Source: Thermostichus vulcanus str. 'Rupite' (lineage in GTDB: Bacteria; Cyanobacteriota; Cyanobacteriia; Thermostichales; Thermostichaceae). From it: a DNA stretch of 64,000 nt. The position numbers and the translations under genes were made by a program. Shown here piece after piece: positions 1-64,000 of the stretch. The notes beneath the pieces were generated by a model, which was given only the letters and a program-made list of their open reading frames with translations, was not told the origin of the DNA and ran no database searches. The DNA lies in NCBI RefSeq assembly GCF_022848905.1, contig NZ_JAFIRA010000001.1, forward strand, positions 124,001 to 188,000, in the 5' to 3' direction. Positions within the stretch are counted from its first letter, which is position 1. Each line of letters starts with the position of its first letter.

Positions 1-1
1 T

Positions 2-532
2 GGGGAGTTTCCCCCTGGTAGTCGAGGTCGGGTGATCGAGCCGATTGGTCTGGCGATTCGCAGTCAACCTGCCGCTGATGGAGCCTATCAGGGGGGGATC
101 GTGCTGGGAGAAACCGTCACGGTGTTGGAGTACAGTGCCGATGGCCGTTGGCAACGGGTACGGCGAGAGCTGAATGGACAGGAGGGTTGGGTACGCGCTG
201 GCAACCTGGGCCCAGTCGCGGGCTCTGGAGTGGTGGCCACTGTTAATTCTCCAGATGTTTCTCCAGAGGATCCCACGGCGGCATCCACCCCCCTACCAAC
301 CCGGGCTCCTGCACCGGCAGCTGTTTCTGTAGGCAGTCAAGGGCGGGTGATTGAGCCGATTGGTCTGGCTTTGCGGGCGACTCCGGAAGCCGAAGGGGCC
401 TACATTGGGGGCGTGCCCATGAACGAGGTGGTGACGGTCTTGGGCCTGAGTGAAGATGGTCGTTGGCAGCGCATTCGTCGTCAGGATGGTCAAGAAGGTT
501 GGGTGCGGGCCGGCAACTTAGCCCAGGAGTAA
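2..532 (+). CDS. SH3-like domain repeat protein, 5' end outside window
   Basis: The reading frame is already open at base 2, so only the C-terminal part of the gene is present. The visible 176 residues hold two near-identical SH3b-type units of about 65 residues. Each begins GRVIEPIGLA and ends GQEGWVRAGNL, and they are joined by a Pro/Thr/Ala-rich linker. Such bacterial SH3 domains are known from envelope and cell-wall-binding proteins, so an exported protein is likely, but its signal peptide would lie outside the window. The GTG at 32 is an internal codon and probably not the true start. The two units look like an internal duplication, and more units may precede them. No partner or exact function can be named. 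Confidence 0.8.
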   Translation, partial: GEFPPGSRGRVIEPIGLAIRSQPAADGAYQGGIVLGETVTVLEYSADGRWQRVRRELNGQEGWVRAGNLGPVAGSGVVATVNSPDVSPEDPTAASTPLPTRAPAPAAVSVGSQGRVIEPIGLALRATPEAEGAYIGGVPMNEVVTVLGLSEDGRWQRIRRQDGQEGWVRAGNLAQE

Positions 533-669
533 GGCCCGTTCAGGGATCCGACGGAAGGGATCCCGCTCATTGTTTCCATAAGTTTTTTCCATAGGATGCC
601 CCAGCGGGGGATTGTGACCCAAGAAAGCTTGTGTTTCGGTAGAACAGTACCGTGACAGGGCGACCTGTG

Positions 670-1575
670 ATGCACAGTTCATTTCGCTTGGGCCGTTCAT
701 GCTGGGATCCCTTGGGGAACAGGCTGACTTTGCTGGTTCTGATGGTAGGGCTGGGATCCACCCTGATCGCTTGTCGCCAAAATCCGGATTCCCCTTCTGA
801 GGAGCCCAGGAATGAGATAGCCTCTGAACCCCTTCTTCCAACAGAGGCAGAGATGGGTACTCTGGAATTGTGGGCCAATGGCGAGGCGTTTATTCGGGAG
901 GGCTTTGTCTCCAAAGATGGCTGGGCCCTGAGTTTCAATCAGGTGTACGTCACCCTGGCGGACATCACGGCCTACCAAACGGATCCCCCCTTTGAACCCG
1001 AATCTGACGGGGAATTGCAAGTGCAAACCCAGGTGGGTCTACCGGGCCCAATCACTGTCAATTTAGTCAGCACCCCCGAAGAACGGGCTTTGCTGGGATC
1101 CCTCACTGCCCCCGCTGGCCACTACAATGCGCTCTCTTGGCGGATGGTTCCGGCGGTTTTTGGCCCGGCCACGGGCTATTCCCTCTGGATTCAGGGATCC
1201 GCTCAGGGGGATCCCGGCGAAACGATTGATTTCGTGCTCAAGTTCCCGCAAGAACTGGCCTTTACCTGTGGCGAATATGTTGGCGAGGAACGCAAAGGGT
1301 TCGTTACCCCGGATCAAACCGCTGATCTAGAGGCCACGTTCCACTTCGACCACCTGTTCGGAGATGGCGAATTGCCTCCTGAGGACAGCTTGAATCAATC
1401 GGCGCTGGGGTTTGCTCCTTTGGCAGCCTTGGCCGTTCAGGGATCCCTGGAGATGGATTGGGCCAGCCTGCAGGAGAAGCTCAGCCCAGCTGAGGCCGAC
1501 TCAGTGGTGGAGATCCTCAGGGGATTAGGCCATGTCGGGGAAGGGCACTGCCGCGAGACCGCAGCCCGCCCCTAG
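670..1575 (+). CDS. putative exported lipoprotein, DUF4382-like, in Co/Ni uptake cluster
   Basis: This 301-residue protein has an N-terminal hydrophobic stretch ending in a lipobox (STLIAC), so it is probably a membrane-anchored lipoprotein. The mature part begins with a beta-rich region (GTLELWANGEAF) that resembles DUF4382-type domains. Its C-terminal third contains the His/Asp-rich motif FHFDHLFGDGELPPED, a plausible metal-binding patch. It lies directly upstream of the CbiL-like, cbiM and cbiQ genes on the same strand, which suggests a role in capturing or sensing cobalt or nickel outside the inner membrane. That role is inferred from context. I chose the ATG at 670. An in-frame GTG at 652 is possible, and neither has a good Shine-Dalgarno sequence. 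Confidence 0.65.
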   Translation: MHSSFRLGRSCWDPLGNRLTLLVLMVGLGSTLIACRQNPDSPSEEPRNEIASEPLLPTEAEMGTLELWANGEAFIREGFVSKDGWALSFNQVYVTLADITAYQTDPPFEPESDGELQVQTQVGLPGPITVNLVSTPEERALLGSLTAPAGHYNALSWRMVPAVFGPATGYSLWIQGSAQGDPGETIDFVLKFPQELAFTCGEYVGEERKGFVTPDQTADLEATFHFDHLFGDGELPPEDSLNQSALGFAPLAALAVQGSLEMDWASLQEKLSPAEADSVVEILRGLGHVGEGHCRETAARP

Positions 1576-1616
1576 AGCACACACGACTCATCAGGTATTT
1601 GCAGGTATTTGTATTT

Positions 1617-2147
1617 ATGCACACAGGCTGGTCAAAGCATTGGAGGATTGCCCTCAGGTTGGAACTGGGATTGTTGGGCTTAAGCTTGCTCATCCCTTCT
1701 CAGGCTTGGGCCCATGGGGTGGAAGCATCTTATCAGGCTATTCCCACCTTTCAAATCGAGGCCCGTTACGATACCGGCGAACCGCTGGCATCCGCGCAGG
1801 TGACCGTGTTTGCGCCAACGGATCCGACGAGACCTTGGCAAGAAGGGCAAACCGATGCCGCTGGGCGGTTTGTCTTGCAACCGGATCCTGAACTGAGGGG
1901 CCTTTGGCAGGTTCGGATTCGCCAAGCCGGTCATGGGGTGCTGTTGAATGTGCCGGTTGGGGACTTGGAAAGCGGAACGGCAGGGATCAGCAGCAGCTCC
2001 CCCTCCTTCGGACCGCTGCAACGGGGGGTGATGGCAGCCTGTGTGATTTGGGGTTGCTTAGCCACCGCCTTGTTTTTCTCCACACCGCGTCGGGCAACCC
2101 CCTCCACCCGCTCAGAGTTCACTTCACCTGCTCTGGAGCACGACTAA
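1617..2147 (+). CDS. NikL/CbiL-like accessory protein of a Co/Ni ECF transporter
   Basis: This 176-residue protein has a signal peptide (cleavage near QAWAHG), a carboxypeptidase-regulatory or Ig-like domain (GEPLASAQVTVFAP followed by DAAGRFVL), and one C-terminal transmembrane helix at about residues 137-155. This matches the architecture of small accessory components (NikL, CbiL) found beside CbiM/NikM. The mature N-terminus begins with His (AHGVEASY), a potential metal ligand. It ends 2 bases before cbiM starts, so the two are in one operon. The ATG at 1617 fits the signal peptide best, although a TTG at 1599 is also in frame. Confidence 0.7.
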   Translation: MHTGWSKHWRIALRLELGLLGLSLLIPSQAWAHGVEASYQAIPTFQIEARYDTGEPLASAQVTVFAPTDPTRPWQEGQTDAAGRFVLQPDPELRGLWQVRIRQAGHGVLLNVPVGDLESGTAGISSSSPSFGPLQRGVMAACVIWGCLATALFFSTPRRATPSTRSEFTSPALEHD

Positions 2148-2149
2148 CC

Positions 2150-2884
2150 ATGCACATCAGTGACGGTATTTTGCCCGTACCGCTCTGGCTAGGGGGCTAT
2201 GGTATCACGGCACTTCTGACCAGTTACAGCTTGCGGGTTTGCCGACAGGGATCCCGTTGCATGTCGGAGTCCAGCTTCCACCGGCAATTGCCGAAAGCAG
2301 CTTTGCTCACAGCGGCTTTTTTCGTCGCCTCCTCCATTCACCTGCCTATTCCTCCCGCCAGTGTTCATTTCCTGCTGAATGGGTTGGTGGGTTTGTTACT
2401 GGGGCCATTGGCCTATCCTGCCATTGTGGTGGGGTTGTTTTTTCAGGTGGTGGCTTTTGGGCATGGCGGTCTTACGACTTTGGGGATCAATGCCGCAATT
2501 ATGGGGATCCCTGCTTTATTGGCGGGGGGGATCTTTCGGGTGGGGCGTCGAAGGCTGGGCACCGGGATCCCTGCCTTTTTGGCGGGGGTTGTGGGGGCAG
2601 GGTTGGCGGTGCTGTTGTTTTATGGGGTGGTGATTGCCGGTTTATCCAGTTCGACTCCACTGGCCACGGAAGCAGAACAGCTGGCCACCGGAACGCTGGT
2701 TTTGGCTCACCTCCCTGTCATTGGGTTGGAGGGATTGTTCACCAGTTGGGTGGTGCTGTTTCTGCAGCGGGTGCAGCCGGATCTTTTGCTTGACTCTTGG
2801 CCTCAGACCTTTGGGGAAACTCCGGATCGTCAACCCACTCAAGTAGAACCGACCCTCACCCACAGTGGGTATGGAAAAAGATGA
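2150..2884 (+). CDS. cbiM: CbiM, substrate-binding membrane subunit of cobalt/nickel ECF transporter
   Basis: This 244-residue polytopic membrane protein starts MHISDGILP, the diagnostic N-terminus of CbiM/NikM, in which the amino terminus and the second-residue His bind Co(II) or Ni(II). Further family features are SIHLPIPPASVHFLLNGLVG and the FGHGGLTTLGINAA segment. It is the S component that takes the metal across the inner membrane. The ATG at 2150 is fixed by the conserved N-terminus. It overlaps cbiQ by 14 bases. Which of the two metals it carries cannot be decided from sequence. Confidence 0.95.
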   Translation: MHISDGILPVPLWLGGYGITALLTSYSLRVCRQGSRCMSESSFHRQLPKAALLTAAFFVASSIHLPIPPASVHFLLNGLVGLLLGPLAYPAIVVGLFFQVVAFGHGGLTTLGINAAIMGIPALLAGGIFRVGRRRLGTGIPAFLAGVVGAGLAVLLFYGVVIAGLSSSTPLATEAEQLATGTLVLAHLPVIGLEGLFTSWVVLFLQRVQPDLLLDSWPQTFGETPDRQPTQVEPTLTHSGYGKR

Positions 2885-3671
2885 GGTGGCCGGATCCCCG
2901 ATCAGCGAAACGGCGGCCAAGACACTCTCCTGGATCCATCGCTGGCGGCCTCTTCCCAAGCTCTTGGGGTTGTTGGGGTTGGTGGTGGCTTTTGCTGCCG
3001 TTCAGCGCTTGGCTTTGTTGCCTGTGCTGGGGGTTGTGGCAGCGGGGTTGTGGGGCCTATCGGGATTGCCCTGGCGCTTGTGGCTGAGGCGGCTGGCGGG
3101 GCCAGGGGTCCTGGTTTCTGGGTTGATCCTGGTGCTGCCCTTTTGGCTGGGAGAAACTGTCCTTTGGCGCTGGGGATCCCTGGCGGTGCGCTGGGAGGGG
3201 ATCGCGGAGGTGCTGCGGATAGGGATCCGCTTAGGGGCCATTTTCACCCTCAGTTTGCTGTTGCTGGAAACCACGCCCCTGATGGAGTTGCTGGCAGCTT
3301 TACGGCGGCTAGGGATCCCCGATTTGCTCTTGGAGCTAGCCTGGCTGACCTATCGCTACCTGCAGGAGTTGGGATCCCAATGGCAGCAAATGCGACGGGC
3401 AGCTCAATTGCGGGGTTGGCGACCGGGGGAATCCCTGAGGCAAGATCTCCCATTCCTGGCCTCTTTACTGGGAACTTTGCTGGTGCGCAGCTACGAACGC
3501 TCTGAGCGGGTTTACCAAGCTTTGCGGTTGCGGGGGTATGGGCAGGGTGCCCCATTGGTTGCTGCGGCAGGGGATCCCACGAGGGCCTATGCCTCTGTAG
3601 CACTCAGTTGGGGAGCAACTGGACTAGCTCTAGGCATCGCAGGACTCGTGCTTGGGTTGGGATTGGTTTGA
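2871..3671 (+). CDS. cbiQ: CbiQ, transmembrane T component of cobalt/nickel ECF transporter
   Basis: This 266-residue membrane protein has an EcfT-like architecture: hydrophobic N-terminal helices, then a cytoplasmic helical region with the motif RRAAQLRGW and, later, YQALRLRGYG. These are the paired Ala-Arg-Gly-type motifs that contact the ATPase subunits in EcfT proteins. It overlaps the end of cbiM, so the two are translationally coupled. The gene that normally follows, cbiO for the ATPase, is absent. The next gene, queA, is convergent. The ATG at 2871 is preferred over an in-frame GTG at 2865. Confidence 0.92.
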   Translation: MEKDEVAGSPISETAAKTLSWIHRWRPLPKLLGLLGLVVAFAAVQRLALLPVLGVVAAGLWGLSGLPWRLWLRRLAGPGVLVSGLILVLPFWLGETVLWRWGSLAVRWEGIAEVLRIGIRLGAIFTLSLLLLETTPLMELLAALRRLGIPDLLLELAWLTYRYLQELGSQWQQMRRAAQLRGWRPGESLRQDLPFLASLLGTLLVRSYERSERVYQALRLRGYGQGAPLVAAAGDPTRAYASVALSWGATGLALGIAGLVLGLGLV

Positions 3672-3697
3672 AGGGATCCCACAGTAGCTTCCATTCC

Positions 3698-4870
3698 CTA
3701 CTTATCTGCCTGCGGCAAGATCAACATACCATCCCCAAAAGAATAGAAGCGGTACTCCTGTGCCAAGGCTTCCTGATATAAATCCAAAAGTCTTTGCCGC
3801 CCGATCAGCGATGCCACCAACATCATCAAACTAGAGCGGGGCAGATGAAAATTGGTGATCAATCCCTGAACAACTCGCCAGATATAACCGGGATAAATAA
3901 AGAGATCGCTGTTCCCCTGCCAAGGTTGCAGGGATCCCGTTTTTGCCGCCGTTTCCAGAGAGCGGGCCACCGTTGTCCCAACCGCAATCACCCGCCCTCC
4001 CCTTGCTTGGGTGGCCTGAATCGCCTCCACTGTTTCTACCGGAACCTTGAGCCACTCGCTGTGCAGACGATGTTCAGTCACTCGTTCTACCTCGACAGGA
4101 CGGAAGGTGCCCAAGCCGATATTCAGAGTGATATAGGCGGTCGGGATCCCGGCTTGAGCCAACTGATCCAAGAGCGCTTCGGTGAAATGTAGCCCTGCGG
4201 TGGGAGCCGCCACGGAGCCCGGTTGTCTGGCCCAAACGGTTTGGTAGTCTTGCGGGCGGACTTGATCGGACTGGATGTAGGGCGGCAACGGGATCCGACC
4301 CACCTGTTCCAAGACCGTTTCAAACACAGCTTCTCCTACCCACTCAAACTGGAGGATTCGCCCACCCGTGCTCGCATCCATGGCTTGCACTATGGCTTCC
4401 AGCCGATAGGGTAGGACGGATCCCTGCGGATCCCAAAATTGGATCCGATCCCCCACCTTGACCCGTTTGCCCGGTTTCACCAAAACCCGCCAGATACATT
4501 CCCGGATCCCTGCCTGAACAGGTTCCAACAGCAAAACTTCCACCTTCCCCTGAGCCGTAGCTGCCGGGATCCCCTGTGAAGGTGGAGATGAGGCTTGGGG
4601 ATCCCTGTCTCGCGGCAGCCTTGTGCCAAACAATCGTGCGGGTATCACCTTCGTATCGTTCAGAACCAGCAAATCCCCCGGCTGCAACACATCGGGCAAA
4701 TCGCAAAAGCGCCGATGTTCATGGCTGTTGCGCCGCACCACCAACATGCGCGCCTGATCCCTAGGCTCAACAGGAGTTTGAGCAATACGCTCAGGAGGGA
4801 GCCTGTAGTCGTAGGCAGCGGTGAGCAGGTCAGGGTTTAGCTCGCTGTCAGCCAAAGGGGAATCGAGCAT
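3698..4870 (-). CDS. queA: QueA, S-adenosylmethionine:tRNA ribosyltransferase-isomerase
   Basis: This 390-residue protein makes epoxyqueuosine in tRNA anticodons by transferring and isomerising the ribose of S-adenosylmethionine onto preQ1-modified tRNA. Family hallmarks are the N-terminal YDYRLPPERIAQTPVEPRD, then LVLNDTKVIPARLFG, the PTAGLHFT motif, and LITNFHLPRSSLMMLV near the C-terminus. The length is slightly above typical because of a Pro/Gln-rich insert after residue 90. It is convergent with cbiQ, with only 26 bases between the stops. Housekeeping role in the cytoplasm; no queuosine neighbours are visible. Confidence 0.96.
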   Translation of the reverse strand: MLDSPLADSELNPDLLTAAYDYRLPPERIAQTPVEPRDQARMLVVRRNSHEHRRFCDLPDVLQPGDLLVLNDTKVIPARLFGTRLPRDRDPQASSPPSQGIPAATAQGKVEVLLLEPVQAGIRECIWRVLVKPGKRVKVGDRIQFWDPQGSVLPYRLEAIVQAMDASTGGRILQFEWVGEAVFETVLEQVGRIPLPPYIQSDQVRPQDYQTVWARQPGSVAAPTAGLHFTEALLDQLAQAGIPTAYITLNIGLGTFRPVEVERVTEHRLHSEWLKVPVETVEAIQATQARGGRVIAVGTTVARSLETAAKTGSLQPWQGNSDLFIYPGYIWRVVQGLITNFHLPRSSLMMLVASLIGRQRLLDLYQEALAQEYRFYSFGDGMLILPQADK

Positions 4871-4975
4871 AAATCAAACTGGGATGGGATCCCGTGGAGG
4901 GTCAGAAGTCCAGCATAGCCGCCTGGGTCTGGATCCCTGTGGGGTTGGGGGCAAGGCAGTTTTCTGCAAGCCAAC

Positions 4976-5569
4976 TCAAACTCTAGCCACCACCACCTGT
5001 TGCGGTTGATCCTGATACTTACCCACCCGGTCGGCATAAGTCACTTCGCAGGGTTCCCCTTCCAAAAAGAGCAGCTGTACTACCCCTTCATTGGCATAGA
5101 CCCGGCAATCGGCGCTGGAGGCATTGGAAAATTCCAACGTCAAATACCCCCGCCATCCCGCTTCTGCAGGGGTGAGGTTGGCAATCAGACCTACCCTGGC
5201 GTAGGACGACTTGCCGATACAGATGACGGTGATGTTGTCGGGGATCTGCAGCCGCTCTAGGGCTACCCCCAAGCCGTAGGAGTGGGCCGGAATGATGAAG
5301 TAGTCCCCCTCGGAATCGTGGTGTAGGTCTACCGATTCCAGGTTTTTGGGGTTAAACCGCTTCGGATCCACGATGGTGCCGGGGATGTGGCGGAAGATTT
5401 TAAATTCCACCGGCGAAAGGCGAATGTCATAGCCGTAGGAGGAGAGGCCGTAGCTCAACACCGGGCGGGTCTGCCCTGCCAAGTTAACGGTGCGCACCAG
5501 CTCTGGTTGAAACGGTTCAATCATGCCCCGCTGAGCTTGCTCGTAGATCCAACGGTCATTTTTCAACAT
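4976..5569 (-). CDS. dcd: dCTP deaminase
   Basis: This 197-residue protein deaminates dCTP to dUTP, feeding dTMP synthesis. The sequence shows the family core: SYGLSSYGYDIRLS near the N-terminus, IPAHSYGLGVALE, then IGKSSYARVGL and TPAEAGWRGYLTLEFSN, which carries the catalytic Glu, followed by EGVVQLLFLEG. I chose the ATG at 5569 (MLKNDRWIYE), which matches family N-termini and has GAGAGGA upstream. An in-frame GTG at 5590 would add seven residues. Two tandem copies of a 12-base repeat lie just upstream. Confidence 0.95.
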   Translation of the reverse strand: MLKNDRWIYEQAQRGMIEPFQPELVRTVNLAGQTRPVLSYGLSSYGYDIRLSPVEFKIFRHIPGTIVDPKRFNPKNLESVDLHHDSEGDYFIIPAHSYGLGVALERLQIPDNITVICIGKSSYARVGLIANLTPAEAGWRGYLTLEFSNASSADCRVYANEGVVQLLFLEGEPCEVTYADRVGKYQDQPQQVVVARV

Positions 5570-5590
5570 GGTGACAGCATCCTCTCTCAC

Positions 5591-5614
5591 AGGTGATAGG
5601 GGAGGTGATAGGGG
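5591..5614. repeat. 12-base tandem direct repeat upstream of dcd
   Basis: The word AGGTGATAGGGG occurs twice in tandem at 5591-5602 and 5603-5614, starting 21 bases upstream of the preferred dcd start codon. It could be an operator or a simple slippage duplication. No partner protein is suggested by the sequence. Confidence 0.7.
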
Positions 5615-5965
5615 GATATTCTTCGCAGATTACCCCCTCGGTTTGGGCCTCCACAACCCTCACCCAAAGGGACCACACCACGACCCAGGTTGCCTCTTGC
5701 GTCATTGCTGCTTACCTGCTGATCTGCGCTCCCGCGACAGATGGCCACTTTCCCAGTTCTCACGCCTGCATCCTCTGGCTCAGGATACCCTGGCGGGCTG
5801 TTTCTAAGTCCAGCAATCAAAAAGGCCGCCCTTTGACGGACGACCCAGCGGGTTTGGGGTGAGGCAGGGAAGTGAATCTCAGGGAGCTCAAGGCATGGCA
5901 AAGTGCTGCCTGAAGAACCCAGAGGCCTATCGCCTCCCGAATTGACTCACTGAAACCCCTCCCAG
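5615..5965. other. intergenic region between dcd and fba, no convincing gene
   Basis: About 350 bases separate the 5' region of dcd from the end of fba. A 104-codon minus-strand frame crosses it (5587-5901), but it is Arg/Pro/Gly-rich without any recognisable domain or good ribosome site, so I do not call it. The dcd promoter should lie here. I see no clear riboswitch or terminator. Confidence 0.5.
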
Positions 5966-7045
5966 TTACACCACCACCGTCTTCTTCACTTGGGCAGTCA
6001 AAGCGCCAGAGGCATACTTGGCAGCCATTTCATCCAAGGTTACCACTGGAACCTTGGTGCCATGACCAGCACAGCCAAAGGCAATGTAGCGCTCAGCACA
6101 TACCTTCTGCATCTCTTTGATGGAAGGCTTGAGGAAATGACGCGGATCAAAGTTACTGGGATCCTCCGCCAAGGCGCGACGTACAGCCGCGGTAATGGCT
6201 AGACGGTTATCGGTGTCAATGTTAACTTTGCGTACCCCGTTTTGGATACCCCGCTGAATTTCTTCCAGGGGCACCCCATAGGTTTCGGGAATGGAGCCGC
6301 CAAACTCGTTGATGATGTCGATCAACTCTTTGGGCACCGAAGAGGAGCCGTGCATGACCAAGTGGGTGTTGGGCAGACGGCGGTGAATTTCGGCAATCCG
6401 CTCCATATCGAGAATATCGCCGGTGGGCTTCCGGGAGAACTTGTAGGCACCATGGCTGGTTCCGATGGCGACCGCCAAAGCATCCACCTGGGTTTGCTCG
6501 ACAAAATCCACCGCTTGGTCGGGGTCGGTGAGCAATTGGTCGTGGCTGAGCACCCCTTCTGCACCGTGGCCGTCTTCGGCTTCCCCTTGGCCGGTTTCCA
6601 GGGATCCCAGGCAGCCCAATTCTCCTTCTACGCTCACTCCAATCGAGTGAGCCACTTTCACCACTTCCGAGGTTACGGCCACGTTGTATTCGTAGCTAGC
6701 CGGGGTTTTGGCATCTTCCTTTAAGGAGCCATCCATCATGACGCTGGTGAAGCCGTTGCGGATGGCGGAGTAGCAGGTAGCGGGGCTGTTGCCATGGTCT
6801 TGGTGCATGGCGATGGGAATGTGGGGGTAGGTCTCCACGGCGGCCAGAATCAGATGCCGCAGGAAGTTCTCGCCCGCATATTTGCGTGCCCCCCGAGAGG
6901 CTTGCAGAATGACGGGGCTGTTGGTTTCATGGGCTGCCTGCATGATCGACTGGATCTGCTCCATGTTGTTGACATTGAAGGCAGGAATGCCGTAGCCGTT
7001 TTCAGCGGCATGATCCAGCAGCGTCCGCATTGCAACGAGAGCCAT
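5966..7045 (-). CDS. fbaA: class II fructose-1,6-bisphosphate aldolase
   Basis: This 359-residue zinc aldolase interconverts fructose-1,6-bisphosphate with the triose phosphates. In cyanobacteria it serves glycolysis and the Calvin cycle, and the related reaction on sedoheptulose-1,7-bisphosphate. Zinc-ligand and active-site motifs are visible: [32 protein letters not shown] and [10 protein letters not shown], then [11 protein letters not shown] for phosphate binding. The start at 7045 has a strong AGGAGG nine bases or fewer upstream, so high expression is likely. It is transcribed alone, with dcd 390 bases downstream. Confidence 0.97.
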
Positions 7046-7408
7046 CGGTTACCTCCTGAGGTGCTGACTTAATGCGTGTGAGATTTGCTCACCGTTGATC
7101 TTAAGATACTTTTCACGTTTTGCGGGATAAACCGCCGGTCGATCTGGGTAGCTCATCCAGGGGTTGAGCCTTGTTGTCCTTGCAGTCAGTGGCCGTAAGG
7201 CCCGCGCTGAGACGCAATCCGTACCCCGATCTGTCCAGATACAGTAGGGAAGGGAAAGGCGGCCTAGAACCTCAGCCAGACTTTGAGAAGCAGGGCCTGC
7301 TCCAAACCCATGATTAGAACGTGCAGTGACCTACAACAGTGTTTGTCGGGAGGAATCAAGAACGTGCTTTGCGACAAGTGGCCCGTTTTCAAGCAGGCAG
7401 TCCAGCGA

Positions 7409-8014
7409 ATGGGACAATCCCGTTGGATGAGTTTGGGATTGGTTTCAGGGGCGGTGTTGGGCCTACAGCCGGTGGCTTGGGGGATCCCTGGGCAATCTCC
7501 GGATCAAGCTGCCGCCTGGGTGCGAGACAACCCTGTTTTGCGGCCTCGTCCGGGTGAAACTCTGAACATCAACCGTGTGGATCCCGATGGATCCCGTTTC
7601 ACGTTTTTGGCCTCGGTGGCCCCGCCAGGAAGAATTATCAATCCTCTGGATCGGGAAACGATTCGCTCGGAGCGGATGACCTTCTTCCGCCCGCAGGGTC
7701 TGACTCCAGAAGATTTGTTCCAAGCGATTCGGGATATCTATGGGCCGGAAATTGCGGCTGATCTGGATCAGGCAGTGGAAGTGATCCGCTACCCTGCCCC
7801 AGAAGCCTTGGCGGGCAACCAAACCTACAGTCTTTCCCGAGCCATTCAGGGGGTTGTCCTACAGGGGAACCAACTGGCCTACTGGCTGGAATTAACCCAA
7901 AACCCGGATGGTCGTGTGCAGCAGGGACAAGTTTGGGTCTTTCAGCCGGAATGGCTGACCAAAGTGGAAGGAGAATTGGCGGAGCGCTATCCGCTGCAGG
8001 TGCTGACTCGTTGA
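7409..8014 (+). CDS. conserved exported protein of unknown function
   Basis: I do not recognise this family. The 201-residue form begins MGQSRWMSLGLVSGAVLG, a typical signal peptide with probable cleavage near VAWG. The mature part contains LNINRVDPDGSRFTFLASVAPPGR and several short amphipathic stretches, with no cysteine pair and no transmembrane helix. It is probably periplasmic or envelope-associated. Start choice is uncertain: in-frame ATG at 7310 and an earlier start at 7283 would place 33 or 42 residues before the signal peptide, which is unlikely. It stands alone, 67 bases before the spermidine-synthase-like gene. Confidence 0.6.
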   Translation: MGQSRWMSLGLVSGAVLGLQPVAWGIPGQSPDQAAAWVRDNPVLRPRPGETLNINRVDPDGSRFTFLASVAPPGRIINPLDRETIRSERMTFFRPQGLTPEDLFQAIRDIYGPEIAADLDQAVEVIRYPAPEALAGNQTYSLSRAIQGVVLQGNQLAYWLELTQNPDGRVQQGQVWVFQPEWLTKVEGELAERYPLQVLTR

Positions 8015-8081
8015 TCAACGGCGGGGATCTGGCGAGGCTAGGGCATACTGTCGGGCGAAGGATTTGGGCGGTGCGGCTTTG

Positions 8082-10520
8082 ATGGGGCTGTTTTCCCTTT
8101 GCCTGTTTGGTAGTGCCTTTTGCCTCTTTTGGGGGCAACTGCTGGTGGGCAAGTTGCTGTTGCCCGTATGGGGGGGATCCCCGCTGGTGTGGAATACCTG
8201 CCTGGCCTTTTTTCAAGCGGTGCTGGGGTTAGGCTACCTGTGGGCAGATCGGGTGCAGCAGTGGTTTGCGCCAAGATCCGGTGTGCTCATCCACGGGGCC
8301 TTACTGCTGGCGGCGTTGAGCCTGCTGCCTTTTCGTTTGGGGGTTTCTGAGGGGATCCCGGAGGGGGTGCAGTCGCCGGTGCTGGCGTTGTGGGTGCAGT
8401 TGACCTTGGCGGTGGGGGGGCCGATGCTGTTGCTCTCCGCTACAACTCCCTTGGTACAGCACTGGTTTGCGGTGGGGGGCGGTGATCCCTCAGTGCAAGC
8501 GAGGCGGGATCCCTATGTTCTGTACGTGGCCAGCAATGCGGGCAGCTTGGCCGGGCTGTTGGTCTATCCTTTGCTCCTGGAGCCGGGGTTGCCTTTAGCC
8601 TGGCAAACTCGCCTGTGGGGGATCGCCTATGGGCTGGTCTGCGGGCTGGTGCTGCTCTGTGGCAGTGGCCTGCTGCTGGGGCAGAGGTTTTCGGGGTCAA
8701 AACCCTCCTTAGAGGGTCAAAGCTCTTTTCTTGCCTCTGAAGACCCGGCAGAGCCTGATCGGCAAATGGGTGTTTCCGAGGATCCCAACGATCACGATCA
8801 AAACAATCAACAGGATCAATTTAGTGATCATTTTAGTGATCATTTCGGTGCGCATACCCCTAATCAATTGAAGTTTGATCAATTTAAGTTCAGGGATCAA
8901 TTCAATCCATTTCAGGATCGAGGTGCTCAGCGTCAAGGGCAGACCAACTCCCTCGTAAGCGCGGGGGATCCCTGGCGTTGGGCAGCGTTGGCGTTTGTGC
9001 CTTCGGGCCTGCTGGTAGCCGTCACCACCCTGTTGACCACCGATGTGGCGGCGGTGCCTTTGCTGTGGGCGATTCCGCTGGCCCTCTATTTGATCACCTT
9101 TATGCTGGCCTTTGCAGGTTATGACCTGAATGGGGTGGGGGCAGGGGTAGCGGCGCTCTTGGCTTGTTTGGCGGTGGGGGTACAGGCGTTGGGCTTGGTG
9201 AAACCGTTGTTCCTGTTACTACCGCTGCATTTGACGGCTTTTGGGCTGGTGTGCTGGGGCTGTCACAGCGAACTGGCCCGGCGTCGTCCGGCAGCAGAGC
9301 AGTTGACCCAGTTTTATCTGTGGCTGGCTTTTGGTGGTGGGCTGGGGGGACTGTTTGCCGCCCTCTTGGCTGCGCAGGTGTTTCACAATCTGCTGGAATA
9401 TCCGCTGCTGCTGGGGTTATCGCTGTGGGTGATGGCGGCGCGGGGTGGGGGGGTGGGCCTCTGGCTGGGATTGGGGCTGATCTTGCCCCTGCTGATGGTG
9501 CGCTTTCAGCTCCAGGAATGGCTGAATGTTGGATCCGGGGTGGGTTTGGGGCTGGGGCTGGGTTGGCTGTGGGTGATGACCGGCAGGGAGACATTCAGTA
9601 GGAAGACATCCGGTTGGAAAACAGCAGTGACTTGGGCGGGAATGACCTTCGGGATGGTTTTGCTGCTGGGGCAACCTTGGCTGAGACTGGGCCTAGAGGT
9701 GATTCATACCGAACGCAATGCCCTAGGGCTGAACCGGATCGTGGACTTTCACACCGCAGCGGGATCCTTCCGCAGCCTTCTGCACGGCACGACGCTCCAC
9801 GGCAGTCAAAACTTGGATCCCGAAATAGCCTCTGAACCGCTCACCTATTTCTCTCGTTCCGGGCCAGTGGGGCAGGTTTTTGCCCAGTTTCGCCAGCAAG
9901 TTCGGGATCCGCATCCTGCGATTGCGGTGTTGGGACTGGGGATCGGCACCCTAGCGGCCTACGCTCAACCGGGGGATACTTGGACCTTTTTTGAGCTGGA
10001 TCCGGCGGTAGAGCATTTAGCCCGAGACTATTTCACCTATTTGAATTTGGCCCCGTCCAAGGTGATTTTGGGGGATGCACGGCTGACCCTGGGGGGGATC
10101 CCGGATGAGAGCTACGACCTCATGGTGATGGATGCCTTTAGTTCCGACGCGGTGCCGGTGCATTTGCTCACCCAAGAGGCCTTGATTCTCTATCTGAACA
10201 AGCTAAAGCCCCAAGGCGGGTTGCTGTTTAACATTACCAATCGTCATTTGAATTTGACTCCCGTGTTGGCGGGGTTAGCCGGTCAACTCCACCTCCAAGC
10301 CTGGCAGCAAGCCCAGACAGAGCTCTCCCCAGCCGAGCGACAAGCGGGGTTAGCGCCTTCCCACTGGGTTCTGATGACGGCAGACCCAACCAAATGGACG
10401 ATGCGGGATCCCTGGCAACCGCTCCTGCCCCAAGCCGGGGATCCGATCTGGCGAGATGACTTTTCCAACCTCCTGCAGGTGATGCGTTGGCCTTGGCAAC
10501 AGGGATCCCAAGAGGGATGA
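8082..10520 (+). CDS. membrane-fused spermidine-synthase-like protein
   Basis: This 812-residue protein has many N-terminal transmembrane helices (about residues 1-200 and again 295-530) and a C-terminal soluble Rossmann domain related to polyamine aminopropyltransferases. Motifs in that domain include VLGLGIGTLAAY for nucleotide binding, TFFELDPAVEHLA, LGDARLTL and LMVMDAFSSDAVP. Such fused membrane SpeE-like proteins are widespread in bacteria, and their substrate is mostly unknown. A polar, low-complexity insert of about 85 residues rich in Gln, Asp, Phe, Asn and His separates the two membrane blocks, and its DNA is distinctly AT-rich. I chose the ATG at 8082 over a TTG at 8064. Confidence 0.85.
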   Translation: MGLFSLCLFGSAFCLFWGQLLVGKLLLPVWGGSPLVWNTCLAFFQAVLGLGYLWADRVQQWFAPRSGVLIHGALLLAALSLLPFRLGVSEGIPEGVQSPVLALWVQLTLAVGGPMLLLSATTPLVQHWFAVGGGDPSVQARRDPYVLYVASNAGSLAGLLVYPLLLEPGLPLAWQTRLWGIAYGLVCGLVLLCGSGLLLGQRFSGSKPSLEGQSSFLASEDPAEPDRQMGVSEDPNDHDQNNQQDQFSDHFSDHFGAHTPNQLKFDQFKFRDQFNPFQDRGAQRQGQTNSLVSAGDPWRWAALAFVPSGLLVAVTTLLTTDVAAVPLLWAIPLALYLITFMLAFAGYDLNGVGAGVAALLACLAVGVQALGLVKPLFLLLPLHLTAFGLVCWGCHSELARRRPAAEQLTQFYLWLAFGGGLGGLFAALLAAQVFHNLLEYPLLLGLSLWVMAARGGGVGLWLGLGLILPLLMVRFQLQEWLNVGSGVGLGLGLGWLWVMTGRETFSRKTSGWKTAVTWAGMTFGMVLLLGQPWLRLGLEVIHTERNALGLNRIVDFHTAAGSFRSLLHGTTLHGSQNLDPEIASEPLTYFSRSGPVGQVFAQFRQQVRDPHPAIAVLGLGIGTLAAYAQPGDTWTFFELDPAVEHLARDYFTYLNLAPSKVILGDARLTLGGIPDESYDLMVMDAFSSDAVPVHLLTQEALILYLNKLKPQGGLLFNITNRHLNLTPVLAGLAGQLHLQAWQQAQTELSPAERQAGLAPSHWVLMTADPTKWTMRDPWQPLLPQAGDPIWRDDFSNLLQVMRWPWQQGSQEG
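8690..8965 (+). repeat. AT-rich GATC/TGATCA microrepeat insert inside a membrane protein gene
   Basis: Within the GC-rich spermidine-synthase-like gene, this segment is AT-rich and packed with GATC words (GATCA, TGATCA). It includes the tandem 12-mer TTTAGTGATCAT at about 8820-8843. It encodes a Gln/Asp/Phe/His-rich stretch with repeats such as DQFSDHFSDHF and FDQFKFRDQF. The reading frame is kept throughout. It looks like an expansion that arose by slippage in a loop between two membrane blocks. Confidence 0.7.
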
Positions 10521-10564
10521 ACCATGGACCTGAGCTGAGGAATCCAGAGGAATCTAAAGGGATC

Positions 10565-10598
10565 TTTACAAAGCGGAGTTAGTATGAGTTATGATAAT
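10565..10598 (+). promoter_or_regulatory. candidate promoter of the FMN reductase gene
   Basis: TTTACA at 10565-10570 and TATGAT at 10590-10595 (overlapping GATAAT) resemble -35 and -10 boxes with a 19-base spacer, slightly long. They sit about 37 bases before the start codon of the next gene, in a 114-base gap that is more AT-rich than its surroundings. Confidence 0.4.
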
Positions 10599-10634
10599 CC
10601 GTAGCCCAAGCAATGTTTTGTTGGAACTGAGATA

Positions 10635-11255
10635 ATGTCTACCTCAACTCTTCAACCTCTTACTGTCGATCCTCAAACTGCTATTCCTGAGGCTTCTCCG
10701 GTTCGTTTCGTGGCGATCGGAGGGAGTATGCGGCCCAATTCCTCCACCTATCGGGCTTTAGAGGTAGCGCGGCGCGAGTTTGAAAAACTGGGGATCCCAC
10801 TGCACATTCTCGATTTGCGGCAGATGAACCTACCTTTTGTGGATGGGTCTGAATCTTACGCCGACTATCCCGATGTTGCGGTCTTGAAAGAGACCCTGAA
10901 ACAGGCGGATGGGATCATTTTGGCCAGTCCCGAATACCACGGCAGCATCAGTGGCAGCCTGAAAAATGCCCTCGATCTGCTCAGCTTTGATGAACTGGAA
11001 GGTAAAGTCTTCGGGCTGATCAGTGTTTTGGGCGGCGAAACCAACAGCAATACTCTCAATCAAATGCGTCTGATCGTGCGCTGGGTGCACGGCTGGGTCA
11101 TTCCCGATCAAATTGCCATTGGTCGAGCTTGGAACGCCTTCGACGAACAGGGCAATCTCAAGGATGAGAACCTGCAGCAACGGTTCCAGCGCTTTGCCCA
11201 GAGCTTGGTGACCAACACCCACAAACTGCGCGGGATCCCGGTTCAAGGCGCTTAA
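10635..11255 (+). CDS. NADPH-dependent FMN reductase family protein
   Basis: This 206-residue flavodoxin-like oxidoreductase probably reduces FMN, quinones or metal oxyanions with NADPH. Motifs are VAIGGSMRPNSSTYRALE, the phosphate-binding loop of FMN reductases, and GIILASPEYHGSISGSLKNA, the conserved SPEYH loop that binds the isoalloxazine, followed by KVFGLISVLGG. The length fits the family. It is transcribed alone, with a possible promoter directly upstream. The specific substrate (quinone, chromate, arsenic compound or azo dye) cannot be read from sequence. Confidence 0.88.
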   Translation: MSTSTLQPLTVDPQTAIPEASPVRFVAIGGSMRPNSSTYRALEVARREFEKLGIPLHILDLRQMNLPFVDGSESYADYPDVAVLKETLKQADGIILASPEYHGSISGSLKNALDLLSFDELEGKVFGLISVLGGETNSNTLNQMRLIVRWVHGWVIPDQIAIGRAWNAFDEQGNLKDENLQQRFQRFAQSLVTNTHKLRGIPVQGA

Positions 11256-11383
11256 GATAGGAGCACCCTTCTCCCTCAGGCTCGCCCCCTCGGGATGCTA
11301 CCCAGCCTATGGTTTGGAAGCTAAGCTCAAGGGGAGCCAAAATCTGGCGAATACAGCCTTTTTGCCCTCGGGAGAACTTGAAT

Positions 11384-14242
11384 ATGGTTCAGTCTGGGCC
11401 CCACTACTCTGATGGTTCAGAGGCAACAACACCTCTGGTGGCCTTGCAAGCCACGTTGCAGCAGATGCGGGAGCAGACCGACGCTAAGGCGTTGATTCAA
11501 CTCACCCTGGATTATGTTGGGGCCGTGTTTGTGGCACCCCTCATCTGGCTGGCCTTGTACGACTACCAGAACCATCAGCTGGTGGGCCAGGGTGGGGTTA
11601 CTCTCCCCGAGGATCAAACCCTGTTGCGGGCTGTGCATCCCCTCCAGCCAGGGGAAATTATGGAGCAGGTGGTGATCGAGCAGCGACCGATCAGCCTGCC
11701 GGATATGTCGCAAGAGCCCCGCATGGGCATTTGGCAACGGGAATCCAAGCGTTTGGGCGGGATCCAGGGTTGCTTGATCCACCCGATTCGCAGCCAACGC
11801 CGCTGCTTGGGCGTGTTGATGCTGGGATCCCAGGTATGGGGCATTACCACCAGCGAAGAGGAAAAAGCACTCCTCGGCATCTTGCTGGGGCAGTTGGCCG
11901 CCTCTTTGCAGCAGCTGGAATCCGCTTGGAAACAGCAGACCGAAAAGCGCCTTGAGGATCCTTTGGTCGCTTTGGGCATCGCTATGCGGCAGGCGGGATC
12001 CCTGCAGGAGCGGGTCAGCTTGGTAACGCAGGAATTACAGTCCTTCATCGGTGCGGTGCGCGTTCAGGTGTACTGGCACGAACGCGGCCAAGGGCAGTTT
12101 AGCCCCCATCTCACAGCCCCCAAAGCTGGCCCACCCGCTCCTCCTCTTGCAAAAGGCACCAAAACCGCAGCAACCCCAGCCCGTGATGGCAGCCTGCCCC
12201 TGCGGGAACTGGGGGATATGTACTACACCCTTGCCGATGGACAGGTGGTGGTGGCCCATGATGCCACAGGGACAACCCGCTCTGAGATCACCCCTAAATT
12301 GATGCAACAGTTGCGGGCTCAGGCGGTCTTAGCAGCCCCAATTTTGCTGCAAAAAGACCTGCTCGGGTTTATCTGCGTGGAATCGGATGTGCCCCGTACC
12401 TGGCAGGACACCGAGCGGCAATTGGTGGCAGCCGCCGGCAACTGGTTGGCGTTGGCTACACCTTTGGAAGGGCTGGATCAGAGGATCCGGCAGTTGGCCA
12501 GTGACCAAGAGTTTGTACAACAGGTGGCCCGTTCAGTTTACACCCAAGCGGATCAACAACAAGCTCTACAGCAGGCGATCAGCGGCTTGGGTCAACGCCT
12601 GAAAGCCAGTGCAGTGGTGGTGTTGATGTTGGATCCGGGTACGCAAACTCCGCGCCTGTTTTACGAATACCGCAGTGAGGGCAAACAGCCCCTACCGAAG
12701 CAATTCACCCCCTTGAGCGAACAAGACTGGGGGGATCTGATGCGCAATCAGGTATTGGTGGCGGAAAACTACGATCAAGATCTGCGGCTGCTGTCTTGGC
12801 GGCAGGAATTGGCTGCCTTAGGCACCCGTTCCCTAATGCTCACCTACACCGGACACGTCAGCGAAACCCAGGCTGCCCCCATTGAAGGGTTAATCCTGGT
12901 CATGCACCAGCAACTGCGGGCCTGGAGCCGGGAGGAGCGGCAACTGCTGCGGGGGATCGCTCAACAATTAGGGGTGGTGTTGCGGCAAAGTCAATTGGAG
13001 GAATCGCGGCAACGACAAGCGCAACTCCTGAATGGCTTGAGCACCACCTGTTTAACGCTGCAAAACCTCTCCACCCTGCCGGAGATCTACAACACCACCG
13101 TGCAACAAACCGCCCAATTGCTCGGGATCCCTTTGGCCCTCTTGGTCAGTTGGCGGCCCGGAGCCAGTCACGGCCAATTGCAACCTCCCTTTGCCACGGC
13201 TTCCGAGTTTCGTCCGACGGGCCCCACCGAGATCAGTCTGCAGGATCCCTTACTGGCTTACGCGCTGCAATCGGTAGAACCCCTGCCCCTCACCCACGAG
13301 CAGATCCCCTCCGCCAGCCGCACCTGGTTAAATTCCATTGGCTTAGGATCCTGGCTGCTCATGCCTCTGGGATCCGGGGCAGATTTGTTGGCTCCTTTGG
13401 GGGTCCTGATCTTGGGTGCAGAAGCCGGAAAAGTTTGGGATCCCTATGAGCGGGCGGCAGTGATGTTGATCGCCCAAACCTGCTGCTGGACACTACGGCG
13501 CATACTCTGGATCCACACGCTCCAGGAACGGCAGGAGGTGCTTAGTGAATTGAACTGGTATAAGCATCGCCGTCTGCTGGATATGCAGAATACCCTGCTG
13601 GAGAACCTGCGTCGTCTCGGTCAGGTACCGGAAACTCCCGGTGACGAGGCGACTCGCTGGCAGAAGGTGGTGGAGATCGGCAGAGGACTGCGGGATTTGA
13701 CCACCTACACGGGGCCGTTGCTGCAGTCAGAATCTTGGCAGGTGCGGCCAGATTCGGTATCGGTGCCCCTAGCGGCTTTGGTTCGCAAGGGTCTACGCCG
13801 ACTGGAAGGGCTGACGCAAAAACGAAAACTGTGGCCGCGGGCCCACGGGGATATGGCCATTGCCGTTCAGGGGGATGCAGGGCGACTGGAGATGATCCTC
13901 TGGGAGGTGCTGGTGGCAGCAGCGCAGCGCAGTCCGGAAGGGGGACGGCTGGATCTGTGGAGCCAAGCCAGCGAGGGGTATGTAGAACTGTTGGTGGTGG
14001 ATCAGGGCAGCTTTGACCCCAACCTGATGGCGGCGCTGCAGTTGGATCCGGAGATGGTGATCTACGCGGATCCCTTGCTCAAGTCTCCCCTCACGGTCAG
14101 CCCTGGCTTGGAACTGAGCCTGTGTCAACGGATGGTACAGCGGATGGGGGGACAGCTCTCCTTTTATCAGTCCTCCGACGGGCGCTACGTCTCTCGCTTG
14201 CTTTTACCAGTGGGCAGCGATGAGGTCAGGCCGGTAGCTTGA
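11384..14242 (+). CDS. multi-GAF sensor protein with degenerate histidine-kinase end
   Basis: This 952-residue soluble protein has about four GAF-like modules (roughly residues 10-190, 205-370, 385-560 and 570-715), then a helical dimerisation-like segment (LNWYKHRRLLDMQ, with His728) and a GHKL-type ATPase-like domain. The ATPase motifs are weak. The N box reads LWEVLVAAAQRSPEGG, without the usual Asn. G1 is VVDQGSFD, and G2 is PGLELSLCQRMV, lacking the normal Gly pattern. It may therefore be a pseudokinase or a scaffold that senses a ligand through GAF domains. The ATG at 11384 has GGGAGAA upstream. A start at 11309 would add 25 unlikely residues. No response regulator is adjacent. Confidence 0.8.
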   Translation: MVQSGPHYSDGSEATTPLVALQATLQQMREQTDAKALIQLTLDYVGAVFVAPLIWLALYDYQNHQLVGQGGVTLPEDQTLLRAVHPLQPGEIMEQVVIEQRPISLPDMSQEPRMGIWQRESKRLGGIQGCLIHPIRSQRRCLGVLMLGSQVWGITTSEEEKALLGILLGQLAASLQQLESAWKQQTEKRLEDPLVALGIAMRQAGSLQERVSLVTQELQSFIGAVRVQVYWHERGQGQFSPHLTAPKAGPPAPPLAKGTKTAATPARDGSLPLRELGDMYYTLADGQVVVAHDATGTTRSEITPKLMQQLRAQAVLAAPILLQKDLLGFICVESDVPRTWQDTERQLVAAAGNWLALATPLEGLDQRIRQLASDQEFVQQVARSVYTQADQQQALQQAISGLGQRLKASAVVVLMLDPGTQTPRLFYEYRSEGKQPLPKQFTPLSEQDWGDLMRNQVLVAENYDQDLRLLSWRQELAALGTRSLMLTYTGHVSETQAAPIEGLILVMHQQLRAWSREERQLLRGIAQQLGVVLRQSQLEESRQRQAQLLNGLSTTCLTLQNLSTLPEIYNTTVQQTAQLLGIPLALLVSWRPGASHGQLQPPFATASEFRPTGPTEISLQDPLLAYALQSVEPLPLTHEQIPSASRTWLNSIGLGSWLLMPLGSGADLLAPLGVLILGAEAGKVWDPYERAAVMLIAQTCCWTLRRILWIHTLQERQEVLSELNWYKHRRLLDMQNTLLENLRRLGQVPETPGDEATRWQKVVEIGRGLRDLTTYTGPLLQSESWQVRPDSVSVPLAALVRKGLRRLEGLTQKRKLWPRAHGDMAIAVQGDAGRLEMILWEVLVAAAQRSPEGGRLDLWSQASEGYVELLVVDQGSFDPNLMAALQLDPEMVIYADPLLKSPLTVSPGLELSLCQRMVQRMGGQLSFYQSSDGRYVSRLLLPVGSDEVRPVA

Positions 14243-14352
14243 GTCTCCCGATGCCGTTCCCGTTCTTTACATCTCCAGCCTTCACTCCATCTCAAGGCAA
14301 TAGACCCAGATATGACGTTCTCCCGACACTGACCTGGGGTACAACGCGGGCT

Positions 14353-14443
14353 TCACTGGATCGCTCCAGCAACTACCTGCTTCGTTCGGTCTTGTCTAGG
14401 CAATGCCCCCGACAGAACCCGTCCACAGGTGATTGCATCAGCC
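14353..14443 (-). pseudogene. 3' fragment of an interrupted older tnpB
   Basis: Read on the minus strand, this stretch encodes ADAITCGRVLSGALPRQD and then KQVVAGAIQ before a TGA at 14353-14355. This is the kind of Cys-Gly-containing tail found at the C-terminus of cyanobacterial TnpB proteins. It continues exactly in frame from the fragment at 15775-15917 when the intervening element 14444-15774 is removed: the split codon AC|G is restored to give GLT-ADAIT. The original gene also lacks its N-terminal part. Confidence 0.7.
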
Positions 14444-14600
14444 TTGACACTCCCCCGGTTAGAAACCGGGGGATTCTCCCTTCTAGCCCCTTGCAACCTT
14501 AGACTGCAAGGTATTCATGGAGTTCAGGGGATTGCCAACTACCCCATCCCCTGAGCCGACCCTACCTATTACGGGCAGGGCTTCTTTTAGACTCAAGGGA
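14444..14600 (-). ncRNA. candidate reRNA (omega RNA) at the 3' end of tnpB
   Basis: In this family the guide RNA overlaps the 3' end of tnpB and the right end of the element, with the guide taken from flanking DNA. Here that would be minus-strand RNA ending in the right-end hairpin and continuing into the bases below 14443. The extent is a guess from family knowledge. The visible support is only the position and the hairpin. Confidence 0.3.
14452..14472. repeat. right-end hairpin of the IS608-like element
   Basis: Perfect 9-base stem (CCCCCGGTT at 14452-14460 pairing with AACCGGGGG at 14464-14472) around the loop AGA. It lies between the tnpB stop and the TCAA end, where single-strand transposases of this family recognise the right end. 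An identical hairpin marks the other end at 15738-15758. Confidence 0.85.
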
Positions 14601-15679
14601 CACGAAAAGCCGTCCCACTGGGCTAGGTTCATTGCGGCATTCCAGTCGGCATCACAGCAATACCCGTCCTGCCCGGTGAACAAATGCCCACTCCTTTTCC
14701 CAATGGCCTCCGGCCCTGCGGAGCAGATCAATCCTGTCCTGTGGTCGGTTTTGGATGTGTAGGCAGCAGGACGTTTATGCAGCGTCCTGCCCGCCATTTC
14801 CAGCTTGTAGGCAACCTTCCACTCCAAGTCGTAGTACGACCAGGTATGGCGCGATTTCCCGGCATCCGAACGCGCCTTCTGGCTCTGTCTGGATTGGCGG
14901 ATACCCGAGAGGTCTTCCATCCACACATCCGCATTTACCGCATTGGCAAACCGCACAATGCGGCGGCTAACGGTGTGGTTGACCGCCCTCATCCACCGGG
15001 CTTCTTTGCGCTCCAGTCGCTTGAGTGCTCGGTATTTACCCGCCTGCTGCAACTGGGCACGACGCTTCTGGAAACGACGACGACGATAGGCTACCTCTCC
15101 ACCCCCAAAAAACACCGCCCGACCCCAACGGGTGGCCGCCACTGCCAAACGGTTCTGCCCCCGGTCAACACCCAGTCGCTCCGTACTCTTCACTTCGGGA
15201 ACTTCCCAAGTGATAGATACAACCGCATACCAAACCCCACGTATTTGCATCAGTTTCAAGGTTCCCCGTTCACAATCCTGCTCAGCCAGGATGCGCTCAA
15301 GACGCTCGGCATAGTAGGAACTGCTAACCTCAAGGGGAACCCGCTTGTCACCCTGAATCGTGGGAAAACTCACCGAGTAGGTGCTACCTACTTTGTGCAG
15401 CTTCCAGTTTTGGTTGTTGACCTCTGGCCAGAACACTTTGAAGTGTTTGACCCGCTGGCCGGCTTTCCCCTTCAGGACACGAATCACCTGGTTGGAGAGG
15501 GCCGACTTGAGTGGTGTCACCACTTTGGCGGTTGTTAATGCTTTTCGTTCCTTTGGACTGATGCGGAGCAGTTCGTTTGCCAGTTCGGTTGTCGCACAAA
15601 CCGTCTGGTCGAACATCTCTGCTTTGACCGCATTGAGGTCAAGAAACTTGAGCTTGAGTGTGGTGGTGACCCGTTTCAT
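14483..15679 (-). CDS. tnpB: TnpB, IS200/IS605-family RNA-guided nuclease-like protein
   Basis: This 398-residue protein has the RuvC-like core with all three acidic residues in place: D172 in LGVDRGQN, E255 in VWMEDLSG and D345 in CDADWNAAMN. The zinc-ribbon segment between the last two, normally two CxxC pairs, is degenerate. It reads TSKTDHRTGLIC and, later, TGQDGYCC, so canonical zinc binding looks lost or altered. The family cleaves DNA under guide RNA and helps the element persist at its donor site. It is the only gene in this element. The ATG at 15679 lacks a strong ribosome site. Confidence 0.9.
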   Translation of the reverse strand: MKRVTTTLKLKFLDLNAVKAEMFDQTVCATTELANELLRISPKERKALTTAKVVTPLKSALSNQVIRVLKGKAGQRVKHFKVFWPEVNNQNWKLHKVGSTYSVSFPTIQGDKRVPLEVSSSYYAERLERILAEQDCERGTLKLMQIRGVWYAVVSITWEVPEVKSTERLGVDRGQNRLAVAATRWGRAVFFGGGEVAYRRRRFQKRRAQLQQAGKYRALKRLERKEARWMRAVNHTVSRRIVRFANAVNADVWMEDLSGIRQSRQSQKARSDAGKSRHTWSYYDLEWKVAYKLEMAGRTLHKRPAAYTSKTDHRTGLICSAGPEAIGKRSGHLFTGQDGYCCDADWNAAMNLAQWDGFSCPLSLKEALPVIGRVGSGDGVVGNPLNSMNTLQSKVARG

Positions 15680-15707
15680 GGGGACTATTGTATGTACTAT
15701 TTCTGTT

Positions 15708-15723
15708 GCTGAATAAATTCAGC
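15708..15723. repeat. short palindrome upstream of tnpB
   Basis: GCTGAATAAATTCAGC is a near-perfect palindrome (stem GCTGAAT with a two-base centre) between the tnpB start and the left-end hairpin. It could be part of the left-end structure or an operator for tnpB. Confidence 0.5.
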
Positions 15724-15737
15724 CTGTGCGCTTATAT

Positions 15738-15758
15738 CCCCCGGTTAGAAACCGGGGG
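15738..15758. repeat. left-end hairpin of the IS608-like element
   Basis: The stem and loop are identical to the hairpin at 14452-14472: CCCCCGGTT at 15738-15746, loop, and AACCGGGGG at 15750-15758. It lies 16 bases inside the left boundary at 15774. Confidence 0.85.
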
Positions 15759-15774
15759 CTTTACGCTGCTTTTC

Positions 15775-15917
15775 GTAAGTCCCACGACTGAGAGCCCATG
15801 ATTGCGAATCACTTGAGCGCTGACCACATCCCTCGGCTTGACCGAACCGCATTCACCGCAATGGTGGGTGCGCTCTTGCAGCGCTTTACGGACTGCAGCC
15901 CTGCAGTCAATCCTCAT
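15775..15917 (-). pseudogene. C-terminal fragment of an older tnpB, target of the IS insertion
   Basis: On the minus strand this encodes a zinc-ribbon and RuvC end typical of cyanobacterial TnpB: LQERTHHCGECGSVKPRDVV followed by SAQVIRNHGLSVVGLT. The CxxC pair and the final catalytic Asp (KPRDVVSAQV) are visible. The upstream two thirds of the gene are missing, and the fragment is cut after TTAC by the IS608-like element. Its continuation lies at 14353-14443. Confidence 0.75.
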
Positions 15918-15981
15918 ATCCCTTTTTGAAATCGGTAAAAAAAAAGACTTATTGGGGGAAGAAGGTTTCCAGCCAAGAGGT

Positions 15982-16935
15982 TTAATCTTGAGTCACTTCC
16001 AGCTGATTGTCTGGATCCAGGCTGACCCGAAACTGTTCTGCACCCGTTGGCAAGGGATCCGGAGGCAAATCCGGTAAATCCGCCAGAGGGGTTTGTCCCA
16101 GCCGCTCTTGGGCCAGCTCGTTGGCGGGTTCAGCAGCCAGCAGGGATCCCGTCGCATCCACTGTTACTCGATAAACCAGGCTCTCCTGTAAATCCGGGGG
16201 AGATTGCCACTGATCTGCCAATTGCTCCCGGAGACGGCTGAGAAGATCTAGATCATCCACATCAGCCTCTCGATCTGCAGAAAGGGTGCGGCTATCAGCA
16301 GGGGCAGTCTCTTGGCCAGCTGTTTCGGCGGACTCCAGCGAAGTGGGCGTGGTGAGTTGTTCTTGCACCCGATTGGCAGTTTGGTTTTCTGCTTCTGGGG
16401 TACGGGTGGCCAAAACCCCAACACCGGCCACAACAGCGATTCCCCCCACCACCAGAGCGGCAATGCCGGTGGGTTGACGATACCAAGCCCGTACCGGTTG
16501 AGTCTTGAGACTGCTCAGATGCGGGATATCTGTCGCCACCTGGGTCAAGTTCTCCAGCAGATCGTAAAGCTGCGTCATGGAGAGATCCACCTGGGCAATC
16601 CCTTCTTCTCCCTGCCGAACCGTGAGACGGTGAAAAATAAAATCGAGAGGACGAATGGCAACTGTGCCGCTGAACGTCCCCTTCGGCTCACCCCGCAGCT
16701 GGGATTCAACGTAGCGATTGATCACGGTGATTAGGTCGTTCAGCCAAACGCTATCTCCCCGCAGCATTTTGCGGGCTTCCCCCTGTCGGATTTCCAACTG
16801 GCACTCAAACCCTCGCTGTATCGCTTGCACCGGTGGGGCGGTACCCTTCTCCGGGGCATCGGGGAGAGCCGCGGTTTCCCCCTGAACCGTGAGGGTGGAG
16901 GTGGGTTGCTGATAGGCGTGGCTAATACTAGGCAT
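15982..16935 (-). CDS. DUF4335 family protein (cyanobacterial)
   Basis: This 317-residue cyanobacterium-specific protein begins MPSISHAYQQPTSTLTVQGE, the usual DUF4335 N-terminus, and has a soluble domain of about 170 residues, one transmembrane helix (GIAALVVGGIAVVAGVGVLA) and an acidic, probably disordered C-terminal part. The function is unknown. It lies 54 bases downstream of the DUF3038 gene on the same strand. As I recall these two families often occur together, so the proteins probably act together. I chose the ATG at 16935; a start at 16971 would add 12 residues unlike the family. Confidence 0.8.
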   Translation of the reverse strand: MPSISHAYQQPTSTLTVQGETAALPDAPEKGTAPPVQAIQRGFECQLEIRQGEARKMLRGDSVWLNDLITVINRYVESQLRGEPKGTFSGTVAIRPLDFIFHRLTVRQGEEGIAQVDLSMTQLYDLLENLTQVATDIPHLSSLKTQPVRAWYRQPTGIAALVVGGIAVVAGVGVLATRTPEAENQTANRVQEQLTTPTSLESAETAGQETAPADSRTLSADREADVDDLDLLSRLREQLADQWQSPPDLQESLVYRVTVDATGSLLAAEPANELAQERLGQTPLADLPDLPPDPLPTGAEQFRVSLDPDNQLEVTQD

Positions 16936-16989
16936 GACGGCAAAAGGCGAAGGACATACTACAGAACACAATCAAACACAATCAACCCT

Positions 16990-17664
16990 TCAGGAGGCCG
17001 GGAAGGCATCGGAACTGGAATTGGCGGGTTGGGCAACGTCGTCCTCTTCCTGATCACCTGGCAAATCCATCTCTGGACGGTTGAGCAATGCGGTCCAAAG
17101 TCGTTGGGTGCCCTTGGGACTGCTGTAGAACATCAACTCAATCAGAATGCGCAGGGCCAATTCCGTGATGCTGTTTTCATCTCGCATATCCCCATCCACC
17201 ATACGGCTGCGGTAATGGGAGAGGAATTCGTCCAGGTAATCCCCCACTAGGGGTTGATGGAACGGGTTGCGCTCCTGCTCGACCGCGGCTTCCAACTGTT
17301 CGAGGGTGCTGCGGATACGGGCCTGTTGTTGGGCTGCCATATGGCCAATCACCAGCACAAGGGCGCGGGCTTCCTCGATATCGACCTTCTTACGCCCACC
17401 GCTGCTACGCCGTAAGGGGTTGGCATTGCGGAGTCGCCATAGGGCCACTCGATCCCCAATGCGTTCTTGCAAGTTCAGAGCTTGGGCGGCGGCCAGAACC
17501 GCCTCAGAGCTTTCTCCGCTCAGGGATTCCAGCCCCAGCAATAACAAGTCCAATTGGGCTTTGATAGTGCCGGTGGCTGTGCTGAGACCATCGGGCCGAT
17601 TGTCCAAAAGAGTGTGCTTGTGTTCCACCGTCACGCTGTCAATGGGAGCATTGTGTCTCGACAA
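16990..17664 (-). CDS. DUF3038 family protein (cyanobacterial)
   Basis: This protein of about 224 residues is mostly alpha-helical and soluble, with segments LDLLLLGLESLSGESSEAVL and NPLRRSSGGRKKVDIEEARA that I associate with DUF3038. It precedes the DUF4335 gene in what looks like a two-gene operon. The function is unknown. The start is uncertain: no ATG is available near the family start, so I use the TTG at 17664 (LSRHNAPIDS). A GTG at 17634 is an alternative. The frame stays open to 17808, but the extra upstream residues look non-coding. Confidence 0.75.
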   Translation of the reverse strand: MSRHNAPIDSVTVEHKHTLLDNRPDGLSTATGTIKAQLDLLLLGLESLSGESSEAVLAAAQALNLQERIGDRVALWRLRNANPLRRSSGGRKKVDIEEARALVLVIGHMAAQQQARIRSTLEQLEAAVEQERNPFHQPLVGDYLDEFLSHYRSRMVDGDMRDENSITELALRILIELMFYSSPKGTQRLWTALLNRPEMDLPGDQEEDDVAQPANSSSDAFPAS

Positions 17665-18155
17665 GACTCTATGATCTCTTGTCTGCGCCAAACCCGCAAC
17701 CTGCTCCGCTTGCGCTCTAGGGAAAAATACTTTGTGCCCGTGACCCCGGCAGCCTCGCGGCGGGAAGTTCGGATACCCTAGATTCGGGATCCCACAGACA
17801 CTTACCATGTTCTCATCCCTCTTGGCAAAGGTGCGGGGGCTGCATCTGGCTGTACCTGATTCTCAGCTTAAGAGAACGGTTGGACTTGGGCTGAGCGGTT
17901 GCCAATTTTGCAACAACTGGGTTTTGAACGGGGTCTTGGATACTTTGGGGAGATAGGGATCCCTTCCCCACCCAAGTAACACCTCCGAGGAGAACTCCGT
18001 GTCAGGGTTACGGCTGTAGGTAAGCTGTATATAATAGTGTGCGAGTGTGCGAAGAGAAAGGGAGAACTTCCCCTGGGGTCTTTTTCAGTTGCTAAGTTCT
18101 TGACTTCAGGTTGCCGCTTTTGCCTATACCTGCTGCGTTGGGTACCCCAATTGTG
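17665..18155. other. divergent intergenic region between DUF3038 and FHA genes
   Basis: About 490 bases without a convincing gene. A 49-codon frame starts at ATG 17807 on the plus strand but has no recognisable features. The best promoter-like signal is at 18030-18035 (see separate entry). The DUF3038 promoter should also lie here. Confidence 0.5.
18007..18035 (+). promoter_or_regulatory. candidate promoter upstream of FHA gene
   Basis: A perfect TATAAT at 18030-18035 lies 120 bases before the FHA start. The -35 region at about 18007-18012 (GTTACG) is poor, so an activator or an extended -10 would be needed. Confidence 0.4.
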
Positions 18156-18611
18156 ATGGATGCCTCTGCTCAATCCAAGCCGGTTCATTTGGTCTTGATC
18201 TTCACGGATCAGCTGGGCCAGCGTGGCGTAGTGCTAGACAACATCTACTACTCGGTGGGGCGCTCCCCGAGCAACCACATTCGCCTGTATGATTCTTGCG
18301 TCTCGCGGGAACATGCCCTGATCATCCGCATCCCAGAAGAGAACCAGGCGGGGCACAGCTACATGGTGTTCGATGGCAGCCCTGGATCCCGGCGCAGCAC
18401 CAATGGTTTGTTTGTCAATGGCAAAGCCGTGTTGTCTCACCCTCTCAGGCCGTTCGATAAGATTGGGTTTGGCCCAAATGTCACGGCCATTGTGGAAACC
18501 ACCGATCGCCTCAGCCCGGAAACCCTAGCGGCTCTGTTGAAAACACCTTCTCCTACGGGGTCTACCACTTTGGCTGGGGCCAAAGATACCAAAGGATTTA
18601 CTGCCGCTTGA
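18156..18611 (+). CDS. FHA-domain protein
   Basis: This 151-residue protein is essentially one forkhead-associated domain that binds phosphothreonine peptides. The hallmarks are in order: VGRSPSNHI, SCVSREHALI, and SRRSTNGLFVNG. The C-terminal tail from about residue 125 is Thr/Ser-rich, possibly a regulatory segment. No Ser/Thr kinase is adjacent, although an ABC1-type kinase-like gene lies at 43.3 kb. I chose the ATG at 18156 (MDASAQSKPVHL). A longer frame begins at 18111. Confidence 0.9.
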   Translation: MDASAQSKPVHLVLIFTDQLGQRGVVLDNIYYSVGRSPSNHIRLYDSCVSREHALIIRIPEENQAGHSYMVFDGSPGSRRSTNGLFVNGKAVLSHPLRPFDKIGFGPNVTAIVETTDRLSPETLAALLKTPSPTGSTTLAGAKDTKGFTAA

Positions 18612-18629
18612 TCTGAGCTTGGTAAGGGT

Positions 18630-19469
18630 TTGCGGGCAGGGATCCGGATCCCCGTCGATGCCTGCGAATGGGTTCAATCTTTGTCCAGTCCTGTTGAATT
18701 TTGGGTAACTGTGTCCCCGATCCCGCCTGCTCTGCGCCCTTTTTGGGAAAACGCCTTTGATTTGGAAGCCCACCTGGGATTCTTTCTGGGCCTGGATACG
18801 GCTGATTTACAGGAAAAGCTAAAGGCAGGGCAGCAACAACTGGCAGAGTTGGGTCGGCGAGACTTTCGCTGGGATCAAGCGGATCAGTTTTACCGGGATC
18901 AGGTGGGATCCGCCTATCTGCTGGACTTGGCCGCCTGGCACCTGAGCAGCACCGACTACATTGGCGATACCTTGCGCTTACTGGCGGATCAAGCGCGTGG
19001 GCTGGTGTTGGATTTTGGCGGTGGCATTGGTACCCATGCGATTGGGGCTGCGTTGTGTCCGGCGGTGGAACAGGTGATCTTTTGGGATCTCAACCCGATC
19101 CATCGGCAGTTGATGAAGCTGCGGGCAGAGCAGTTGGGTTTAACAGAACGGATTCGGTGCCCAGAGGTTTTCCCGGCAGGGATCCGCTTCGATACGGTGG
19201 TTTGTTTCGATGTGGTGGAACATTTGCCGGATCCGGTGGGGCAGTTGCGGCAGTTTCACGACTGGCTGAAGCCGGAGGGCAAGCTGGTGATCAACTGGTA
19301 CTTTTTTAAGGGGTTTCAGGGGGAGTTCCCCTTTCATCTCGACGATCCGCAGGTGATTGAGAACTTTTTTCGGGTGTTGCAGAGCCGGTTTTTGGAGGTG
19401 TTTCACCCCTACCTGATCACCAGCCGCTGCTACCGTAAGTTGAATGCTCCGCTTCGGGAAGACGGGTGA
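18630..19469 (+). CDS. class I SAM-dependent methyltransferase
   Basis: This protein of about 279 residues has the methyltransferase motif I LVLDFGGGIGTHAIG, then WDLNPIHRQL for the ribose-binding acidic residue, and FDTVVCFDVVEHLPDPVGQL for the motif II/III region. The first 110 residues are a separate helical segment. The substrate is unknown. The stop codon overlaps the start of the following ABC-2 permease gene (TGATG), so the two are translationally coupled and may share a pathway such as lipid or glycan modification and export. The start is uncertain: TTG at 18630 or GTG at 18711. Confidence 0.8.
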   Translation: MRAGIRIPVDACEWVQSLSSPVEFWVTVSPIPPALRPFWENAFDLEAHLGFFLGLDTADLQEKLKAGQQQLAELGRRDFRWDQADQFYRDQVGSAYLLDLAAWHLSSTDYIGDTLRLLADQARGLVLDFGGGIGTHAIGAALCPAVEQVIFWDLNPIHRQLMKLRAEQLGLTERIRCPEVFPAGIRFDTVVCFDVVEHLPDPVGQLRQFHDWLKPEGKLVINWYFFKGFQGEFPFHLDDPQVIENFFRVLQSRFLEVFHPYLITSRCYRKLNAPLREDG

Positions 19470-20251
19470 TGATGCGCTACTGGCGGGTGTTGCGGCTGTT
19501 TTGGAGTACCTCGATTGCGGCTGAAATGGAGTATCGAGCCAATTTTCTCTTCGCCAGCTTGAGCAGTTTAGGTGGATTGGCGGGGGCCTTGTTTGGGTTG
19601 TCGTTGTTTTATCAGCAAGGGCATCAGTTTGGCGGCTGGAGTTGGCCGGAAGCCTTGATCGTGTTGGGCATATTCACGATCCTACAGGGGGTGGCGACCA
19701 GCAGTTTTAATGCCAATTTGAACCGCATTGTGCAACAGGTTCAGGAAGGCACCCTCGATTTTGTCTTACTCAAACCGATTAGCAGCCAGTTTTGGCTTTC
19801 AGCACGGGTGTTTTCTCCTTGGGGGCTGACGGATATTGGCTTCGGGCTGTCGGTGATCTTGTACGCAGGGATCCAACTGGGGTTACCGCTTTGGGCCTAT
19901 GGGTTGGGTCTCTTGCCGCTGGGGTTGGGGTTGGTCATCCTCTATAGCCTCTGGTTTATGTTGGGGGCAACCAGCATTTGGTTTGTGAAAATCTACAATG
20001 TCACAGAGGTGTTGCGGGGCTTGGTGGAGGCGGGGCGATTTCCGATTGTGGCCTATCCGGCAGCTTACCGAGTGTTTTTTACCTTCATCGTGCCGGTGGC
20101 CTTTTTAACAACGATCCCAGCGGAAACCCTGCTGGGCCGAGTGCAATGGGAATGGCTGTTGGGATCCGCTTTGCTGGCGGTAGGGCTATTGTGGGGATCC
20201 CATATTTTTTGGCGCTTTGCCCTGCGGTTTTACACCAGTGCTTCCAGTTAG
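19469..20251 (+). CDS. ABC-2 type transporter permease (DUF990-like)
   Basis: This 260-residue membrane protein has about six helices and matches the ABC-2 permease family that includes DUF990. Typical stretches are YRANFLFASLSSLGGLAG, VQEGTLDFVLLKPISSQFWL and FIVPVAFLTTIPAETLLG. It is expected to pair with an ATP-binding subunit and often a second permease, and neither is in the window. The start codon ATG at 19469 shares one base with the stop of the upstream methyltransferase. The exported substrate is unknown. Confidence 0.85.
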   Translation: MMRYWRVLRLFWSTSIAAEMEYRANFLFASLSSLGGLAGALFGLSLFYQQGHQFGGWSWPEALIVLGIFTILQGVATSSFNANLNRIVQQVQEGTLDFVLLKPISSQFWLSARVFSPWGLTDIGFGLSVILYAGIQLGLPLWAYGLGLLPLGLGLVILYSLWFMLGATSIWFVKIYNVTEVLRGLVEAGRFPIVAYPAAYRVFFTFIVPVAFLTTIPAETLLGRVQWEWLLGSALLAVGLLWGSHIFWRFALRFYTSASS

Positions 20252-20325
20252 TGGCGGTGAAGCCCGCGCCTGTGCCCGGTTTATTTGTCGGTTTATTTGT
20301 CAAGGGACACCGACTGATTCTGGGT

Positions 20326-21414
20326 CTAAACCTCTCCCCAGCCCGGGTTCAGCTTTTGCTTGAGAGGTCGATAGAACTTGAAATAAGCGATGGATCCCAC
20401 TTGTCTGGCCAAGGTTTTGGCGGGAGTGTCTGCACCGATGCAGCGCTGACAAACGGCGTTGTTCACCTGAAACCGATCAAACCCTTGTCGCAAAGTACAG
20501 GCGGGTGAGCCAGCCAAAATGTCAGCCAGGGATCCCCCTAGCCTCACCTGTCCCAAGGGGATTCGCCCTTCATAATCTTTGCAGCAGGGGACGACGGTGC
20601 CATCGTAGAGAACCCCCGCCTGCTGGGATCCCCCATTGCAATAACCCCAACGGGCCGGGATCACCTGTTCAGTCTCGACATTGCTCCAGCTATCTAGGGG
20701 GAAAGTTTCCAAAACCAAGCGCGGATGGATGCGAATGAGTTGCCAACGTCCGGGTCGGTAGGTCTCAATTTGGGATCCCACCCAAGCAGCATCGGGGGCA
20801 TCCGGGATCCCTTCGAGGGCGCGCGTGGCCCAAGCCGAGAGTTCTGAACGCATCTGTTGTGCGGAGTTGATCACCGCAAGGGCTTTGTGGGGCACCAAAA
20901 AGGGGTGGGGGCTAGTATCGAGGAACTTTAGGTGAACCTGGGTGGGGCTATCGGAGCGCAGATGCGCTTGCAGAAACTGGGTAATGCCGGCAAAGTAGCG
21001 CTCGGCGGTGAGGCGAGGGGGGGCACCCCGAATCAGGAATGTCACCGGATCGGGGGTTTGCAGAGAAATCGTCAGTTTGGGAAGACGACTGTGGATGAGC
21101 CGATCAATGTGCTCTGGCCAGAGGGCAAAGGTGCTGCCATTGCTGGTCAGGTGCAAATCAAGGCCGCGTGCCACCGCCATGTCAATGCCCAGAAAGATAT
21201 GCGGGTAGAGCAGCGGCTCCCCCATCAGGTGAAAGGTGAGGATGCGGGCCAATCCGGTTGCTGCCACCTCATCCAAAATCTGCTCCAACAGAGCCGGATC
21301 CATGTGCCCCCGTCGCCGCTGCATGATCCCATCTGGACAAAACTCACATTTGAAGTTGCAAACGTTGGTCACCTCAAGGTGCAGGCGCTCCAGTTGGGGA
21401 ACAGTAGAAGGCAT
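20326..21414 (-). CDS. radical SAM protein with SPASM-like C-terminus
   Basis: This 362-residue protein has the radical SAM cluster motif CNFKCEFC (Cys19, 23 and 26), followed by LMGEPLLYP and LHLTSNGSTF. These hold a 4Fe-4S cluster and S-adenosylmethionine. Near the C-terminus there are further cysteines (GYCNGG, VVPCCKDYEG, AVCQRCIG) in the arrangement of a SPASM domain carrying auxiliary clusters. Such enzymes mature peptides or modify small molecules. No precursor peptide gene is evident nearby. I chose the ATG at 21414; an upstream start at 21441 would add nine residues. Confidence 0.85.
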   Translation of the reverse strand: MPSTVPQLERLHLEVTNVCNFKCEFCPDGIMQRRRGHMDPALLEQILDEVAATGLARILTFHLMGEPLLYPHIFLGIDMAVARGLDLHLTSNGSTFALWPEHIDRLIHSRLPKLTISLQTPDPVTFLIRGAPPRLTAERYFAGITQFLQAHLRSDSPTQVHLKFLDTSPHPFLVPHKALAVINSAQQMRSELSAWATRALEGIPDAPDAAWVGSQIETYRPGRWQLIRIHPRLVLETFPLDSWSNVETEQVIPARWGYCNGGSQQAGVLYDGTVVPCCKDYEGRIPLGQVRLGGSLADILAGSPACTLRQGFDRFQVNNAVCQRCIGADTPAKTLARQVGSIAYFKFYRPLKQKLNPGWGEV

Positions 21415-21562
21415 GGGAAACCCTTGGGCTAGACAAGTCACGGGGCGAGAGTAACACTGTATGGGTTCATCCTAGGATCCCAGTTCGATTTTCATCTCAA
21501 TCTCATTTTTGAGTTGGGATCCCTCGGTTAGGCTAGCGATAGACCCTTTGGCGCGATCCAAC

Positions 21563-23395
21563 ATGTCCTATCAACCGATCGAAAACTACGGCATTATCGG
21601 CAATATGCAAAGTGTGGCGCTGGTGGGGATGAATGGTTCGATTGATTGGCTGTGCTTGCCCCGTTTCGATTCTCCCAGTATTTTCGGTGCCCTTTTGGAT
21701 GATGAAAAAGGAGGCCGATTTCAAATTACAGCGGTGGGAGAAAGGGTCAAAAGCCAGCAATTCTATTGGCCGGATACCAATGTACTGGTGACCCGCTTTT
21801 TTGCTGAAACCGGCATCGGCGACGTGGTGGATTACATGACGGTGGGTCTGCGACCGGATGAACCAGGCTACCACTGGCTGATCCGGCGGGTACGGGCGGT
21901 GCGGGGCAGTATGACCTTCAAGCTGATCTGTCGGCCTGCGTTTAACTATGGACGGGATCCCCACGACACCAAGTTGATCGGCTGTGGGGCTAACTTTATC
22001 AGTAAAGACTTGGCCCTGGAACTGACGGCTCACGTGCCGCTAGAGATTGATGGGGATGGAGTCGTTTCAGAATTTACCCTGCAAGAAGAACAAACCACCT
22101 TTGTGGTGCTACAGCAGGATCGAGATTTGAGCACCTGCGACATTGTGGAACAGCAACGGGCGGATGAGCTGTTTTTGCACACCGTTCAGTTTTGGCGGCA
22201 CTGGGTTTCGCAGTGTACCTATACGGGTCGCTGGCGGGAAATGGTACATCGATCGGCCCTGGCCCTGAAGTTACTCACCTACGAGCCCACCGGAGGGATC
22301 ATCGCCGCGGCCACCACCAGTTTGCCGGAAGGGATTGGCGGCGAACGCAACTGGGACTACCGCTACACCTGGATTCGAGATGCGGCCTTTACCATTTATG
22401 CCCTGATGCGCATTGGCTTCACGGAAGAGGCGGCCCGATTTATGCACTGGATCGAGGAGCGCACCCACGATGCCAACCCGGATGGATCCCTGCAACTGGT
22501 GTATGCCATTGATGGGCGCAAAGACCTAACGGAGATCACCTTGGATCATTTGGAGGGCTACAAGGGATCCCGTCCGGTTCGCATTGGCAATGGTGCCTAC
22601 AACCAACTGCAACTGGATATCTACGGGGAGCTGATGGACTCGGTTTACCTGTTCAACAAATATGGGATCCCAATCTCCTACGACTTTTGGACCCAACTGC
22701 GCCGCTTGGTGGATTGGGTTTGTGATAACTGGAACCAACCGGATGAAGGGGTATGGGAGGTGCGCGGTGGCCCGCAGCATTTTGTCTATTCCCGTCTGAT
22801 GTGCTGGGTGGCGCTGGATCGGGCGTTGCGGCTGGCCAACAAACGCTCCTTCCCTGCCGATCGCCTGCGCTGGGAACGGATCCGCGACCAAATCTACGAA
22901 GAGATCATGGACAAAGGCTGGAACGAGCAGCTGCAAACCTTTGTGCAAGCCTACGGCAGCGAAGCCCTGGATGCTTCCACCCTGATCATGCCGTTGGTGT
23001 TGTTCTTGGCTCCCACAGATCCGCGCATGATCAAAACGCTGGAGGCCATTAGCCGTCCCCTACGACAAGGGGGCCTGATGATGGGGGGCTTGGTTCACCG
23101 CTACGATGTCCACAAAACCGATGATGGTCTGAAGGGAGAAGAAGGCACGTTCAACATCTGCTCGTTTTGGATGGTCGAAGCCATGACCCGGGCCGGGGCC
23201 GCCGATCCAATCTGGCTAGAGCGGGCCCGCCTGATGTTTGAAGAGATGCTGGGGTATTCCAACCACCTCGGCCTCTATGCAGAGCAGATTGGTTCTAGTG
23301 GCGAGGCATTGGGGAATTTCCCCCAAGCCTTTACCCATCTGGCCTTGATCAGTGCCGCCTTCAACCTGGATCGGGCCTTAGGTCAACGGGATTAG
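21563..23395 (+). CDS. glycoside hydrolase family 15 protein (glucoamylase/trehalase-like)
   Basis: This 610-residue protein has the GH15 layout: an N-terminal beta-sandwich ([20 protein letters not shown] and [20 protein letters not shown]) and a C-terminal alpha/alpha barrel starting near [19 protein letters not shown]. The conserved [17 protein letters not shown] carries a candidate catalytic Glu. There is no signal peptide, so it acts in the cytoplasm, probably on alpha-glucans or trehalose. The ATG at 21563 matches the family start [10 protein letters not shown]. It stands alone, divergent from the radical SAM gene. Confidence 0.92.
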
Positions 23396-23461
23396 CTCTG
23401 GATTCCAGGGATCCCTACCCGCTGCGGCTAACATGGGCATGGCCCGTTCTGCTTGAGCCTT

Positions 23462-24391
23462 ATGTCGCTACCGTCATTCCTGTTGACTGTTCAGCCTATC
23501 CGTGGCCTGCGGATCTTGCCTGTGAGCCTTGCGGTTGTCTTGGGGATGGGGGGATGGGGATCCCTGGCCTCTGCCCAAGTGTTGATGCATGTGCCCGTAC
23601 CCAATGGGGGCTTGATGCAGGCGCAAGGGTTACAACTGGCCACCGACTCATTGCGATTGGCACAGTTTGGCCAAGCGGAGGAAGCCCTCCGTCGCTTGCA
23701 ACTGGCGGTTGAAATGGTGCCTAATTCCTCAGAGTTGCACTACGTTTTGGGCAATGTGCATCTGGAACTGGGAGATTATGCCCAGGCCAACCAATCGCTG
23801 CAAAAGGCCCGGGCTTTGGCCCCAGAGGATGCCGCTGTTCTCTACTCGCTAGGGTCTTCTTACCTACGACAGGGCAGTTATTTTGCCGCCACTGAAGCCC
23901 TAGAACGGGCGGTCGCCCTGCAACCGGATAACCCCAATGCCCGCTTCCAATTGGGCAATGCCTATTGGCTACTGAATGACGGCGACCGTGCCCGCCAGGA
24001 ATATGAGGAAGCCCTAAAACTGGATCCCTCCTACTGGCCGGCCATGAACAACATTGGCCTGGTGGACTACGAGCAGGGGGATATCGATGCTGCCATCGAC
24101 CGCTGGGAACGCACCTTGGAGATGATTGACTCTATGGCAGAACCCTACCTGGCGCTGGCCACCGCCCTCTACATCCGGGGAGAAACCGAGCGGGCAGAAG
24201 AGCTGGGTGCAAAAGCGATGCGCTTGGATCCGGAATATGCCCGCTTGCAGGTGCTACGGGAAAACCTCTGGGGGGAAAAGCTCATGCGGGATGTGCAGAT
24301 CCTGCTGCGAACCCGTCCTGTTGCCGAAGCTCTGCAACAAGCTGCTATCGATCAGTTCAATCAGCAAATGGGGCTTTCAGAATCAGAATAA
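23462..24391 (+). CDS. exported TPR-repeat protein
   Basis: This 309-residue protein has a signal peptide (hydrophobic segment VSLAVVLGMGGWGSLASA, cleavage near ASAQ) and at least five tetratricopeptide repeats from about residue 60 to 270, for example SELHYVLGNVHLELGDYAQA and NARFQLGNAYWLLNDGDRA. TPR arrays bind other proteins, so a periplasmic assembly or scaffold role is likely. It is convergent with dxs, 26 bases apart. The start at ATG 23462 is preferred over TTG 23453. No specific function can be assigned. Confidence 0.85.
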   Translation: MSLPSFLLTVQPIRGLRILPVSLAVVLGMGGWGSLASAQVLMHVPVPNGGLMQAQGLQLATDSLRLAQFGQAEEALRRLQLAVEMVPNSSELHYVLGNVHLELGDYAQANQSLQKARALAPEDAAVLYSLGSSYLRQGSYFAATEALERAVALQPDNPNARFQLGNAYWLLNDGDRARQEYEEALKLDPSYWPAMNNIGLVDYEQGDIDAAIDRWERTLEMIDSMAEPYLALATALYIRGETERAEELGAKAMRLDPEYARLQVLRENLWGEKLMRDVQILLRTRPVAEALQQAAIDQFNQQMGLSESE

Positions 24392-24417
24392 GTCAGCCAC
24401 GGTAAGCCAGCTAATCA

Positions 24418-26361
24418 TTAACCCACCAGAGGAACCTCACCCAGGGATCCAGCTGGAAAGCGTGCTTGAAACTTGTCCCGAATCCGTTCGGCGATTCCAG
24501 CACTGTTCAGACCTAATTCTGCCAAGGCTTCCTCGGGGGTGGCATGCTCTACCCATTGATCGGGCACGCCCAAGCGCAGCAGCGGCACTCTCAAATCTGC
24601 ATCGATCAACGCTTCCCCAACCGCTGAACCAAACCCACCCATCAGGCAGCCCTCTTCCACTGTCACCACCAAGCGGCTCTGCTCCGCCAAAGGCAGGATC
24701 AGCTCCGTATCGAGGGGCTTGGCAAAGCGGGCATTGACCACCGTGGCTGAAATGCCGTGCTCCTTCAGAATCTCAGCAGCCTGCAAACTGGGATGCACCA
24801 TCGATCCATAGGCCAGAATCAACACCTCCCCGCCGCTGCGCAGCACCTCCGCTTTGCCAATCGGCAGGGGCTCCCAGCCTTCTTCCGCTAGGGGGACTCC
24901 CACCCCAGATCCCCGTGGGTAACGCATGGCAATCGGGCCAGCCGTGTAGTTCACCCCTGTCACCAACATCCGTTGCAACTCGGCCTCATCTTTGGGCGCC
25001 ATTACCACCATGCCGGGAATACAACGCAGGTAAGCGATATCGTACATGCCTTGGTGAGTGGGACCGTCTGCCCCCACAACCCCTGCGCGATCCAAACAGA
25101 AGAAAACCGGCAGCTTTTGGATGCAGACATCGTGGATAATCTGGTCATAGGCCCGCTGCAGGAAGGTGGAGTAGATGGCCACCACCGGGCGCAACCCTTC
25201 ACAGGCCATCCCTGCTGCCAAAGTCACCGCATGTTGCTCGGCAATCCCAACATCCACAAACTGATCTGGCAGTTTTTCTTTCAGCTTGGTCAACCCCGTA
25301 CCCGTATCCATGGCTGCTGTGATGCCGATAATGCGGGGATCCTGCTCGGCCAATTTACAAAGGGCATGGCCAAACACCTTGCTATAGCTCGGTGGCTTGG
25401 GTTTGGTCGAAGGATAAGGCTTGCCAGTGGCCAAATCAAAGCGAGATTGGGCGTGATAACCCACCTGTTCCGCTTCGGCGGGGGCATACCCTTTCCCTTT
25501 GACGGTAACCACATGCACCAGCACTGGGCCTGGGATCCCGTGGGCCAACTCAAAGGCATCCAGCAACTCCGCCAGGTTATGCCCGTCCACCGGCCCGACA
25601 TAGGTAAAGCCCAGCTCCTCAAAGATGATGCCGGTTTTGTTGTTTTGTACCGCCGTGACCAATTTCATGGTCTCTTTCATGCGGTCAATTTCTGGACTGA
25701 GGCTGGATCCCAGTAGAGGCAGATTCTTGAGCTGTTCTTCTAGGCTATCGGCCAAAAACTGCACCGGTGGGCTAAGGCGCAGGCGATTCAAATAGCGGGG
25801 GATCGCCCCTACATTGGGGGAAATGGACATGCCATTGTCATTGAGGATCACCATCAAGTTGGTCTTGGGCAGATGTCCGGCGTGGTTGATCGCCTCATAA
25901 GCCATACCCCCCGTCAGGGCACCATCACCAATGATGGCCACCACTTTGAAGTTGTCCCCACGCCGATCCCGCGCAATCGCCATGCCCAAAGCAGCGGAAA
26001 TGCTGGTGGAAGCATGCCCTGCCCCGAAATGGTCAAAGCGGCTCTCGCTACGCTTCAGGTATCCGGCAATGCCTCCCTTTTGGCGCAAGGTATGAAAGTT
26101 GGCATACCTGCCGGTGAGCATCTTGTGAGCATAGGCTTGGTGTCCCACATCCCAAATCACCTTGTCTCGATCCAGGTCGAGGGTTTTATAGAGGGCTAAG
26201 GTCAGCTCCACCACCCCCAGTCCCGGCCCCAAGTGACAACCGACAGGGGAATTGGCCGCGGTTTGCAGGTGCTTGTCTCGAATCTGGCGGGCTAGACTGC
26301 GCAACTGGCTCAGGTTAAGAGCGTGCAGCTGGTTGGGATGAGTGAGATCACTCAGGTGCAT
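24418..26361 (-). CDS. dxs: 1-deoxy-D-xylulose-5-phosphate synthase
   Basis: This 647-residue thiamin-diphosphate enzyme makes 1-deoxy-D-xylulose-5-phosphate from pyruvate and glyceraldehyde-3-phosphate, the first step of the MEP isoprenoid pathway that supplies carotenoids, phytol and quinones. Motifs are [16 protein letters not shown], the cofactor-binding [28 protein letters not shown], and the transketolase-like [15 protein letters not shown] with a catalytic Glu. The length is normal. It is divergent from cysK across a 253-base gap. Confidence 0.97.
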
Positions 26362-26614
26362 AATGGGCTCATCTATTCCGGTGTAATCTCAATCTAAATC
26401 ATTTTCCGGAACCCTTTTGTTGCCGACACGGCGAAAACTTTACCGATCGTAGGGATCCGCTTTACCAGAATCCACCTGAACCGAGATTGAACATCAGATT
26501 ACGGAAGCCGACTCTGGGCCCGATTTTGGGGAAGGTTACCCAGGGATCCCTGGGGGAGAGTTAGCATCGGACAAAGCCCTTGGCTGCTCCTGAATACCGG
26601 TTTTTCCTCTCGAT
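26362..26614. other. divergent promoter region of dxs and cysK
   Basis: 253 bases without a gene. AT-rich stretches near 26390-26430 may hold the dxs promoter. I see no recognisable operator for sulfur regulation and no riboswitch-like fold. Confidence 0.4.
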
Positions 26615-27589
26615 ATGAAAATCGCCGCCAACATTACCCAACTCATCGGTCGCACCCCCCTTGTACAGTTGAACCGGATCCCGCAGGCGGAAGGATGTCG
26701 GGCACAGATCTTGGTGAAACTGGAAAGTTTTAACCCCGCCGCTTCGGTGAAGGATCGCATCGCCGTCAGCATGATTGAGGCAGCCGAACAGGCGGGTCTG
26801 ATTACCCCCGGCAAAACCATCCTCGTGGAGCCCACCTCCGGCAATACCGGCATCGGTTTGGCTATGGCGGCAGCAGCCAAAGGCTATCGGCTGATCATCA
26901 CCATGCCCGAGAGCATGAGCCTTGAGCGGCGACTGTTGTTGAAAGCCTACGGGGCGGAGGTGCATCTGGCAAGTGCCACGGGCGGCATGGGAGAGGCGAT
27001 CTGGAAAGCTGAGGAAATCGTGCGGCGCACCCCCAATGCCTTTATGTTGGGCCAATTTAGCAATCCAGCTAACCCGCAAATCCACGCCAAAACCACCGGC
27101 CCAGAAATTTGGGAGGATACAGAGGGCAATATCGACATCCTGGTGGCCGGGGTTGGCACGGGAGGCACGATCACAGGGGCAGGGCAATTTCTAAAGACAA
27201 AAAATCCTGCCATTCAACTGGTGGCCATTGAACCGAAAGGCAGCGCCGTGCTGAGTGGCAAAAGACCGGGCTTCCACCGCATTGAAGGGATCGGGGCCGG
27301 ATTCGTGCCGGATGTGTTGCGGCGAGATCTGCTGGATGAGGTGATTGCCGTTGATGACGAAGAAAGCATGGCCTACAGTCGTCGTTTAGCCAAAGAAGAA
27401 GGGATCCTCTCCGGTATTTCTACAGGGGCGGCCTTGGTGGGGGCGATTCAGGTGGGACAACGACCAGAAAACGCCGGCAAGATGATCGTCATGATCCAGC
27501 CCAGCTTTGGCGAACGCTACCTTAGCACCCCTCTGTTTCGGGACTTGGAGCGGGACTCTGAGCATGGGAGCCTGGTTGGCGGGGGCTAG
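26615..27589 (+). CDS. cysK: cysteine synthase A
   Basis: This 324-residue PLP enzyme makes cysteine from O-acetylserine and sulfide. The PLP lysine lies in [11 protein letters not shown] and the substrate-binding loop is [19 protein letters not shown]. The PLP phosphate loop [16 protein letters not shown] and the C-terminal ISTGAAL are also present. It begins directly [19 protein letters not shown]. Length and motifs fit CysK rather than cystathionine beta-synthase, as there is no CBS domain. It is convergent with ileS. Confidence 0.96.
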
Positions 27590-27635
27590 AGGAGGGGTCA
27601 TAACTTCATAACTGTTTCACCGATTCGCTGAAGCC

Positions 27636-30437
27636 TTAAAATTCTCCTGCCAAAGCCGAAACACAGCGTTCACACAATTCGGGGTGTTCTGCTGACTCAC
27701 CCACCTGTACAGAATGGTTCCAGCAGCGCACACATTTTTTACCATCGGCAGGCTGAATGGCAATCTCCAATCCTTGGGCCGTTTTTGCCAACTCCACCTG
27801 GGAGGTGATGAACAGATAGCGCAACTCCGAGGCATGAGCCTCCAGGATCCCGTACAAAGCGGGATCCCCTACCTTGAGGATGAGCTTGGCTTCGGTGGAA
27901 GCGCCGATCACCTTGTCAGTACGGGCTTGTTCCAGGGCTTTGTTCACCTCCTGGCGGAGGGAGCGCAACTGTTCCCAGGTGGCGGCCAATTGCGGATCCA
28001 GCCAAGTGTCGGGTAGCGTCATCCAACCGCCTTCAAACACCGATTGCGTCGGTTTGGGATAGGGCAGATGGCTCCAAATTTCTTCGGCCATATGGGAGAG
28101 TACCGGGGCAATCGCTTTGGCCAGGTTTTCCACCAGAAGAGCCAGCACCGTTTGGCACTGTCGCCGCCGCAAACTGTGGGCATGGCTGATATACAGGCGA
28201 TCCTTGCTGATATCCAGGTAAAAGTTAGACAAATCTACCACGCAAAAGTTCTGAACCGCCTGAAAAAATCGGAAGAATTGGTAGCTATTAAAAGCCTCGC
28301 TAATTTCGGATCCTACCTCTTTCATGCGATGGAGAATGTAGCGATCCAATTCTGATAAGTCGGCATAAGCAACCCCATCCTGAGCCGGATCAAAATCGTA
28401 CAAGTTACTCAGCAAAAAGCGGGCGGTATTGCGAATTTTGCGATAGACATCTGCCATTTGTCCAAGAATGGTTTTACCCAACGGTACATCGCCCGAATAA
28501 TCCACACTGGAAACCCACAAGCGCAGCACATCAGCGCCATAGGCGGGATCCGTTTGCAAATTTTTTCCGCCGTTGATCAACAGCATTGGGTCGATCACAT
28601 TGCCCAGGGATTTGCTCATTTTCTGGCCTTTTTCATCCAGGACAAATCCGTGGGTTAATACCGACTTATAGGGGGCATGGCCATTCACTGCCACAGAGGT
28701 AAGCAAGCTGGATTGGAACCAACCCCGATGTTGATCGGATCCCTCTAGATACATATCCACTGGGTAGCCCAATCCCTGTGCTTTGGCCACCGCTGCCCAG
28801 GAGGAACCGGAGTCAAACCAGACATCCATGGTGTCCATACCTTTGCGGTAGGTACGGCCATTGTTGCGGTACTGTTCTGGCAGCAATTCTTCAACCGGAC
28901 GCTGCCACCAGGCATCGGATCCTTCCTTGGCAAAGATGGTTTTGATGTGGTCAAGGGTTTCCGCCGTCAGCAAGGGATCCCCAGTTTCCTCGTCGTAAAA
29001 CACCGGGATCGGCACCCCCCAAGCCCGCTGCCGGGAAATGCACCAGTCGGAACGTTCCGCCACCATTGGTGTGATGCGGTTCTCGCCAATCGCCGGGATC
29101 CATTTCACCTCTTTGATGGCCTTCAGAGCTTGCTCCCGAAAGCCGGCCACAGATGCAAACCACTGCTCAGTAGCTCGGAAAATCGTCGGCTCTTTGGTAC
29201 GCCAATCGTAGGGATATTTGTGGTTGTAGGGTTCCTCCTTGAGGAGAGCGCCGGCGGCCCGTAAAGCTCGGATCACTGCCTCATTGGCACTGGTTTGCGG
29301 CTGTTTGGAGAGCACATCCAACCCGACCAAATCGGCTCCCGCCTCGGCGGTAAATTTCCCCTGAGCATCCACGGGGCTGAGGATGGGCAAGCCATATTTT
29401 TGCCCCGTTTTGAAGTCATCTTCCCCATGCCCGGGCGCCGTATGGACAATGCCGGTACCGGATTCGGTGGTCACGTAGTCCCCCAACACACAAAGGCTGG
29501 CGCGGTCGTAGAGGGGATGTTGTCCTTGGGAGTGTTCCAGGGCGGATCCCGGTAAGGTTGCCTTTACCTCCAGCGGAGTCTCTAAGACTGTTTCCAGTCG
29601 CTGCCGCAGATCCGCCGCAATCAATAGATGTCCAAACCGAGGCGACTCCACCACTGCATAGGTGAGCTTGGGGCTGAAACAGAGGGCCAAGTTGGCTGGA
29701 ATCGTCCAGGGGGTGGTGGTCCAGATCGCCACCCGCAACTGAGGCATAAAGGGATCCAGAACCGCTTCTGCTGCCGGGCTGAGGGTTTTCAGGGGAAAAG
29801 CGACATAGATGCTGCGGGAGATGTGGTTGTCGGGGTACTCCAGCTCTGCTTCTGCCAAAGCCGTCTGGGAACTGGGGCTCCAATGAACGGGCTTGAGACC
29901 GCGATAGATATAGCCCTTGAGAGCCATTTGCCCAAACACCTCGATCTGAGCAGCTTCGTATTCTGGACTCAGAGTCATGTAGGGGTGATCCCAGTCTCCC
30001 CACACCCCCAAGCGTTTGAAGCTGGCCCGCTGGGTATCGATGTAGCCGAGGGCGTATTCCTTGGCCTTTTGCCGCAGCTCTAGCGGAGTGAGTCTTTCTC
30101 GGACTTTAGCGGGCAGGCTTTGCAATACTTTCAGCTCAATCGGCAGTCCATGACAATCCCAGCCGGGCACATAGCGCACCTTACGCCCCTGCAGGATGTG
30201 ATATTTGTTGACAATATCCTTGAGGATCTTGTTCAGGGTGGTGCCCATGTGGATATCGCCATTGGCGTAGGGCGGCCCATCGTGCAACACAAAGGGATCC
30301 CCGCTGTTGTTTTCGGACAAGCGCTGGTAAATGTGCTCTTCCTGCCAAAACGCTTGGATGGCGGGCTCTTTCTTGGCGGCTTCTGCCCGCATGGGAAACT
30401 GAGTTTGGGGCAGGTTGAGGGTACTTTTGTAATCCAC
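27636..30437 (-). CDS. ileS: isoleucyl-tRNA synthetase
   Basis: This 933-residue class I synthetase charges tRNA-Ile. The HIGH-like motif is PPYANGDIHMGTTLNK, the KMSKS loop is KMSKSLGNVIDP, and the editing domain lies between them with TTTPWTIPANLAL. The C-terminus ends in a zinc-binding segment (CVRCWNH and CERCVSAL), typical of the bacterial form. The length is normal. The gene is transcribed alone; the next upstream neighbour on the same strand ends 120 bases away. Confidence 0.97.
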   Translation of the reverse strand: MDYKSTLNLPQTQFPMRAEAAKKEPAIQAFWQEEHIYQRLSENNSGDPFVLHDGPPYANGDIHMGTTLNKILKDIVNKYHILQGRKVRYVPGWDCHGLPIELKVLQSLPAKVRERLTPLELRQKAKEYALGYIDTQRASFKRLGVWGDWDHPYMTLSPEYEAAQIEVFGQMALKGYIYRGLKPVHWSPSSQTALAEAELEYPDNHISRSIYVAFPLKTLSPAAEAVLDPFMPQLRVAIWTTTPWTIPANLALCFSPKLTYAVVESPRFGHLLIAADLRQRLETVLETPLEVKATLPGSALEHSQGQHPLYDRASLCVLGDYVTTESGTGIVHTAPGHGEDDFKTGQKYGLPILSPVDAQGKFTAEAGADLVGLDVLSKQPQTSANEAVIRALRAAGALLKEEPYNHKYPYDWRTKEPTIFRATEQWFASVAGFREQALKAIKEVKWIPAIGENRITPMVAERSDWCISRQRAWGVPIPVFYDEETGDPLLTAETLDHIKTIFAKEGSDAWWQRPVEELLPEQYRNNGRTYRKGMDTMDVWFDSGSSWAAVAKAQGLGYPVDMYLEGSDQHRGWFQSSLLTSVAVNGHAPYKSVLTHGFVLDEKGQKMSKSLGNVIDPMLLINGGKNLQTDPAYGADVLRLWVSSVDYSGDVPLGKTILGQMADVYRKIRNTARFLLSNLYDFDPAQDGVAYADLSELDRYILHRMKEVGSEISEAFNSYQFFRFFQAVQNFCVVDLSNFYLDISKDRLYISHAHSLRRRQCQTVLALLVENLAKAIAPVLSHMAEEIWSHLPYPKPTQSVFEGGWMTLPDTWLDPQLAATWEQLRSLRQEVNKALEQARTDKVIGASTEAKLILKVGDPALYGILEAHASELRYLFITSQVELAKTAQGLEIAIQPADGKKCVRCWNHSVQVGESAEHPELCERCVSALAGEF

Positions 30438-30556
30438 GGCGATTGGAGCAAGTTGAGTAAAGGGTCTATTCCCAAGGAGTGACTAGGCTCAACAAGCCAC
30501 CTCGGGGACATCACTCTATCCTACGCTGTCCTTGCAAAAGCGCTCCTGGGCCATCC

Positions 30557-31237
30557 TCAGGGGGTGGCCTGCATCCGCAGCTGGATCACCCGATTCAATA
30601 ACTCCTCTCGTTCTGCTGGTTGGTTGGGTTGGTTGAGAGTGAGGCGCAAATAGGTTTCTAGGCTATCGGAAGCACCCCGAGGATCCTCTAACTTTTCTTG
30701 GATCTCTGCCATGATCCGAAAATCTTTGGCTTGGAGGGGGTTAATTTGGGTGACGGTTTGGTAATCTTCCAGCGCGTTGGGATAATCCTCCAGGTTGTAG
30801 TAGAGATAGCCACGGGCACGGAGGGCCTCTTCGTAACGAGGATTTAGCTGTAAAGCCTGGGAATAATCCCAAAGGGCTTGAGTGGGTTGTTGCTGAGCTT
30901 CATTAACTTTGCCCCGATGTAGATAGGGTTCGGGTAAGTTAGGAGCCATGTTCACGGCATGCGTCAAGACGGCATAGGCTCTCGAAAGATCCTTTTGTTC
31001 AAGCAACTCTTGTCCTTGAGTGAGTAGCTGGTTGACCTGTTCCAGGGTTCGGTTGTCAAGAGCTACTTCTGTTGCTGTTTCCGCCGCTTCGGCCGCTGCG
31101 GAGGTTGCGATCGGGGTAGGACTGGGATCCGTCGCCACACGCTGGCTCCCTGGGCCAGAGCAAGCCAACAAGAGCACAGGGATCCCACAAAGGAGCCCGT
31201 TGCGGACAACTTGAGTCCAGTTGAGATGAGAATTCAT
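30557..31237 (-). CDS. TPR lipoprotein at the end of the minor-pilin operon
   Basis: This 226-residue protein has a lipoprotein signal (LLCGIPVLLLAC with lipobox LLAC) and, after a Thr/Ala-rich linker, about three tetratricopeptide repeats (EPYLHRGKVNEAQQQPTQAL, YEEALRARGYLYYNLEDYPN). It starts 18 bases after the PilW-like gene ends, so it is the last gene of the same operon. TPR lipoproteins such as PilF/PilW pilotins help secretin assembly in type IV pili, and a similar role here is an inference from context. GGAG lies about 11 bases upstream of the start. Confidence 0.8.
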   Translation of the reverse strand: MNSHLNWTQVVRNGLLCGIPVLLLACSGPGSQRVATDPSPTPIATSAAAEAAETATEVALDNRTLEQVNQLLTQGQELLEQKDLSRAYAVLTHAVNMAPNLPEPYLHRGKVNEAQQQPTQALWDYSQALQLNPRYEEALRARGYLYYNLEDYPNALEDYQTVTQINPLQAKDFRIMAEIQEKLEDPRGASDSLETYLRLTLNQPNQPAEREELLNRVIQLRMQATP

Positions 31238-31255
31238 GGGTATCGCTTCTCCACA

Positions 31256-31867
31256 TTACAAGCCCACTCGTCGGGCGATTTGGGCATTGACTCCATTGCC
31301 GTCTTGATCCCGCAATTGGATATTGACCAGTTTTCCGTTGCGAATGCAGCCATTGAACGCTGCCGTGCCCGCTCCCTGGCTACCGGCAGGACAGGTAAAG
31401 GCACTGTCTATCGGGATCTGGTCAATCACCAAAGCGGCAAAAGGTGTTCCTGCTGCATACAGTCCTTGTGGGGTAAAGCCGACACCGTCGCGAAACACCG
31501 ACTGGGAATTGTCCGCTTGGTTGAGTAGGTAATAGCGAATCGGTTGCCCCACCCCAGCCACTGTAAATTCCAGCACGGGAATGCAACTGGGTTCGCTGCT
31601 CGGACAGGTGGGCGGTACGGTGAACTGGTTGGCTCCCCTCAATTCGTCTGCCATCAGATCCAAAGCCAAGTTCATATCCTGCAGGCGCGTGGAAACGGTG
31701 GTGTTGAACTGTTCAGAACGCAAGAATGTCATCAATGCCCCCAGGGAAATAGAAGTGGTGACTCCTGTGATTAGGATCCCAGCCAGGAGTTCAATCAGGG
31801 TGTAACCTTGGGCAGAGGTTCGAGAGGTGGTGCGGCGGGAGCGACAACAAATGGACAGGCGGTTCAT
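31256..31867 (-). CDS. PilW/HpsC-like minor pseudopilin
   Basis: This 203-residue protein has a type IV prepilin signature: a positively charged leader ending AQGYTLIELLAGILITG, where cleavage after Gly and a +5 Glu are expected, then a long hydrophobic helix. The globular part has four cysteines that could form disulfides (PPTCPSSEPSC, FTCPAG, NGCIRNG). It has a strong AAGGAGGG upstream of the ATG at 31867. It belongs to a block of four pilin-like genes and best matches PilW or HpsC in position and size. Confidence 0.85.
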   Translation of the reverse strand: MNRLSICCRSRRTTSRTSAQGYTLIELLAGILITGVTTSISLGALMTFLRSEQFNTTVSTRLQDMNLALDLMADELRGANQFTVPPTCPSSEPSCIPVLEFTVAGVGQPIRYYLLNQADNSQSVFRDGVGFTPQGLYAAGTPFAALVIDQIPIDSAFTCPAGSQGAGTAAFNGCIRNGKLVNIQLRDQDGNGVNAQIARRVGL

Positions 31868-31881
31868 CTTCGGATCCCTCC

Positions 31882-32373
31882 TTACTCGCAGGCAAAATCG
31901 TTGGATACTTTCCCCAGCAAGCTTTCTACCCGCAGACACCGAGCTTCTTCGTCCGGAAACTCGATACGAATCGTGCCGCAATTGGTGGGATCCGGGCAAT
32001 TGTTGGAGACTGTACCCCGATAGCTAAAGCTGACTACATTGGGGGTTGGGGTGGTGATGTCGCTGGAGAGCCTGACCCAGTTGGAGAGTTGATCGCGGCG
32101 GGTTAAGGTGCCGGGAGGACATTCGGTGGTGATAGAGCTGATGCCCAACACCACCTGGCAAGGGCGACTGTTGAGCATAGCTTGTCGCTGCGCTTCTTTT
32201 AGGGATCCCTGCACGAGCGCCACCGTATTGGCCAGGTTGGAGCGCTTCACCAGGTTGGTTAGTCCGGCAATGCCCAGAGCACTGAGCAGAGATGCAATCA
32301 CCAAAACCGCCAACATTTCCATTAAGGTGAACCCTCGCAGGGGAGGAAATGGTTTGGGGACGGGTGGACTCAT
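31882..32373 (-). CDS. GspH/FimT-like pseudopilin
   Basis: This 163-residue protein has a prepilin peptidase site in PLRGFTLMEMLAVLVIASLL, with Gly before the cut and Glu at +5, followed by a GspH-like beta-domain. Cysteine pairs (RPCQVV with TECPPG; NNCPDPTNCG) may form disulfides. It has GAGG upstream of the ATG at 32373. FimT/GspH proteins are low-abundance components at the pilus or pseudopilus tip, and some FimT proteins bind DNA in natural transformation. Confidence 0.88.
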   Translation of the reverse strand: MSPPVPKPFPPLRGFTLMEMLAVLVIASLLSALGIAGLTNLVKRSNLANTVALVQGSLKEAQRQAMLNSRPCQVVLGISSITTECPPGTLTRRDQLSNWVRLSSDITTPTPNVVSFSYRGTVSNNCPDPTNCGTIRIEFPDEEARCLRVESLLGKVSNDFACE

Positions 32374-32448
32374 GGTTTTCCTCAATAACACCGATAAAGG
32401 ATCAAGAGCAGATCAAGAGCAACAAAAGCAAAAAGCATTGGGAGCGAT

Positions 32449-32991
32449 TCAAGCGCTAGGACGAATGCAAATGGAGGTTGCCCGAGGCATCACTTCCGTG
32501 ACAAAATCACTCACCAGCAATAAGGGGGTGCCGCTACCTGCTGGGTCAAAAGTCACTTGATATCCCACCTGCAACACATCCAGATTGGGGATAACCGTGG
32601 TAGTACGGGTAATCGTGTAGCCGGGCAGGGTGGATTGCGGTTGATTGGCAGTTTGATCCAGTTGTTGCTTCAGCAAGGTGGCAAAACCACCCGGTGGATT
32701 GCTAGGGCTACAGATGACAGGCAAAACCGTCAGATCCGAAAAACTATCCAGATAAAAGTCCAAATCGGATCCCCAAGCTTTCACCTGATCCAAATCCCGT
32801 TGAATCAGGGTAGTGGCTTGGCTGAGGCGGCGATTGTAGGCGACATTTCGGATCGCCGAGACGATCACTGGGAACACCCCAGTCATAAAAGTGAGGAGAA
32901 TGATCAGCCCAGCAATCACCTCCAAGAAGGAGTAGCCTCTTGCCGTTGGCCAACCCGAGCGATTCCGCAGCCAAGCAGAGATCCCGTTCAT
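32449..32991 (-). CDS. PilV/HpsB-like minor pseudopilin
   Basis: This 180-residue protein has a prepilin signature, ARGYSFLEVIAGLIILLTF, with the usual Gly cleavage site, +5 Glu and hydrophobic helix, and a globular part with a cysteine pair (VICSPS and SICIRP). It overlaps the upstream PilX-like gene by four bases (ATGA) and has GGAGG seven bases upstream of its ATG at 32991. This fits a PilV or HpsB role within the minor-pilin set. Confidence 0.85.
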   Translation of the reverse strand: MNGISAWLRNRSGWPTARGYSFLEVIAGLIILLTFMTGVFPVIVSAIRNVAYNRRLSQATTLIQRDLDQVKAWGSDLDFYLDSFSDLTVLPVICSPSNPPGGFATLLKQQLDQTANQPQSTLPGYTITRTTTVIPNLDVLQVGYQVTFDPAGSGTPLLLVSDFVTEVMPRATSICIRPSA

Positions 32992-34367
32992 GGATTTGCC
33001 TCCAAACGTTGCCAAGCTTCCACAAAGCCCGACTGGCTTTCAAACGAGATCGCCAAATCCCCTAGTGCCTGGCGCAATCCGGGCGGCACACACACGCTCG
33101 GACGAGTCGCATTGGACCCATCCCACTCTTTCACCCAAACAGCGCCCGTAATGTTGCACTGCGGTGTTGGGTTGCCGTAATCTCCCGCAGGGGTGTCACA
33201 CGGGCCACCGCTTCCTCCCCCCTGGATCCCCATGCTGGCGTTGGGAGCGAAGACAAAGGCATTCAGGCAAGTGTTTCCATTGAGGCTAAAAGTTTGGCTC
33301 GTTGGCGCATTCCCGTAGATACGCACATACCCAGGCAGAGAATCGGTGAAGGTTCGAATGCTGGCATTCCCCGACAGAGTAATGTTGCCGTCAATGTACA
33401 AATACACAGGCACCTGAGCCGAGCCAGACACTTTGTTGTGGGGATCCTTGGTATTCAAGAACAGGTATTTGCCATCATTGCCGCTCAGGTTGATACTGCT
33501 GGCTTGATAGACAAACGCGGTGATGGTTTCGCCGTTGACGGTAAAGGTAATGGGGTCATCCGTAGAGCGAGGCAACGTCAGGGGTGCCTGACTATTGTTG
33601 ATGTTGCCGATCGAGATCGCGCCCGCCGGAACCGGGGGCAAAGGAGGAACCTCGGCATTGCCCACAAAAATTCGCCCCGTGATAATGCTATTGGGCCCCG
33701 CTCCAACGGCAGCTCGCAATTGCGCTGCAGTCGGCGGACTATCCGGTGTGCAGGTAACGGAGCATTGCTGCGGGTTGGTACAGACAACATTACCATCCAC
33801 CCCCGGGAGCTCACCAAAGACGTTGTTGTTGCCCAAGTCAACATTGATCGTGCCTAGTAAAGCCGGGAAGGCTGAGGGGTCATCGGCGATGGGAAAGGTT
33901 TGTTGAATCTGCGTCACCGCCTGCCCCACCTGCCCCTGCACCCAAATCGTGCCCTGGCGGGTGAGTGGGTTGTATTGATAATCCAAAACCCGATAGGTGC
34001 CCTGCCCGATCGTGCCCTGGGTGAGAATGCTGCTCACGGTCGCAGTGGTATAGCAAAGGGGAATGTTTTCGGGGTTGAGCCAATCGGAAAAATTCACCCT
34101 CAACAATGTGCTGGTGCTGGATTGGTTGAGGCGGGCCAAAGTGCGGTCGATGCCTCCTTCAGCAATAGCCAAACTTTGCCCTGAGCGGTACTGACTTAGG
34201 GAGGTGAGAGAATTGGTGCGGCTACGAGCATACATCGTCATTGCCAAGATGGTGAGAATCACTCCGGTCATCAAGGCTAAGGGCAAGGCATACCCGCGTT
34301 CCCGCTGGCAGAAAGGCCCCCGCTGGGATCCTAGACTAAACAGCCAACAGGCCAAAAAACGGGACAT
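32988..34367 (-). CDS. PilX/HpsA-like large pilin-type protein
   Basis: This 459-residue protein starts with a short leader and a hydrophobic helix (RERGYALPLALMTGVILTIL) like PilX or HpsA N-termini, which lack the +5 Glu. Two thirds of the protein is a beta-rich extracellular domain, Asn/Gly-rich, with repeats of the type INLSGNDGKYLF and ITLSGNASIRTF, and several cysteines. In that it resembles polymer-forming or DUF7305-like surface domains. It is the first gene of the operon, with GGAG upstream of ATG 34367. It probably forms or caps the tip of a type IV pilus-like fibre. Confidence 0.8.
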   Translation of the reverse strand: MSRFLACWLFSLGSQRGPFCQRERGYALPLALMTGVILTILAMTMYARSRTNSLTSLSQYRSGQSLAIAEGGIDRTLARLNQSSTSTLLRVNFSDWLNPENIPLCYTTATVSSILTQGTIGQGTYRVLDYQYNPLTRQGTIWVQGQVGQAVTQIQQTFPIADDPSAFPALLGTINVDLGNNNVFGELPGVDGNVVCTNPQQCSVTCTPDSPPTAAQLRAAVGAGPNSIITGRIFVGNAEVPPLPPVPAGAISIGNINNSQAPLTLPRSTDDPITFTVNGETITAFVYQASSINLSGNDGKYLFLNTKDPHNKVSGSAQVPVYLYIDGNITLSGNASIRTFTDSLPGYVRIYGNAPTSQTFSLNGNTCLNAFVFAPNASMGIQGGGSGGPCDTPAGDYGNPTPQCNITGAVWVKEWDGSNATRPSVCVPPGLRQALGDLAISFESQSGFVEAWQRLEANP

Positions 34368-34480
34368 GAGTTGAACTCCGTTGCAAACAAGCGGAAGGGC
34401 AAAACCGGTAAGACGCAGCTCCTACCTCCCTCTATACGTTTGCACAGAGTATCAATTTGCACATCATCCTGAAGAATAAC

Positions 34481-34520
34481 AGGACTAGTCTTAGGGACTA
34501 ATCCTAGGCTTAGCCTAAGC
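34481..34520. promoter_or_regulatory. inverted-repeat cluster in the divergent pilin/kinase promoter region
   Basis: Three overlapping symmetrical words occur in 40 bases: the palindrome GACTAGTC (34483-34490), CTTAGG facing CCTAGG (about 34490-34508), and AGGC-TTA-GCCT (34507-34517). The region lies between the divergent pilin operon (start 34367) and the kinase gene (start 34629). An operator is plausible, but no regulator can be named. Confidence 0.4.
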
Positions 34521-34628
34521 GAATATGTGGATATTGGGGATTTGGATTGCGCGATTTGAAGGAGGGGATCCGCTTCAAGAAACTGTCATACTGAAGAGGC
34601 ATGTATTCAATTCCTCATCCTGCCTTCG

Positions 34629-36965
34629 GTGAAGCCTTCTTTTCCTCAGTTGCCGCTTCTGGCGCGGATGCTCGTGCTGACTTCTCTGGCGGGCAGCTTC
34701 ACCCTTTTGGCTCCCCTTGGGATCCAACTTTGGGCCAACTGGTCGATTCGAGAACGCAGTCAACTGATCGCCTCACAGCGACTGCGCCGTACCCAAGTGG
34801 TTATGGGTTTGACCCAGGAACGGATTGAAGCCCACCTGGTTGATTATGCAACCTGGACGGACATGTGGGAGTTTGTCCAGAACCCAGACCTGGAGTGGGC
34901 AGCAGAGAATCTAGAGGGTTGGTCACGCCGCAGCACTGGTGCTGATCTAGCTTTGGTGCTTTCTGCTAAGGGGGAGCTCATCTATCAATGGGCAGCGCCC
35001 TGGATCCCAGCTTTGACAAGCGCAGAACTGGAGTATTGGCAGCAGGTGCTCAGTTCCTACACCCAAACCTCTCCCCAACTCACCTACTGGCAGCGGCAGG
35101 GAAAAGTTTACTTGGTTACCTGGATCAGCATTACCACCAGCCAAGATATCAAGCGGGCATTACCCTCAGGCGGTATTTATTGGCTGGCTGTTCCTCTGGA
35201 TCAAGCTTGGCTACAGCAGTTGCGCAACCTCACCCTGGAGGACTACCTGATCTGGGGAGGCGAACAAACTCTGGTGGCCACAACCTTAACAGAATCTCGG
35301 CTGAACCATCACCTGGAAAATCCACAGATCGATCTCCTTTTCCAGCAGGACTGGCACACCAACCCCAGTAGGAGCATTTTCGCTATTTTGCAATCCCACC
35401 CTAGATCTTCTTCTGACCCCTTTTTGCCGGAGGATCTCTTTTCTGGCTTTATCCCGTTGCCGGATCCTTCAGGTCGTTTGGCGGGGCTATTGCAGGTACA
35501 CTTTACCCTGCCCAGCTGGTACTTTATTCCCTTTGAGCTAAAAGGGATTTGGTTATTGATGCTGGCGATAGGGATCCTTTTTTTTGGGGTCAGTTCCTGG
35601 TTGCTCAGCCGGTGGGTGCTGGCACCGGTCTCGCGCATGCGTCAGGCGGTGCATCGTTTCGAACAGAACCCACAAGCCCACTGGGACGACAACCTGCTGC
35701 CCCGCGGTGATGTCCTCGGGGAGCTCAGCTTTGCTTTTGGTAACTTGGTGTCGCAGCTGCAACAGCGAATGCGCCAGGAAGGTCTCTACAGCAAGATCTT
35801 GAGTCTTTTGGCGCAGTCCAATTCTCTGTCGCTTCCTTGGGCAGAACTGGGATCCCTGTTGGCGGAGCTGTTGGAGGCGGATCAACTCTTGATCTGGCAG
35901 ACAGAAGCCCAATCCGTTCAAGTCTTGGCCAGCCTTGGTTTGTCCCTACCCAACCTGCTTGAGATCTCCGCTGCCCGTAAGCAGCTCCCCGCTTGGGAAA
36001 AGCTCTCTGCAGGAGAGGAATATCTGCACTCTCGCACAGCAGGGATCCCTTTGTGGGTGGCGGATCAGGTTTGGGGAGCCCTGTGGTTGCAGCGCTCCGA
36101 TCACGATTGGCAAGCGGAGTCCTTCTTGCTTTTGCAACAAGTCGGCGATCAACTGTCGATCATCCTGGAGAAGCAGCAACTCAACCGGCAAACCGAGCGA
36201 CAAGCTCAACAACTGCTGCAATACAACCAAACTCTAGAAGATTGGATCTCTGCTCTTGCCCACGACATGCGCAATCCTCTGTTCTCCCAGCGGGTTGCTC
36301 TGACCACCATTCAGAAGCGGTTAGCCTCTTCCGCCGATACAGGGGATCCCACCTATGGCAAATTGGCACAGTCCCTAGAAAGCAGCTTAGCCACCAACCT
36401 GTTGCTCTCCGAACTGGTGGAAAATCTTCTGGATATCGCCCGTTATCGGGCCGGACGCAAACGCCTCAGCTACGAACCCCTCGACTGGCAGTCTATGATC
36501 CAACGATCACTGCAAGTTTTGTCAGAGGCGATTCGAACCAAATCCCTTAATGTCACCGTGCATATCGAGCCTAATTTGCCCACAATCGCTGCCGATGCGG
36601 CGGAGATCTATCGATTAATCCAAAATCTGCTGGAAAATGCTATCCGTTTCAGCCCTTGGTCGGGGCACATTCAGTTGCGGCTAGACCCCGATCCCCAGGG
36701 GATCCGCTTTTCCTGTCAAGATCAAGGGGAGGGGATCCCGGCCTCTGAGCAGGTGAACCTCTTCCAGCGCTTTTATCAAGCAGGGCGATCTTCCTCCAAA
36801 GGGGGCACGGGTATGGGGCTTTATCTCTGTCGTCAGATCGTCGAATCCCACGGGGGGCAAATCGGTTTGGATAGCGATCTGGGGAGGGGAAGCACCTTCT
36901 GGTTTACGCTGCCGCTCGCCGATATCCGTCGCCAGACTTCGCCGCCAGCGTCGATCTCTCCCTAA
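34629..36965 (+). CDS. membrane sensor histidine kinase (CHASE4-HAMP-GAF-HK)
   Basis: This 778-residue protein has a first transmembrane helix at about residues 12-32, an extracellular CHASE4-like domain (VDYATWTDMWEFVQNP is typical), a second helix at about 302-325, HAMP, a GAF-like region (about 390-510) and a complete kinase core. The H box is LAHDMRNPL with His545, the N box IYRLIQNLLENAIRFSP, G1 CQDQGEGIP and G2 KGGTGMGLYLCRQI. It is followed after 77 bases by a NarL-type response regulator, very probably its partner. The GTG start at 34629 is weakly supported. Confidence 0.9.
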   Translation: MKPSFPQLPLLARMLVLTSLAGSFTLLAPLGIQLWANWSIRERSQLIASQRLRRTQVVMGLTQERIEAHLVDYATWTDMWEFVQNPDLEWAAENLEGWSRRSTGADLALVLSAKGELIYQWAAPWIPALTSAELEYWQQVLSSYTQTSPQLTYWQRQGKVYLVTWISITTSQDIKRALPSGGIYWLAVPLDQAWLQQLRNLTLEDYLIWGGEQTLVATTLTESRLNHHLENPQIDLLFQQDWHTNPSRSIFAILQSHPRSSSDPFLPEDLFSGFIPLPDPSGRLAGLLQVHFTLPSWYFIPFELKGIWLLMLAIGILFFGVSSWLLSRWVLAPVSRMRQAVHRFEQNPQAHWDDNLLPRGDVLGELSFAFGNLVSQLQQRMRQEGLYSKILSLLAQSNSLSLPWAELGSLLAELLEADQLLIWQTEAQSVQVLASLGLSLPNLLEISAARKQLPAWEKLSAGEEYLHSRTAGIPLWVADQVWGALWLQRSDHDWQAESFLLLQQVGDQLSIILEKQQLNRQTERQAQQLLQYNQTLEDWISALAHDMRNPLFSQRVALTTIQKRLASSADTGDPTYGKLAQSLESSLATNLLLSELVENLLDIARYRAGRKRLSYEPLDWQSMIQRSLQVLSEAIRTKSLNVTVHIEPNLPTIAADAAEIYRLIQNLLENAIRFSPWSGHIQLRLDPDPQGIRFSCQDQGEGIPASEQVNLFQRFYQAGRSSSKGGTGMGLYLCRQIVESHGGQIGLDSDLGRGSTFWFTLPLADIRRQTSPPASISP

Positions 36966-37042
36966 GGGTTGCGCTACTACGCTGTGAATAACGTTACTAG
37001 TAGTTGCTCTCCGTCTTTTCCTTGGCCTCTGCTTCCCTTTCT

Positions 37043-37711
37043 ATGGGTGTCTTTCCCTCCTTCATTCGAGTCTTGATCGTCGATGACCACGCCCTGCTGC
37101 GAGATACCCTCCGAGAGCGGCTGGAAGATGAGGCTGACCTGCAGGTGGTAGGAACCTGTAGCAATGGCCGCGAAGCTTTGGAACTGCTGCAACAAGTGCC
37201 CGTAGATGTGGTGTTGATGGATGTGGATATGCCGGAGCTGGATGGCATTGCCGCCACCCAAGCGATCAAACAGGATCATCCGGGCACGCGCGTTGTCGCC
37301 CTCACCGCCTACGACCAAGACGAAACCCTGTTGGGCATGATGGCGGCTGGCTCCGACGGCTTTTGTCTGAAGACCATTGATGTCAGCACTTTGATCCAAG
37401 CCATTCACTGGGTTGCACAAGGGGCTACCTACCTGCCACCCGAAATTAACCTGCGCCTACGACAACTGATGCAACGCTCTTGGCAGGGAATGGGATCCTC
37501 TCCCGAACAGGCGGGGATTAGTCTGACCGCTCGCGAACAGGAAATCTTACAAGGTATCGCCCAGGGGCTGAGCAATAGCGAAATGGCCGAGCTACATGCC
37601 ATCTCTGTGAATACGGTGCGTTGCCATGTGAAGAACATCCTGACCAAGCTCGATGTGCACGATCGTCTGCAGGCTGTGCGCAAAGCCAAACACATGGGAT
37701 GGCTCAAGTGA
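37043..37711 (+). CDS. NarL/LuxR-type response regulator
   Basis: This 222-residue protein has a receiver domain (IRVLIVDDHALLRDTL; phospho-acceptor Asp60 in VVLMDVDMPELDG; VVALTAYDQDE) and a C-terminal LuxR-type helix-turn-helix (LTAREQEILQGIAQGLSNSE and SVNTVRCHVKNILTKLDVHD). It is probably phosphorylated by the upstream kinase and controls transcription. Possible targets include the divergent pilin operon, by location only. I chose the ATG at 37043 (MGVFPSFIRVL); an earlier start at 37004 is possible. Confidence 0.93.
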   Translation: MGVFPSFIRVLIVDDHALLRDTLRERLEDEADLQVVGTCSNGREALELLQQVPVDVVLMDVDMPELDGIAATQAIKQDHPGTRVVALTAYDQDETLLGMMAAGSDGFCLKTIDVSTLIQAIHWVAQGATYLPPEINLRLRQLMQRSWQGMGSSPEQAGISLTAREQEILQGIAQGLSNSEMAELHAISVNTVRCHVKNILTKLDVHDRLQAVRKAKHMGWLK

Positions 37712-37726
37712 CCCGCCGGTAGGGAT

Positions 37727-38044
37727 TTATGCTAGCCTCAGAGTGTCGTCTAGTAAGGGAGGTTCTTGCCCATGCCAGATAGTAGTAGTTGTAAGGGTCA
37801 TCAAGTTGGAGTCAGCCGGCTGTGCGCCGGGGCTGTTCTCTGACGATCTGAACTCAGATCCTTCAGCCTGCTGAAGAGTCTTCACGTTCTCGCTCGCTTG
37901 GGGTTCCTCCCGGCAGTCAGGTTCCAGTTGAAGGCCCGCTAGACCGCTCTTCTCTACTGCCAGTGATTCCGTTTGGCGTGGGGGAGAGCGGATAGTTTTC
38001 GGAAAATATTCAAAAAATAAAACTGACTCCAGAATTTCATTCAT
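37727..38044 (-). CDS. hypothetical small ORF, doubtful
   Basis: A 105-codon minus-strand frame starts MNEILESVLFFEYFPKTI with GGGAAAGAG upstream, and runs through a polar Glu/Ser/Pro-rich region to a stop at 37727. It has no recognised domain, no membrane segment and no conserved cysteine pattern. It covers the hairpin chain at 37813-37884, which argues that much of the frame may be non-coding. Low confidence. Confidence 0.25.
   Translation of the reverse strand: MNEILESVLFFEYFPKTIRSPPRQTESLAVEKSGLAGLQLEPDCREEPQASENVKTLQQAEGSEFRSSENSPGAQPADSNLMTLTTTTIWHGQEPPLLDDTLRLA
37772..37843 (+). CDS. possible 23-codon small ORF with good ribosome site
   Basis: ATG at 37772 with AAGGGAGG at 37755-37762, nine bases upstream, encodes a 23-residue peptide starting MPDSSSCKGHQVGV and ending at TGA 37841-37843. 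It is followed at once by a chain of hairpins. It could be a small protein, a leader peptide or chance. No homologue is recognised. Confidence 0.3.
   Translation: MPDSSSCKGHQVGVSRLCAGAVL
37813..37884. repeat. chain of perfect hairpins in the RR-Na/Pi intergenic region
   Basis: Four symmetrical elements follow one another: CAGCCGGCTG at 37813-37822, GATCTGA facing TCAGATC at 37845-37860, CTTCAG-CCTG-CTGAAG at 37861-37876, and TGAAGA-G-TCTTCA at about 37872-37884. The arrangement suggests a structured RNA, attenuator or repeat relic. There is no T run, so it is not an ordinary terminator. Confidence 0.55.
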
Positions 38045-38246
38045 TTCTCTTTCCCTTACAGCCCTTTGCGCCAAGGGCACGCTAGCGCGACCGTTAGTCA
38101 CCTAGCACGGGGGAATCTCCAGTGCTCCTTACAAAATAGGGTAACGACACAACTGTTATTGTAGCAAACCCACGTTCACTTCAGGGATGCGGAGCATTAA
38201 AGGGCTGTAATCCCCAATTAATTCAAGCCTCACAGGATGAGGTCGG

Positions 38247-38274
38247 TTTAAGATATTTTTTTTAAGATATTTTT
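38247..38274 (+). repeat. 14-base tandem repeat directly before the Na/Pi symporter start
   Basis: TTTAAGATATTTTT occurs twice in tandem (38247-38260 and 38261-38274), ending one base before the ATG at 38276. It occupies the place where a Shine-Dalgarno sequence would be, so translation probably starts without one or from an AU-rich site. The core TTTAAGAT faintly resembles a Pho-box half but with a 14-base instead of 11-base period. Confidence 0.7.
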
Positions 38275-38275
38275 T

Positions 38276-39436
38276 ATGAGTAGTGATCAAGCGACGGCGC
38301 TACCCTTAGCGCGTGAGGCTAGCTATAAGCCTTTTTTGAATTGGGTTAGTGTTTTAGCACTCATCTACCTTTTGATTGTTGCAGTTAGTGTCATTGGTTC
38401 TGGGTTTAAGGTTGCCCTGGGAGGACAATCCAATGCCCTGTTTACTTTTGCCACCAATCCTTTTTTGGGGCTGATTGTCGGTACGGTGGCGACAGCCCTC
38501 ATTCAATCTTCCAGTACAACCACTTCGATTGTGGTGGGTTTGGTGGCGGGTGGACTGCCGGTGGTGACCGCCGTACCGATAATTATGGGAGCCAACATTG
38601 GTACTTCCATTACCAATACATTGGTCAGTGCCGGATATGTGGCGGATAAAGAGGAGTTTCGGCGGGCCTTCTCGGCAGCGACGGTGTTGGATATGTTCAA
38701 CATCATTGCGGCAGCTATTTTCCTGCCTTTGGAGATTCTGTTTCATCCCCTAGAGCGGCTGAGTTTGGCTCTGGGATCCCTTTTGCTGGAGGAAGGATCC
38801 CTCAGTATGAAGGGGCTTAACTTTGTAAGCATCGCAACTGCCCCAACAGCCAAATTGATCATCCACAGTACCCATATCTTGCCTACCCCTTTCAACGGCA
38901 TCCTGCAGATTGTTCTCGGTATTGCCCTGATCTTTTTCTCCATTTACTTTGTGAGCAAGCTCCTCAAGCAATTGTTGGTGGGTAAGACCAAAGACATCCT
39001 GCATACTGCCATCGGTCGTGGGCCACTGATGGGTATTTTTTCGGGAACCGTGATGACTATGCTGGTGCAGTCTTCCTCCACCACCACCAGTTTGATGGTG
39101 CCCTTGGCCGGATCCGGGGTGTTTGGCATGGCAGAAATTTATCCCTTTACCTTGGGAGCCAACATTGGCACTTGCGTGACAGCCTTGCTAGCGGCAACGG
39201 CGGTGACAGGGGCAACGGCTCTGCCTGCCCTGGAAATTGCCATAGTTCACTTCCTGTTTAACTTTATCGGGGTAATCCTGATTTTCGGGATCCCCTTTAT
39301 GCGAGGTTTACCAGTGCTTGGGGCAGAATCTTTGGCAGCAGCAGCCAGCGAACATAAAGCTGTGGCACTCATCTATGTGGCAGGTGTTTTCTTTGTCATT
39401 CCGGCAGTTTGTTTGGGGATCTCTTTGCTGTTCTAG
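38276..39436 (+). CDS. Na+/phosphate symporter (NptA/PNaS family)
   Basis: This 386-residue membrane protein has the duplicated signature of the family: QSSSTTTSIVVGLVAGGLP in the first half and QSSSTTTSLMVPLAGSGVF in the second, each followed by a GANIGT motif (IIMGANIGTSITNTLVSAG and TLGANIGTCVTALLAATAV). About eight transmembrane helices are visible. It imports inorganic phosphate with sodium. It complements the high-affinity pst operon at 55.9 kb. Translation starts right after a tandem AT-rich repeat. Confidence 0.93.
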   Translation: MSSDQATALPLAREASYKPFLNWVSVLALIYLLIVAVSVIGSGFKVALGGQSNALFTFATNPFLGLIVGTVATALIQSSSTTTSIVVGLVAGGLPVVTAVPIIMGANIGTSITNTLVSAGYVADKEEFRRAFSAATVLDMFNIIAAAIFLPLEILFHPLERLSLALGSLLLEEGSLSMKGLNFVSIATAPTAKLIIHSTHILPTPFNGILQIVLGIALIFFSIYFVSKLLKQLLVGKTKDILHTAIGRGPLMGIFSGTVMTMLVQSSSTTTSLMVPLAGSGVFGMAEIYPFTLGANIGTCVTALLAATAVTGATALPALEIAIVHFLFNFIGVILIFGIPFMRGLPVLGAESLAAAASEHKAVALIYVAGVFFVIPAVCLGISLLF

Positions 39437-39504
39437 GGTGCTGAGCCTTAGAAGCTTTCTCAGGGATCCCGTTTGATTGCAAAAAAATTTCTGGATCAAG
39501 GTCT

Positions 39505-39699
39505 ATGAATTCCAAAGCTGAATATCTCCAAGAGCTTGAGCAGCAGATTGCAGAGGCCACGCAAGCCCTAGAAACTCTCAAAGCCGAATATCGTGAAGCT
39601 CGAGAAGTGGCCCAACACGAAGAAATTGAACGCCTAGAGCAACACCTGGAATCTGCCAAAATTCGCTCTCAGGATCTAGCCAAAGCCACCGACGAATGA
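39505..39699 (+). CDS. small coiled-coil protein
   Basis: This 64-residue protein consists almost entirely of one charged helix with heptad spacing (YLQELEQQIAEATQALETLK, HEEIERLEQHLESAK), so it probably forms a coiled coil. AAGG lies about five bases upstream of the ATG. It lies 68 bases after the Na/Pi symporter and could be in its operon. The function is not recognised. Confidence 0.6.
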   Translation: MNSKAEYLQELEQQIAEATQALETLKAEYREAREVAQHEEIERLEQHLESAKIRSQDLAKATDE

Positions 39700-39842
39700 A
39701 GGGGTGGTGAACTTTTCGGGAACCCGTGCCGGATTTAGCGGATTGCTGGGTTTGCACGACTTGGCGACACACCTCTAAATTGTGGTCGATTAAGTCGATT
39801 AAACTAAACGGAGTCTACCCTACCCAAACAAAATCCAGCTGC

Positions 39843-41459
39843 ATGACTTCCGCCTTCCTGGGACAGGCTCTGAGCCACTACCCTTTTGCTTCGCAGCGGC
39901 GGGTGGTGATGGGAAGGCGAGGTGCGGTAGCCACCAGCCAACCCTTGGCAGCGATGGCAGGAATGGAACTGTTTTGGGCTGGAGGCAATGCTGTGGATGC
40001 CGCCCTGGGGATGGCGATCACTTTAACAGTGGTGGAGCCCACTTCCAATGGCATTGGCTCCGATGCGTTTGCTTTGGTGTGGGATGGAGCCTTGCATGGG
40101 TTGAATGCATCCGGTCGCAGCCCGGCGGCCCTGACGCCCCAACACTGCGCGGGTCACGAACGGATCCCACCCTTAGATTGGTTGGCGGTGACGGTACCGG
40201 GGGCGGTTTCGGCTTGGCAAGCCCTGCATCGGCGCTGGGGTCGGTTGCCGTTTGAACGGTTGTTTGAACCGGCCATTCGTTTGGCGCAGGAAGGGTTTCC
40301 CGTTTCTCCTCGCATTGCCCAACTGTGGCAGTCGGCTGAGAAAACCTATTTACCCCTGCGGGATCCCCGTCATCGGCCTTTTCTGGAGGTGTTTTTCCCC
40401 CAGGGGCGCGCCCCCCGTACCGGCGAGATCTGGGGAAGCCCCCGACATGCTCAAACCCTAGAAATCCTCGCTCGCACAGGTGGAGAGAGCTTGTACCGCG
40501 GGGAACTGGCCGAGAAGCTGCTGGCTTTTTCCGAGTCCACCGGCGGGATCCTCTCATCAGCAGATTTGCAGAACCATCAAGCGGACTGGGTGGAGCCGAT
40601 TTGCACCGACTACCGGGGCTATACCATCTGGGAAATGCCCCCGAATGGGCAGGGGATCGCGGCCTTGATGGCCCTCAACCTCTTGGAAGGGTTTGATTTG
40701 AGCCGGATCCCTTATCACTCCGGTGAGCGCTATCACCTGCAAATTGAGGCGATGAAACTGGCCTTTGCGGATGTGCATCGACAGGTGGCGGATCCCGATT
40801 ATCTACAGGTGAGCCCGGCAGAAATGCTGGATAAGGGGTATGCCGAGCAGCGCCGGAGGCTGATCGGATCTGAGGCGATCCCAGTGGCCCAGCCGGGGTT
40901 ACCCCAAGGGGGAACGGTGTATTTGGCGGCAGCCGATGGGGACTTGATGGTGTCGTTGATTCAGTCCAACTTCGATGGCTTTGGCAGTGGCTTGCTGGTG
41001 CCCGGCACTGGTATTGCTTTGCACAATCGCGGTACCGGGTTCACCCTTGAATCTGGGCATCCCAACCAAGTTGGCCCCCGCAAACGGCCCTATCACACAA
41101 TTATTCCTGCCTTTCTCTCCAAAGAGGGGATCCCGCTGGGGCCTTTTGGGGTGATGGGAGGAGCGATGCAGCCGCAGGGGCATGTGCAGATGGTGGTGAA
41201 TTGGGTGGATTATGGCTTGAATCCCCAGGCAGCTCTGGATGCCCCCCGTTGGCGCTACTTACAGGGCAATCAGGTGCTGGTAGAGGCAACGGTGCCAGAA
41301 GCGGTGGTGCAAGAGTTGGCGGCGCGGGGGCATCAGGTGCAGGTGATGCTCACCGAAGATTATTACGGTTTCGGTCGAGGGCAGATCATCTTTCGTGCCG
41401 GGGATCCCCTTATTGCTGCCTCGGAACCACGTGCGGATGGCTTGGCTTTGGCTTGGTAA
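39843..41459 (+). CDS. ggt: gamma-glutamyltransferase family protein
   Basis: This 538-residue Ntn-hydrolase family protein cleaves or transfers gamma-glutamyl groups, for example from glutathione. The proenzyme should cut itself before the nucleophile Thr358 in PQGGTVYLAAADGDLMVSL. Family motifs are VATSQPLAAMAGMELFWAGG, GNAVDAALGMAITLTVVEP, and FGVMGGAMQPQGHVQMV near the C-terminus. No signal peptide is evident, so it may act in the cytoplasm, unlike the classical periplasmic enzyme. I chose the ATG at 39843; the frame opens earlier at 39726 with unlikely sequence. Confidence 0.93.
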   Translation: MTSAFLGQALSHYPFASQRRVVMGRRGAVATSQPLAAMAGMELFWAGGNAVDAALGMAITLTVVEPTSNGIGSDAFALVWDGALHGLNASGRSPAALTPQHCAGHERIPPLDWLAVTVPGAVSAWQALHRRWGRLPFERLFEPAIRLAQEGFPVSPRIAQLWQSAEKTYLPLRDPRHRPFLEVFFPQGRAPRTGEIWGSPRHAQTLEILARTGGESLYRGELAEKLLAFSESTGGILSSADLQNHQADWVEPICTDYRGYTIWEMPPNGQGIAALMALNLLEGFDLSRIPYHSGERYHLQIEAMKLAFADVHRQVADPDYLQVSPAEMLDKGYAEQRRRLIGSEAIPVAQPGLPQGGTVYLAAADGDLMVSLIQSNFDGFGSGLLVPGTGIALHNRGTGFTLESGHPNQVGPRKRPYHTIIPAFLSKEGIPLGPFGVMGGAMQPQGHVQMVVNWVDYGLNPQAALDAPRWRYLQGNQVLVEATVPEAVVQELAARGHQVQVMLTEDYYGFGRGQIIFRAGDPLIAASEPRADGLALAW

Positions 41460-41570
41460 GGGGGGAGATGCTCCCTGTAGTCGTTCCGTAGCCTTTCGGT
41501 ATCCGTATTGTGTTCGGTGGAGGTATCCGGTATAACCCAGTCAGGGATCCTGAACCGATGGAAGAGCTGG

Positions 41571-42218
41571 ATGGATACAAGCGGTTGTGCGAAGTGGATG
41601 CAACTGGCAACCGGGCTGGCGGCGATTGGGTGCATGGGATCCCTGGCTGCCTGTCGGGCCACTCCGGCTCCGATCTCTCCAGAAGGGGCGCAGCTTCAGG
41701 ATTCTGAGGATCCTACGCATCCGCCGCTCCGTCGCCACATCAGCAAAGATGGCACCCGTTTTGAGGCTTCTTTGGGGGATGCTCGCGCCCTGCCTGCCCA
41801 GTTCCCGGCTCATTTGCACCTACCCCAGTCCTCGGTGGTTTCCTCCGGGCACATTCGGGATCGCGAGGGAGGCATGACCTCCTTAATTTTGCAAACCTCT
41901 CTGCCTGTACAGGAGATCAGCACCTACTATCGCCGTAGCCTCTGGGGTCGGGGCTGGGAGATTCTCTCTGACGTTGAGCAACCGGACGGCATCCGCACCT
42001 TGGTTTTTGAGTCTCCCCAGCGCCCGCAACAAATGCCACAACAGGTGGTGATCCAGGTGGGATCCCCGCGCCAAGGGCCAGACCAAACTGAACAGCGGGA
42101 TATCCTGATCTTGCTCAGCACCGTACCTGCAGGAGACTATGACCCTTCGGATGGCAACCAGGGCGATAACTTTCCTGTGAAGGGCCGGAGCAAAACCCCA
42201 CCTTCTCCCCCTCCCTAG
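41571..42218 (+). CDS. putative lipoprotein of unknown function
   Basis: This 215-residue protein has a hydrophobic leader (MQLATGLAAIGCMGSLAAC) ending in the lipobox SLAAC, then a Pro-rich linker and a globular domain (VQEISTYYRRSLWGRGWEIL) that resembles small periplasmic domains of unknown role. The C-terminus is Pro/Ser-rich. It ends three bases before the SRPBCC gene, so they are co-transcribed. I chose the ATG at 41571; the frame opens at 41508. I do not recognise the family. Confidence 0.65.
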   Translation: MDTSGCAKWMQLATGLAAIGCMGSLAACRATPAPISPEGAQLQDSEDPTHPPLRRHISKDGTRFEASLGDARALPAQFPAHLHLPQSSVVSSGHIRDREGGMTSLILQTSLPVQEISTYYRRSLWGRGWEILSDVEQPDGIRTLVFESPQRPQQMPQQVVIQVGSPRQGPDQTEQRDILILLSTVPAGDYDPSDGNQGDNFPVKGRSKTPPSPPP

Positions 42219-42221
42219 AAG

Positions 42222-42659
42222 ATGCCCCTCTACACCCAATCCATTGCCATTGCCGCCCCCATCCCCCAGGTGGATCGCTGTCTCACCGACCTAGACCTGA
42301 TGAAACGCTGGCTCAACCCGCTGTTGCAGTGTGAGGCCGTTGGATCCCCAGAAGCCCAATTGGGCAGCCGCTATCGGTTTTCCATTCGCATCCCATGGGT
42401 TTCCCCGCAGTTGGACTGTGTGATCACGGAGCGGGCCGAAGGGTTGGTGCAGTGGCAGTTTGAAGGATTTTTCACCGGCACCGACCGCTGGGAATGTCGG
42501 GCAGAATCGGGAGACACTTTGCTGGTGAATCGGTTTGAGTTTTGCATTCCCAATCCCTGGGTGGCGGCAGGGTTTCACCTGGTGGCGGCGGGCCTGACGC
42601 AGCAGGATATGCAGGCACAGCTACGACGACTGAAGGCGGTGGCAGAGTCTTTGGGTTAG
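42222..42659 (+). CDS. SRPBCC (START/polyketide cyclase-like) family protein
   Basis: This 145-residue protein has the SRPBCC order: N-terminal strand YTQSIAIAAPIPQVDRCLTD, helix, then strands through VITERAEGLVQWQFEGFFTG and a long C-terminal helix (DMQAQLRRLKAVAESLG). Such helix-grip proteins bind hydrophobic ligands. It follows the lipoprotein gene by three bases. The ligand and role are unknown. Confidence 0.8.
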   Translation: MPLYTQSIAIAAPIPQVDRCLTDLDLMKRWLNPLLQCEAVGSPEAQLGSRYRFSIRIPWVSPQLDCVITERAEGLVQWQFEGFFTGTDRWECRAESGDTLLVNRFEFCIPNPWVAAGFHLVAAGLTQQDMQAQLRRLKAVAESLG

Positions 42660-42696
42660 GCTGGAGGCGAGTAGTAAAGAAATGTGACAGGCTGCA

Positions 42697-43278
42697 ATGA
42701 CCAGCAACACCGGACTGTTTAACCGTCGTTTTGCCGATAATTTCATTCCCCAACCGGCCAACACCAGCCTGGAGATTGGCCAACTGACCCCCGATTTTCA
42801 GCTACCACGGGTGCAAGGGGATCCCGTGCGCCTCTCAGATTACCGCGGTCAGCAACCGGTAGTTTTGGCCTTTACCCGCATCTTCACCGAAAAGCTATTT
42901 TGCCCTCTGTGCTATCCCCATATTCAGGATTTGAAAGCTCGCTACGCTGAAATTCAAGCCCTAGGGGCGGAACTGCTGATGATCACTAGCACCGATCCGG
43001 TTCAAAGTGAACTCATCCAGAAAGATCTCCAACTGCCTTACCCACTGCTGGTGGATCCCGACTGCACCACCTTCCGGCTCTACGGTGTTGGTCAAGCCCT
43101 GGGGGCACCGCTGCCGGGGCAATTTGTATTGGATCAGGCGGGTAAGCTGCGCTACAAGCATCTCTTTTCTTTTGCGGATCCCAATGCCGATACCGACGAG
43201 GTGCTGCGGGTGCTGCGGGAAGGGTTGGAAACGGGTTGGGATGGCACGCGCAAGGTTAGCCCGATTCCCTTTTTGTAG
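42697..43278 (+). CDS. peroxiredoxin-like (AhpC/TSA) protein
   Basis: This 193-residue thioredoxin-fold protein starts with LEIGQLTPDFQLPRVQG, typical of AhpC/TSA proteins. Instead of a classical peroxidatic PxxxTxxC motif it has TEKLFCPLCYPH with a CxxC pair (Cys69 and Cys72). This is closer to peroxiredoxin-like or thiol-disulfide reductase relatives. It ends with LREGLETGW. The reaction is probably thiol-based redox, but its substrate is unknown. It is in a plus-strand run with the SRPBCC and UbiB-type genes. Confidence 0.82.
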   Translation: MTSNTGLFNRRFADNFIPQPANTSLEIGQLTPDFQLPRVQGDPVRLSDYRGQQPVVLAFTRIFTEKLFCPLCYPHIQDLKARYAEIQALGAELLMITSTDPVQSELIQKDLQLPYPLLVDPDCTTFRLYGVGQALGAPLPGQFVLDQAGKLRYKHLFSFADPNADTDEVLRVLREGLETGWDGTRKVSPIPFL

Positions 43279-43324
43279 AGTTTTGTAGAGTGGTTCAAGA
43301 CCATCCATAGGTGGGAGAAAGGCT

Positions 43325-44959
43325 GTGGTGTTTGCTCGTCTGGCCCAGAGTGGGGCGCGTCAGGCCGAGATTCTGGAGGTGGTCTTGCGCCATGGCTGGG
43401 ATTACATGCGGCGCTTGCTCTCTTTCGGCAAAGCGGGGGAACCGCAACTGCCCCCGCCCATGGTGCTGCGCAATATCTTGGTGGACTTGGGGCCGGTCTA
43501 TGTCAAGCTGGGCCAGCTGTTGAGCACACGCCCGGATCTGTTACCGCGAGACTACATTGAAGCCCTTAGTACTTTGCAGGCTAACGTGCCGCCAGTACCC
43601 TGGAGCGGGGTGGAAATGGTATTGCGGCAGCAGCTGCGCCAACCGCTGGAGCAGGTCTTCAACAGCATTGAAACAGAATCGGTGGCTGCCGGCTCCATTG
43701 CCCAAACCCATCGCGCCTGTTTGAGCAGTGGCGAGTGGGTGGCCCTGAAAATCCAGCGGCCTGGGTTAGAAGCGGTGGTGGAACGGGATACCCGCTTGAT
43801 CCGGAGTATCGCCGAGCTGGTGGCCCAAACGGAATTTGGCAAGCTGGCGGACGTGGTTTCTTTGGCGGATGAGTTTTGTCGGGCCATTCAGGCGGAATTG
43901 GATTTCACCCAAGAGGCCCACCACACCGATCAGTTGCGGCAACATTTGCAAGGCAGCCGCTGGTTTGACTCCGCTCAGTTGGTGGTACCCCAAATCCACT
44001 GGCCGCTCACCACCCCGAAAGTGTTGGCGATGGAATGGATTGACGGTCAACCGCTGCTGGAGGCGGATCGCAGTGACGCGGATCCGAAAAAGATTGCCCG
44101 CATGTTAACCCGGGCGTTTTTCCAGCAGATCTGTATTGACGGCTATTTCCACGCCGATCCTCACCCCGGTAACTTGTTCTACCTGGGATCCGGTCGGGTG
44201 GCACTCCTGGACTGTGGCATGATCGGGCGGCTGGATCCCCGCACTCAGCAAATTCTGTTGGAGATGATCCTTGCGATTGTCAGTTTGGATGCCCAACGCT
44301 GCGCGGAATTGACCTTGGACTTGGCCCCCCCTGAGCAGCCGGTTAGCCTGGCCCAATTGCAAAACGACTACGAGCGCCTGTTGCGGCAGTACTACACCCT
44401 GAGCGTGTCGGAGTTGGATTTTAGCCAGCTTTTTTATGAGGTATTGCAGGCGGCCCGGCGAAACCACATTCGCATCCCAGGTAATTTGGGTCTGTGTGCC
44501 AAGGCATTGGCCAATCTGGAAGGGATCGCCCGTCAGCTCACCCCTGACTACAACTTGCCGGAGCAGATTCGCCCCCTGATGGCGGATGTTTTCCGGGCTC
44601 AGTTGGTGGGAGAAGCCCCATTGCCTTCCTTGTTGCGCACGGCCCTGGATTTGAAAAATCTGTCTTTGCAGTCCCCCCGTCAGCTGGAGTTGCTCCTCAG
44701 CCGGATCACCTCTGAAACCCAACGTTGGAATTTGAGCCTGAGAGAACTAGAAGGGATCCGCAGTAGCCTGGATAACTCTGCCAATCGCCTTTCCTACAGC
44801 ATTGTGGTGGGTTCGTTGATCATCGGGGCGGCGATTATCTCGGCGCAAACGCAACGATTTCAAGTTTTTGGGTTAAGCGAGCTGCTCTTTGCGGTGGCCA
44901 GTGTGCTCGGCCTTTGGCTGATTATCAGTATTCTGCGTTCCGGTCGCCTGCGGGGTTAA
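43325..44959 (+). CDS. ABC1/AarF/UbiB family atypical kinase
   Basis: This 544-residue protein has ABC1 kinase motifs: the KxGQ-like VKLGQLLSTRPDLLP near residue 60, AAGSIAQTHRACL (Ala-rich nucleotide loop), ALKIQRPG with Lys142, and PHPGNLFYLGSGRVALLDCG near residue 280, which holds the metal-binding Asp. The C-terminus has two transmembrane helices, as in UbiB. Members support quinone biosynthesis, and in cyanobacteria and plastids they regulate tocopherol and plastoquinone metabolism. GTG start at 43325 with GGGAGAAAGG upstream. Confidence 0.92.
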   Translation: MVFARLAQSGARQAEILEVVLRHGWDYMRRLLSFGKAGEPQLPPPMVLRNILVDLGPVYVKLGQLLSTRPDLLPRDYIEALSTLQANVPPVPWSGVEMVLRQQLRQPLEQVFNSIETESVAAGSIAQTHRACLSSGEWVALKIQRPGLEAVVERDTRLIRSIAELVAQTEFGKLADVVSLADEFCRAIQAELDFTQEAHHTDQLRQHLQGSRWFDSAQLVVPQIHWPLTTPKVLAMEWIDGQPLLEADRSDADPKKIARMLTRAFFQQICIDGYFHADPHPGNLFYLGSGRVALLDCGMIGRLDPRTQQILLEMILAIVSLDAQRCAELTLDLAPPEQPVSLAQLQNDYERLLRQYYTLSVSELDFSQLFYEVLQAARRNHIRIPGNLGLCAKALANLEGIARQLTPDYNLPEQIRPLMADVFRAQLVGEAPLPSLLRTALDLKNLSLQSPRQLELLLSRITSETQRWNLSLRELEGIRSSLDNSANRLSYSIVVGSLIIGAAIISAQTQRFQVFGLSELLFAVASVLGLWLIISILRSGRLRG

Positions 44960-44965
44960 TTGGTT

Positions 44966-44990
44966 ATTGTTATTCATATTGTTATTCATA
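44966..44990. repeat. 12-base tandem repeat before the transposase scar
   Basis: ATTGTTATTCAT occurs twice in tandem at about 44966-44989, in the gap after the UbiB-type gene. It is AT-rich and lies at the boundary of a transposase remnant, so it may mark an old insertion or excision event. Confidence 0.55.
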
Positions 44991-44992
44991 GA

Positions 44993-45109
44993 GTGCGGGT
45001 CAGTGAAGCCAATGCCTCAGAACGATTAGGGGCGATCGTCGTGCTCGAGGAGGCCAAAGAGCAATTATCCAAACTGGAGGTCATCAAAAATCAGATCTGG
45101 CTTTGTTAA
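44993..45109 (+). pseudogene. DDE transposase fragment (IS5-like)
   Basis: A 38-codon frame encodes VRVSEANASERLGAIVVL, EEAKEQLSKLEVI and a short tail to TAA at 45107. The pattern of a small strand, then SERxGA, then a helix leading to LEVI resembles the middle part of IS5-type DDE transposases, just before the second catalytic Asp region. Nothing before or after matches, so it is a relic of about 120 bases. Confidence 0.55.
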
Positions 45110-45139
45110 GCTGGGATCCTCAGGGATCCGGTTGTGATC

Positions 45140-45637
45140 ATGTTCGGTTCTGCGCTCACAAAGCACTCCTCCTCCAGTTTGAAAGCTGGCCTGAAAATTG
45201 GCCAGGTGGCGCTGGCGGCAGGTTTACCGGTGCGTACCGTGCGTTACTACGAATCGATTGGTCTGCTCAGTCCAACGGTGGAGCGAGCCGAATCTAGCTA
45301 TCGGTTGTTTGATCCGGCGGTGTTGGGGCGGTTGGCTTTTATTCGCCGTTGCCAAAGTTTGGGTCTCAGCCTGGAGGAAATTCGGGAAATTTTACAGGTA
45401 CATGACCAGGGTCAGTTACCCTGCCAAGACATTTGGGAGCGCCTGCAAGAGAAGTTACAGGAGATTGAGCAACGGATTGCTGACCTGCAGATCCTCAAGG
45501 GTCAAATTCAAAGCCTCCTCTCCGACTGGCACATTCCCGAGGGATCCCTGGCGGAAAGTGCAGTGAAAAGTACAGTGATCTGCCCAATTTTGCAAAACCC
45601 GGATGCGGATGAGGGTGCTGCCAACCGCTCTATCTAA
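45140..45637 (+). CDS. MerR family transcriptional regulator
   Basis: This 165-residue protein has the N-terminal winged helix-turn-helix GLKIGQVALAAGLPVRTVRYYE, LLSPTVERAESSYRLFD, and the dimerisation helix LPCQDIWERLQEKLQEIEQR. Cysteines at LPCQD and TVICPILQN are possible metal or redox-sensing residues, as in ZntR/CueR relatives. No obvious target gene is adjacent on the divergent side, and glmS is convergent. I chose the ATG at 45140; a GTG at 45134 is also in frame. Confidence 0.9.
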   Translation: MFGSALTKHSSSSLKAGLKIGQVALAAGLPVRTVRYYESIGLLSPTVERAESSYRLFDPAVLGRLAFIRRCQSLGLSLEEIREILQVHDQGQLPCQDIWERLQEKLQEIEQRIADLQILKGQIQSLLSDWHIPEGSLAESAVKSTVICPILQNPDADEGAANRSI

Positions 45638-45679
45638 TCCTCTATTGGACGCTATTGGACAAAATCACTCTGGACAGAA

Positions 45680-47527
45680 CTACTCCACCGTCACCGACTT
45701 CGCCAAATTACGGGGTTGATCCACATCCGCCCCCCGGCGCAAGGCCATCGCGTAGGAGAACAGCTGCAGCGGGATCGTATTCAATATGGAGGATAACAAG
45801 GGGGTTGTGCTGGGTACTTCGATGATGTGGTCGGCCTTCTCCCGGATTTGAGTATCCTCTGGGTTAATCAGGGCGATCACCCGTCCGCCCCGGGCCCGTA
45901 CCTGTTCGATGTTGGAGAGCATTTTTTCATAGACGGGATCCCGTGTAGCAATACACACCACCGGCATACGCTCATCGATCAGGGCAATCGGGCCATGTTT
46001 CATTTCCCCCGCCGGATAGCCTTCTGCGTGGATGTAGCTGATCTCTTTCATTTTCAAAGCGCCCTCCAGAGCGATCGGGGCATTCACCCAGCGGCCCAGG
46101 AAAAGCATATCCGTGACGTGATGGTACTGCTCCGCCAAATGGTCGTAGAGGGAGGTGTCTTTCAATAGAAGGCTGATTTTGCCCGGTAGCTCAATCAGTG
46201 ATTGCAGATGGGTTTGCATCTGCGCTGGGGTGAGGATCCCTTTCGCCTGGGCAATCTGCAAGGCCAATAGGTATCCTGCCATCAACATGCCCGTAAAGAC
46301 TTTGGTGGAAGCAACCGCAATCTCCGGCCCCGCGTGAATGTAGATCACCCCCCCATCCGCCAAACGGCTGGCCTGGGATCCAATCGCATTCAAAATGCCC
46401 AAGGTGGGGATCCCTTGCTGGCGGGCTTCCGCCATGGCTGCCAGCGTATCGACAGTTTCTCCCGATTGGGTAAGGGCCAACAACAAGCTGTTGGGACGCA
46501 ACACCGGGCTACGGTAGCGGAACTCAGAGGCATAGTCCACCTCCACCGGGGTACGGGCGAGGCTCTCGACAAAGTACTTGAGCACCAGACAGGCGTGCCA
46601 AGCTGTCCCACAAGCCACGGCATGAATTTGCTCAATCTGGGCCAGTTGCTCCTCAGACAGCGCCAGTCCCTCCAGCGTGACCCGGCCATGTTCAATATCC
46701 ACCCGTCCCCGCAGTGTATCCGTGGTGGTGCGGGGTTGCTCGAAGATCTCCTTCTGCATAAAGTGCTTGTAGCCCCCCTTGGCAGCTGAGATTGGATCCC
46801 AGGCCACGGTGGTGCTGGATTTGCGCAGTTCTTCTCCGGTGATGCGCTGGTAACGCACGCTCGACTCGGTGAGGATGGCCATTTCCCCATCTTCTAAAAA
46901 CACTACCTTGCGGGTATGGCGCACAATCGCCGGTAGATCAGAGGCGACAAAGTTTTCCCCTTCTCCTTCTCCGACTACCACCGCTCCGGCATTACCCAAA
47001 CGGGCCGCTATCAACCGATCTGGGGAGTCCCGATCCACAGCCACCACCGCATTGCCCCCCCGCAGTTTCCCCATCACTTGGCCAAAGGCAGCCTCAAAAG
47101 AACCCAGCTCTTCGGTGTAGAGGCCAAGCAGGTGGGCAATCACCTCCGTATCTGTTTGGGAGCGAAAACGGATCCCGCGCTCTAGTAGGTATTCCTTAAG
47201 TTCTAAATAGTTTTCTACAATACCGTTTTGAATGACCACAATGCGCCCGCGCTCATCACAGTGGGGGTGGGCATTTTCTTCGGTAACACCGCCATGGGTG
47301 GCCCAACGGGTATGGCCGATCCCCAATTTGGCCGTGGGCATATCGGCGGTCAGTTTCACCAGCAGGTTGTGCAGCTTGCCGGTGGAGCGGGCGATTTTTA
47401 ACCCCTGTTCGGCATCAACGGTGGCAATTCCGGCAGAGTCATAGCCGCGATATTCCAGGGTGCGTAAGCCTTCCAACAGAATCGGGGCAGCCCATTGGAA
47501 GCCGACATAGCCGACAATGCCACACAT
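45680..47527 (-). CDS. glmS: glutamine--fructose-6-phosphate aminotransferase
   Basis: This 615-residue enzyme makes glucosamine-6-phosphate for cell wall and lipopolysaccharide synthesis. The start MCGIVGYVG supplies the N-terminal nucleophile Cys after Met removal, which fixes the start at 47527. Glutaminase motifs are GHTRWATHGG and IVENYLELKEYL. The two SIS domains carry ALTQSGETVDTLAAMAEA and EGYPAGEMKHGPIALI, and the C-terminus ends KSVTVE as in the family. I see no glmS-ribozyme-like leader in the 217-base upstream gap. Confidence 0.97.
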   Translation of the reverse strand: MCGIVGYVGFQWAAPILLEGLRTLEYRGYDSAGIATVDAEQGLKIARSTGKLHNLLVKLTADMPTAKLGIGHTRWATHGGVTEENAHPHCDERGRIVVIQNGIVENYLELKEYLLERGIRFRSQTDTEVIAHLLGLYTEELGSFEAAFGQVMGKLRGGNAVVAVDRDSPDRLIAARLGNAGAVVVGEGEGENFVASDLPAIVRHTRKVVFLEDGEMAILTESSVRYQRITGEELRKSSTTVAWDPISAAKGGYKHFMQKEIFEQPRTTTDTLRGRVDIEHGRVTLEGLALSEEQLAQIEQIHAVACGTAWHACLVLKYFVESLARTPVEVDYASEFRYRSPVLRPNSLLLALTQSGETVDTLAAMAEARQQGIPTLGILNAIGSQASRLADGGVIYIHAGPEIAVASTKVFTGMLMAGYLLALQIAQAKGILTPAQMQTHLQSLIELPGKISLLLKDTSLYDHLAEQYHHVTDMLFLGRWVNAPIALEGALKMKEISYIHAEGYPAGEMKHGPIALIDERMPVVCIATRDPVYEKMLSNIEQVRARGGRVIALINPEDTQIREKADHIIEVPSTTPLLSSILNTIPLQLFSYAMALRRGADVDQPRNLAKSVTVE

Positions 47528-47744
47528 CACTCACCTCACCTACCGGAATATCCGCAAAGCCTATCTCAGCTTCGGGATCCCTTCAATGGTTTTGGACGTA
47601 ATCGTGCTTTACAGCTGGTTTCCTACAACAATACCTGTGTCCCTGATAGTTTGTTCATTCCAGTGTGCCCTTAGGGTCAGGACAGTGCTCTTGTGACTTG
47701 TTCTGTGCCAGGTGACTAGCAAGAGGGTCGTAACCTACCTAGTT

Positions 47745-48950
47745 TTAGGGAGGTGAGCTGCTGACTACATCTACAAAAGAAACGGGGGCAAAGCGGAAGT
47801 GGTACTCTGCTGTTGCCGGCTGAACCTGCTCACCCGAATCGCCGGGAACGCTAGAAACCAGACCACTTAACCCCAGCACCAAATCCCGTAATCCCCGACG
47901 AAATTGCGGATCCCCGGTCAGTTCATCGATATCAGCGGTAATTTTTTGGGTGTTTTGAAAGGTGACTCGGGCGGAATCAAGGGTTTGACGGAGGGTGGCC
48001 ATCGTGCCGGGATCGTTGAGATTAGCGGAAATTTGTCGCAGATCTTCGGTGGCTTGGGCAACATTACCGGAAGCCACTCGTACATCGGCAAGGATCTGCC
48101 GTACGTCGGTATGCAATTGGGGATCCGTGATCAAGGGGCGAACCGCGCTTGACATGGCCTGCAGATCTTCGCTGACCTGCTGCACATTCTGCAAAGAAGC
48201 ATTCAATGAGGTGCGGTTTTGTTCCACTAGGCCGGTGAGCTCGTCAGCAGCCGATTGAAAGCTTTGGGCTGTTCGTCTCACAGATTCAGCCGCTTCTTGG
48301 ATGGCGGTAGCGGCAGTGGTGAATTGGGATAGATCCAGATCTTCCGTGCGGATGGCGGCGACGCGATCTTCCACAGTCTCAGAGAGATCCGCGACGCTGT
48401 TGGCAACCCGGGTGATCCCTTCCAGGGTGGAATTGAGGTTGTCGAAAAACTCGTCATCATTGACCCGCGTGATCAGGCGATCCATTTGCGTCAGTAACTG
48501 GCCGAAATCCACGCCGGGAGTTCCTTCCACCACATCCCCCTGACAGACCATTTGGCTGCTGTCGCAATCTTCCGCCAACGGGGATCCACCCAAAATCTGG
48601 GGATCCGCAGGCGGCAAAATGTCCATGACGGTTTCACCGACCAACCCCGTTTGGCTGGTAAAAAACAAGGCATTGCGGGGAATGACCAAAGGCTGATCCA
48701 CCGCTACCTGGACCTCCACTCGAGTTAACTGGGGCACAATGCGCTCCACGCGCCCGACATTCACCCCCCGCAGCCGCACGCTGGATCCCTCCGCCAAGCC
48801 GACCACATTGCTGTAAGTAACGGTGAACCGGAAGCCTTGGCCGCCGAAGCGCAAGTTGTAGATCCACAAAAACAGCCCAGCAAAGCCCAAAGCCCCCGCC
48901 AGGATCAATAGGCCCACCGCCCCTTCTCGTACTGCCCGTGAACGCATCAT
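47745..48950 (-). CDS. MlaD/MCE-domain lipid transport protein
   Basis: This 401-residue protein has one N-terminal transmembrane helix (EGAVGLLILAGALGFAGLFL) and an MCE/MlaD domain (VTYSNVVGLAEGSSVRLRGV and NVGRVERI), then a long helical region of about 200 residues. MCE proteins form hexameric rings that carry lipids between membranes. It overlaps the upstream ATPase gene by four bases (ATGA). The permease subunit (MlaE type) is not in this window. Related cyanobacterial and plastid systems move lipids to the outer envelope or thylakoids. Confidence 0.9.
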   Translation of the reverse strand: MMRSRAVREGAVGLLILAGALGFAGLFLWIYNLRFGGQGFRFTVTYSNVVGLAEGSSVRLRGVNVGRVERIVPQLTRVEVQVAVDQPLVIPRNALFFTSQTGLVGETVMDILPPADPQILGGSPLAEDCDSSQMVCQGDVVEGTPGVDFGQLLTQMDRLITRVNDDEFFDNLNSTLEGITRVANSVADLSETVEDRVAAIRTEDLDLSQFTTAATAIQEAAESVRRTAQSFQSAADELTGLVEQNRTSLNASLQNVQQVSEDLQAMSSAVRPLITDPQLHTDVRQILADVRVASGNVAQATEDLRQISANLNDPGTMATLRQTLDSARVTFQNTQKITADIDELTGDPQFRRGLRDLVLGLSGLVSSVPGDSGEQVQPATAEYHFRFAPVSFVDVVSSSPP

Positions 48951-49807
48951 ACCTGCCCCGCCACTTGAATTGGCCCCTCGACGCTACCACTGAAAAATTG
49001 CCGCACAAAGGGGTTGTCGCAAGTTTCAATCTGGTGTACGGATCCCTGCCACTGCACCTGTCCCTGAGCCAGTAGCACGATGCGATCCGTGGCCCGCCGA
49101 ATGGTGCTGTGCTGGTGAGTGACGACGATGTAGCTCTCACAAGCCTTTTTCACCTGCTGCAGATCCCGAATCAGGTCTTCAATCACCGTGGAAGCAATTG
49201 GATCCAACCCTGCCGTCGGCTCATCGTAGAGCAACAGCTGCGGCTCATCCTGGGGCAAGGAGGGATCCTCCATAATGGCGCGGGCAAAACTGGCCCGTTT
49301 GCGCATCCCCCCCGAGAGTTCCTCGGGCAAGTTGTGCTCCTTGCCTGCCAACCCCACTGCTTCTAGCTTAGCGGCCACCAATTCCCGAATGCGAGAACGG
49401 GGTAAGCGGGAGTGTTCATAGAGCAAAAAGCCAACATTCTCTTCTACCGTGAGGGAGTCAAACAGGGCCGCCTGTTGAAAGACCATACCCACCCGCAACG
49501 GGGGAGTTTGATGTTGGGCTTGAATCTCCGGCAACGGGATCCCACACCAAAACACTTCTCCCGCGTCTGGTTCCGTTAGTCCGGCAATAATGCGCAGCAG
49601 TGTCGACTTGCCAGTGCCCGAGGGCCCCACCAACCCAAGGGCTTCGCCACGGTACACCTTCAGATCCACTTGGTCAAACACCACCGTCGATCCAAAGCGC
49701 TTGGAAACCTGGCGCAACTCCACCAAGGGGACGGGATCCCCAGTTGGGGTGGAGGACTGAGGATCCCTCATCTGCAAAGGTTGCGTCTGTTGGCTGTGAC
49801 CGTTCAT
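48947..49807 (-). CDS. MlaF-type ABC transporter ATP-binding protein
   Basis: This 286-residue ATPase has Walker A GPSGTGKST, signature LSGGMRKRASFARAI, Walker B LLLYDEPTAGLDP and a switch His (VVTHQHS). The LSGGM variant and Lys/Arg run are typical of the MlaF branch that works with MCE proteins. It is followed with a four-base overlap by the MlaD gene, so both subunits are made together. The first 25 residues are a polar extension. The inferred role is lipid transport between membranes. Confidence 0.92.
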   Translation of the reverse strand: MNGHSQQTQPLQMRDPQSSTPTGDPVPLVELRQVSKRFGSTVVFDQVDLKVYRGEALGLVGPSGTGKSTLLRIIAGLTEPDAGEVFWCGIPLPEIQAQHQTPPLRVGMVFQQAALFDSLTVEENVGFLLYEHSRLPRSRIRELVAAKLEAVGLAGKEHNLPEELSGGMRKRASFARAIMEDPSLPQDEPQLLLYDEPTAGLDPIASTVIEDLIRDLQQVKKACESYIVVTHQHSTIRRATDRIVLLAQGQVQWQGSVHQIETCDNPFVRQFFSGSVEGPIQVAGQV

Positions 49808-49918
49808 CCTGTTGTGCTCTGTCCAGCGTTTTACCGTCAGAGGGCCTCATTGGATAGTCTAGGGATCCCTCGCAGGTAAGGCAACGCGGAATTGGGCAGA
49901 GTTGGGCAAAGCGAGCGG

Positions 49919-50752
49919 TTAATCCGGCTGCAGTTCTGGAGTTGCCTCTGGTTCAGCCCCAAAGGAGGAGATCCCTTCTTCCTGCTTCAGCTCATTCGCG
50001 CCAACGGTGCAGAGCACACTTAGGCTGGGCACCGAGCCCTCCTGTCTTTCCTCCTCCTCCAGCGGGGATCCCATACGTCGGGAGAAGCCCCACGCAAATA
50101 AGGGAATCACGGCTATCATCACTCCCCACTCTGGGATCTCGATCTGTGGGAAAAACACCTCAAACAGCATGCAGCCCCCCACCAAGGCGATGATGGCAAA
50201 AGCCGCGTCTTCTAAGCGAGAGAACTCATCCAACCAGCGCAAAAACAGAGAGGCCATGTAGCGCATCAGGGTAATGCCGAGAATACCCCCAAGGATAATG
50301 ACCCAGGGCTTGCGGGAGACTGCCACCGAAGCCGCAATGCTGTCGAAGGAAAACACCAAATCCGTCATCTCCACCATCACCAAGGTCTGCCAAAAGTTGG
50401 CATGGCGGGTGAGGTCTTGCTCTTCCCCTTCTTCTTCCCCCCGAAAATGCTGCCAAGCCAGCCAGAGCAAATAACAAGCCCCAACAAACTGCGCCGGCGG
50501 ATACTCCACCAACCAGACGGCAGCAAAAATAATGGCAATGCGAAAGCCATAGGCACCGACAATACCCCAGCGCAAGGCCCGGTTTTGTTGTTCGGGGGTA
50601 GGCAAATGCTTCACCAAAGCAGCCAGGGCAACGGCGTTATCGGCAGATAGGGCCGCTTCCAAAAACACCAAAGCCACCACCAAAAGGAGATCCATCCAAG
50701 TGAAGGAGTGAATCACTCCTTGGGCAAAAGCCAAGACTGCGTCCATTGACAT
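49919..50752 (-). CDS. TerC family membrane protein
   Basis: This 277-residue protein has about seven transmembrane helices and the two acidic signatures of TerC: LEAALSADNAVALAALVKHL and LVFSFDSIAASVAVSRKPWV, which place Asp residues within the membrane. TerC-type proteins are linked to manganese and other metal export or to photosystem assembly in phototrophs. The C-terminal 45 residues are acidic and soluble. Transcribed alone. The start may be at either of the first two Met codons (residues 1 and 3). Confidence 0.9.
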   Translation of the reverse strand: MSMDAVLAFAQGVIHSFTWMDLLLVVALVFLEAALSADNAVALAALVKHLPTPEQQNRALRWGIVGAYGFRIAIIFAAVWLVEYPPAQFVGACYLLWLAWQHFRGEEEGEEQDLTRHANFWQTLVMVEMTDLVFSFDSIAASVAVSRKPWVIILGGILGITLMRYMASLFLRWLDEFSRLEDAAFAIIALVGGCMLFEVFFPQIEIPEWGVMIAVIPLFAWGFSRRMGSPLEEEERQEGSVPSLSVLCTVGANELKQEEGISSFGAEPEATPELQPD

Positions 50753-50821
50753 ATCCGCGCGTTTTATCCACCAGAAAAAAGGAACGGAGAAAAAGAGATC
50801 CCATTTTTCCCCGCAAGAAAC

Positions 50822-50992
50822 TCAACCCAGAGGATCCCTAGCGAGGTATTCCACATCATGCCATCTGTAGCCGAAAGGCGTGTAGCTGAAGATGAGAAAG
50901 AACCACGCCGGGCCAGGATCCAACCTGGACATGGCCCGAGTATAGCCTTTATTCCTCAGGATCGGTTTACATTGCTTAACCTTGGGCTTCAT
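50822..50992 (-). CDS. doubtful 56-codon ORF between larB and terC
   Basis: The minus-strand frame MKPKVKQCKPILRN and onward ends at 50822. It starts 8 bases after the larB stop and has no good ribosome site or recognised domain. It includes an aromatic run (WFFLIFSYTPFGYRW). A possible stem (CGGGCCA at 50909-50915 with TGGCCCG at 50932-50938) lies inside it and could instead be part of a terminator-like structure. Low confidence. Confidence 0.2.
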   Translation of the reverse strand: MKPKVKQCKPILRNKGYTRAMSRLDPGPAWFFLIFSYTPFGYRWHDVEYLARDPLG

Positions 50993-50999
50993 GTTTGGC

Positions 51000-51818
51000 T
51001 CAGGCTTTGTCGGCAGTGGCAGAGTTGAGTCGGGTGGCCATCTGCTGTCCACAGCGCAGGATCTGACCGGCCAGAATCGCTGCCCCAAAGCCATTGTCAA
51101 TATTCACCACCCCTACTCCCGCCGCACAGGAGTTGAGCATGGTGAGCAAAGCGGCCAACCCTTGAAAACTCGCTCCATAGCCAATGCTGGTGGGGACGGC
51201 GATGACTGGACAGTTGGCTAAACCTGCCACGACGCTAGCCAAGGCACCCTCCATACCAGCCACCACAATCAACACATCCGCCTGGAGCGCTTGTCGGTTT
51301 TGCAGCAGCCGGTGGATCCCGGCCACCCCGACATCCCAGAGGCGTTTCACCTGAAAGCCAGACAGTTCGGCGGTAAGGGCGGCTTCTTCGGCCACCGGCA
51401 GATCGGCAGTACCGGCGGAGATCACACTTAACTGGCCGGGATAAGCAATCGCCTGAGCACGGGGGATCCAACACAAACGGGCCAGCGGCGAGTACTGAAC
51501 CTGGGGCAGAAGGCGGCGGATCTGCTCATGAACCTGGGCCTCAATACGGGTGGCTAAGGCCAGGGATCCCCGTTGATGGAGCTGCTCCATAATCTGGGCA
51601 ATCTGTTCTGGCGTTTTTCCTGGACCCCAAACCGCCTCAGGAAACCCAGTGCGCAAGGAACGGTGATGATCCACATGGGCGAAGTCTCCCACCGATTCAA
51701 AGGGCAAGAACCGATAGGCATCCAGGGCGCGTTCTGGGGAAAGCTCCCCTTGAGCAACAGCCTGCAGCAGCTCTCGCAGCGCCTGTTCAGAAGAAGGGGG
51801 TATGAAGGGTTCGTTCAA
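51000..51818 (-). CDS. larB: LarB, nickel-pincer cofactor biosynthesis carboxylase
   Basis: This 272-residue protein matches LarB, which carboxylates nicotinic acid adenine dinucleotide and hydrolyses the product on the way to the nickel-pincer cofactor of lactate racemase. It has an N-terminal helical part and a C-terminal domain similar to phosphoribosylaminoimidazole carboxylase PurE (SVISAGTADLPVAEEA, VIVVAGMEGALASVVAGL, AVPTSIGYGASF). LarC and LarE, the next steps, are not in the window. It begins 11 bases after the universal stress protein gene ends, so the two are co-transcribed. Nickel need links it conceptually with the Co/Ni cluster at 2 kb. Confidence 0.92.
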   Translation of the reverse strand: MNEPFIPPSSEQALRELLQAVAQGELSPERALDAYRFLPFESVGDFAHVDHHRSLRTGFPEAVWGPGKTPEQIAQIMEQLHQRGSLALATRIEAQVHEQIRRLLPQVQYSPLARLCWIPRAQAIAYPGQLSVISAGTADLPVAEEAALTAELSGFQVKRLWDVGVAGIHRLLQNRQALQADVLIVVAGMEGALASVVAGLANCPVIAVPTSIGYGASFQGLAALLTMLNSCAAGVGVVNIDNGFGAAILAGQILRCGQQMATRLNSATADKA

Positions 51819-51829
51819 TGCTGTACCGC

Positions 51830-52738
51830 CTATTTCGCCAAAGCCCCACGGGGGAAAAACAACACCGGATGCCAGCTACGCCGCAGAATGTCGCCCGTCA
51901 AGCTGCGTACCGACCATTCCCAAAAGCTCCCTACATTGGGAGAAGCAGTGGCAATCGCCGTCATATCTTCGTCGGCAGCGGTGGCCAGAATCTCCTTCAA
52001 AGGGGATCCCACCCGCACGAGGGTGCGCAGCTGCACCGCCTGAGCATGTCGAGCCAGCCCTTCAATAGCTTGAGCCAGATCCGCCTCTGCTTTCCGTTTC
52101 AGCACTTGCACATCACATCCCTGGTTGCGGCGGGCGCTGGGATCGATCACATAGAGCACCGTGATGTTCTCACACTGAGGCTGGGAGGGAGCACTATCGG
52201 ACAACCGACGACTGAGGTCATCTAACAGTTTCTGGCGGGGTTCCTCAAAATCAAAAGGCACCAAGATACAGCGAAACAGATGGCGGCTGCGCAAGCGCAA
52301 TTCCTCTAGGGTGAAGGCAGCAATCAACTGGGGGCGCACCACCATCACCGGGATCTTCAGTTTCGGCAATAGACCAATGGTGGTGCTGCCAAACAACTTC
52401 TCGGTGAGTAAGTTGTGGGTATCCATGCCGGTAATCAGCAGATCGGAGCCATATTGCTGGATCCCTTTTAGGATCAGATCTACTGGCTTGCTCACCTGCA
52501 CCAACGCCTTAACTTCCAACCCTGCCGGAATATCGCTCAACAGCTCCTGCAACTCCGCCTGCTGAGCCTGTATCTCAGGAGTAATGTCTTCGGGAATACC
52601 GATGCTGTCATCTTGCCAGGCGACGCTGTGAACAAAGGCGATGCGTTCAATGCCGCCGCTGTGTAGGTCTGCCAAACACTTGCCAAACCGCTGTAAGCCA
52701 TCTTGGCGATCGGTAGCAATTAACAGGTTCTTGAACAT
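51830..52738 (-). CDS. tandem-domain universal stress protein
   Basis: This 302-residue protein has two UspA domains. The first begins MFKNLLIATDRQDGLQRFG and contains LLITGMDTHNLLTEKLFG and STTIGLLPK, close to the ATP-binding GxxGxxxxxxxxxG(S/T) pattern. The second begins FRCILVPFDFEEPRQKLLDD and lacks most of that pattern. It is upstream of larB in the same operon. Usp proteins bind nucleotides and modulate stress responses; the exact role is not known. Confidence 0.9.
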   Translation of the reverse strand: MFKNLLIATDRQDGLQRFGKCLADLHSGGIERIAFVHSVAWQDDSIGIPEDITPEIQAQQAELQELLSDIPAGLEVKALVQVSKPVDLILKGIQQYGSDLLITGMDTHNLLTEKLFGSTTIGLLPKLKIPVMVVRPQLIAAFTLEELRLRSRHLFRCILVPFDFEEPRQKLLDDLSRRLSDSAPSQPQCENITVLYVIDPSARRNQGCDVQVLKRKAEADLAQAIEGLARHAQAVQLRTLVRVGSPLKEILATAADEDMTAIATASPNVGSFWEWSVRSLTGDILRRSWHPVLFFPRGALAK

Positions 52739-52833
52739 ACAAAGAGGTGGCTGGTGACGGGTTGCCGCTGTTGCCTACAGCTACCCCAGGCTAACACCTT
52801 GAGGAGAGGCTCTGGCGGTGAGGATCTGCAGAT

Positions 52834-54609
52834 TCAACGATTGGGATCTGCCAGATTGCGAAACTGGGTGTACTGGTTTTCAAACAGCAGCCGAACGGTG
52901 CCGGTGGGGCCATTGCGGTGTTTGGCGATGATCAATTCCGCAATGCCGCGATCGTTGGTGTTGGGGTCGTAGTATTCCGGTCGGTAGAGCATCATCACCA
53001 AATCCGCATCCTGCTCAATGCTGTTGTGTACCAGCAGACCATTGGCGACAAAGTTGTGATGACGGGGCATCTCGATGTCGTAAACCGGCTGCGGATCCCC
53101 CAACTCGCTAATCGAGACCACGGGATCCCACACCAGTTCCTCCTGGAGCACCACTGCCACTTCTTCCTCCAGTTGCAGGTCATCCAGCGCCTTCCAGCCC
53201 TGCTGCGTGAAAAAAGGGTGGTTCCCAGTCGCCTGAATAGAAAGATTAAGCCGGGTTTTCAGAGTACAGGTACGTTGCTTCCCACTACAAAACACTTTGA
53301 CGGGCTTTTGGGGCACGAGGCGACCACGGCTATTCAAGCTGAGCAGACGGGGTAGGGCCTCTGGCTGAGCGACAGAAGCCAGCTGCTCCAACCGCCACAC
53401 TTTGCCTCGATCCACATCCAGCACCTCCGTTTCCCCGGATAGACAGCCGGATTCCCGTAGATCCGCCAGTTGCGGACGTTTGTCGGAGCGAGACTCCACT
53501 GCCCGACTCAACTGGGACAGCACCAGCACCGGCACCATCAGTTCTTTGGCTAGGGCCTTGAGGCCACGGGTAATGCGAGACAGCTCCTGCACCCGGTTGT
53601 CGGCGGCGGATCCCTGCATCAGTTGTAGATAGTCGATCAACACCATCCCCAAAGTTCCCCCTTGCTCTGCTTGCAAACGACGCGCCTTAGAGCGAATTTC
53701 AGTGACGGTGCAATCGGGGGTATCGTCGATGAACAAGGGCAGCTGCGACAAAAAGCCGATCGCCTGTCCGAGGCGTTGCCACTCATTCTCGCTGATGCGC
53801 CCAGAACGTAGGCGGCTACTGTCGATGCGGGCTTCACTGGCCAAAAGACGCTGCACCAGTTGTTCCCGCGACATTTCCAAACTAAAGACAGCAACCGGCT
53901 GCTTGGAGTAGGCAGCCACATTCTGGGCAACGTTCAGGGCAAGGCTGGTTTTTCCCATGGAAGGGCGCCCTGCCAGGATCAACAGATCAGAACGTTGCAA
54001 ACCCTGGGTTAGGTTATCCAGATCGATGAATTTGGTCGGGATCCCTGGGATTTGGGCCCCATTTTGAAACTTCTCTTCCAGATCTGAGAAGATATTGACC
54101 AAAACATCGGAGGCAGGAATAAGGCTGCGCTGCACCCGTTCTTGGGTCAGACCAAACACCTGCTGCTCTGCTTGATCCATCACCTGCGACAATGGCTGAC
54201 TGGTGTCGTAGGCCAACCGAGCTAGGGTATTGCTCACCTGGATCAACTGGCGGCGCATATACTTGTCCAGCACCAAGCGAGCGTACTGATCGATGTTGAT
54301 GCTGCTGACGGTTTGCTCCAGCAAACGACGAATTGCCCCGGTACCGCCCACCCGCTCCAGTAGATGGTGATCCGCCAGCCAAGCAGAAACCGTCATCAGG
54401 TCGGTAGGTTGTCCCTGACTGTGCAGCTGTAAGGCCGCCCGATAAATTTCCTGGTGGGCGGAAGTATAGAACATCTCCGGGCGCAGGAGCTCTGCCACCC
54501 GCACCAGTGCATCCGGATCCAAGAGGATCCCGCCTAGGATCTCCTCTTCGGCCTCCACATTCTGGGGGGGAAGCCGATCCCCGCCGGTTAGGTCGTAATC
54601 GCTGATCAC
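52834..54609 (-). CDS. dnaB: replicative DNA helicase DnaB with an intein
   Basis: The 591-codon gene encodes the hexameric replicative helicase interrupted by a 141-residue mini-intein. Host motifs are the N-terminal PPQNVEAEEEILGGILLDPD, Walker A AGRPSMGKTSLALNVA, Walker B LGMVLIDYLQLM, then the DLRESG motif where the intein starts, and SIEQDADLVMMLYRPEYYD after it. The splice junction Gly-Cys and Asn-Ser follow the standard pattern. I use the GTG at 54609 (ISDYDLTGGDRL follows); a GTG at 54642 would add 11 residues. The upstream neighbour is rplI, and rplI next to dnaB is a common bacterial arrangement. Confidence 0.95.
   Translation of the reverse strand: MISDYDLTGGDRLPPQNVEAEEEILGGILLDPDALVRVAELLRPEMFYTSAHQEIYRAALQLHSQGQPTDLMTVSAWLADHHLLERVGGTGAIRRLLEQTVSSINIDQYARLVLDKYMRRQLIQVSNTLARLAYDTSQPLSQVMDQAEQQVFGLTQERVQRSLIPASDVLVNIFSDLEEKFQNGAQIPGIPTKFIDLDNLTQGLQRSDLLILAGRPSMGKTSLALNVAQNVAAYSKQPVAVFSLEMSREQLVQRLLASEARIDSSRLRSGRISENEWQRLGQAIGFLSQLPLFIDDTPDCTVTEIRSKARRLQAEQGGTLGMVLIDYLQLMQGSAADNRVQELSRITRGLKALAKELMVPVLVLSQLSRAVESRSDKRPQLADLRESGCLSGETEVLDVDRGKVWRLEQLASVAQPEALPRLLSLNSRGRLVPQKPVKVFCSGKQRTCTLKTRLNLSIQATGNHPFFTQQGWKALDDLQLEEEVAVVLQEELVWDPVVSISELGDPQPVYDIEMPRHHNFVANGLLVHNSIEQDADLVMMLYRPEYYDPNTNDRGIAELIIAKHRNGPTGTVRLLFENQYTQFRNLADPNR
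53023..53445 (-). other. DnaB mini-intein, 141 residues, no homing endonuclease
   Basis: The intein starts at Cys (CLSGETEVLDVDRGKVW) and ends VYDIEMPRHHNFVANGLLVH plus Asn, followed by Ser of the helicase. Block A (CLSGETEV), block B with the TxxH motif (ATGNHPFFTQQGW), block F and block G (VHN) are all present, so it should splice itself out. At 141 residues it is a natural mini-intein: the endonuclease domain is missing. It sits at the DLRESG/SIEQDADL insertion site known for DnaB inteins. Confidence 0.93.
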
Positions 54610-54825
54610 CGCAAGCCAGGATAGACAAAAGAACCCAGCCACGGCTCAATAGCCTTGTGGCACACCAGCATGTCAGCCCAACTGCTCAACTTGATGCAGG
54701 GTTCTAGGCTGAGCATACCCACTTGTTGATTCAGACGGAAACCCTATCGAACTGAAGCCAGGGATCCCCCGAATCCAGTCCTGGGATCCATTTCGAGTTC
54801 AGGGATCCCCTGAGAGCAAATCTGC

Positions 54826-55290
54826 TCATGCGGGGGTGACCTGAATGCGCAGGGTGGCAGTTACCTCTGGGTGTAGCTTCACCTGCACGGGGTAAACACC
54901 GGTTTTGTTGATCTCTTCTGGCAGAGAAATGTTGCGGCGATCAATATCTAGACCGCTGGTGGCCAACACCACTTCTGCAATATCGCTGCTGGTCACTTGC
55001 CCAAAGAGCAAATCGTTTTCTCCCACCTTTTGACGAATGACAAAGCGACCAATGGTTTCCAGAGCAGTTTTGTAGCCTTCTGCCCGCTGTTTTTCTGCCA
55101 GTTTACGGGCCGCTTCTTGCTCCAGGCGCATTTGACGCTCTTTCAAAAGCCCAGGAGTAACCCGCACAGCCATCTGCCGGGGGAAAAGATAGTTGCGGGC
55201 ATAGCCAGGTTTGACATTCACCAACTCCCCGGGTTTGCCCAGTCCTGGAATCGACTGGCGCAGCACAACCTGCATATCACGTTTCGACAT
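54826..55290 (-). CDS. rplI: 50S ribosomal protein L9
   Basis: This 154-residue ribosomal protein has the L9 N-terminal domain (PGLGKPGELVNVKPGYARNY and LFPRQMAVRV), the long connecting helix (KERQMRLEQEAARKLAEKQR) and the C-terminal RNA-binding domain (FGQVTSSDIAEVVL, GVYPVQVKLHPEVTATLRI). It lies 183-216 bases upstream of dnaB, depending on the dnaB start, on the same strand. The start at MSKRDMQVVL fits the family. Confidence 0.96.
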   Translation of the reverse strand: MSKRDMQVVLRQSIPGLGKPGELVNVKPGYARNYLFPRQMAVRVTPGLLKERQMRLEQEAARKLAEKQRAEGYKTALETIGRFVIRQKVGENDLLFGQVTSSDIAEVVLATSGLDIDRRNISLPEEINKTGVYPVQVKLHPEVTATLRIQVTPA

Positions 55291-55621
55291 TGGAGGAGAC
55301 GCTTATTTTCTCGACAGTCCTTTATTCTAAATGTCTAACGCGGGTCTCGTCAGCCCAAGTTGCCCGAGAAAGTTGCCCACCGCACCTCAGCCATTTGGCG
55401 GAAGGGATCCCTGGTGGGTTCAATCCCCAGTGAGTATAGAGGGTGAGTCCAGCACATCTTGGTCAAGGTTCTACAGCTCAGCACAGACTCGATAGAGACC
55501 TTTTTCTCTAGTTGAAAATACGCAAACTATATGTTCATAAAGCGATTTTAAGCCAAAAGTTGATGGGATCGTGACGAAAGGGATCCCCAAAACATCTGCG
55601 ACATTTGGCGGATATTTCCAG
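55291..55621. other. intergenic region upstream of the Pho box
   Basis: This 330-base stretch contains the presumed rplI promoter region. One plus-strand promoter-like pair is TTGAAA at 55512-55517 and TCATAA at 55535-55540 (17-base spacer). I see no gene. Confidence 0.35.
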
Positions 55622-55662
55622 AGATAACCTGAATTTAACCTCATCTTAACTATGGATTATCA
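55622..55662 (+). promoter_or_regulatory. Pho box upstream of pstS, four direct repeats
   Basis: Four 8-base words sit exactly 11 bases apart: GATAACCT (55622-55629), TTTAACCT (55633-55640), CTTAACTA (55644-55651) and ATTATCAG (55655-55662), separated by 3-base spacers. Cyanobacterial PhoB/SphR boxes are repeats of (C/T)TTAA(C/T)(C/T)(T/A) with this spacing. A -10-like TACATT follows at 55671-55676, so the box replaces a -35 element. This marks the pst operon as phosphate-starvation induced. Confidence 0.85.
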
Positions 55663-55914
55663 GCCTTACGTTACATTAACGACGTAGGACAGTTGGGCGA
55701 TCGAAATTAATCATTTGTGGGTATCCCTAGGCTTTGAGAATTACCGATTTGGGTGCTGAGTGGATAGTCTTTGCTTGGATCGCTCTATTGGTAGTTCCCA
55801 GAGTTGGGGTTATCGCGTCAGAAACTTGCTGAGTTGATTTGATGGCTAGCCTACGGATGATCTGCGTAGTTCTAGACGAGTTGGACTGAGACTTTTCTCC
55901 CTTGGAGGCTCCTA

Positions 55915-56991
55915 ATGCTACCTGTACACTCCTTGAATCGTCGCTTTTTCCTAAAGTCTTTGTCTGCCACCGTTGCTGGTTTTGCCGCTAGTCAAGCTGA
56001 TTGGCGACAGGTGTTTGCTCAACAGGTGGTTAACTTAAATGGTGCAGGGGCCTCTTTCCCGGCTCCGATCTACCAAACTTGGGCACAGGAGTTTGGCAAG
56101 CAAAACCCAAACATTCAGATCAATTACCAGTCGGTGGGGAGTGGCGCTGGCCGGCGACAATTTGTGGCTCGCACGGTAGATTTTGGTGCTACAGATAGCA
56201 TTCCTAGATCCGAAGAAATTGCTCAAATTGAGGGGGAAGCTCAACCTCCAAAGGGTATGGTCTCGGTGCCGATGGTGGGGGGAGCTGTGGTAGCTGCCTA
56301 CAACATTCCCGGTGTGAGTTCAGAGATTCGCCTTTCTCGTCTGGCGCTCACGAATATCTTTTTGGGTAAGATCACCAAATGGAACGATACTTTGATTGCG
56401 TCCTTGAACCCACGTGTAACTTTCCCCGACCTGCCCATTACCGTCGTGCATCGTTCTGACGGCAGTGGTACCACCGAAATTTTTACCAGCCATCTCAACG
56501 CTGTTAACACTGAGTGGCGACAGCGGGTAGGGCGGGGCTCTTCTGTGAATTGGCCCGCCGGCGTGGGAGCGCGCGGCAATGAGGGGGTTTCTGAACAAAT
56601 CAAACAAATTCCGGGAGCAATTGGCTATGTAGAATTTGGCTTTGCCAAGCTCAACAATCTAGCTGTAGCCCGATTGGAAAACCGCGCTGGCAAATTTGTC
56701 ACTCCCACTGTTGAATCTGAGCAGGAAGGCTTAGGGCAAATTCAACTGAATGAGCGGTTGTTAGGATCTGACCCGGATCCATTGGGAGAGGCTTCCTATC
56801 CGATTGTCAGCTATACCTGGATCTTGGCCTATAGAACCTATGCCAATGCTCAAACGGCGCAGGCGGTACAAGCCTTTTTGCGCTATGGGTTAAACGAGGG
56901 ACAGGCTTTTGCTGAGCCATTGGGTTATGTGCCCTTACCAGATGCTGTCCGTCAACGGTCTCTGGCAGCGGTCGATACCATTCAAGCCTGA
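55915..56991 (+). CDS. pstS: PstS, phosphate-binding protein of the Pst ABC transporter
   Basis: This 358-residue exported protein binds phosphate for the PstCAB transporter. The N-terminus has a twin-arginine signal (LNRRFFLKSLSATVAGFAAS; Arg9 and Arg10), so export is probably by the Tat route instead of Sec. Mature motifs are LNGAGASFPAPIYQTWAQEF, VGSGAGRRQFVARTVDFGAT and VVHRSDGSGTTEIFTSHL, which contact phosphate. The GGAGG seven bases before the ATG supports the start. It is under a Pho box 250 bases upstream. Confidence 0.95.
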   Translation: MLPVHSLNRRFFLKSLSATVAGFAASQADWRQVFAQQVVNLNGAGASFPAPIYQTWAQEFGKQNPNIQINYQSVGSGAGRRQFVARTVDFGATDSIPRSEEIAQIEGEAQPPKGMVSVPMVGGAVVAAYNIPGVSSEIRLSRLALTNIFLGKITKWNDTLIASLNPRVTFPDLPITVVHRSDGSGTTEIFTSHLNAVNTEWRQRVGRGSSVNWPAGVGARGNEGVSEQIKQIPGAIGYVEFGFAKLNNLAVARLENRAGKFVTPTVESEQEGLGQIQLNERLLGSDPDPLGEASYPIVSYTWILAYRTYANAQTAQAVQAFLRYGLNEGQAFAEPLGYVPLPDAVRQRSLAAVDTIQA

Positions 56992-57042
56992 TTTTTCCTA
57001 CTCCTTATTATCGACTTGCGGTAGCCCACTTGAGTAAGTTCT

Positions 57043-58011
57043 ATGACAACGACTCTACCGGATTCTCCTCCTCAGTTTCGACCCAGAGTTGTCTTTCAGC
57101 GCCGGCGGGATCAGGTATTTATTTGGGCAACCCGAATTGCCGTCTTTTTCTCTGCCTTTTTGCTGTTGTGGATTGCCCTAGAGATTACTCGGCAGGCGTT
57201 ACCGGCAATCGGAAAGTTTGGTCTGGGTTTTCTTTGGAATACCACCTGGGATCCGGTAGAGGATAACTATGGCGCTTGGCCACAAATCTACGGCACTTTG
57301 GTAAGCTCGCTGATTGCCTTGATTATCGGGATCCCGTTTAGCTTTGGAATTGCCATCTTCTTGAGTGAAGATTTCTTACCCAAGCCACTGCGGCTGACTT
57401 TGATCATTGTGGTGGAGTTGCTAGCAGCCATTCCCAGCGTGGTTTTTGGCATTTGGGGGCTATTTGTGTTCATCCCCTTTTTCCGACCCATTCAAATGGT
57501 ATTGTTTGAGCGCTTTAATTGGATCCCAATTTTTAGTACACCCCCAGTTGGGCCAGGGATGCTTACAGCAGGCGTTGTGCTGGGGATCATGATTGTTCCC
57601 ATTATTACCGCCATTGCACGGGAAGTGTTGGTGGCGGTACCTCCAGAACTAAGGGCAGCTGCCTACTCCATGGGGGCAACCCGTTGGGAGGCGATCTTCG
57701 GGGTGGTTTTGCCAGCAGCCATTGGGGGTATGTTGGGGGCGGTGGTGCTGGGTCTAGGCCGTGCCATGGGAGAGACGATGGCGGTGGCCATGTTGATCGG
57801 CAACTCCCGCAGTATCAACATTTCTATCCTTGCTCCGGCCAGCAACATCCCTGCTCTATTGGCGAACGAGTTTGGGGAGGCCAGCGACCAGCAGATCTCT
57901 GCTTTGATGTATGCTGCTTTGATTTTGTTGGTGGTTACTTTGTTGGTCAATATCGTGGCCGAGTGGATGGTGCGCCGCGTCAAGTTAGCTCTGACGGCTT
58001 CTCAGGAGTAA
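57043..58011 (+). CDS. pstC: PstC, phosphate ABC transporter permease
   Basis: This 322-residue membrane protein is one of the two permeases of the high-affinity phosphate transporter. It has six or so helices and the EAA-type loop AREVLVAVPPELRAAAYSMG with ATRWEAIFGVVLP, which contacts PstB. The periplasmic loop between helices 1 and 2 (TTWDPVEDNYGAWPQIYGTL) is typical. It follows pstS by 51 bases and precedes pstA by 6 bases. Confidence 0.96.
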   Translation: MTTTLPDSPPQFRPRVVFQRRRDQVFIWATRIAVFFSAFLLLWIALEITRQALPAIGKFGLGFLWNTTWDPVEDNYGAWPQIYGTLVSSLIALIIGIPFSFGIAIFLSEDFLPKPLRLTLIIVVELLAAIPSVVFGIWGLFVFIPFFRPIQMVLFERFNWIPIFSTPPVGPGMLTAGVVLGIMIVPIITAIAREVLVAVPPELRAAAYSMGATRWEAIFGVVLPAAIGGMLGAVVLGLGRAMGETMAVAMLIGNSRSINISILAPASNIPALLANEFGEASDQQISALMYAALILLVVTLLVNIVAEWMVRRVKLALTASQE

Positions 58012-58017
58012 AGAACT

Positions 58018-58908
58018 ATGGCAACCCAGGTGGCCGCCAAGACCAACCTGTTTAAGCGCAAGGCTCGTTCCCAACGGGTGCTGCTTGACTGGGGAATGAC
58101 GGCTCTAACTTTCATTTCCAGTCTCTTTGCTATTTTTGTTTTGGGCTTGATTCTCTACTATGTGTTCATCAATGGCATTGAACGCTTCAACTGGCAGAGC
58201 TTCACCCAATTACCCCCTCCTCCTGGAGATCAAGTGGGTGGCTTTGGTAATGCAGTGCTGGGGACACTTATCGTGGTGACAATCGCCATTTCGATTAGCT
58301 TTCCCATTGGGTTGCTGGCCGCTATTTACCTCTCCGAATTTGGCCAAAATAGCTCTACGGCCTCAGCGTTGCGCTTCATTATCAAGGTGTTGACGGGGGT
58401 GCCTTCTATCATTGCTGGGGTGTTTGCTTATGGGGTGCTGGTGTTGACCACAAAAACGTTCTCCGCCCTTTCGGGAGGGGTGGCCCTCTCGGTGTTAACT
58501 CTGCCGATCATCATCCTTTCTTGCGAAGAGGCCCTACGTTTGGTGCCTAGGGACGTGCGGGATGCTGCCTATGCCTTGGGGGCTTCGAGAGTACAGACGG
58601 TGTTTCGGGTAATTTTGCCGGCAGCTCTGCCGGTGATCTTGACGGGGGTGACTCTGGCTGTTTCCCGAGCAGCGGGAGAGACCGCGCCATTGATTTTTAC
58701 GGCTCTATTTAGCTTTTTGTGGCCAAGTGGCTTGCTCAGGCCGGTGGCCTCGCTGGCGGTGCTGATCTACAACTTTGCCATTGTTCCTTTCGAGAATCAG
58801 CAGAAGATCGCCTGGGGAGGAGCCTTGGCTTTGGTGATACTGGTTCTGATCACCACCGTCACCTTCCGTGTGTTACTCAGTCGGCGAGAAGAAAACATCT
58901 CTATCTGA
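58018..58908 (+). CDS. pstA: PstA, phosphate ABC transporter permease
   Basis: This 296-residue membrane protein is the second permease of the Pst system, with the EAA-type loop CEEALRLVPRDVRDAAYALG and ASRVQTVFRVILP. AGGAG lies nine bases upstream, inside the pstC stop region (CAGGAGTAA). The family signature GETAPLIFTALFSFLW is present. It lies 80 bases before pstB. Confidence 0.96.
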   Translation: MATQVAAKTNLFKRKARSQRVLLDWGMTALTFISSLFAIFVLGLILYYVFINGIERFNWQSFTQLPPPPGDQVGGFGNAVLGTLIVVTIAISISFPIGLLAAIYLSEFGQNSSTASALRFIIKVLTGVPSIIAGVFAYGVLVLTTKTFSALSGGVALSVLTLPIIILSCEEALRLVPRDVRDAAYALGASRVQTVFRVILPAALPVILTGVTLAVSRAAGETAPLIFTALFSFLWPSGLLRPVASLAVLIYNFAIVPFENQQKIAWGGALALVILVLITTVTFRVLLSRREENISI

Positions 58909-58988
58909 GCGGGATCCTGCTGTGAATCTTTGAATCCTTGCTGCTGGTTGTGTTCAAGTTGCTCTGCTCTTAATTCCAGGTACTGCCC

Positions 58989-59816
58989 ATGCACTCTCGC
59001 TCTTCCCATACCTCTGATTCTCAGAAAAAGCCTGACCGTTTGGTGGTTGAAATGGAGACGAAGGAGGTGAGTGTCTATTATGGATCTCATCTGGCGGTGC
59101 GCCACGTTTCCCTGAAGATCCCCAAAAATCAAATCACGGCGTTTATCGGCCCTTCCGGCTGTGGCAAAAGCACCCTTCTACGTTGTTTTAACCGCATGAA
59201 TGACTTGATCCCTTCAGCGAGAGTTGAGGGATCCGTGATTTTCCACCAACAAAACATCTATGATCCGGAGGTGGATCCTTCTGAGGTACGGCGGCGGATT
59301 GGCTTGGTGTTTCAAAAGCCCAACCCCTTTCCCAAATCGATTTACGACAACATTGCCTTTGGGCCGCGCATCAATGGCTACCAGGGGGATTTGGATGAGC
59401 TGGTGGAGCGCACCCTCCGCCAAGCTGCCCTTTGGGATGAGGTAAAGGACAAGCTGAAAATGAGTGGGCTTTCTCTTTCAGGGGGTCAACAGCAGCGTCT
59501 TTGTATTGCCCGTACCCTGGCCATCCAGCCGGAGGTGATCCTGATGGATGAGCCTTGCGCTTCATTGGATCCCATTTCCACTTTGCGCATTGAGGAGCTG
59601 TTGAAGGAGCTGGGCCGCCGCTACACGATCATCATCGTCACCCACAACATGCAGCAGGCGGCACGGGTATCTGACTTTACGGCGTTCTACAATACCGAGA
59701 TTGATGACAATGGAGTCCGCTACGGGCGTTTGGTGGAATTTAACCGCACGGAAAAGATCTTTAATTCCCCGGCCCATCGGGAAACCGAGGAATATGTGAG
59801 CGGACGCTTCGGGTGA
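58989..59816 (+). CDS. pstB: PstB, phosphate ABC transporter ATPase
   Basis: This 275-residue ATPase has Walker [21 protein letters not shown], signature [16 protein letters not shown], Walker [14 protein letters not shown] and switch His in [11 protein letters not shown]. It energises phosphate uptake with PstC and PstA. It ends YVSGRFG, the normal PstB end. The stop TGA at 59814-59816 falls within the terminal bases of the downstream IS605 element. No phoU gene follows. An alternative start at 59052 would shorten it by 21 residues. Confidence 0.96.
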
Positions 59817-59822
59817 CATACT

Positions 59823-59857
59823 CCCGGCGCTCATGCTTCGCATAGAGCGCGGGCTTC
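59823..59857. repeat. right-end hairpin of the IS605-type element
   Basis: CCCGGCGCTC pairs with GAGCGCGGG (one unpaired G) around a 12-base loop. It lies between the tnpB stop side and the element boundary, in the position where the Y1 transposase binds single-stranded ends. The tnpB stop codon at 59831 lies within it. Confidence 0.65.
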
Positions 59858-61111
59858 TCTCTGAGCCATAGCCCTTCGAGCTTTTTTGAGTGAGGCGATG
59901 CCCAACCCCACTTTTTTGATCAATATCCCAGAATTTGTATCGCGTGGCATTTCTGCTCCGCATTCTGGGCAAGAGTGCCAGCGATCTGACAACTCTTTCG
60001 GGACACGGTTCAGGCAAACACAGCAATGCTGACTTGTGCCAGTTGGATCAACCTTGATTGTTCTCTTTCCGGCTCTCTCAGCCTTGAAAGGTAGAATCTG
60101 GTTCACAAACTGACTGATTCCGGCATCAGCAAAGGACTTGTTCAGCCCCGATTTTGCCGCCTGTGCATTGGGTAGAAACGTCCCATTCTCATCCTGCTTC
60201 GGCTTACACCGCTTTGTCATGTTGCTGACGCTGAGATCTTCCACAAAGATGACGTCAGCTTTATTGAGCAATTGATTAGCCGTCTCGCAGTGAAACTGAT
60301 ATCGCTGTCTTGCAATCTTCTGGTGTAATCTCGCAATTCTTCGATTCAGTTTCTTTCGGGCGATGCTGCTTTTAGAACGGGCATCGCGCTTTTGCTGCAA
60401 CTTAGCAAGCTTTGATTCTGCCTGTCTCAGAAAACGAGGATAGTCAATTAATTCGCCTTCTGAGTCTGCTGCAAAATGCTCTAGCCCCATATCCACGCCG
60501 ATTGAATTGTCCCAGTTCGGATCAACATCAATCGTTTGTTCAGGAACTGAGTCATCTTGCAATGACAGCGTGATGTACCAGCCGTCGGCTTTCCGGCTCA
60601 AAATTGCGCTTTTAACTTCAAATCCGTCAGGCAGTGGACGATGCCACACAACTTTCACCGCTCCGATTTTGGGTAGTTCGATTTTGTTGCCATCAATCCA
60701 ATCAATCGAAGCTTGAGGATAGGTGAAAGAACGATACCGATTGACACCCTTGAAACGAGGCTTGCCTGATCTTTTGCCGTTGCAGTCCCCTTTGATATAG
60801 CGGTCAAAGGCAAGTTTGACCCGCTTCACCATGTCTTGCAGTACTTGAGAGTGAATCTCTTTATACCAGGGTCTATCCTGCTTCAGAGTCACCAGGGAGC
60901 GTTTCTGTCCATAGTATTCAGGCTGCTCTCTGGGTTCAGCAATGCTGCAAATCAAAGGACAGGCATTCACCAGACACCGATTCATCTCCCACCAATCAAA
61001 GCGATCTGCCAGCATCCAGTTGTACTGGTGACGCAGCATATCAAGCCAACGATTCATCGTGGCAAGCTGTAGAGCGGATGGCAGTAGCTTGTATTGATAG
61101 GCTAATCTCAC
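59831..61111 (-). CDS. tnpB: TnpB, RNA-guided nuclease-like protein of IS605-type element
   Basis: This 426-residue protein keeps all RuvC residues: D207 in SIGVDMGLEHFA, E291 in VIFVEDLSVSNM and D391 in EMPRDTNSGILI. The zinc ribbon is intact with Cys363/366 (HCCVC) and Cys381/384 (CPECG). The N-terminal helix-turn-helix-like region (LLPSALQLATMNRWLDML) is typical. It therefore looks active, unlike the degenerate copy at 14.5 kb. It is divergent from tnpA across a short symmetrical spacer. Confidence 0.94.
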   Translation of the reverse strand: MRLAYQYKLLPSALQLATMNRWLDMLRHQYNWMLADRFDWWEMNRCLVNACPLICSIAEPREQPEYYGQKRSLVTLKQDRPWYKEIHSQVLQDMVKRVKLAFDRYIKGDCNGKRSGKPRFKGVNRYRSFTYPQASIDWIDGNKIELPKIGAVKVVWHRPLPDGFEVKSAILSRKADGWYITLSLQDDSVPEQTIDVDPNWDNSIGVDMGLEHFAADSEGELIDYPRFLRQAESKLAKLQQKRDARSKSSIARKKLNRRIARLHQKIARQRYQFHCETANQLLNKADVIFVEDLSVSNMTKRCKPKQDENGTFLPNAQAAKSGLNKSFADAGISQFVNQILPFKAERAGKRTIKVDPTGTSQHCCVCLNRVPKELSDRWHSCPECGAEMPRDTNSGILIKKVGLGIASLKKARRAMAQREARALCEA

Positions 61112-61117
61112 ATAGTG

Positions 61118-61141
61118 AGTGTAGCATAAGCTGCATACACT
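61118..61141. promoter_or_regulatory. inverted repeat between divergent tnpA and tnpB
   Basis: AGTGTAGCA (61118-61126) faces TGCATACACT (61132-61141) across a 5-base centre, with one bulged base. It fills the 33-base gap between the two start codons, so it could be a shared operator or a structure that limits transposase translation. Confidence 0.5.
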
Positions 61142-61144
61142 GAC

Positions 61145-61558
61145 ATGAAAAAAGACTTTGTATCAAGTGGCAGGGCGGTATCAGACATGAAGGCTCATTT
61201 GGTGCTGACAACCAAGTATCGGCGGAATGTCTTGACTGCTGCAATGCTCGCCCGACTGGGAGAAATCATGGACGATCTTTGCGAGAAGTGGAATTGCAAG
61301 CTGATTGAGTTTAACGGGGAAGAAAATCACATCCACCTTCTGTTTCAATATCTGCCTCAGATGGAGATACCCAAATTTGTGAACAATCTGAAGTCCGTCA
61401 CCAGCCGGAGAATCCGCTCTGAGTTTGTCGATGAAGTGGAGCAGGTCTACTGGAAAAATGTGCTTTGGAATGAGTCGTATTTCATTGCATCGTGTGGAGG
61501 TGTCACGGTATCGGTGCTACGGAAGTACATCGAAAACCAAGACACCCCGGACGAGTAG
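61145..61558 (+). CDS. tnpA: TnpA, Y1 transposase (IS200/IS605 family)
   Basis: This 137-residue HUH transposase moves single-stranded DNA. The metal-binding HUH pair is His62 and His64 in NHIHLLFQYLPQ, and the nucleophile is Tyr128 in VLRKYIENQ. The typical N-terminal KAHLVLTTKYRRNVL and FYWKNVLW-like region (VYWKNVLWNESYFIASCGG) are present. It appears intact. It is the only tnpA in this window and could mobilise related elements in trans. Confidence 0.95.
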   Translation: MKKDFVSSGRAVSDMKAHLVLTTKYRRNVLTAAMLARLGEIMDDLCEKWNCKLIEFNGEENHIHLLFQYLPQMEIPKFVNNLKSVTSRRIRSEFVDEVEQVYWKNVLWNESYFIASCGGVTVSVLRKYIENQDTPDE

Positions 61559-61830
61559 CAGAGATTGTTGCTTGCTTCGGGGGCATTGAACCCCGCTCAG
61601 CAAGCGCGGCTCTCATCCCGACGCTATGCCTACGGCACGCGACGCGAACACCTATGCGGGCAGGCTGCGCCAACGGTAGAGCGCGGGGCTTCCCGCCTAG
61701 TTCGCTAAACTCTGCCTGAGCTTGATCCCTGGCTCCTGATCTCTGGAAAGACAGCCCCTTCGTTAGGATAGGGGACATGGGAAATTGCAATCCGTGCGGG
61801 ATCCCGCTGTCGTTGTTCGGCCTCTTGAGC
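61559..61830. repeat. IS end with embedded palindromic dispersed repeat, then tlyA leader
   Basis: After tnpA there is a hairpin CGGGG-GCATTGAA-CCCCG (about 61578-61595), then GACGCTATGCCTACGGCACG and a further CGCGAACACC at about 61619-61650. This resembles the small dispersed palindromic repeats seen in many cyanobacteria, and it sits between two arms of the IS-end hairpin (GCGCGGCTC at about 61605 and GAGCGCGGGG at 61679). The last 130 bases hold the tlyA promoter region. Confidence 0.5.
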
Positions 61831-62658
61831 GTGGCAAATCGGGTTCGCCTAGACAGTTGGCTGGTGGAACGGGGTTACTTTGCTTCCCGGCAGCAGGCGC
61901 AGCGTTCCATTCTGGCGGGAGAAGTGTTCTTAAATGGAATGCGGGCCGAGAAAACCGGCGCTTGGGTGAATGGGGATCCCACGGTGCAGATCCAGTCCAA
62001 GCCAGCGTTTGTGTCGCGGGGGGGCGAGAAACTGCAGGGGGCGCTGGAGAAGTTTCCGGTACAGGTGCAAGATCGCATTTGTTTGGATGCTGGCATTTCC
62101 ACCGGCGGCTTTACGGATTGCCTACTGCAACGGGGAGCCAAACAGGTCTATGGTGTGGATGTCGGCTATGGACAGTTGGCCTGGTCTTTGCGTACCGATG
62201 CTCGGGTGATCCTCAAAGAGCGGGTTAATCTTCGTTATCTTCAATCGGTGGATCTCTACGGGACGGAGTTGCCCCACGAGAACTGGCCGGATCTGGCAGT
62301 GGTGGATCTGTCCTTTATTGCCTTGGCCAAGGTGCTGGATCCGCTGTGGAACCTACTGCGTTCGCCCCGCGAGGCGCTCCTGTTGGTAAAGCCACAATTC
62401 GAGGCGGGTCGGGAACAGGTAGGCAAAAAAGGGGTAGTCCGGGATCCCGCCATTCATGCCCAGGTGATCGAGGCGGTAATTCAGTCGGCCTTGGCCCAAG
62501 GTTGGCATCTGCAGGGCTATACGTGGTCCCCGATTACCGGCCCTGCGGGGAATATAGAATATTGGCTTTGGCTAGCCGAACAAGACGGGATCCCTGTGCC
62601 TGGCCGCAGTGCGCTACAACAGATGAGCGAGCAGGCAAAAATACAGCTAGATGCATGA
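61831..62658 (+). CDS. tlyA: TlyA family rRNA 2'-O-methyltransferase
   Basis: This protein of about 275 residues starts with an S4 RNA-binding domain (RLDSWLVERGYFASRQQAQR), then a FtsJ/RrmJ-like methyltransferase domain with CLDAGISTGGFTDCLLQRGA as the SAM-binding motif and LAVVDLSFIALAKVLDPLWN. TlyA homologues methylate cytidine 2'-OH in rRNA; some are annotated as hemolysins. I prefer the GTG at 61831 (ANRVRLDSWLVER follows), because the ATG at 61777 adds 18 residues unlike the family and has a poorly spaced ribosome site. Confidence 0.9.
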   Translation: MANRVRLDSWLVERGYFASRQQAQRSILAGEVFLNGMRAEKTGAWVNGDPTVQIQSKPAFVSRGGEKLQGALEKFPVQVQDRICLDAGISTGGFTDCLLQRGAKQVYGVDVGYGQLAWSLRTDARVILKERVNLRYLQSVDLYGTELPHENWPDLAVVDLSFIALAKVLDPLWNLLRSPREALLLVKPQFEAGREQVGKKGVVRDPAIHAQVIEAVIQSALAQGWHLQGYTWSPITGPAGNIEYWLWLAEQDGIPVPGRSALQQMSEQAKIQLDA

Positions 62659-62701
62659 TTTGTCGATTTTGTCAATACGTTATTGTGCGTGATCTAGGGA
62701 T

Positions 62702-63127
62702 ATGAGCGAAGAAATTGAAGAATTATTTCAGCAAGGTATTCGGCGCTACGAATCCGGGGAAGCTGCCAGGTCGCTGATTCCCTCCTTCGAGTCCATCTGT
62801 AAGAGCTCCCCGAAAGCTGCTGCCGCCTGGACCTGTTTGTCGTGGTTGTACCTGCTGGAAGGACAGGCAGAAAAAGCCCTGAAAGCCTCGCAAACCGCCG
62901 TCAAGCTAGATCCAGTGGATGCTCAGCCCCGCGTCAATTTGACCCTGGCCATGCTGGAACTGAAAAAAACAGGGGTGCGCCAACAGGTAGACACCATCAA
63001 ACAAATCCTGGTGCGGGATCCCGAGCAGATCGATGGCATCAAATCCAATTTGGCGGAAGGGGAAAATCGCCGCCCTACCTGGCCCCACTTGAGCAAGATC
63101 TACCGCTGGCTTTTTGAAGAAGATTAA
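62702..63127 (+). CDS. small TPR protein
   Basis: This 141-residue soluble protein contains about two to three tetratricopeptide-like helix pairs (ELFQQGIRRYESGEAARSL, AWTCLSWLYLLEGQAEKAL) and a basic/aromatic C-terminal tail (HLSKIYRWLFEED). Such proteins are common in cyanobacteria. No signal peptide, so probably cytoplasmic. It follows tlyA by 43 bases and may be co-transcribed. The partner is unknown. Confidence 0.8.
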   Translation: MSEEIEELFQQGIRRYESGEAARSLIPSFESICKSSPKAAAAWTCLSWLYLLEGQAEKALKASQTAVKLDPVDAQPRVNLTLAMLELKKTGVRQQVDTIKQILVRDPEQIDGIKSNLAEGENRRPTWPHLSKIYRWLFEED

Positions 63128-63419
63128 GCAGCTCTGAGGACTATCCTGCAACAAGACTTTAGGAAAAGCTAGGAGCTGTTACAGCAGCCTACAACTCTTA
63201 ACAGGATCCTCATGAGGTGGGTGCTAGACTTCTCTTACCAAATCGCAGGATGGGATCAAATCACAGTTAGGGATTGGGTTTCATCGCTTCTCAAGCCTCT
63301 TTTTACTGGGCTTTTGAGTGGATGCGAAACGTTTAATGGCCATCGCACTTATTGTGTTGCATTGCCGTTCCTATTTTGAGTCTCACCTTTTTTTGACCCC
63401 AGATTGGAGGAACTTTAAG
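63128..63419. other. intergenic region upstream of the 58-residue gene
   Basis: About 290 bases, moderately AT-rich. It should hold the promoter of the next gene. I see no gene, terminator or structured RNA that I can support. Confidence 0.4.
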
Positions 63420-63596
63420 ATGAACCGTCAAACCGTTTGGCTCAAGGGCGACACCCGGAATCACCAGGGTCATTTCGTCCCTCAATCTGAATACACCTTG
63501 ATCGATGCTGACCAGAATGGCTGGGCCTTGATTTGTGTTGACAATGCCCGCTGCTACTACGTGGATCCTGAAGCACTCCGGTTTGAGGCGGGATGA
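63420..63596 (+). CDS. small conserved-looking protein, 58 residues
   Basis: This protein begins MNRQTVWLKGDTRNHQGHFV and ends ALRFEAG. GGAGG lies nine bases upstream of the ATG at 63420, a strong ribosome site. It has no transmembrane segment and one short cysteine-containing stretch (ICVDNARCYYVD). It looks like a compact beta-rich domain. The function is not recognised. Confidence 0.7.
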   Translation: MNRQTVWLKGDTRNHQGHFVPQSEYTLIDADQNGWALICVDNARCYYVDPEALRFEAG

Positions 63597-63840
63597 GACT
63601 TATTTGAGACTTGCCGCGTAGGTCAGCTTAGCTAGGCTTCTCAAGGCAGTCTTTTCCGACCTCAAGCAGGGTTTGTCAGGTTTGTAGCAACAAAGCTAGA
63701 CAAAACCCTTGGGGTACCTTACCGGGAAAGACATGAACCTGGGTCAATTGTACTGGATATCGCTGGCTGGATCTGTGGTCAAACTCCTAATTTAAGACTT
63801 CAATCCATACTCATTTCAATACTCAATTTAGTGGCCGACC
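63597..63840 (+). other. non-coding stretch between the 58-residue gene and a terminator
   Basis: About 240 bases without a plausible gene but ending in a good terminator on the plus strand. Its AT-rich second half (63720-63835) may be a long 3' untranslated region or a small RNA. No known RNA family is recognisable by eye. Confidence 0.35.
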
Positions 63841-63871
63841 GAGGAGCTAATCGCTAGCTCCTCTGCTTTTT
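63841..63871 (+). terminator. Rho-independent terminator
   Basis: Perfect 9-base stem GAGGAGCTA (63841-63849) with TAGCTCCTC (63855-63863), loop ATCGC, then TGC and a run of five T (63867-63871). Oriented for plus-strand transcripts from the 58-residue gene or a small RNA. It also shields the last, minus-strand gene. Confidence 0.8.
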
Positions 63872-63928
63872 GGCCGGCTTTTGGCCATCGGGATCCCTCA
63901 GTCAGAGGGAGTAGGTCGGGTCAAACCT

Positions 63929-64000
63929 CTAACTCTTGCTGCCCATTTCAGCGGCTTGGATTAAGGCGGTGGCCCGTTGCTGATCCAACTTGGCTTGCAA
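63929..64000 (-). CDS. C-terminal end of a minus-strand gene, rest outside window
   Basis: Reading the minus strand from base 64000, 23 codons (LQAKLDQQRATALIQAAEMG and SKS) run to a TAG at 63929-63931. The residue pattern is that of a Gln/Ala-rich amphipathic helix. The gene continues outside the window. The family cannot be named from this tail. Confidence 0.4.
   Translation of the reverse strand: MQAKLDQQRATALIQAAEMGSKS

Follow-up and report, generated by a model that had tools for sequence, protein, structure and literature searches.

In the window analysed here, the whole 64,000-nucleotide stretch of Thermostichus vulcanus str. 'Rupite', we identify a nested insertion: a tnpB-only, non-autonomous member of a multicopy IS608-type IS200/IS605 family that inserted 3' of a TTAC word near the 3' end of an older tnpB gene, which belongs to a different TnpB family. 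We put the probability of this reading at about 97%. The element has exact borders, an empty-site structure, the cleavage and guide words of IS608 and an intact tnpB, and one member of its family carries an open tnpA. The features are listed in Table 1.

Table 1. Features of the nested locus, in order along the minus strand, and the tnpA of a related copy. Positions are those of the window unless a contig is named.
Feature	Position	Strand	Evidence
Older tnpB relic, upstream part, C-terminal codons ...DCRAAVRKAL to ...VVGLT	15775..15909	-	NF040570 positions 353-388
TTAC, target and left cleavage word directly outside left end	15775..15778	-	30/30 copies; equals CL of IS608 (PMC5934647)
Inserted IS200/IS605-family element, tnpB-only, IS608-type ends	14444..15774	-	1331 bp; borders common to 30/30 complete genomic copies
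AAAG, left guide word, foot of left hairpin	15759..15762	-	Sequence; equals IS608 GL
Left-end hairpin CCCCCGGTT-TCT-AACCGGGGG	15738..15758	-	9-bp stem, 3-nt loop
tnpB of inserted element, 398 aa, intact	14483..15679	-	NF040570 E 5.5e-34, over cut-off; Pfam Cas12f1-like_TNB, OrfB_IS605
24-nt double-hairpin micro-insert in tnpB, AT + CTGC.TCC.GCAG GGCC.GGA.GGCC, in frame	14705..14728	-	9/30 copies have the insert, 21/30 are without it at the same place
GAAT, right guide word, foot of right hairpin	14473..14476	-	Equals IS608 GR
Right-end hairpin, identical to left, CCCCCGGTT-TCT-AACCGGGGG	14452..14472	-	Sequence
TCAA, right cleavage word, final 4 bases of element	14444..14447	-	30/30 copies; equals CR of IS608
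Older tnpB relic, downstream part: last codons to stop, conserved 3' tail/right end	14313..14443	-	G010 identity
tnpA of L023	C2:58186-58533		Open frame; found in L023 only

The initial annotation proposed that the insertion could be reconstructed to the exact base. Such a reconstruction, made from the letters alone, can rarely be checked against an uninterrupted homologue; here it can, and it holds. Removal of 14444-15774 yields the open frame ...VIRNHGLSVVGLT|ADAITCGRVLSGALPRQDRTKQVVAGAIQ*, whose stop codon at 14355-14353 (minus strand) coincides with the left limit of the stretch noted at the outset (14353-15917). The joined sequence is open, as had been predicted, and its length is 234 bases rather than the 233 given. 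Each flank was searched separately in 39 related genomes, and both match a single contig of another cyanobacterium (G010) at the adjacent bases 214474/214475. Window positions 14313-14443 share 92% DNA identity with G010:C207:214342-214474, a match that ends exactly at the insertion point, and positions 15775-15909 share 82% with G010:C207:214475-214609. The joined sequence aligns to G010 with no gap at the junction, and a second genome, G381, agrees. In G010 the locus is a complete, uninterrupted tnpB of 412 aa. Its product finishes in ADEIACGRVLSGALPRQDRTKQVVAGAIQ, in agreement with the predicted tail ADAITCGRVLSGALPRQDRTKQVVAGAIQ at 27 of the last 29 residues, and the similarity runs past the stop codon into a conserved 3' tail, so the gene continues as the joined frame had it.

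More diverged uninterrupted homologues are present in G167, G266 and G134, and all five homologues are without the hairpins at this place. It counts against our reading that G010 and G381 have TCAC in place of the window's TTAC. A search of genome contigs returned only TnpB proteins of about 50% identity (Planktothrix, Crocosphaera, uncultured Oscillatoriales), which were of no help with the junction. It also counts against it that the empty site at the window locus comes from homologous rather than orthologous tnpB copies, because the two flanking genes do not occur together in the congeners examined. For five other copies of the element, matching element-free sequence exists in the congener G003: at three of them (L013, L015 and L017) the empty site keeps TTAC and the junction is exact, and at the other two (L019 and L027) the empty site is present with a different word in place of TTAC.

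A same-genome DNA search with the element gave 48 matches, 30 of which are complete copies with both ends located. In every one of these, the left end directly follows TTAC and the right end reads TGTCAA, with TCAA inside the element. Their flanks are unrelated, and base frequencies beyond the border words show no conservation. The comparison of both ends with other copies in the genome, which the initial annotation had recommended, thus returned identical borders throughout, and the predicted borders are not due to chance. The base following TTAC is G at the window copy, the rarest base at that position (2/30 copies), a further point against our reading. In five congeners, the element DNA found no match except one 34-base stretch in G005, so the burst of this family is recent.

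Published work on IS608 gives TTAC and TCAA as its cleavage words and AAAG and GAAT as its guide words (PMC5934647). The earlier suggestion that TTAC and TCAA fit IS608-type chemistry is borne out, since both equal the published words, and the guide words do so too. The identical hairpins said to lie at the two ends, each with a 9-base stem, were located at 15758-15738 and 14472-14452 on the minus strand. Several features of the IS608 group are present: insertion 3' of a fixed TTAC without target duplication (30/30 copies; the empty sites contain no duplicated bases) and subterminal hairpins whose 5' feet carry the guide words AAAG and GAAT. With CL, CR, GL and GR all equal to the IS608 words, the label ‘IS608-like’ appears correct for the ends and the chemistry. 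IS608 (ISHp608) of Helicobacter pylori has the same cleavage and guide words and also inserts 3' of TTAC (PMC5934647). The window copy differs from it in having no tnpA and in its two hairpins, which are identical and perfect; the published description of IS608 calls its hairpins imperfect palindromes (PMC5934647).

The window copy has tnpB but no intact tnpA, and this is true of 28 of the other 29 complete copies, as it is of the IS1341-type (tnpB-only IS200/IS605) elements. Unlike that type, they clearly belong to a family in which one member, L023 (C2:58104-59876; 1768 bp), has these ends and also a tnpA, which lies between the left end and tnpB. This tnpA is open and divergent and encodes 144 aa; the closest relative of its product among solved structures is the TnpA of ISHp608 (E 3e-20), with the His-x-His and Tyr regions aligned. 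The Y1 HUH transposase of the IS608 group is therefore found in the family, through L023, and not in the window copy. In five further copies, the tnpA region survives in shortened form. Since it has no tnpA, the window copy cannot move by itself. The simplest reading is that the tnpB-only copies would be deletion derivatives moved in trans, and TnpA probably acts in trans on them.

The TnpB of the window copy scores 118 bits against the NF040570 (guided_TnpB) profile, whose cut-off is 100. By eye, we recognise the RuvC-type motifs D (LGVD), E (MED) and D (CDADWN), and the protein weakly matches TnpB and Cas12f-like chains of solved structure. The frame is open and conserved in all 30 copies, and a pooled pairwise estimate over them gives a dN/dS of about 0.11. 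It resembles ISDra2 TnpB and the other guided TnpB nucleases in passing this profile and differs in its C-terminal zinc-finger region (SKTDHRTGL...), where the usual paired CxxC is missing. In elements of this type, TnpB is thought to take its guide from the right flank, with the insertion word as its motif, and to cut the empty site, which favours retention of the element (PMC11870625). By analogy, the window TnpB would act as an omega-RNA-guided cutter with the target word as its TAM.

The insertion may have proceeded as follows. TnpA from L023 would have supplied the activity in trans, with the left-end guide AAAG pairing with TTAC, and the element would have entered as single-stranded DNA without target duplication. 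Precise excision would restore the joint TTAC|GGCTGATGC. A TnpB with a guide from the right flank (GGCTGATGCAATCACC...) would then cut the TTAC-adjacent empty site, for which the predicted cleavage target is TTACGGCTGATGCAATCACC, and the element would be kept. With 30 copies, a tnpB under selection, one tnpA-bearing member and empty sites in a congener, the family offers a good natural system for studying how tnpB-only elements persist.

What the element entered was, in its present form, only part of a gene. Homology to the older tnpB begins at 15909 and reaches 14313, covering the last ~74 codons and the 3' tail but none of the N-terminal ~338 codons. The claim that one tnpB element had landed in another is therefore sound as to an insertion into the tail of an older tnpB, and not as to a whole gene, the target being a relic. 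Past the stop codon, several genomes remain similar to the tail at the DNA level, which is what a tail encoding omega RNA would show, and it is probably an omega-RNA region; Rfam gave no meaningful match in the region and no match to an omega-RNA model. The older tnpB either was already a 5'-truncated relic or would have become one later. If it became one later, the insertion may have killed a complete, active gene whose 5' part was deleted only afterwards, a sequence of events we regard as possible, at odds of roughly one in three. The ~74 codons are free of stops and frameshifts, and their alignment still spans the whole C-terminus, which speaks for it; against this, the first ~338 codons are gone right beside the insertion, where no trace of them was found, and the conservation of the tail could stem from RNA rather than protein.

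Two further explanations were considered. Recombination between element copies could have joined two different tnpB relics, so that the flanks were never one interrupted gene: the genome holds at least 30 copies able to recombine, and some rearrangement did happen nearby, as the flanking genes are not neighbours in congeners. Both flanks, however, match one contiguous stretch in G010, and likewise in G381, and independent relics would not restore the frame and a gap-free alignment; the contiguous homologues refute this explanation, and we consider it very improbable. Even less credible is that the borders are an assembly artefact, or that the older tnpB tail has the hairpins in common with the element. 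Repeats may be misassembled in a draft genome such as this one, with its 120 contigs, but the contig is unique on both sides, the 30 copies have the same borders in different flanks, and the uninterrupted homologues are without hairpins.

The flanking genes (a GAF/kinase-like gene and a 329-aa gene; window 14242-15982) lie far apart in the congeners examined, which makes the locus a rearrangement breakpoint as well. With 450 bases considered on either side of each of the 30 copies, the window copy alone proved to be inside a tnpB and one other, L002, beside a tnpB element; we claim no preference of the element for tnpB genes. At L002 (G000:C36:12168-13502), the element abuts to the base another tnpB element at the latter's right end, and the TTAC is provided by that end (...GTCGGGTAGTTTAC); L141, L145 and L130 are listed with it.

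The nested insertion is itself ordinary and of a kind already known. A less ordinary by-product, and a lead worth following, is a set of micro-inserts in tnpB. Across the 30 copies, the length of TnpB ranges from 390 to 416 aa, always in frame, owing to inserts of 24 or 27 nt that occupy four sites. These are polymorphic between copies, among them the window copy, L003, L015, L019, L020, L021, L023 and L025. The unit is a double hairpin with loops TCC and GGA and covarying stems, apparently framed by AT; in a strict scan, the one at 14705-14728 is the only such unit in the window. We built a covariance model from 15 units. As the units were picked for 8/9 pairs, the covariation arises partly by construction, and the only independent evidence is the ninth pair, which is paired in 15/15 units, together with the flanking AT. 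In this genome the model gave at least 138 strand-matches, many being one site counted on both strands; it gave 57 in G003, 37-38 in G004 and G005, 11 in G002 and 7 in G001, with few or none elsewhere. At loci fetched through the model, 14 of 27 units lie within 600 bases of a tnpB, a count inflated by duplication of the family; the genome has 75 TnpB matches.

We tentatively propose, while thinking it somewhat less probable than its opposite, that tnpB genes of this genus are preferred sites for an undescribed mobile double hairpin of 24/27 nt, apparently framed by AT, which would insert in frame and so leave TnpB readable, and would move independently of the IS that carries it. If the micro-inserts are confirmed to be mobile, they could illustrate the spread of very small repeats within coding sequence. 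Two known classes of repeat invite comparison. The cyanobacterial SDR repeats (Elhai et al. 2008, as cited in PMC4390886) are hairpin repeats of 20-30 nt that appear mobile, and by description, rather than by sequence, they are like the micro-inserts in being small, hairpin-forming and apparently mobile. Rickettsia palindromic elements (RPE) are palindromic inserts that lie in frame in proteins (PMC10969869), as the micro-inserts do, and are about 150 bp long, compared with 24/27 nt here.

Units also occur at other loci. At L143 (G000:C14, about 16812-16844), a cysteine-desulfurase-like gene carries one in frame close to its 3' end, and the orthologue of this gene in G003 is missing exactly 27 nt at the unit. 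Another, at L127 (G000:C56:5612-5644), lies between adenylylsulfate-kinase-like and aminotransferase-like genes, within a stretch of 49-51 bases that the G003 orthologue lacks. At L067, L068, L118 and L132, three 27-nt units follow one another in tandem in or beside tnpB genes. Beside a tnpB at L141:1068-1500, there is a long repeat run, TVASAVRS/VLRTADA in open frames with masked bases between, which looks related to the micro-unit.
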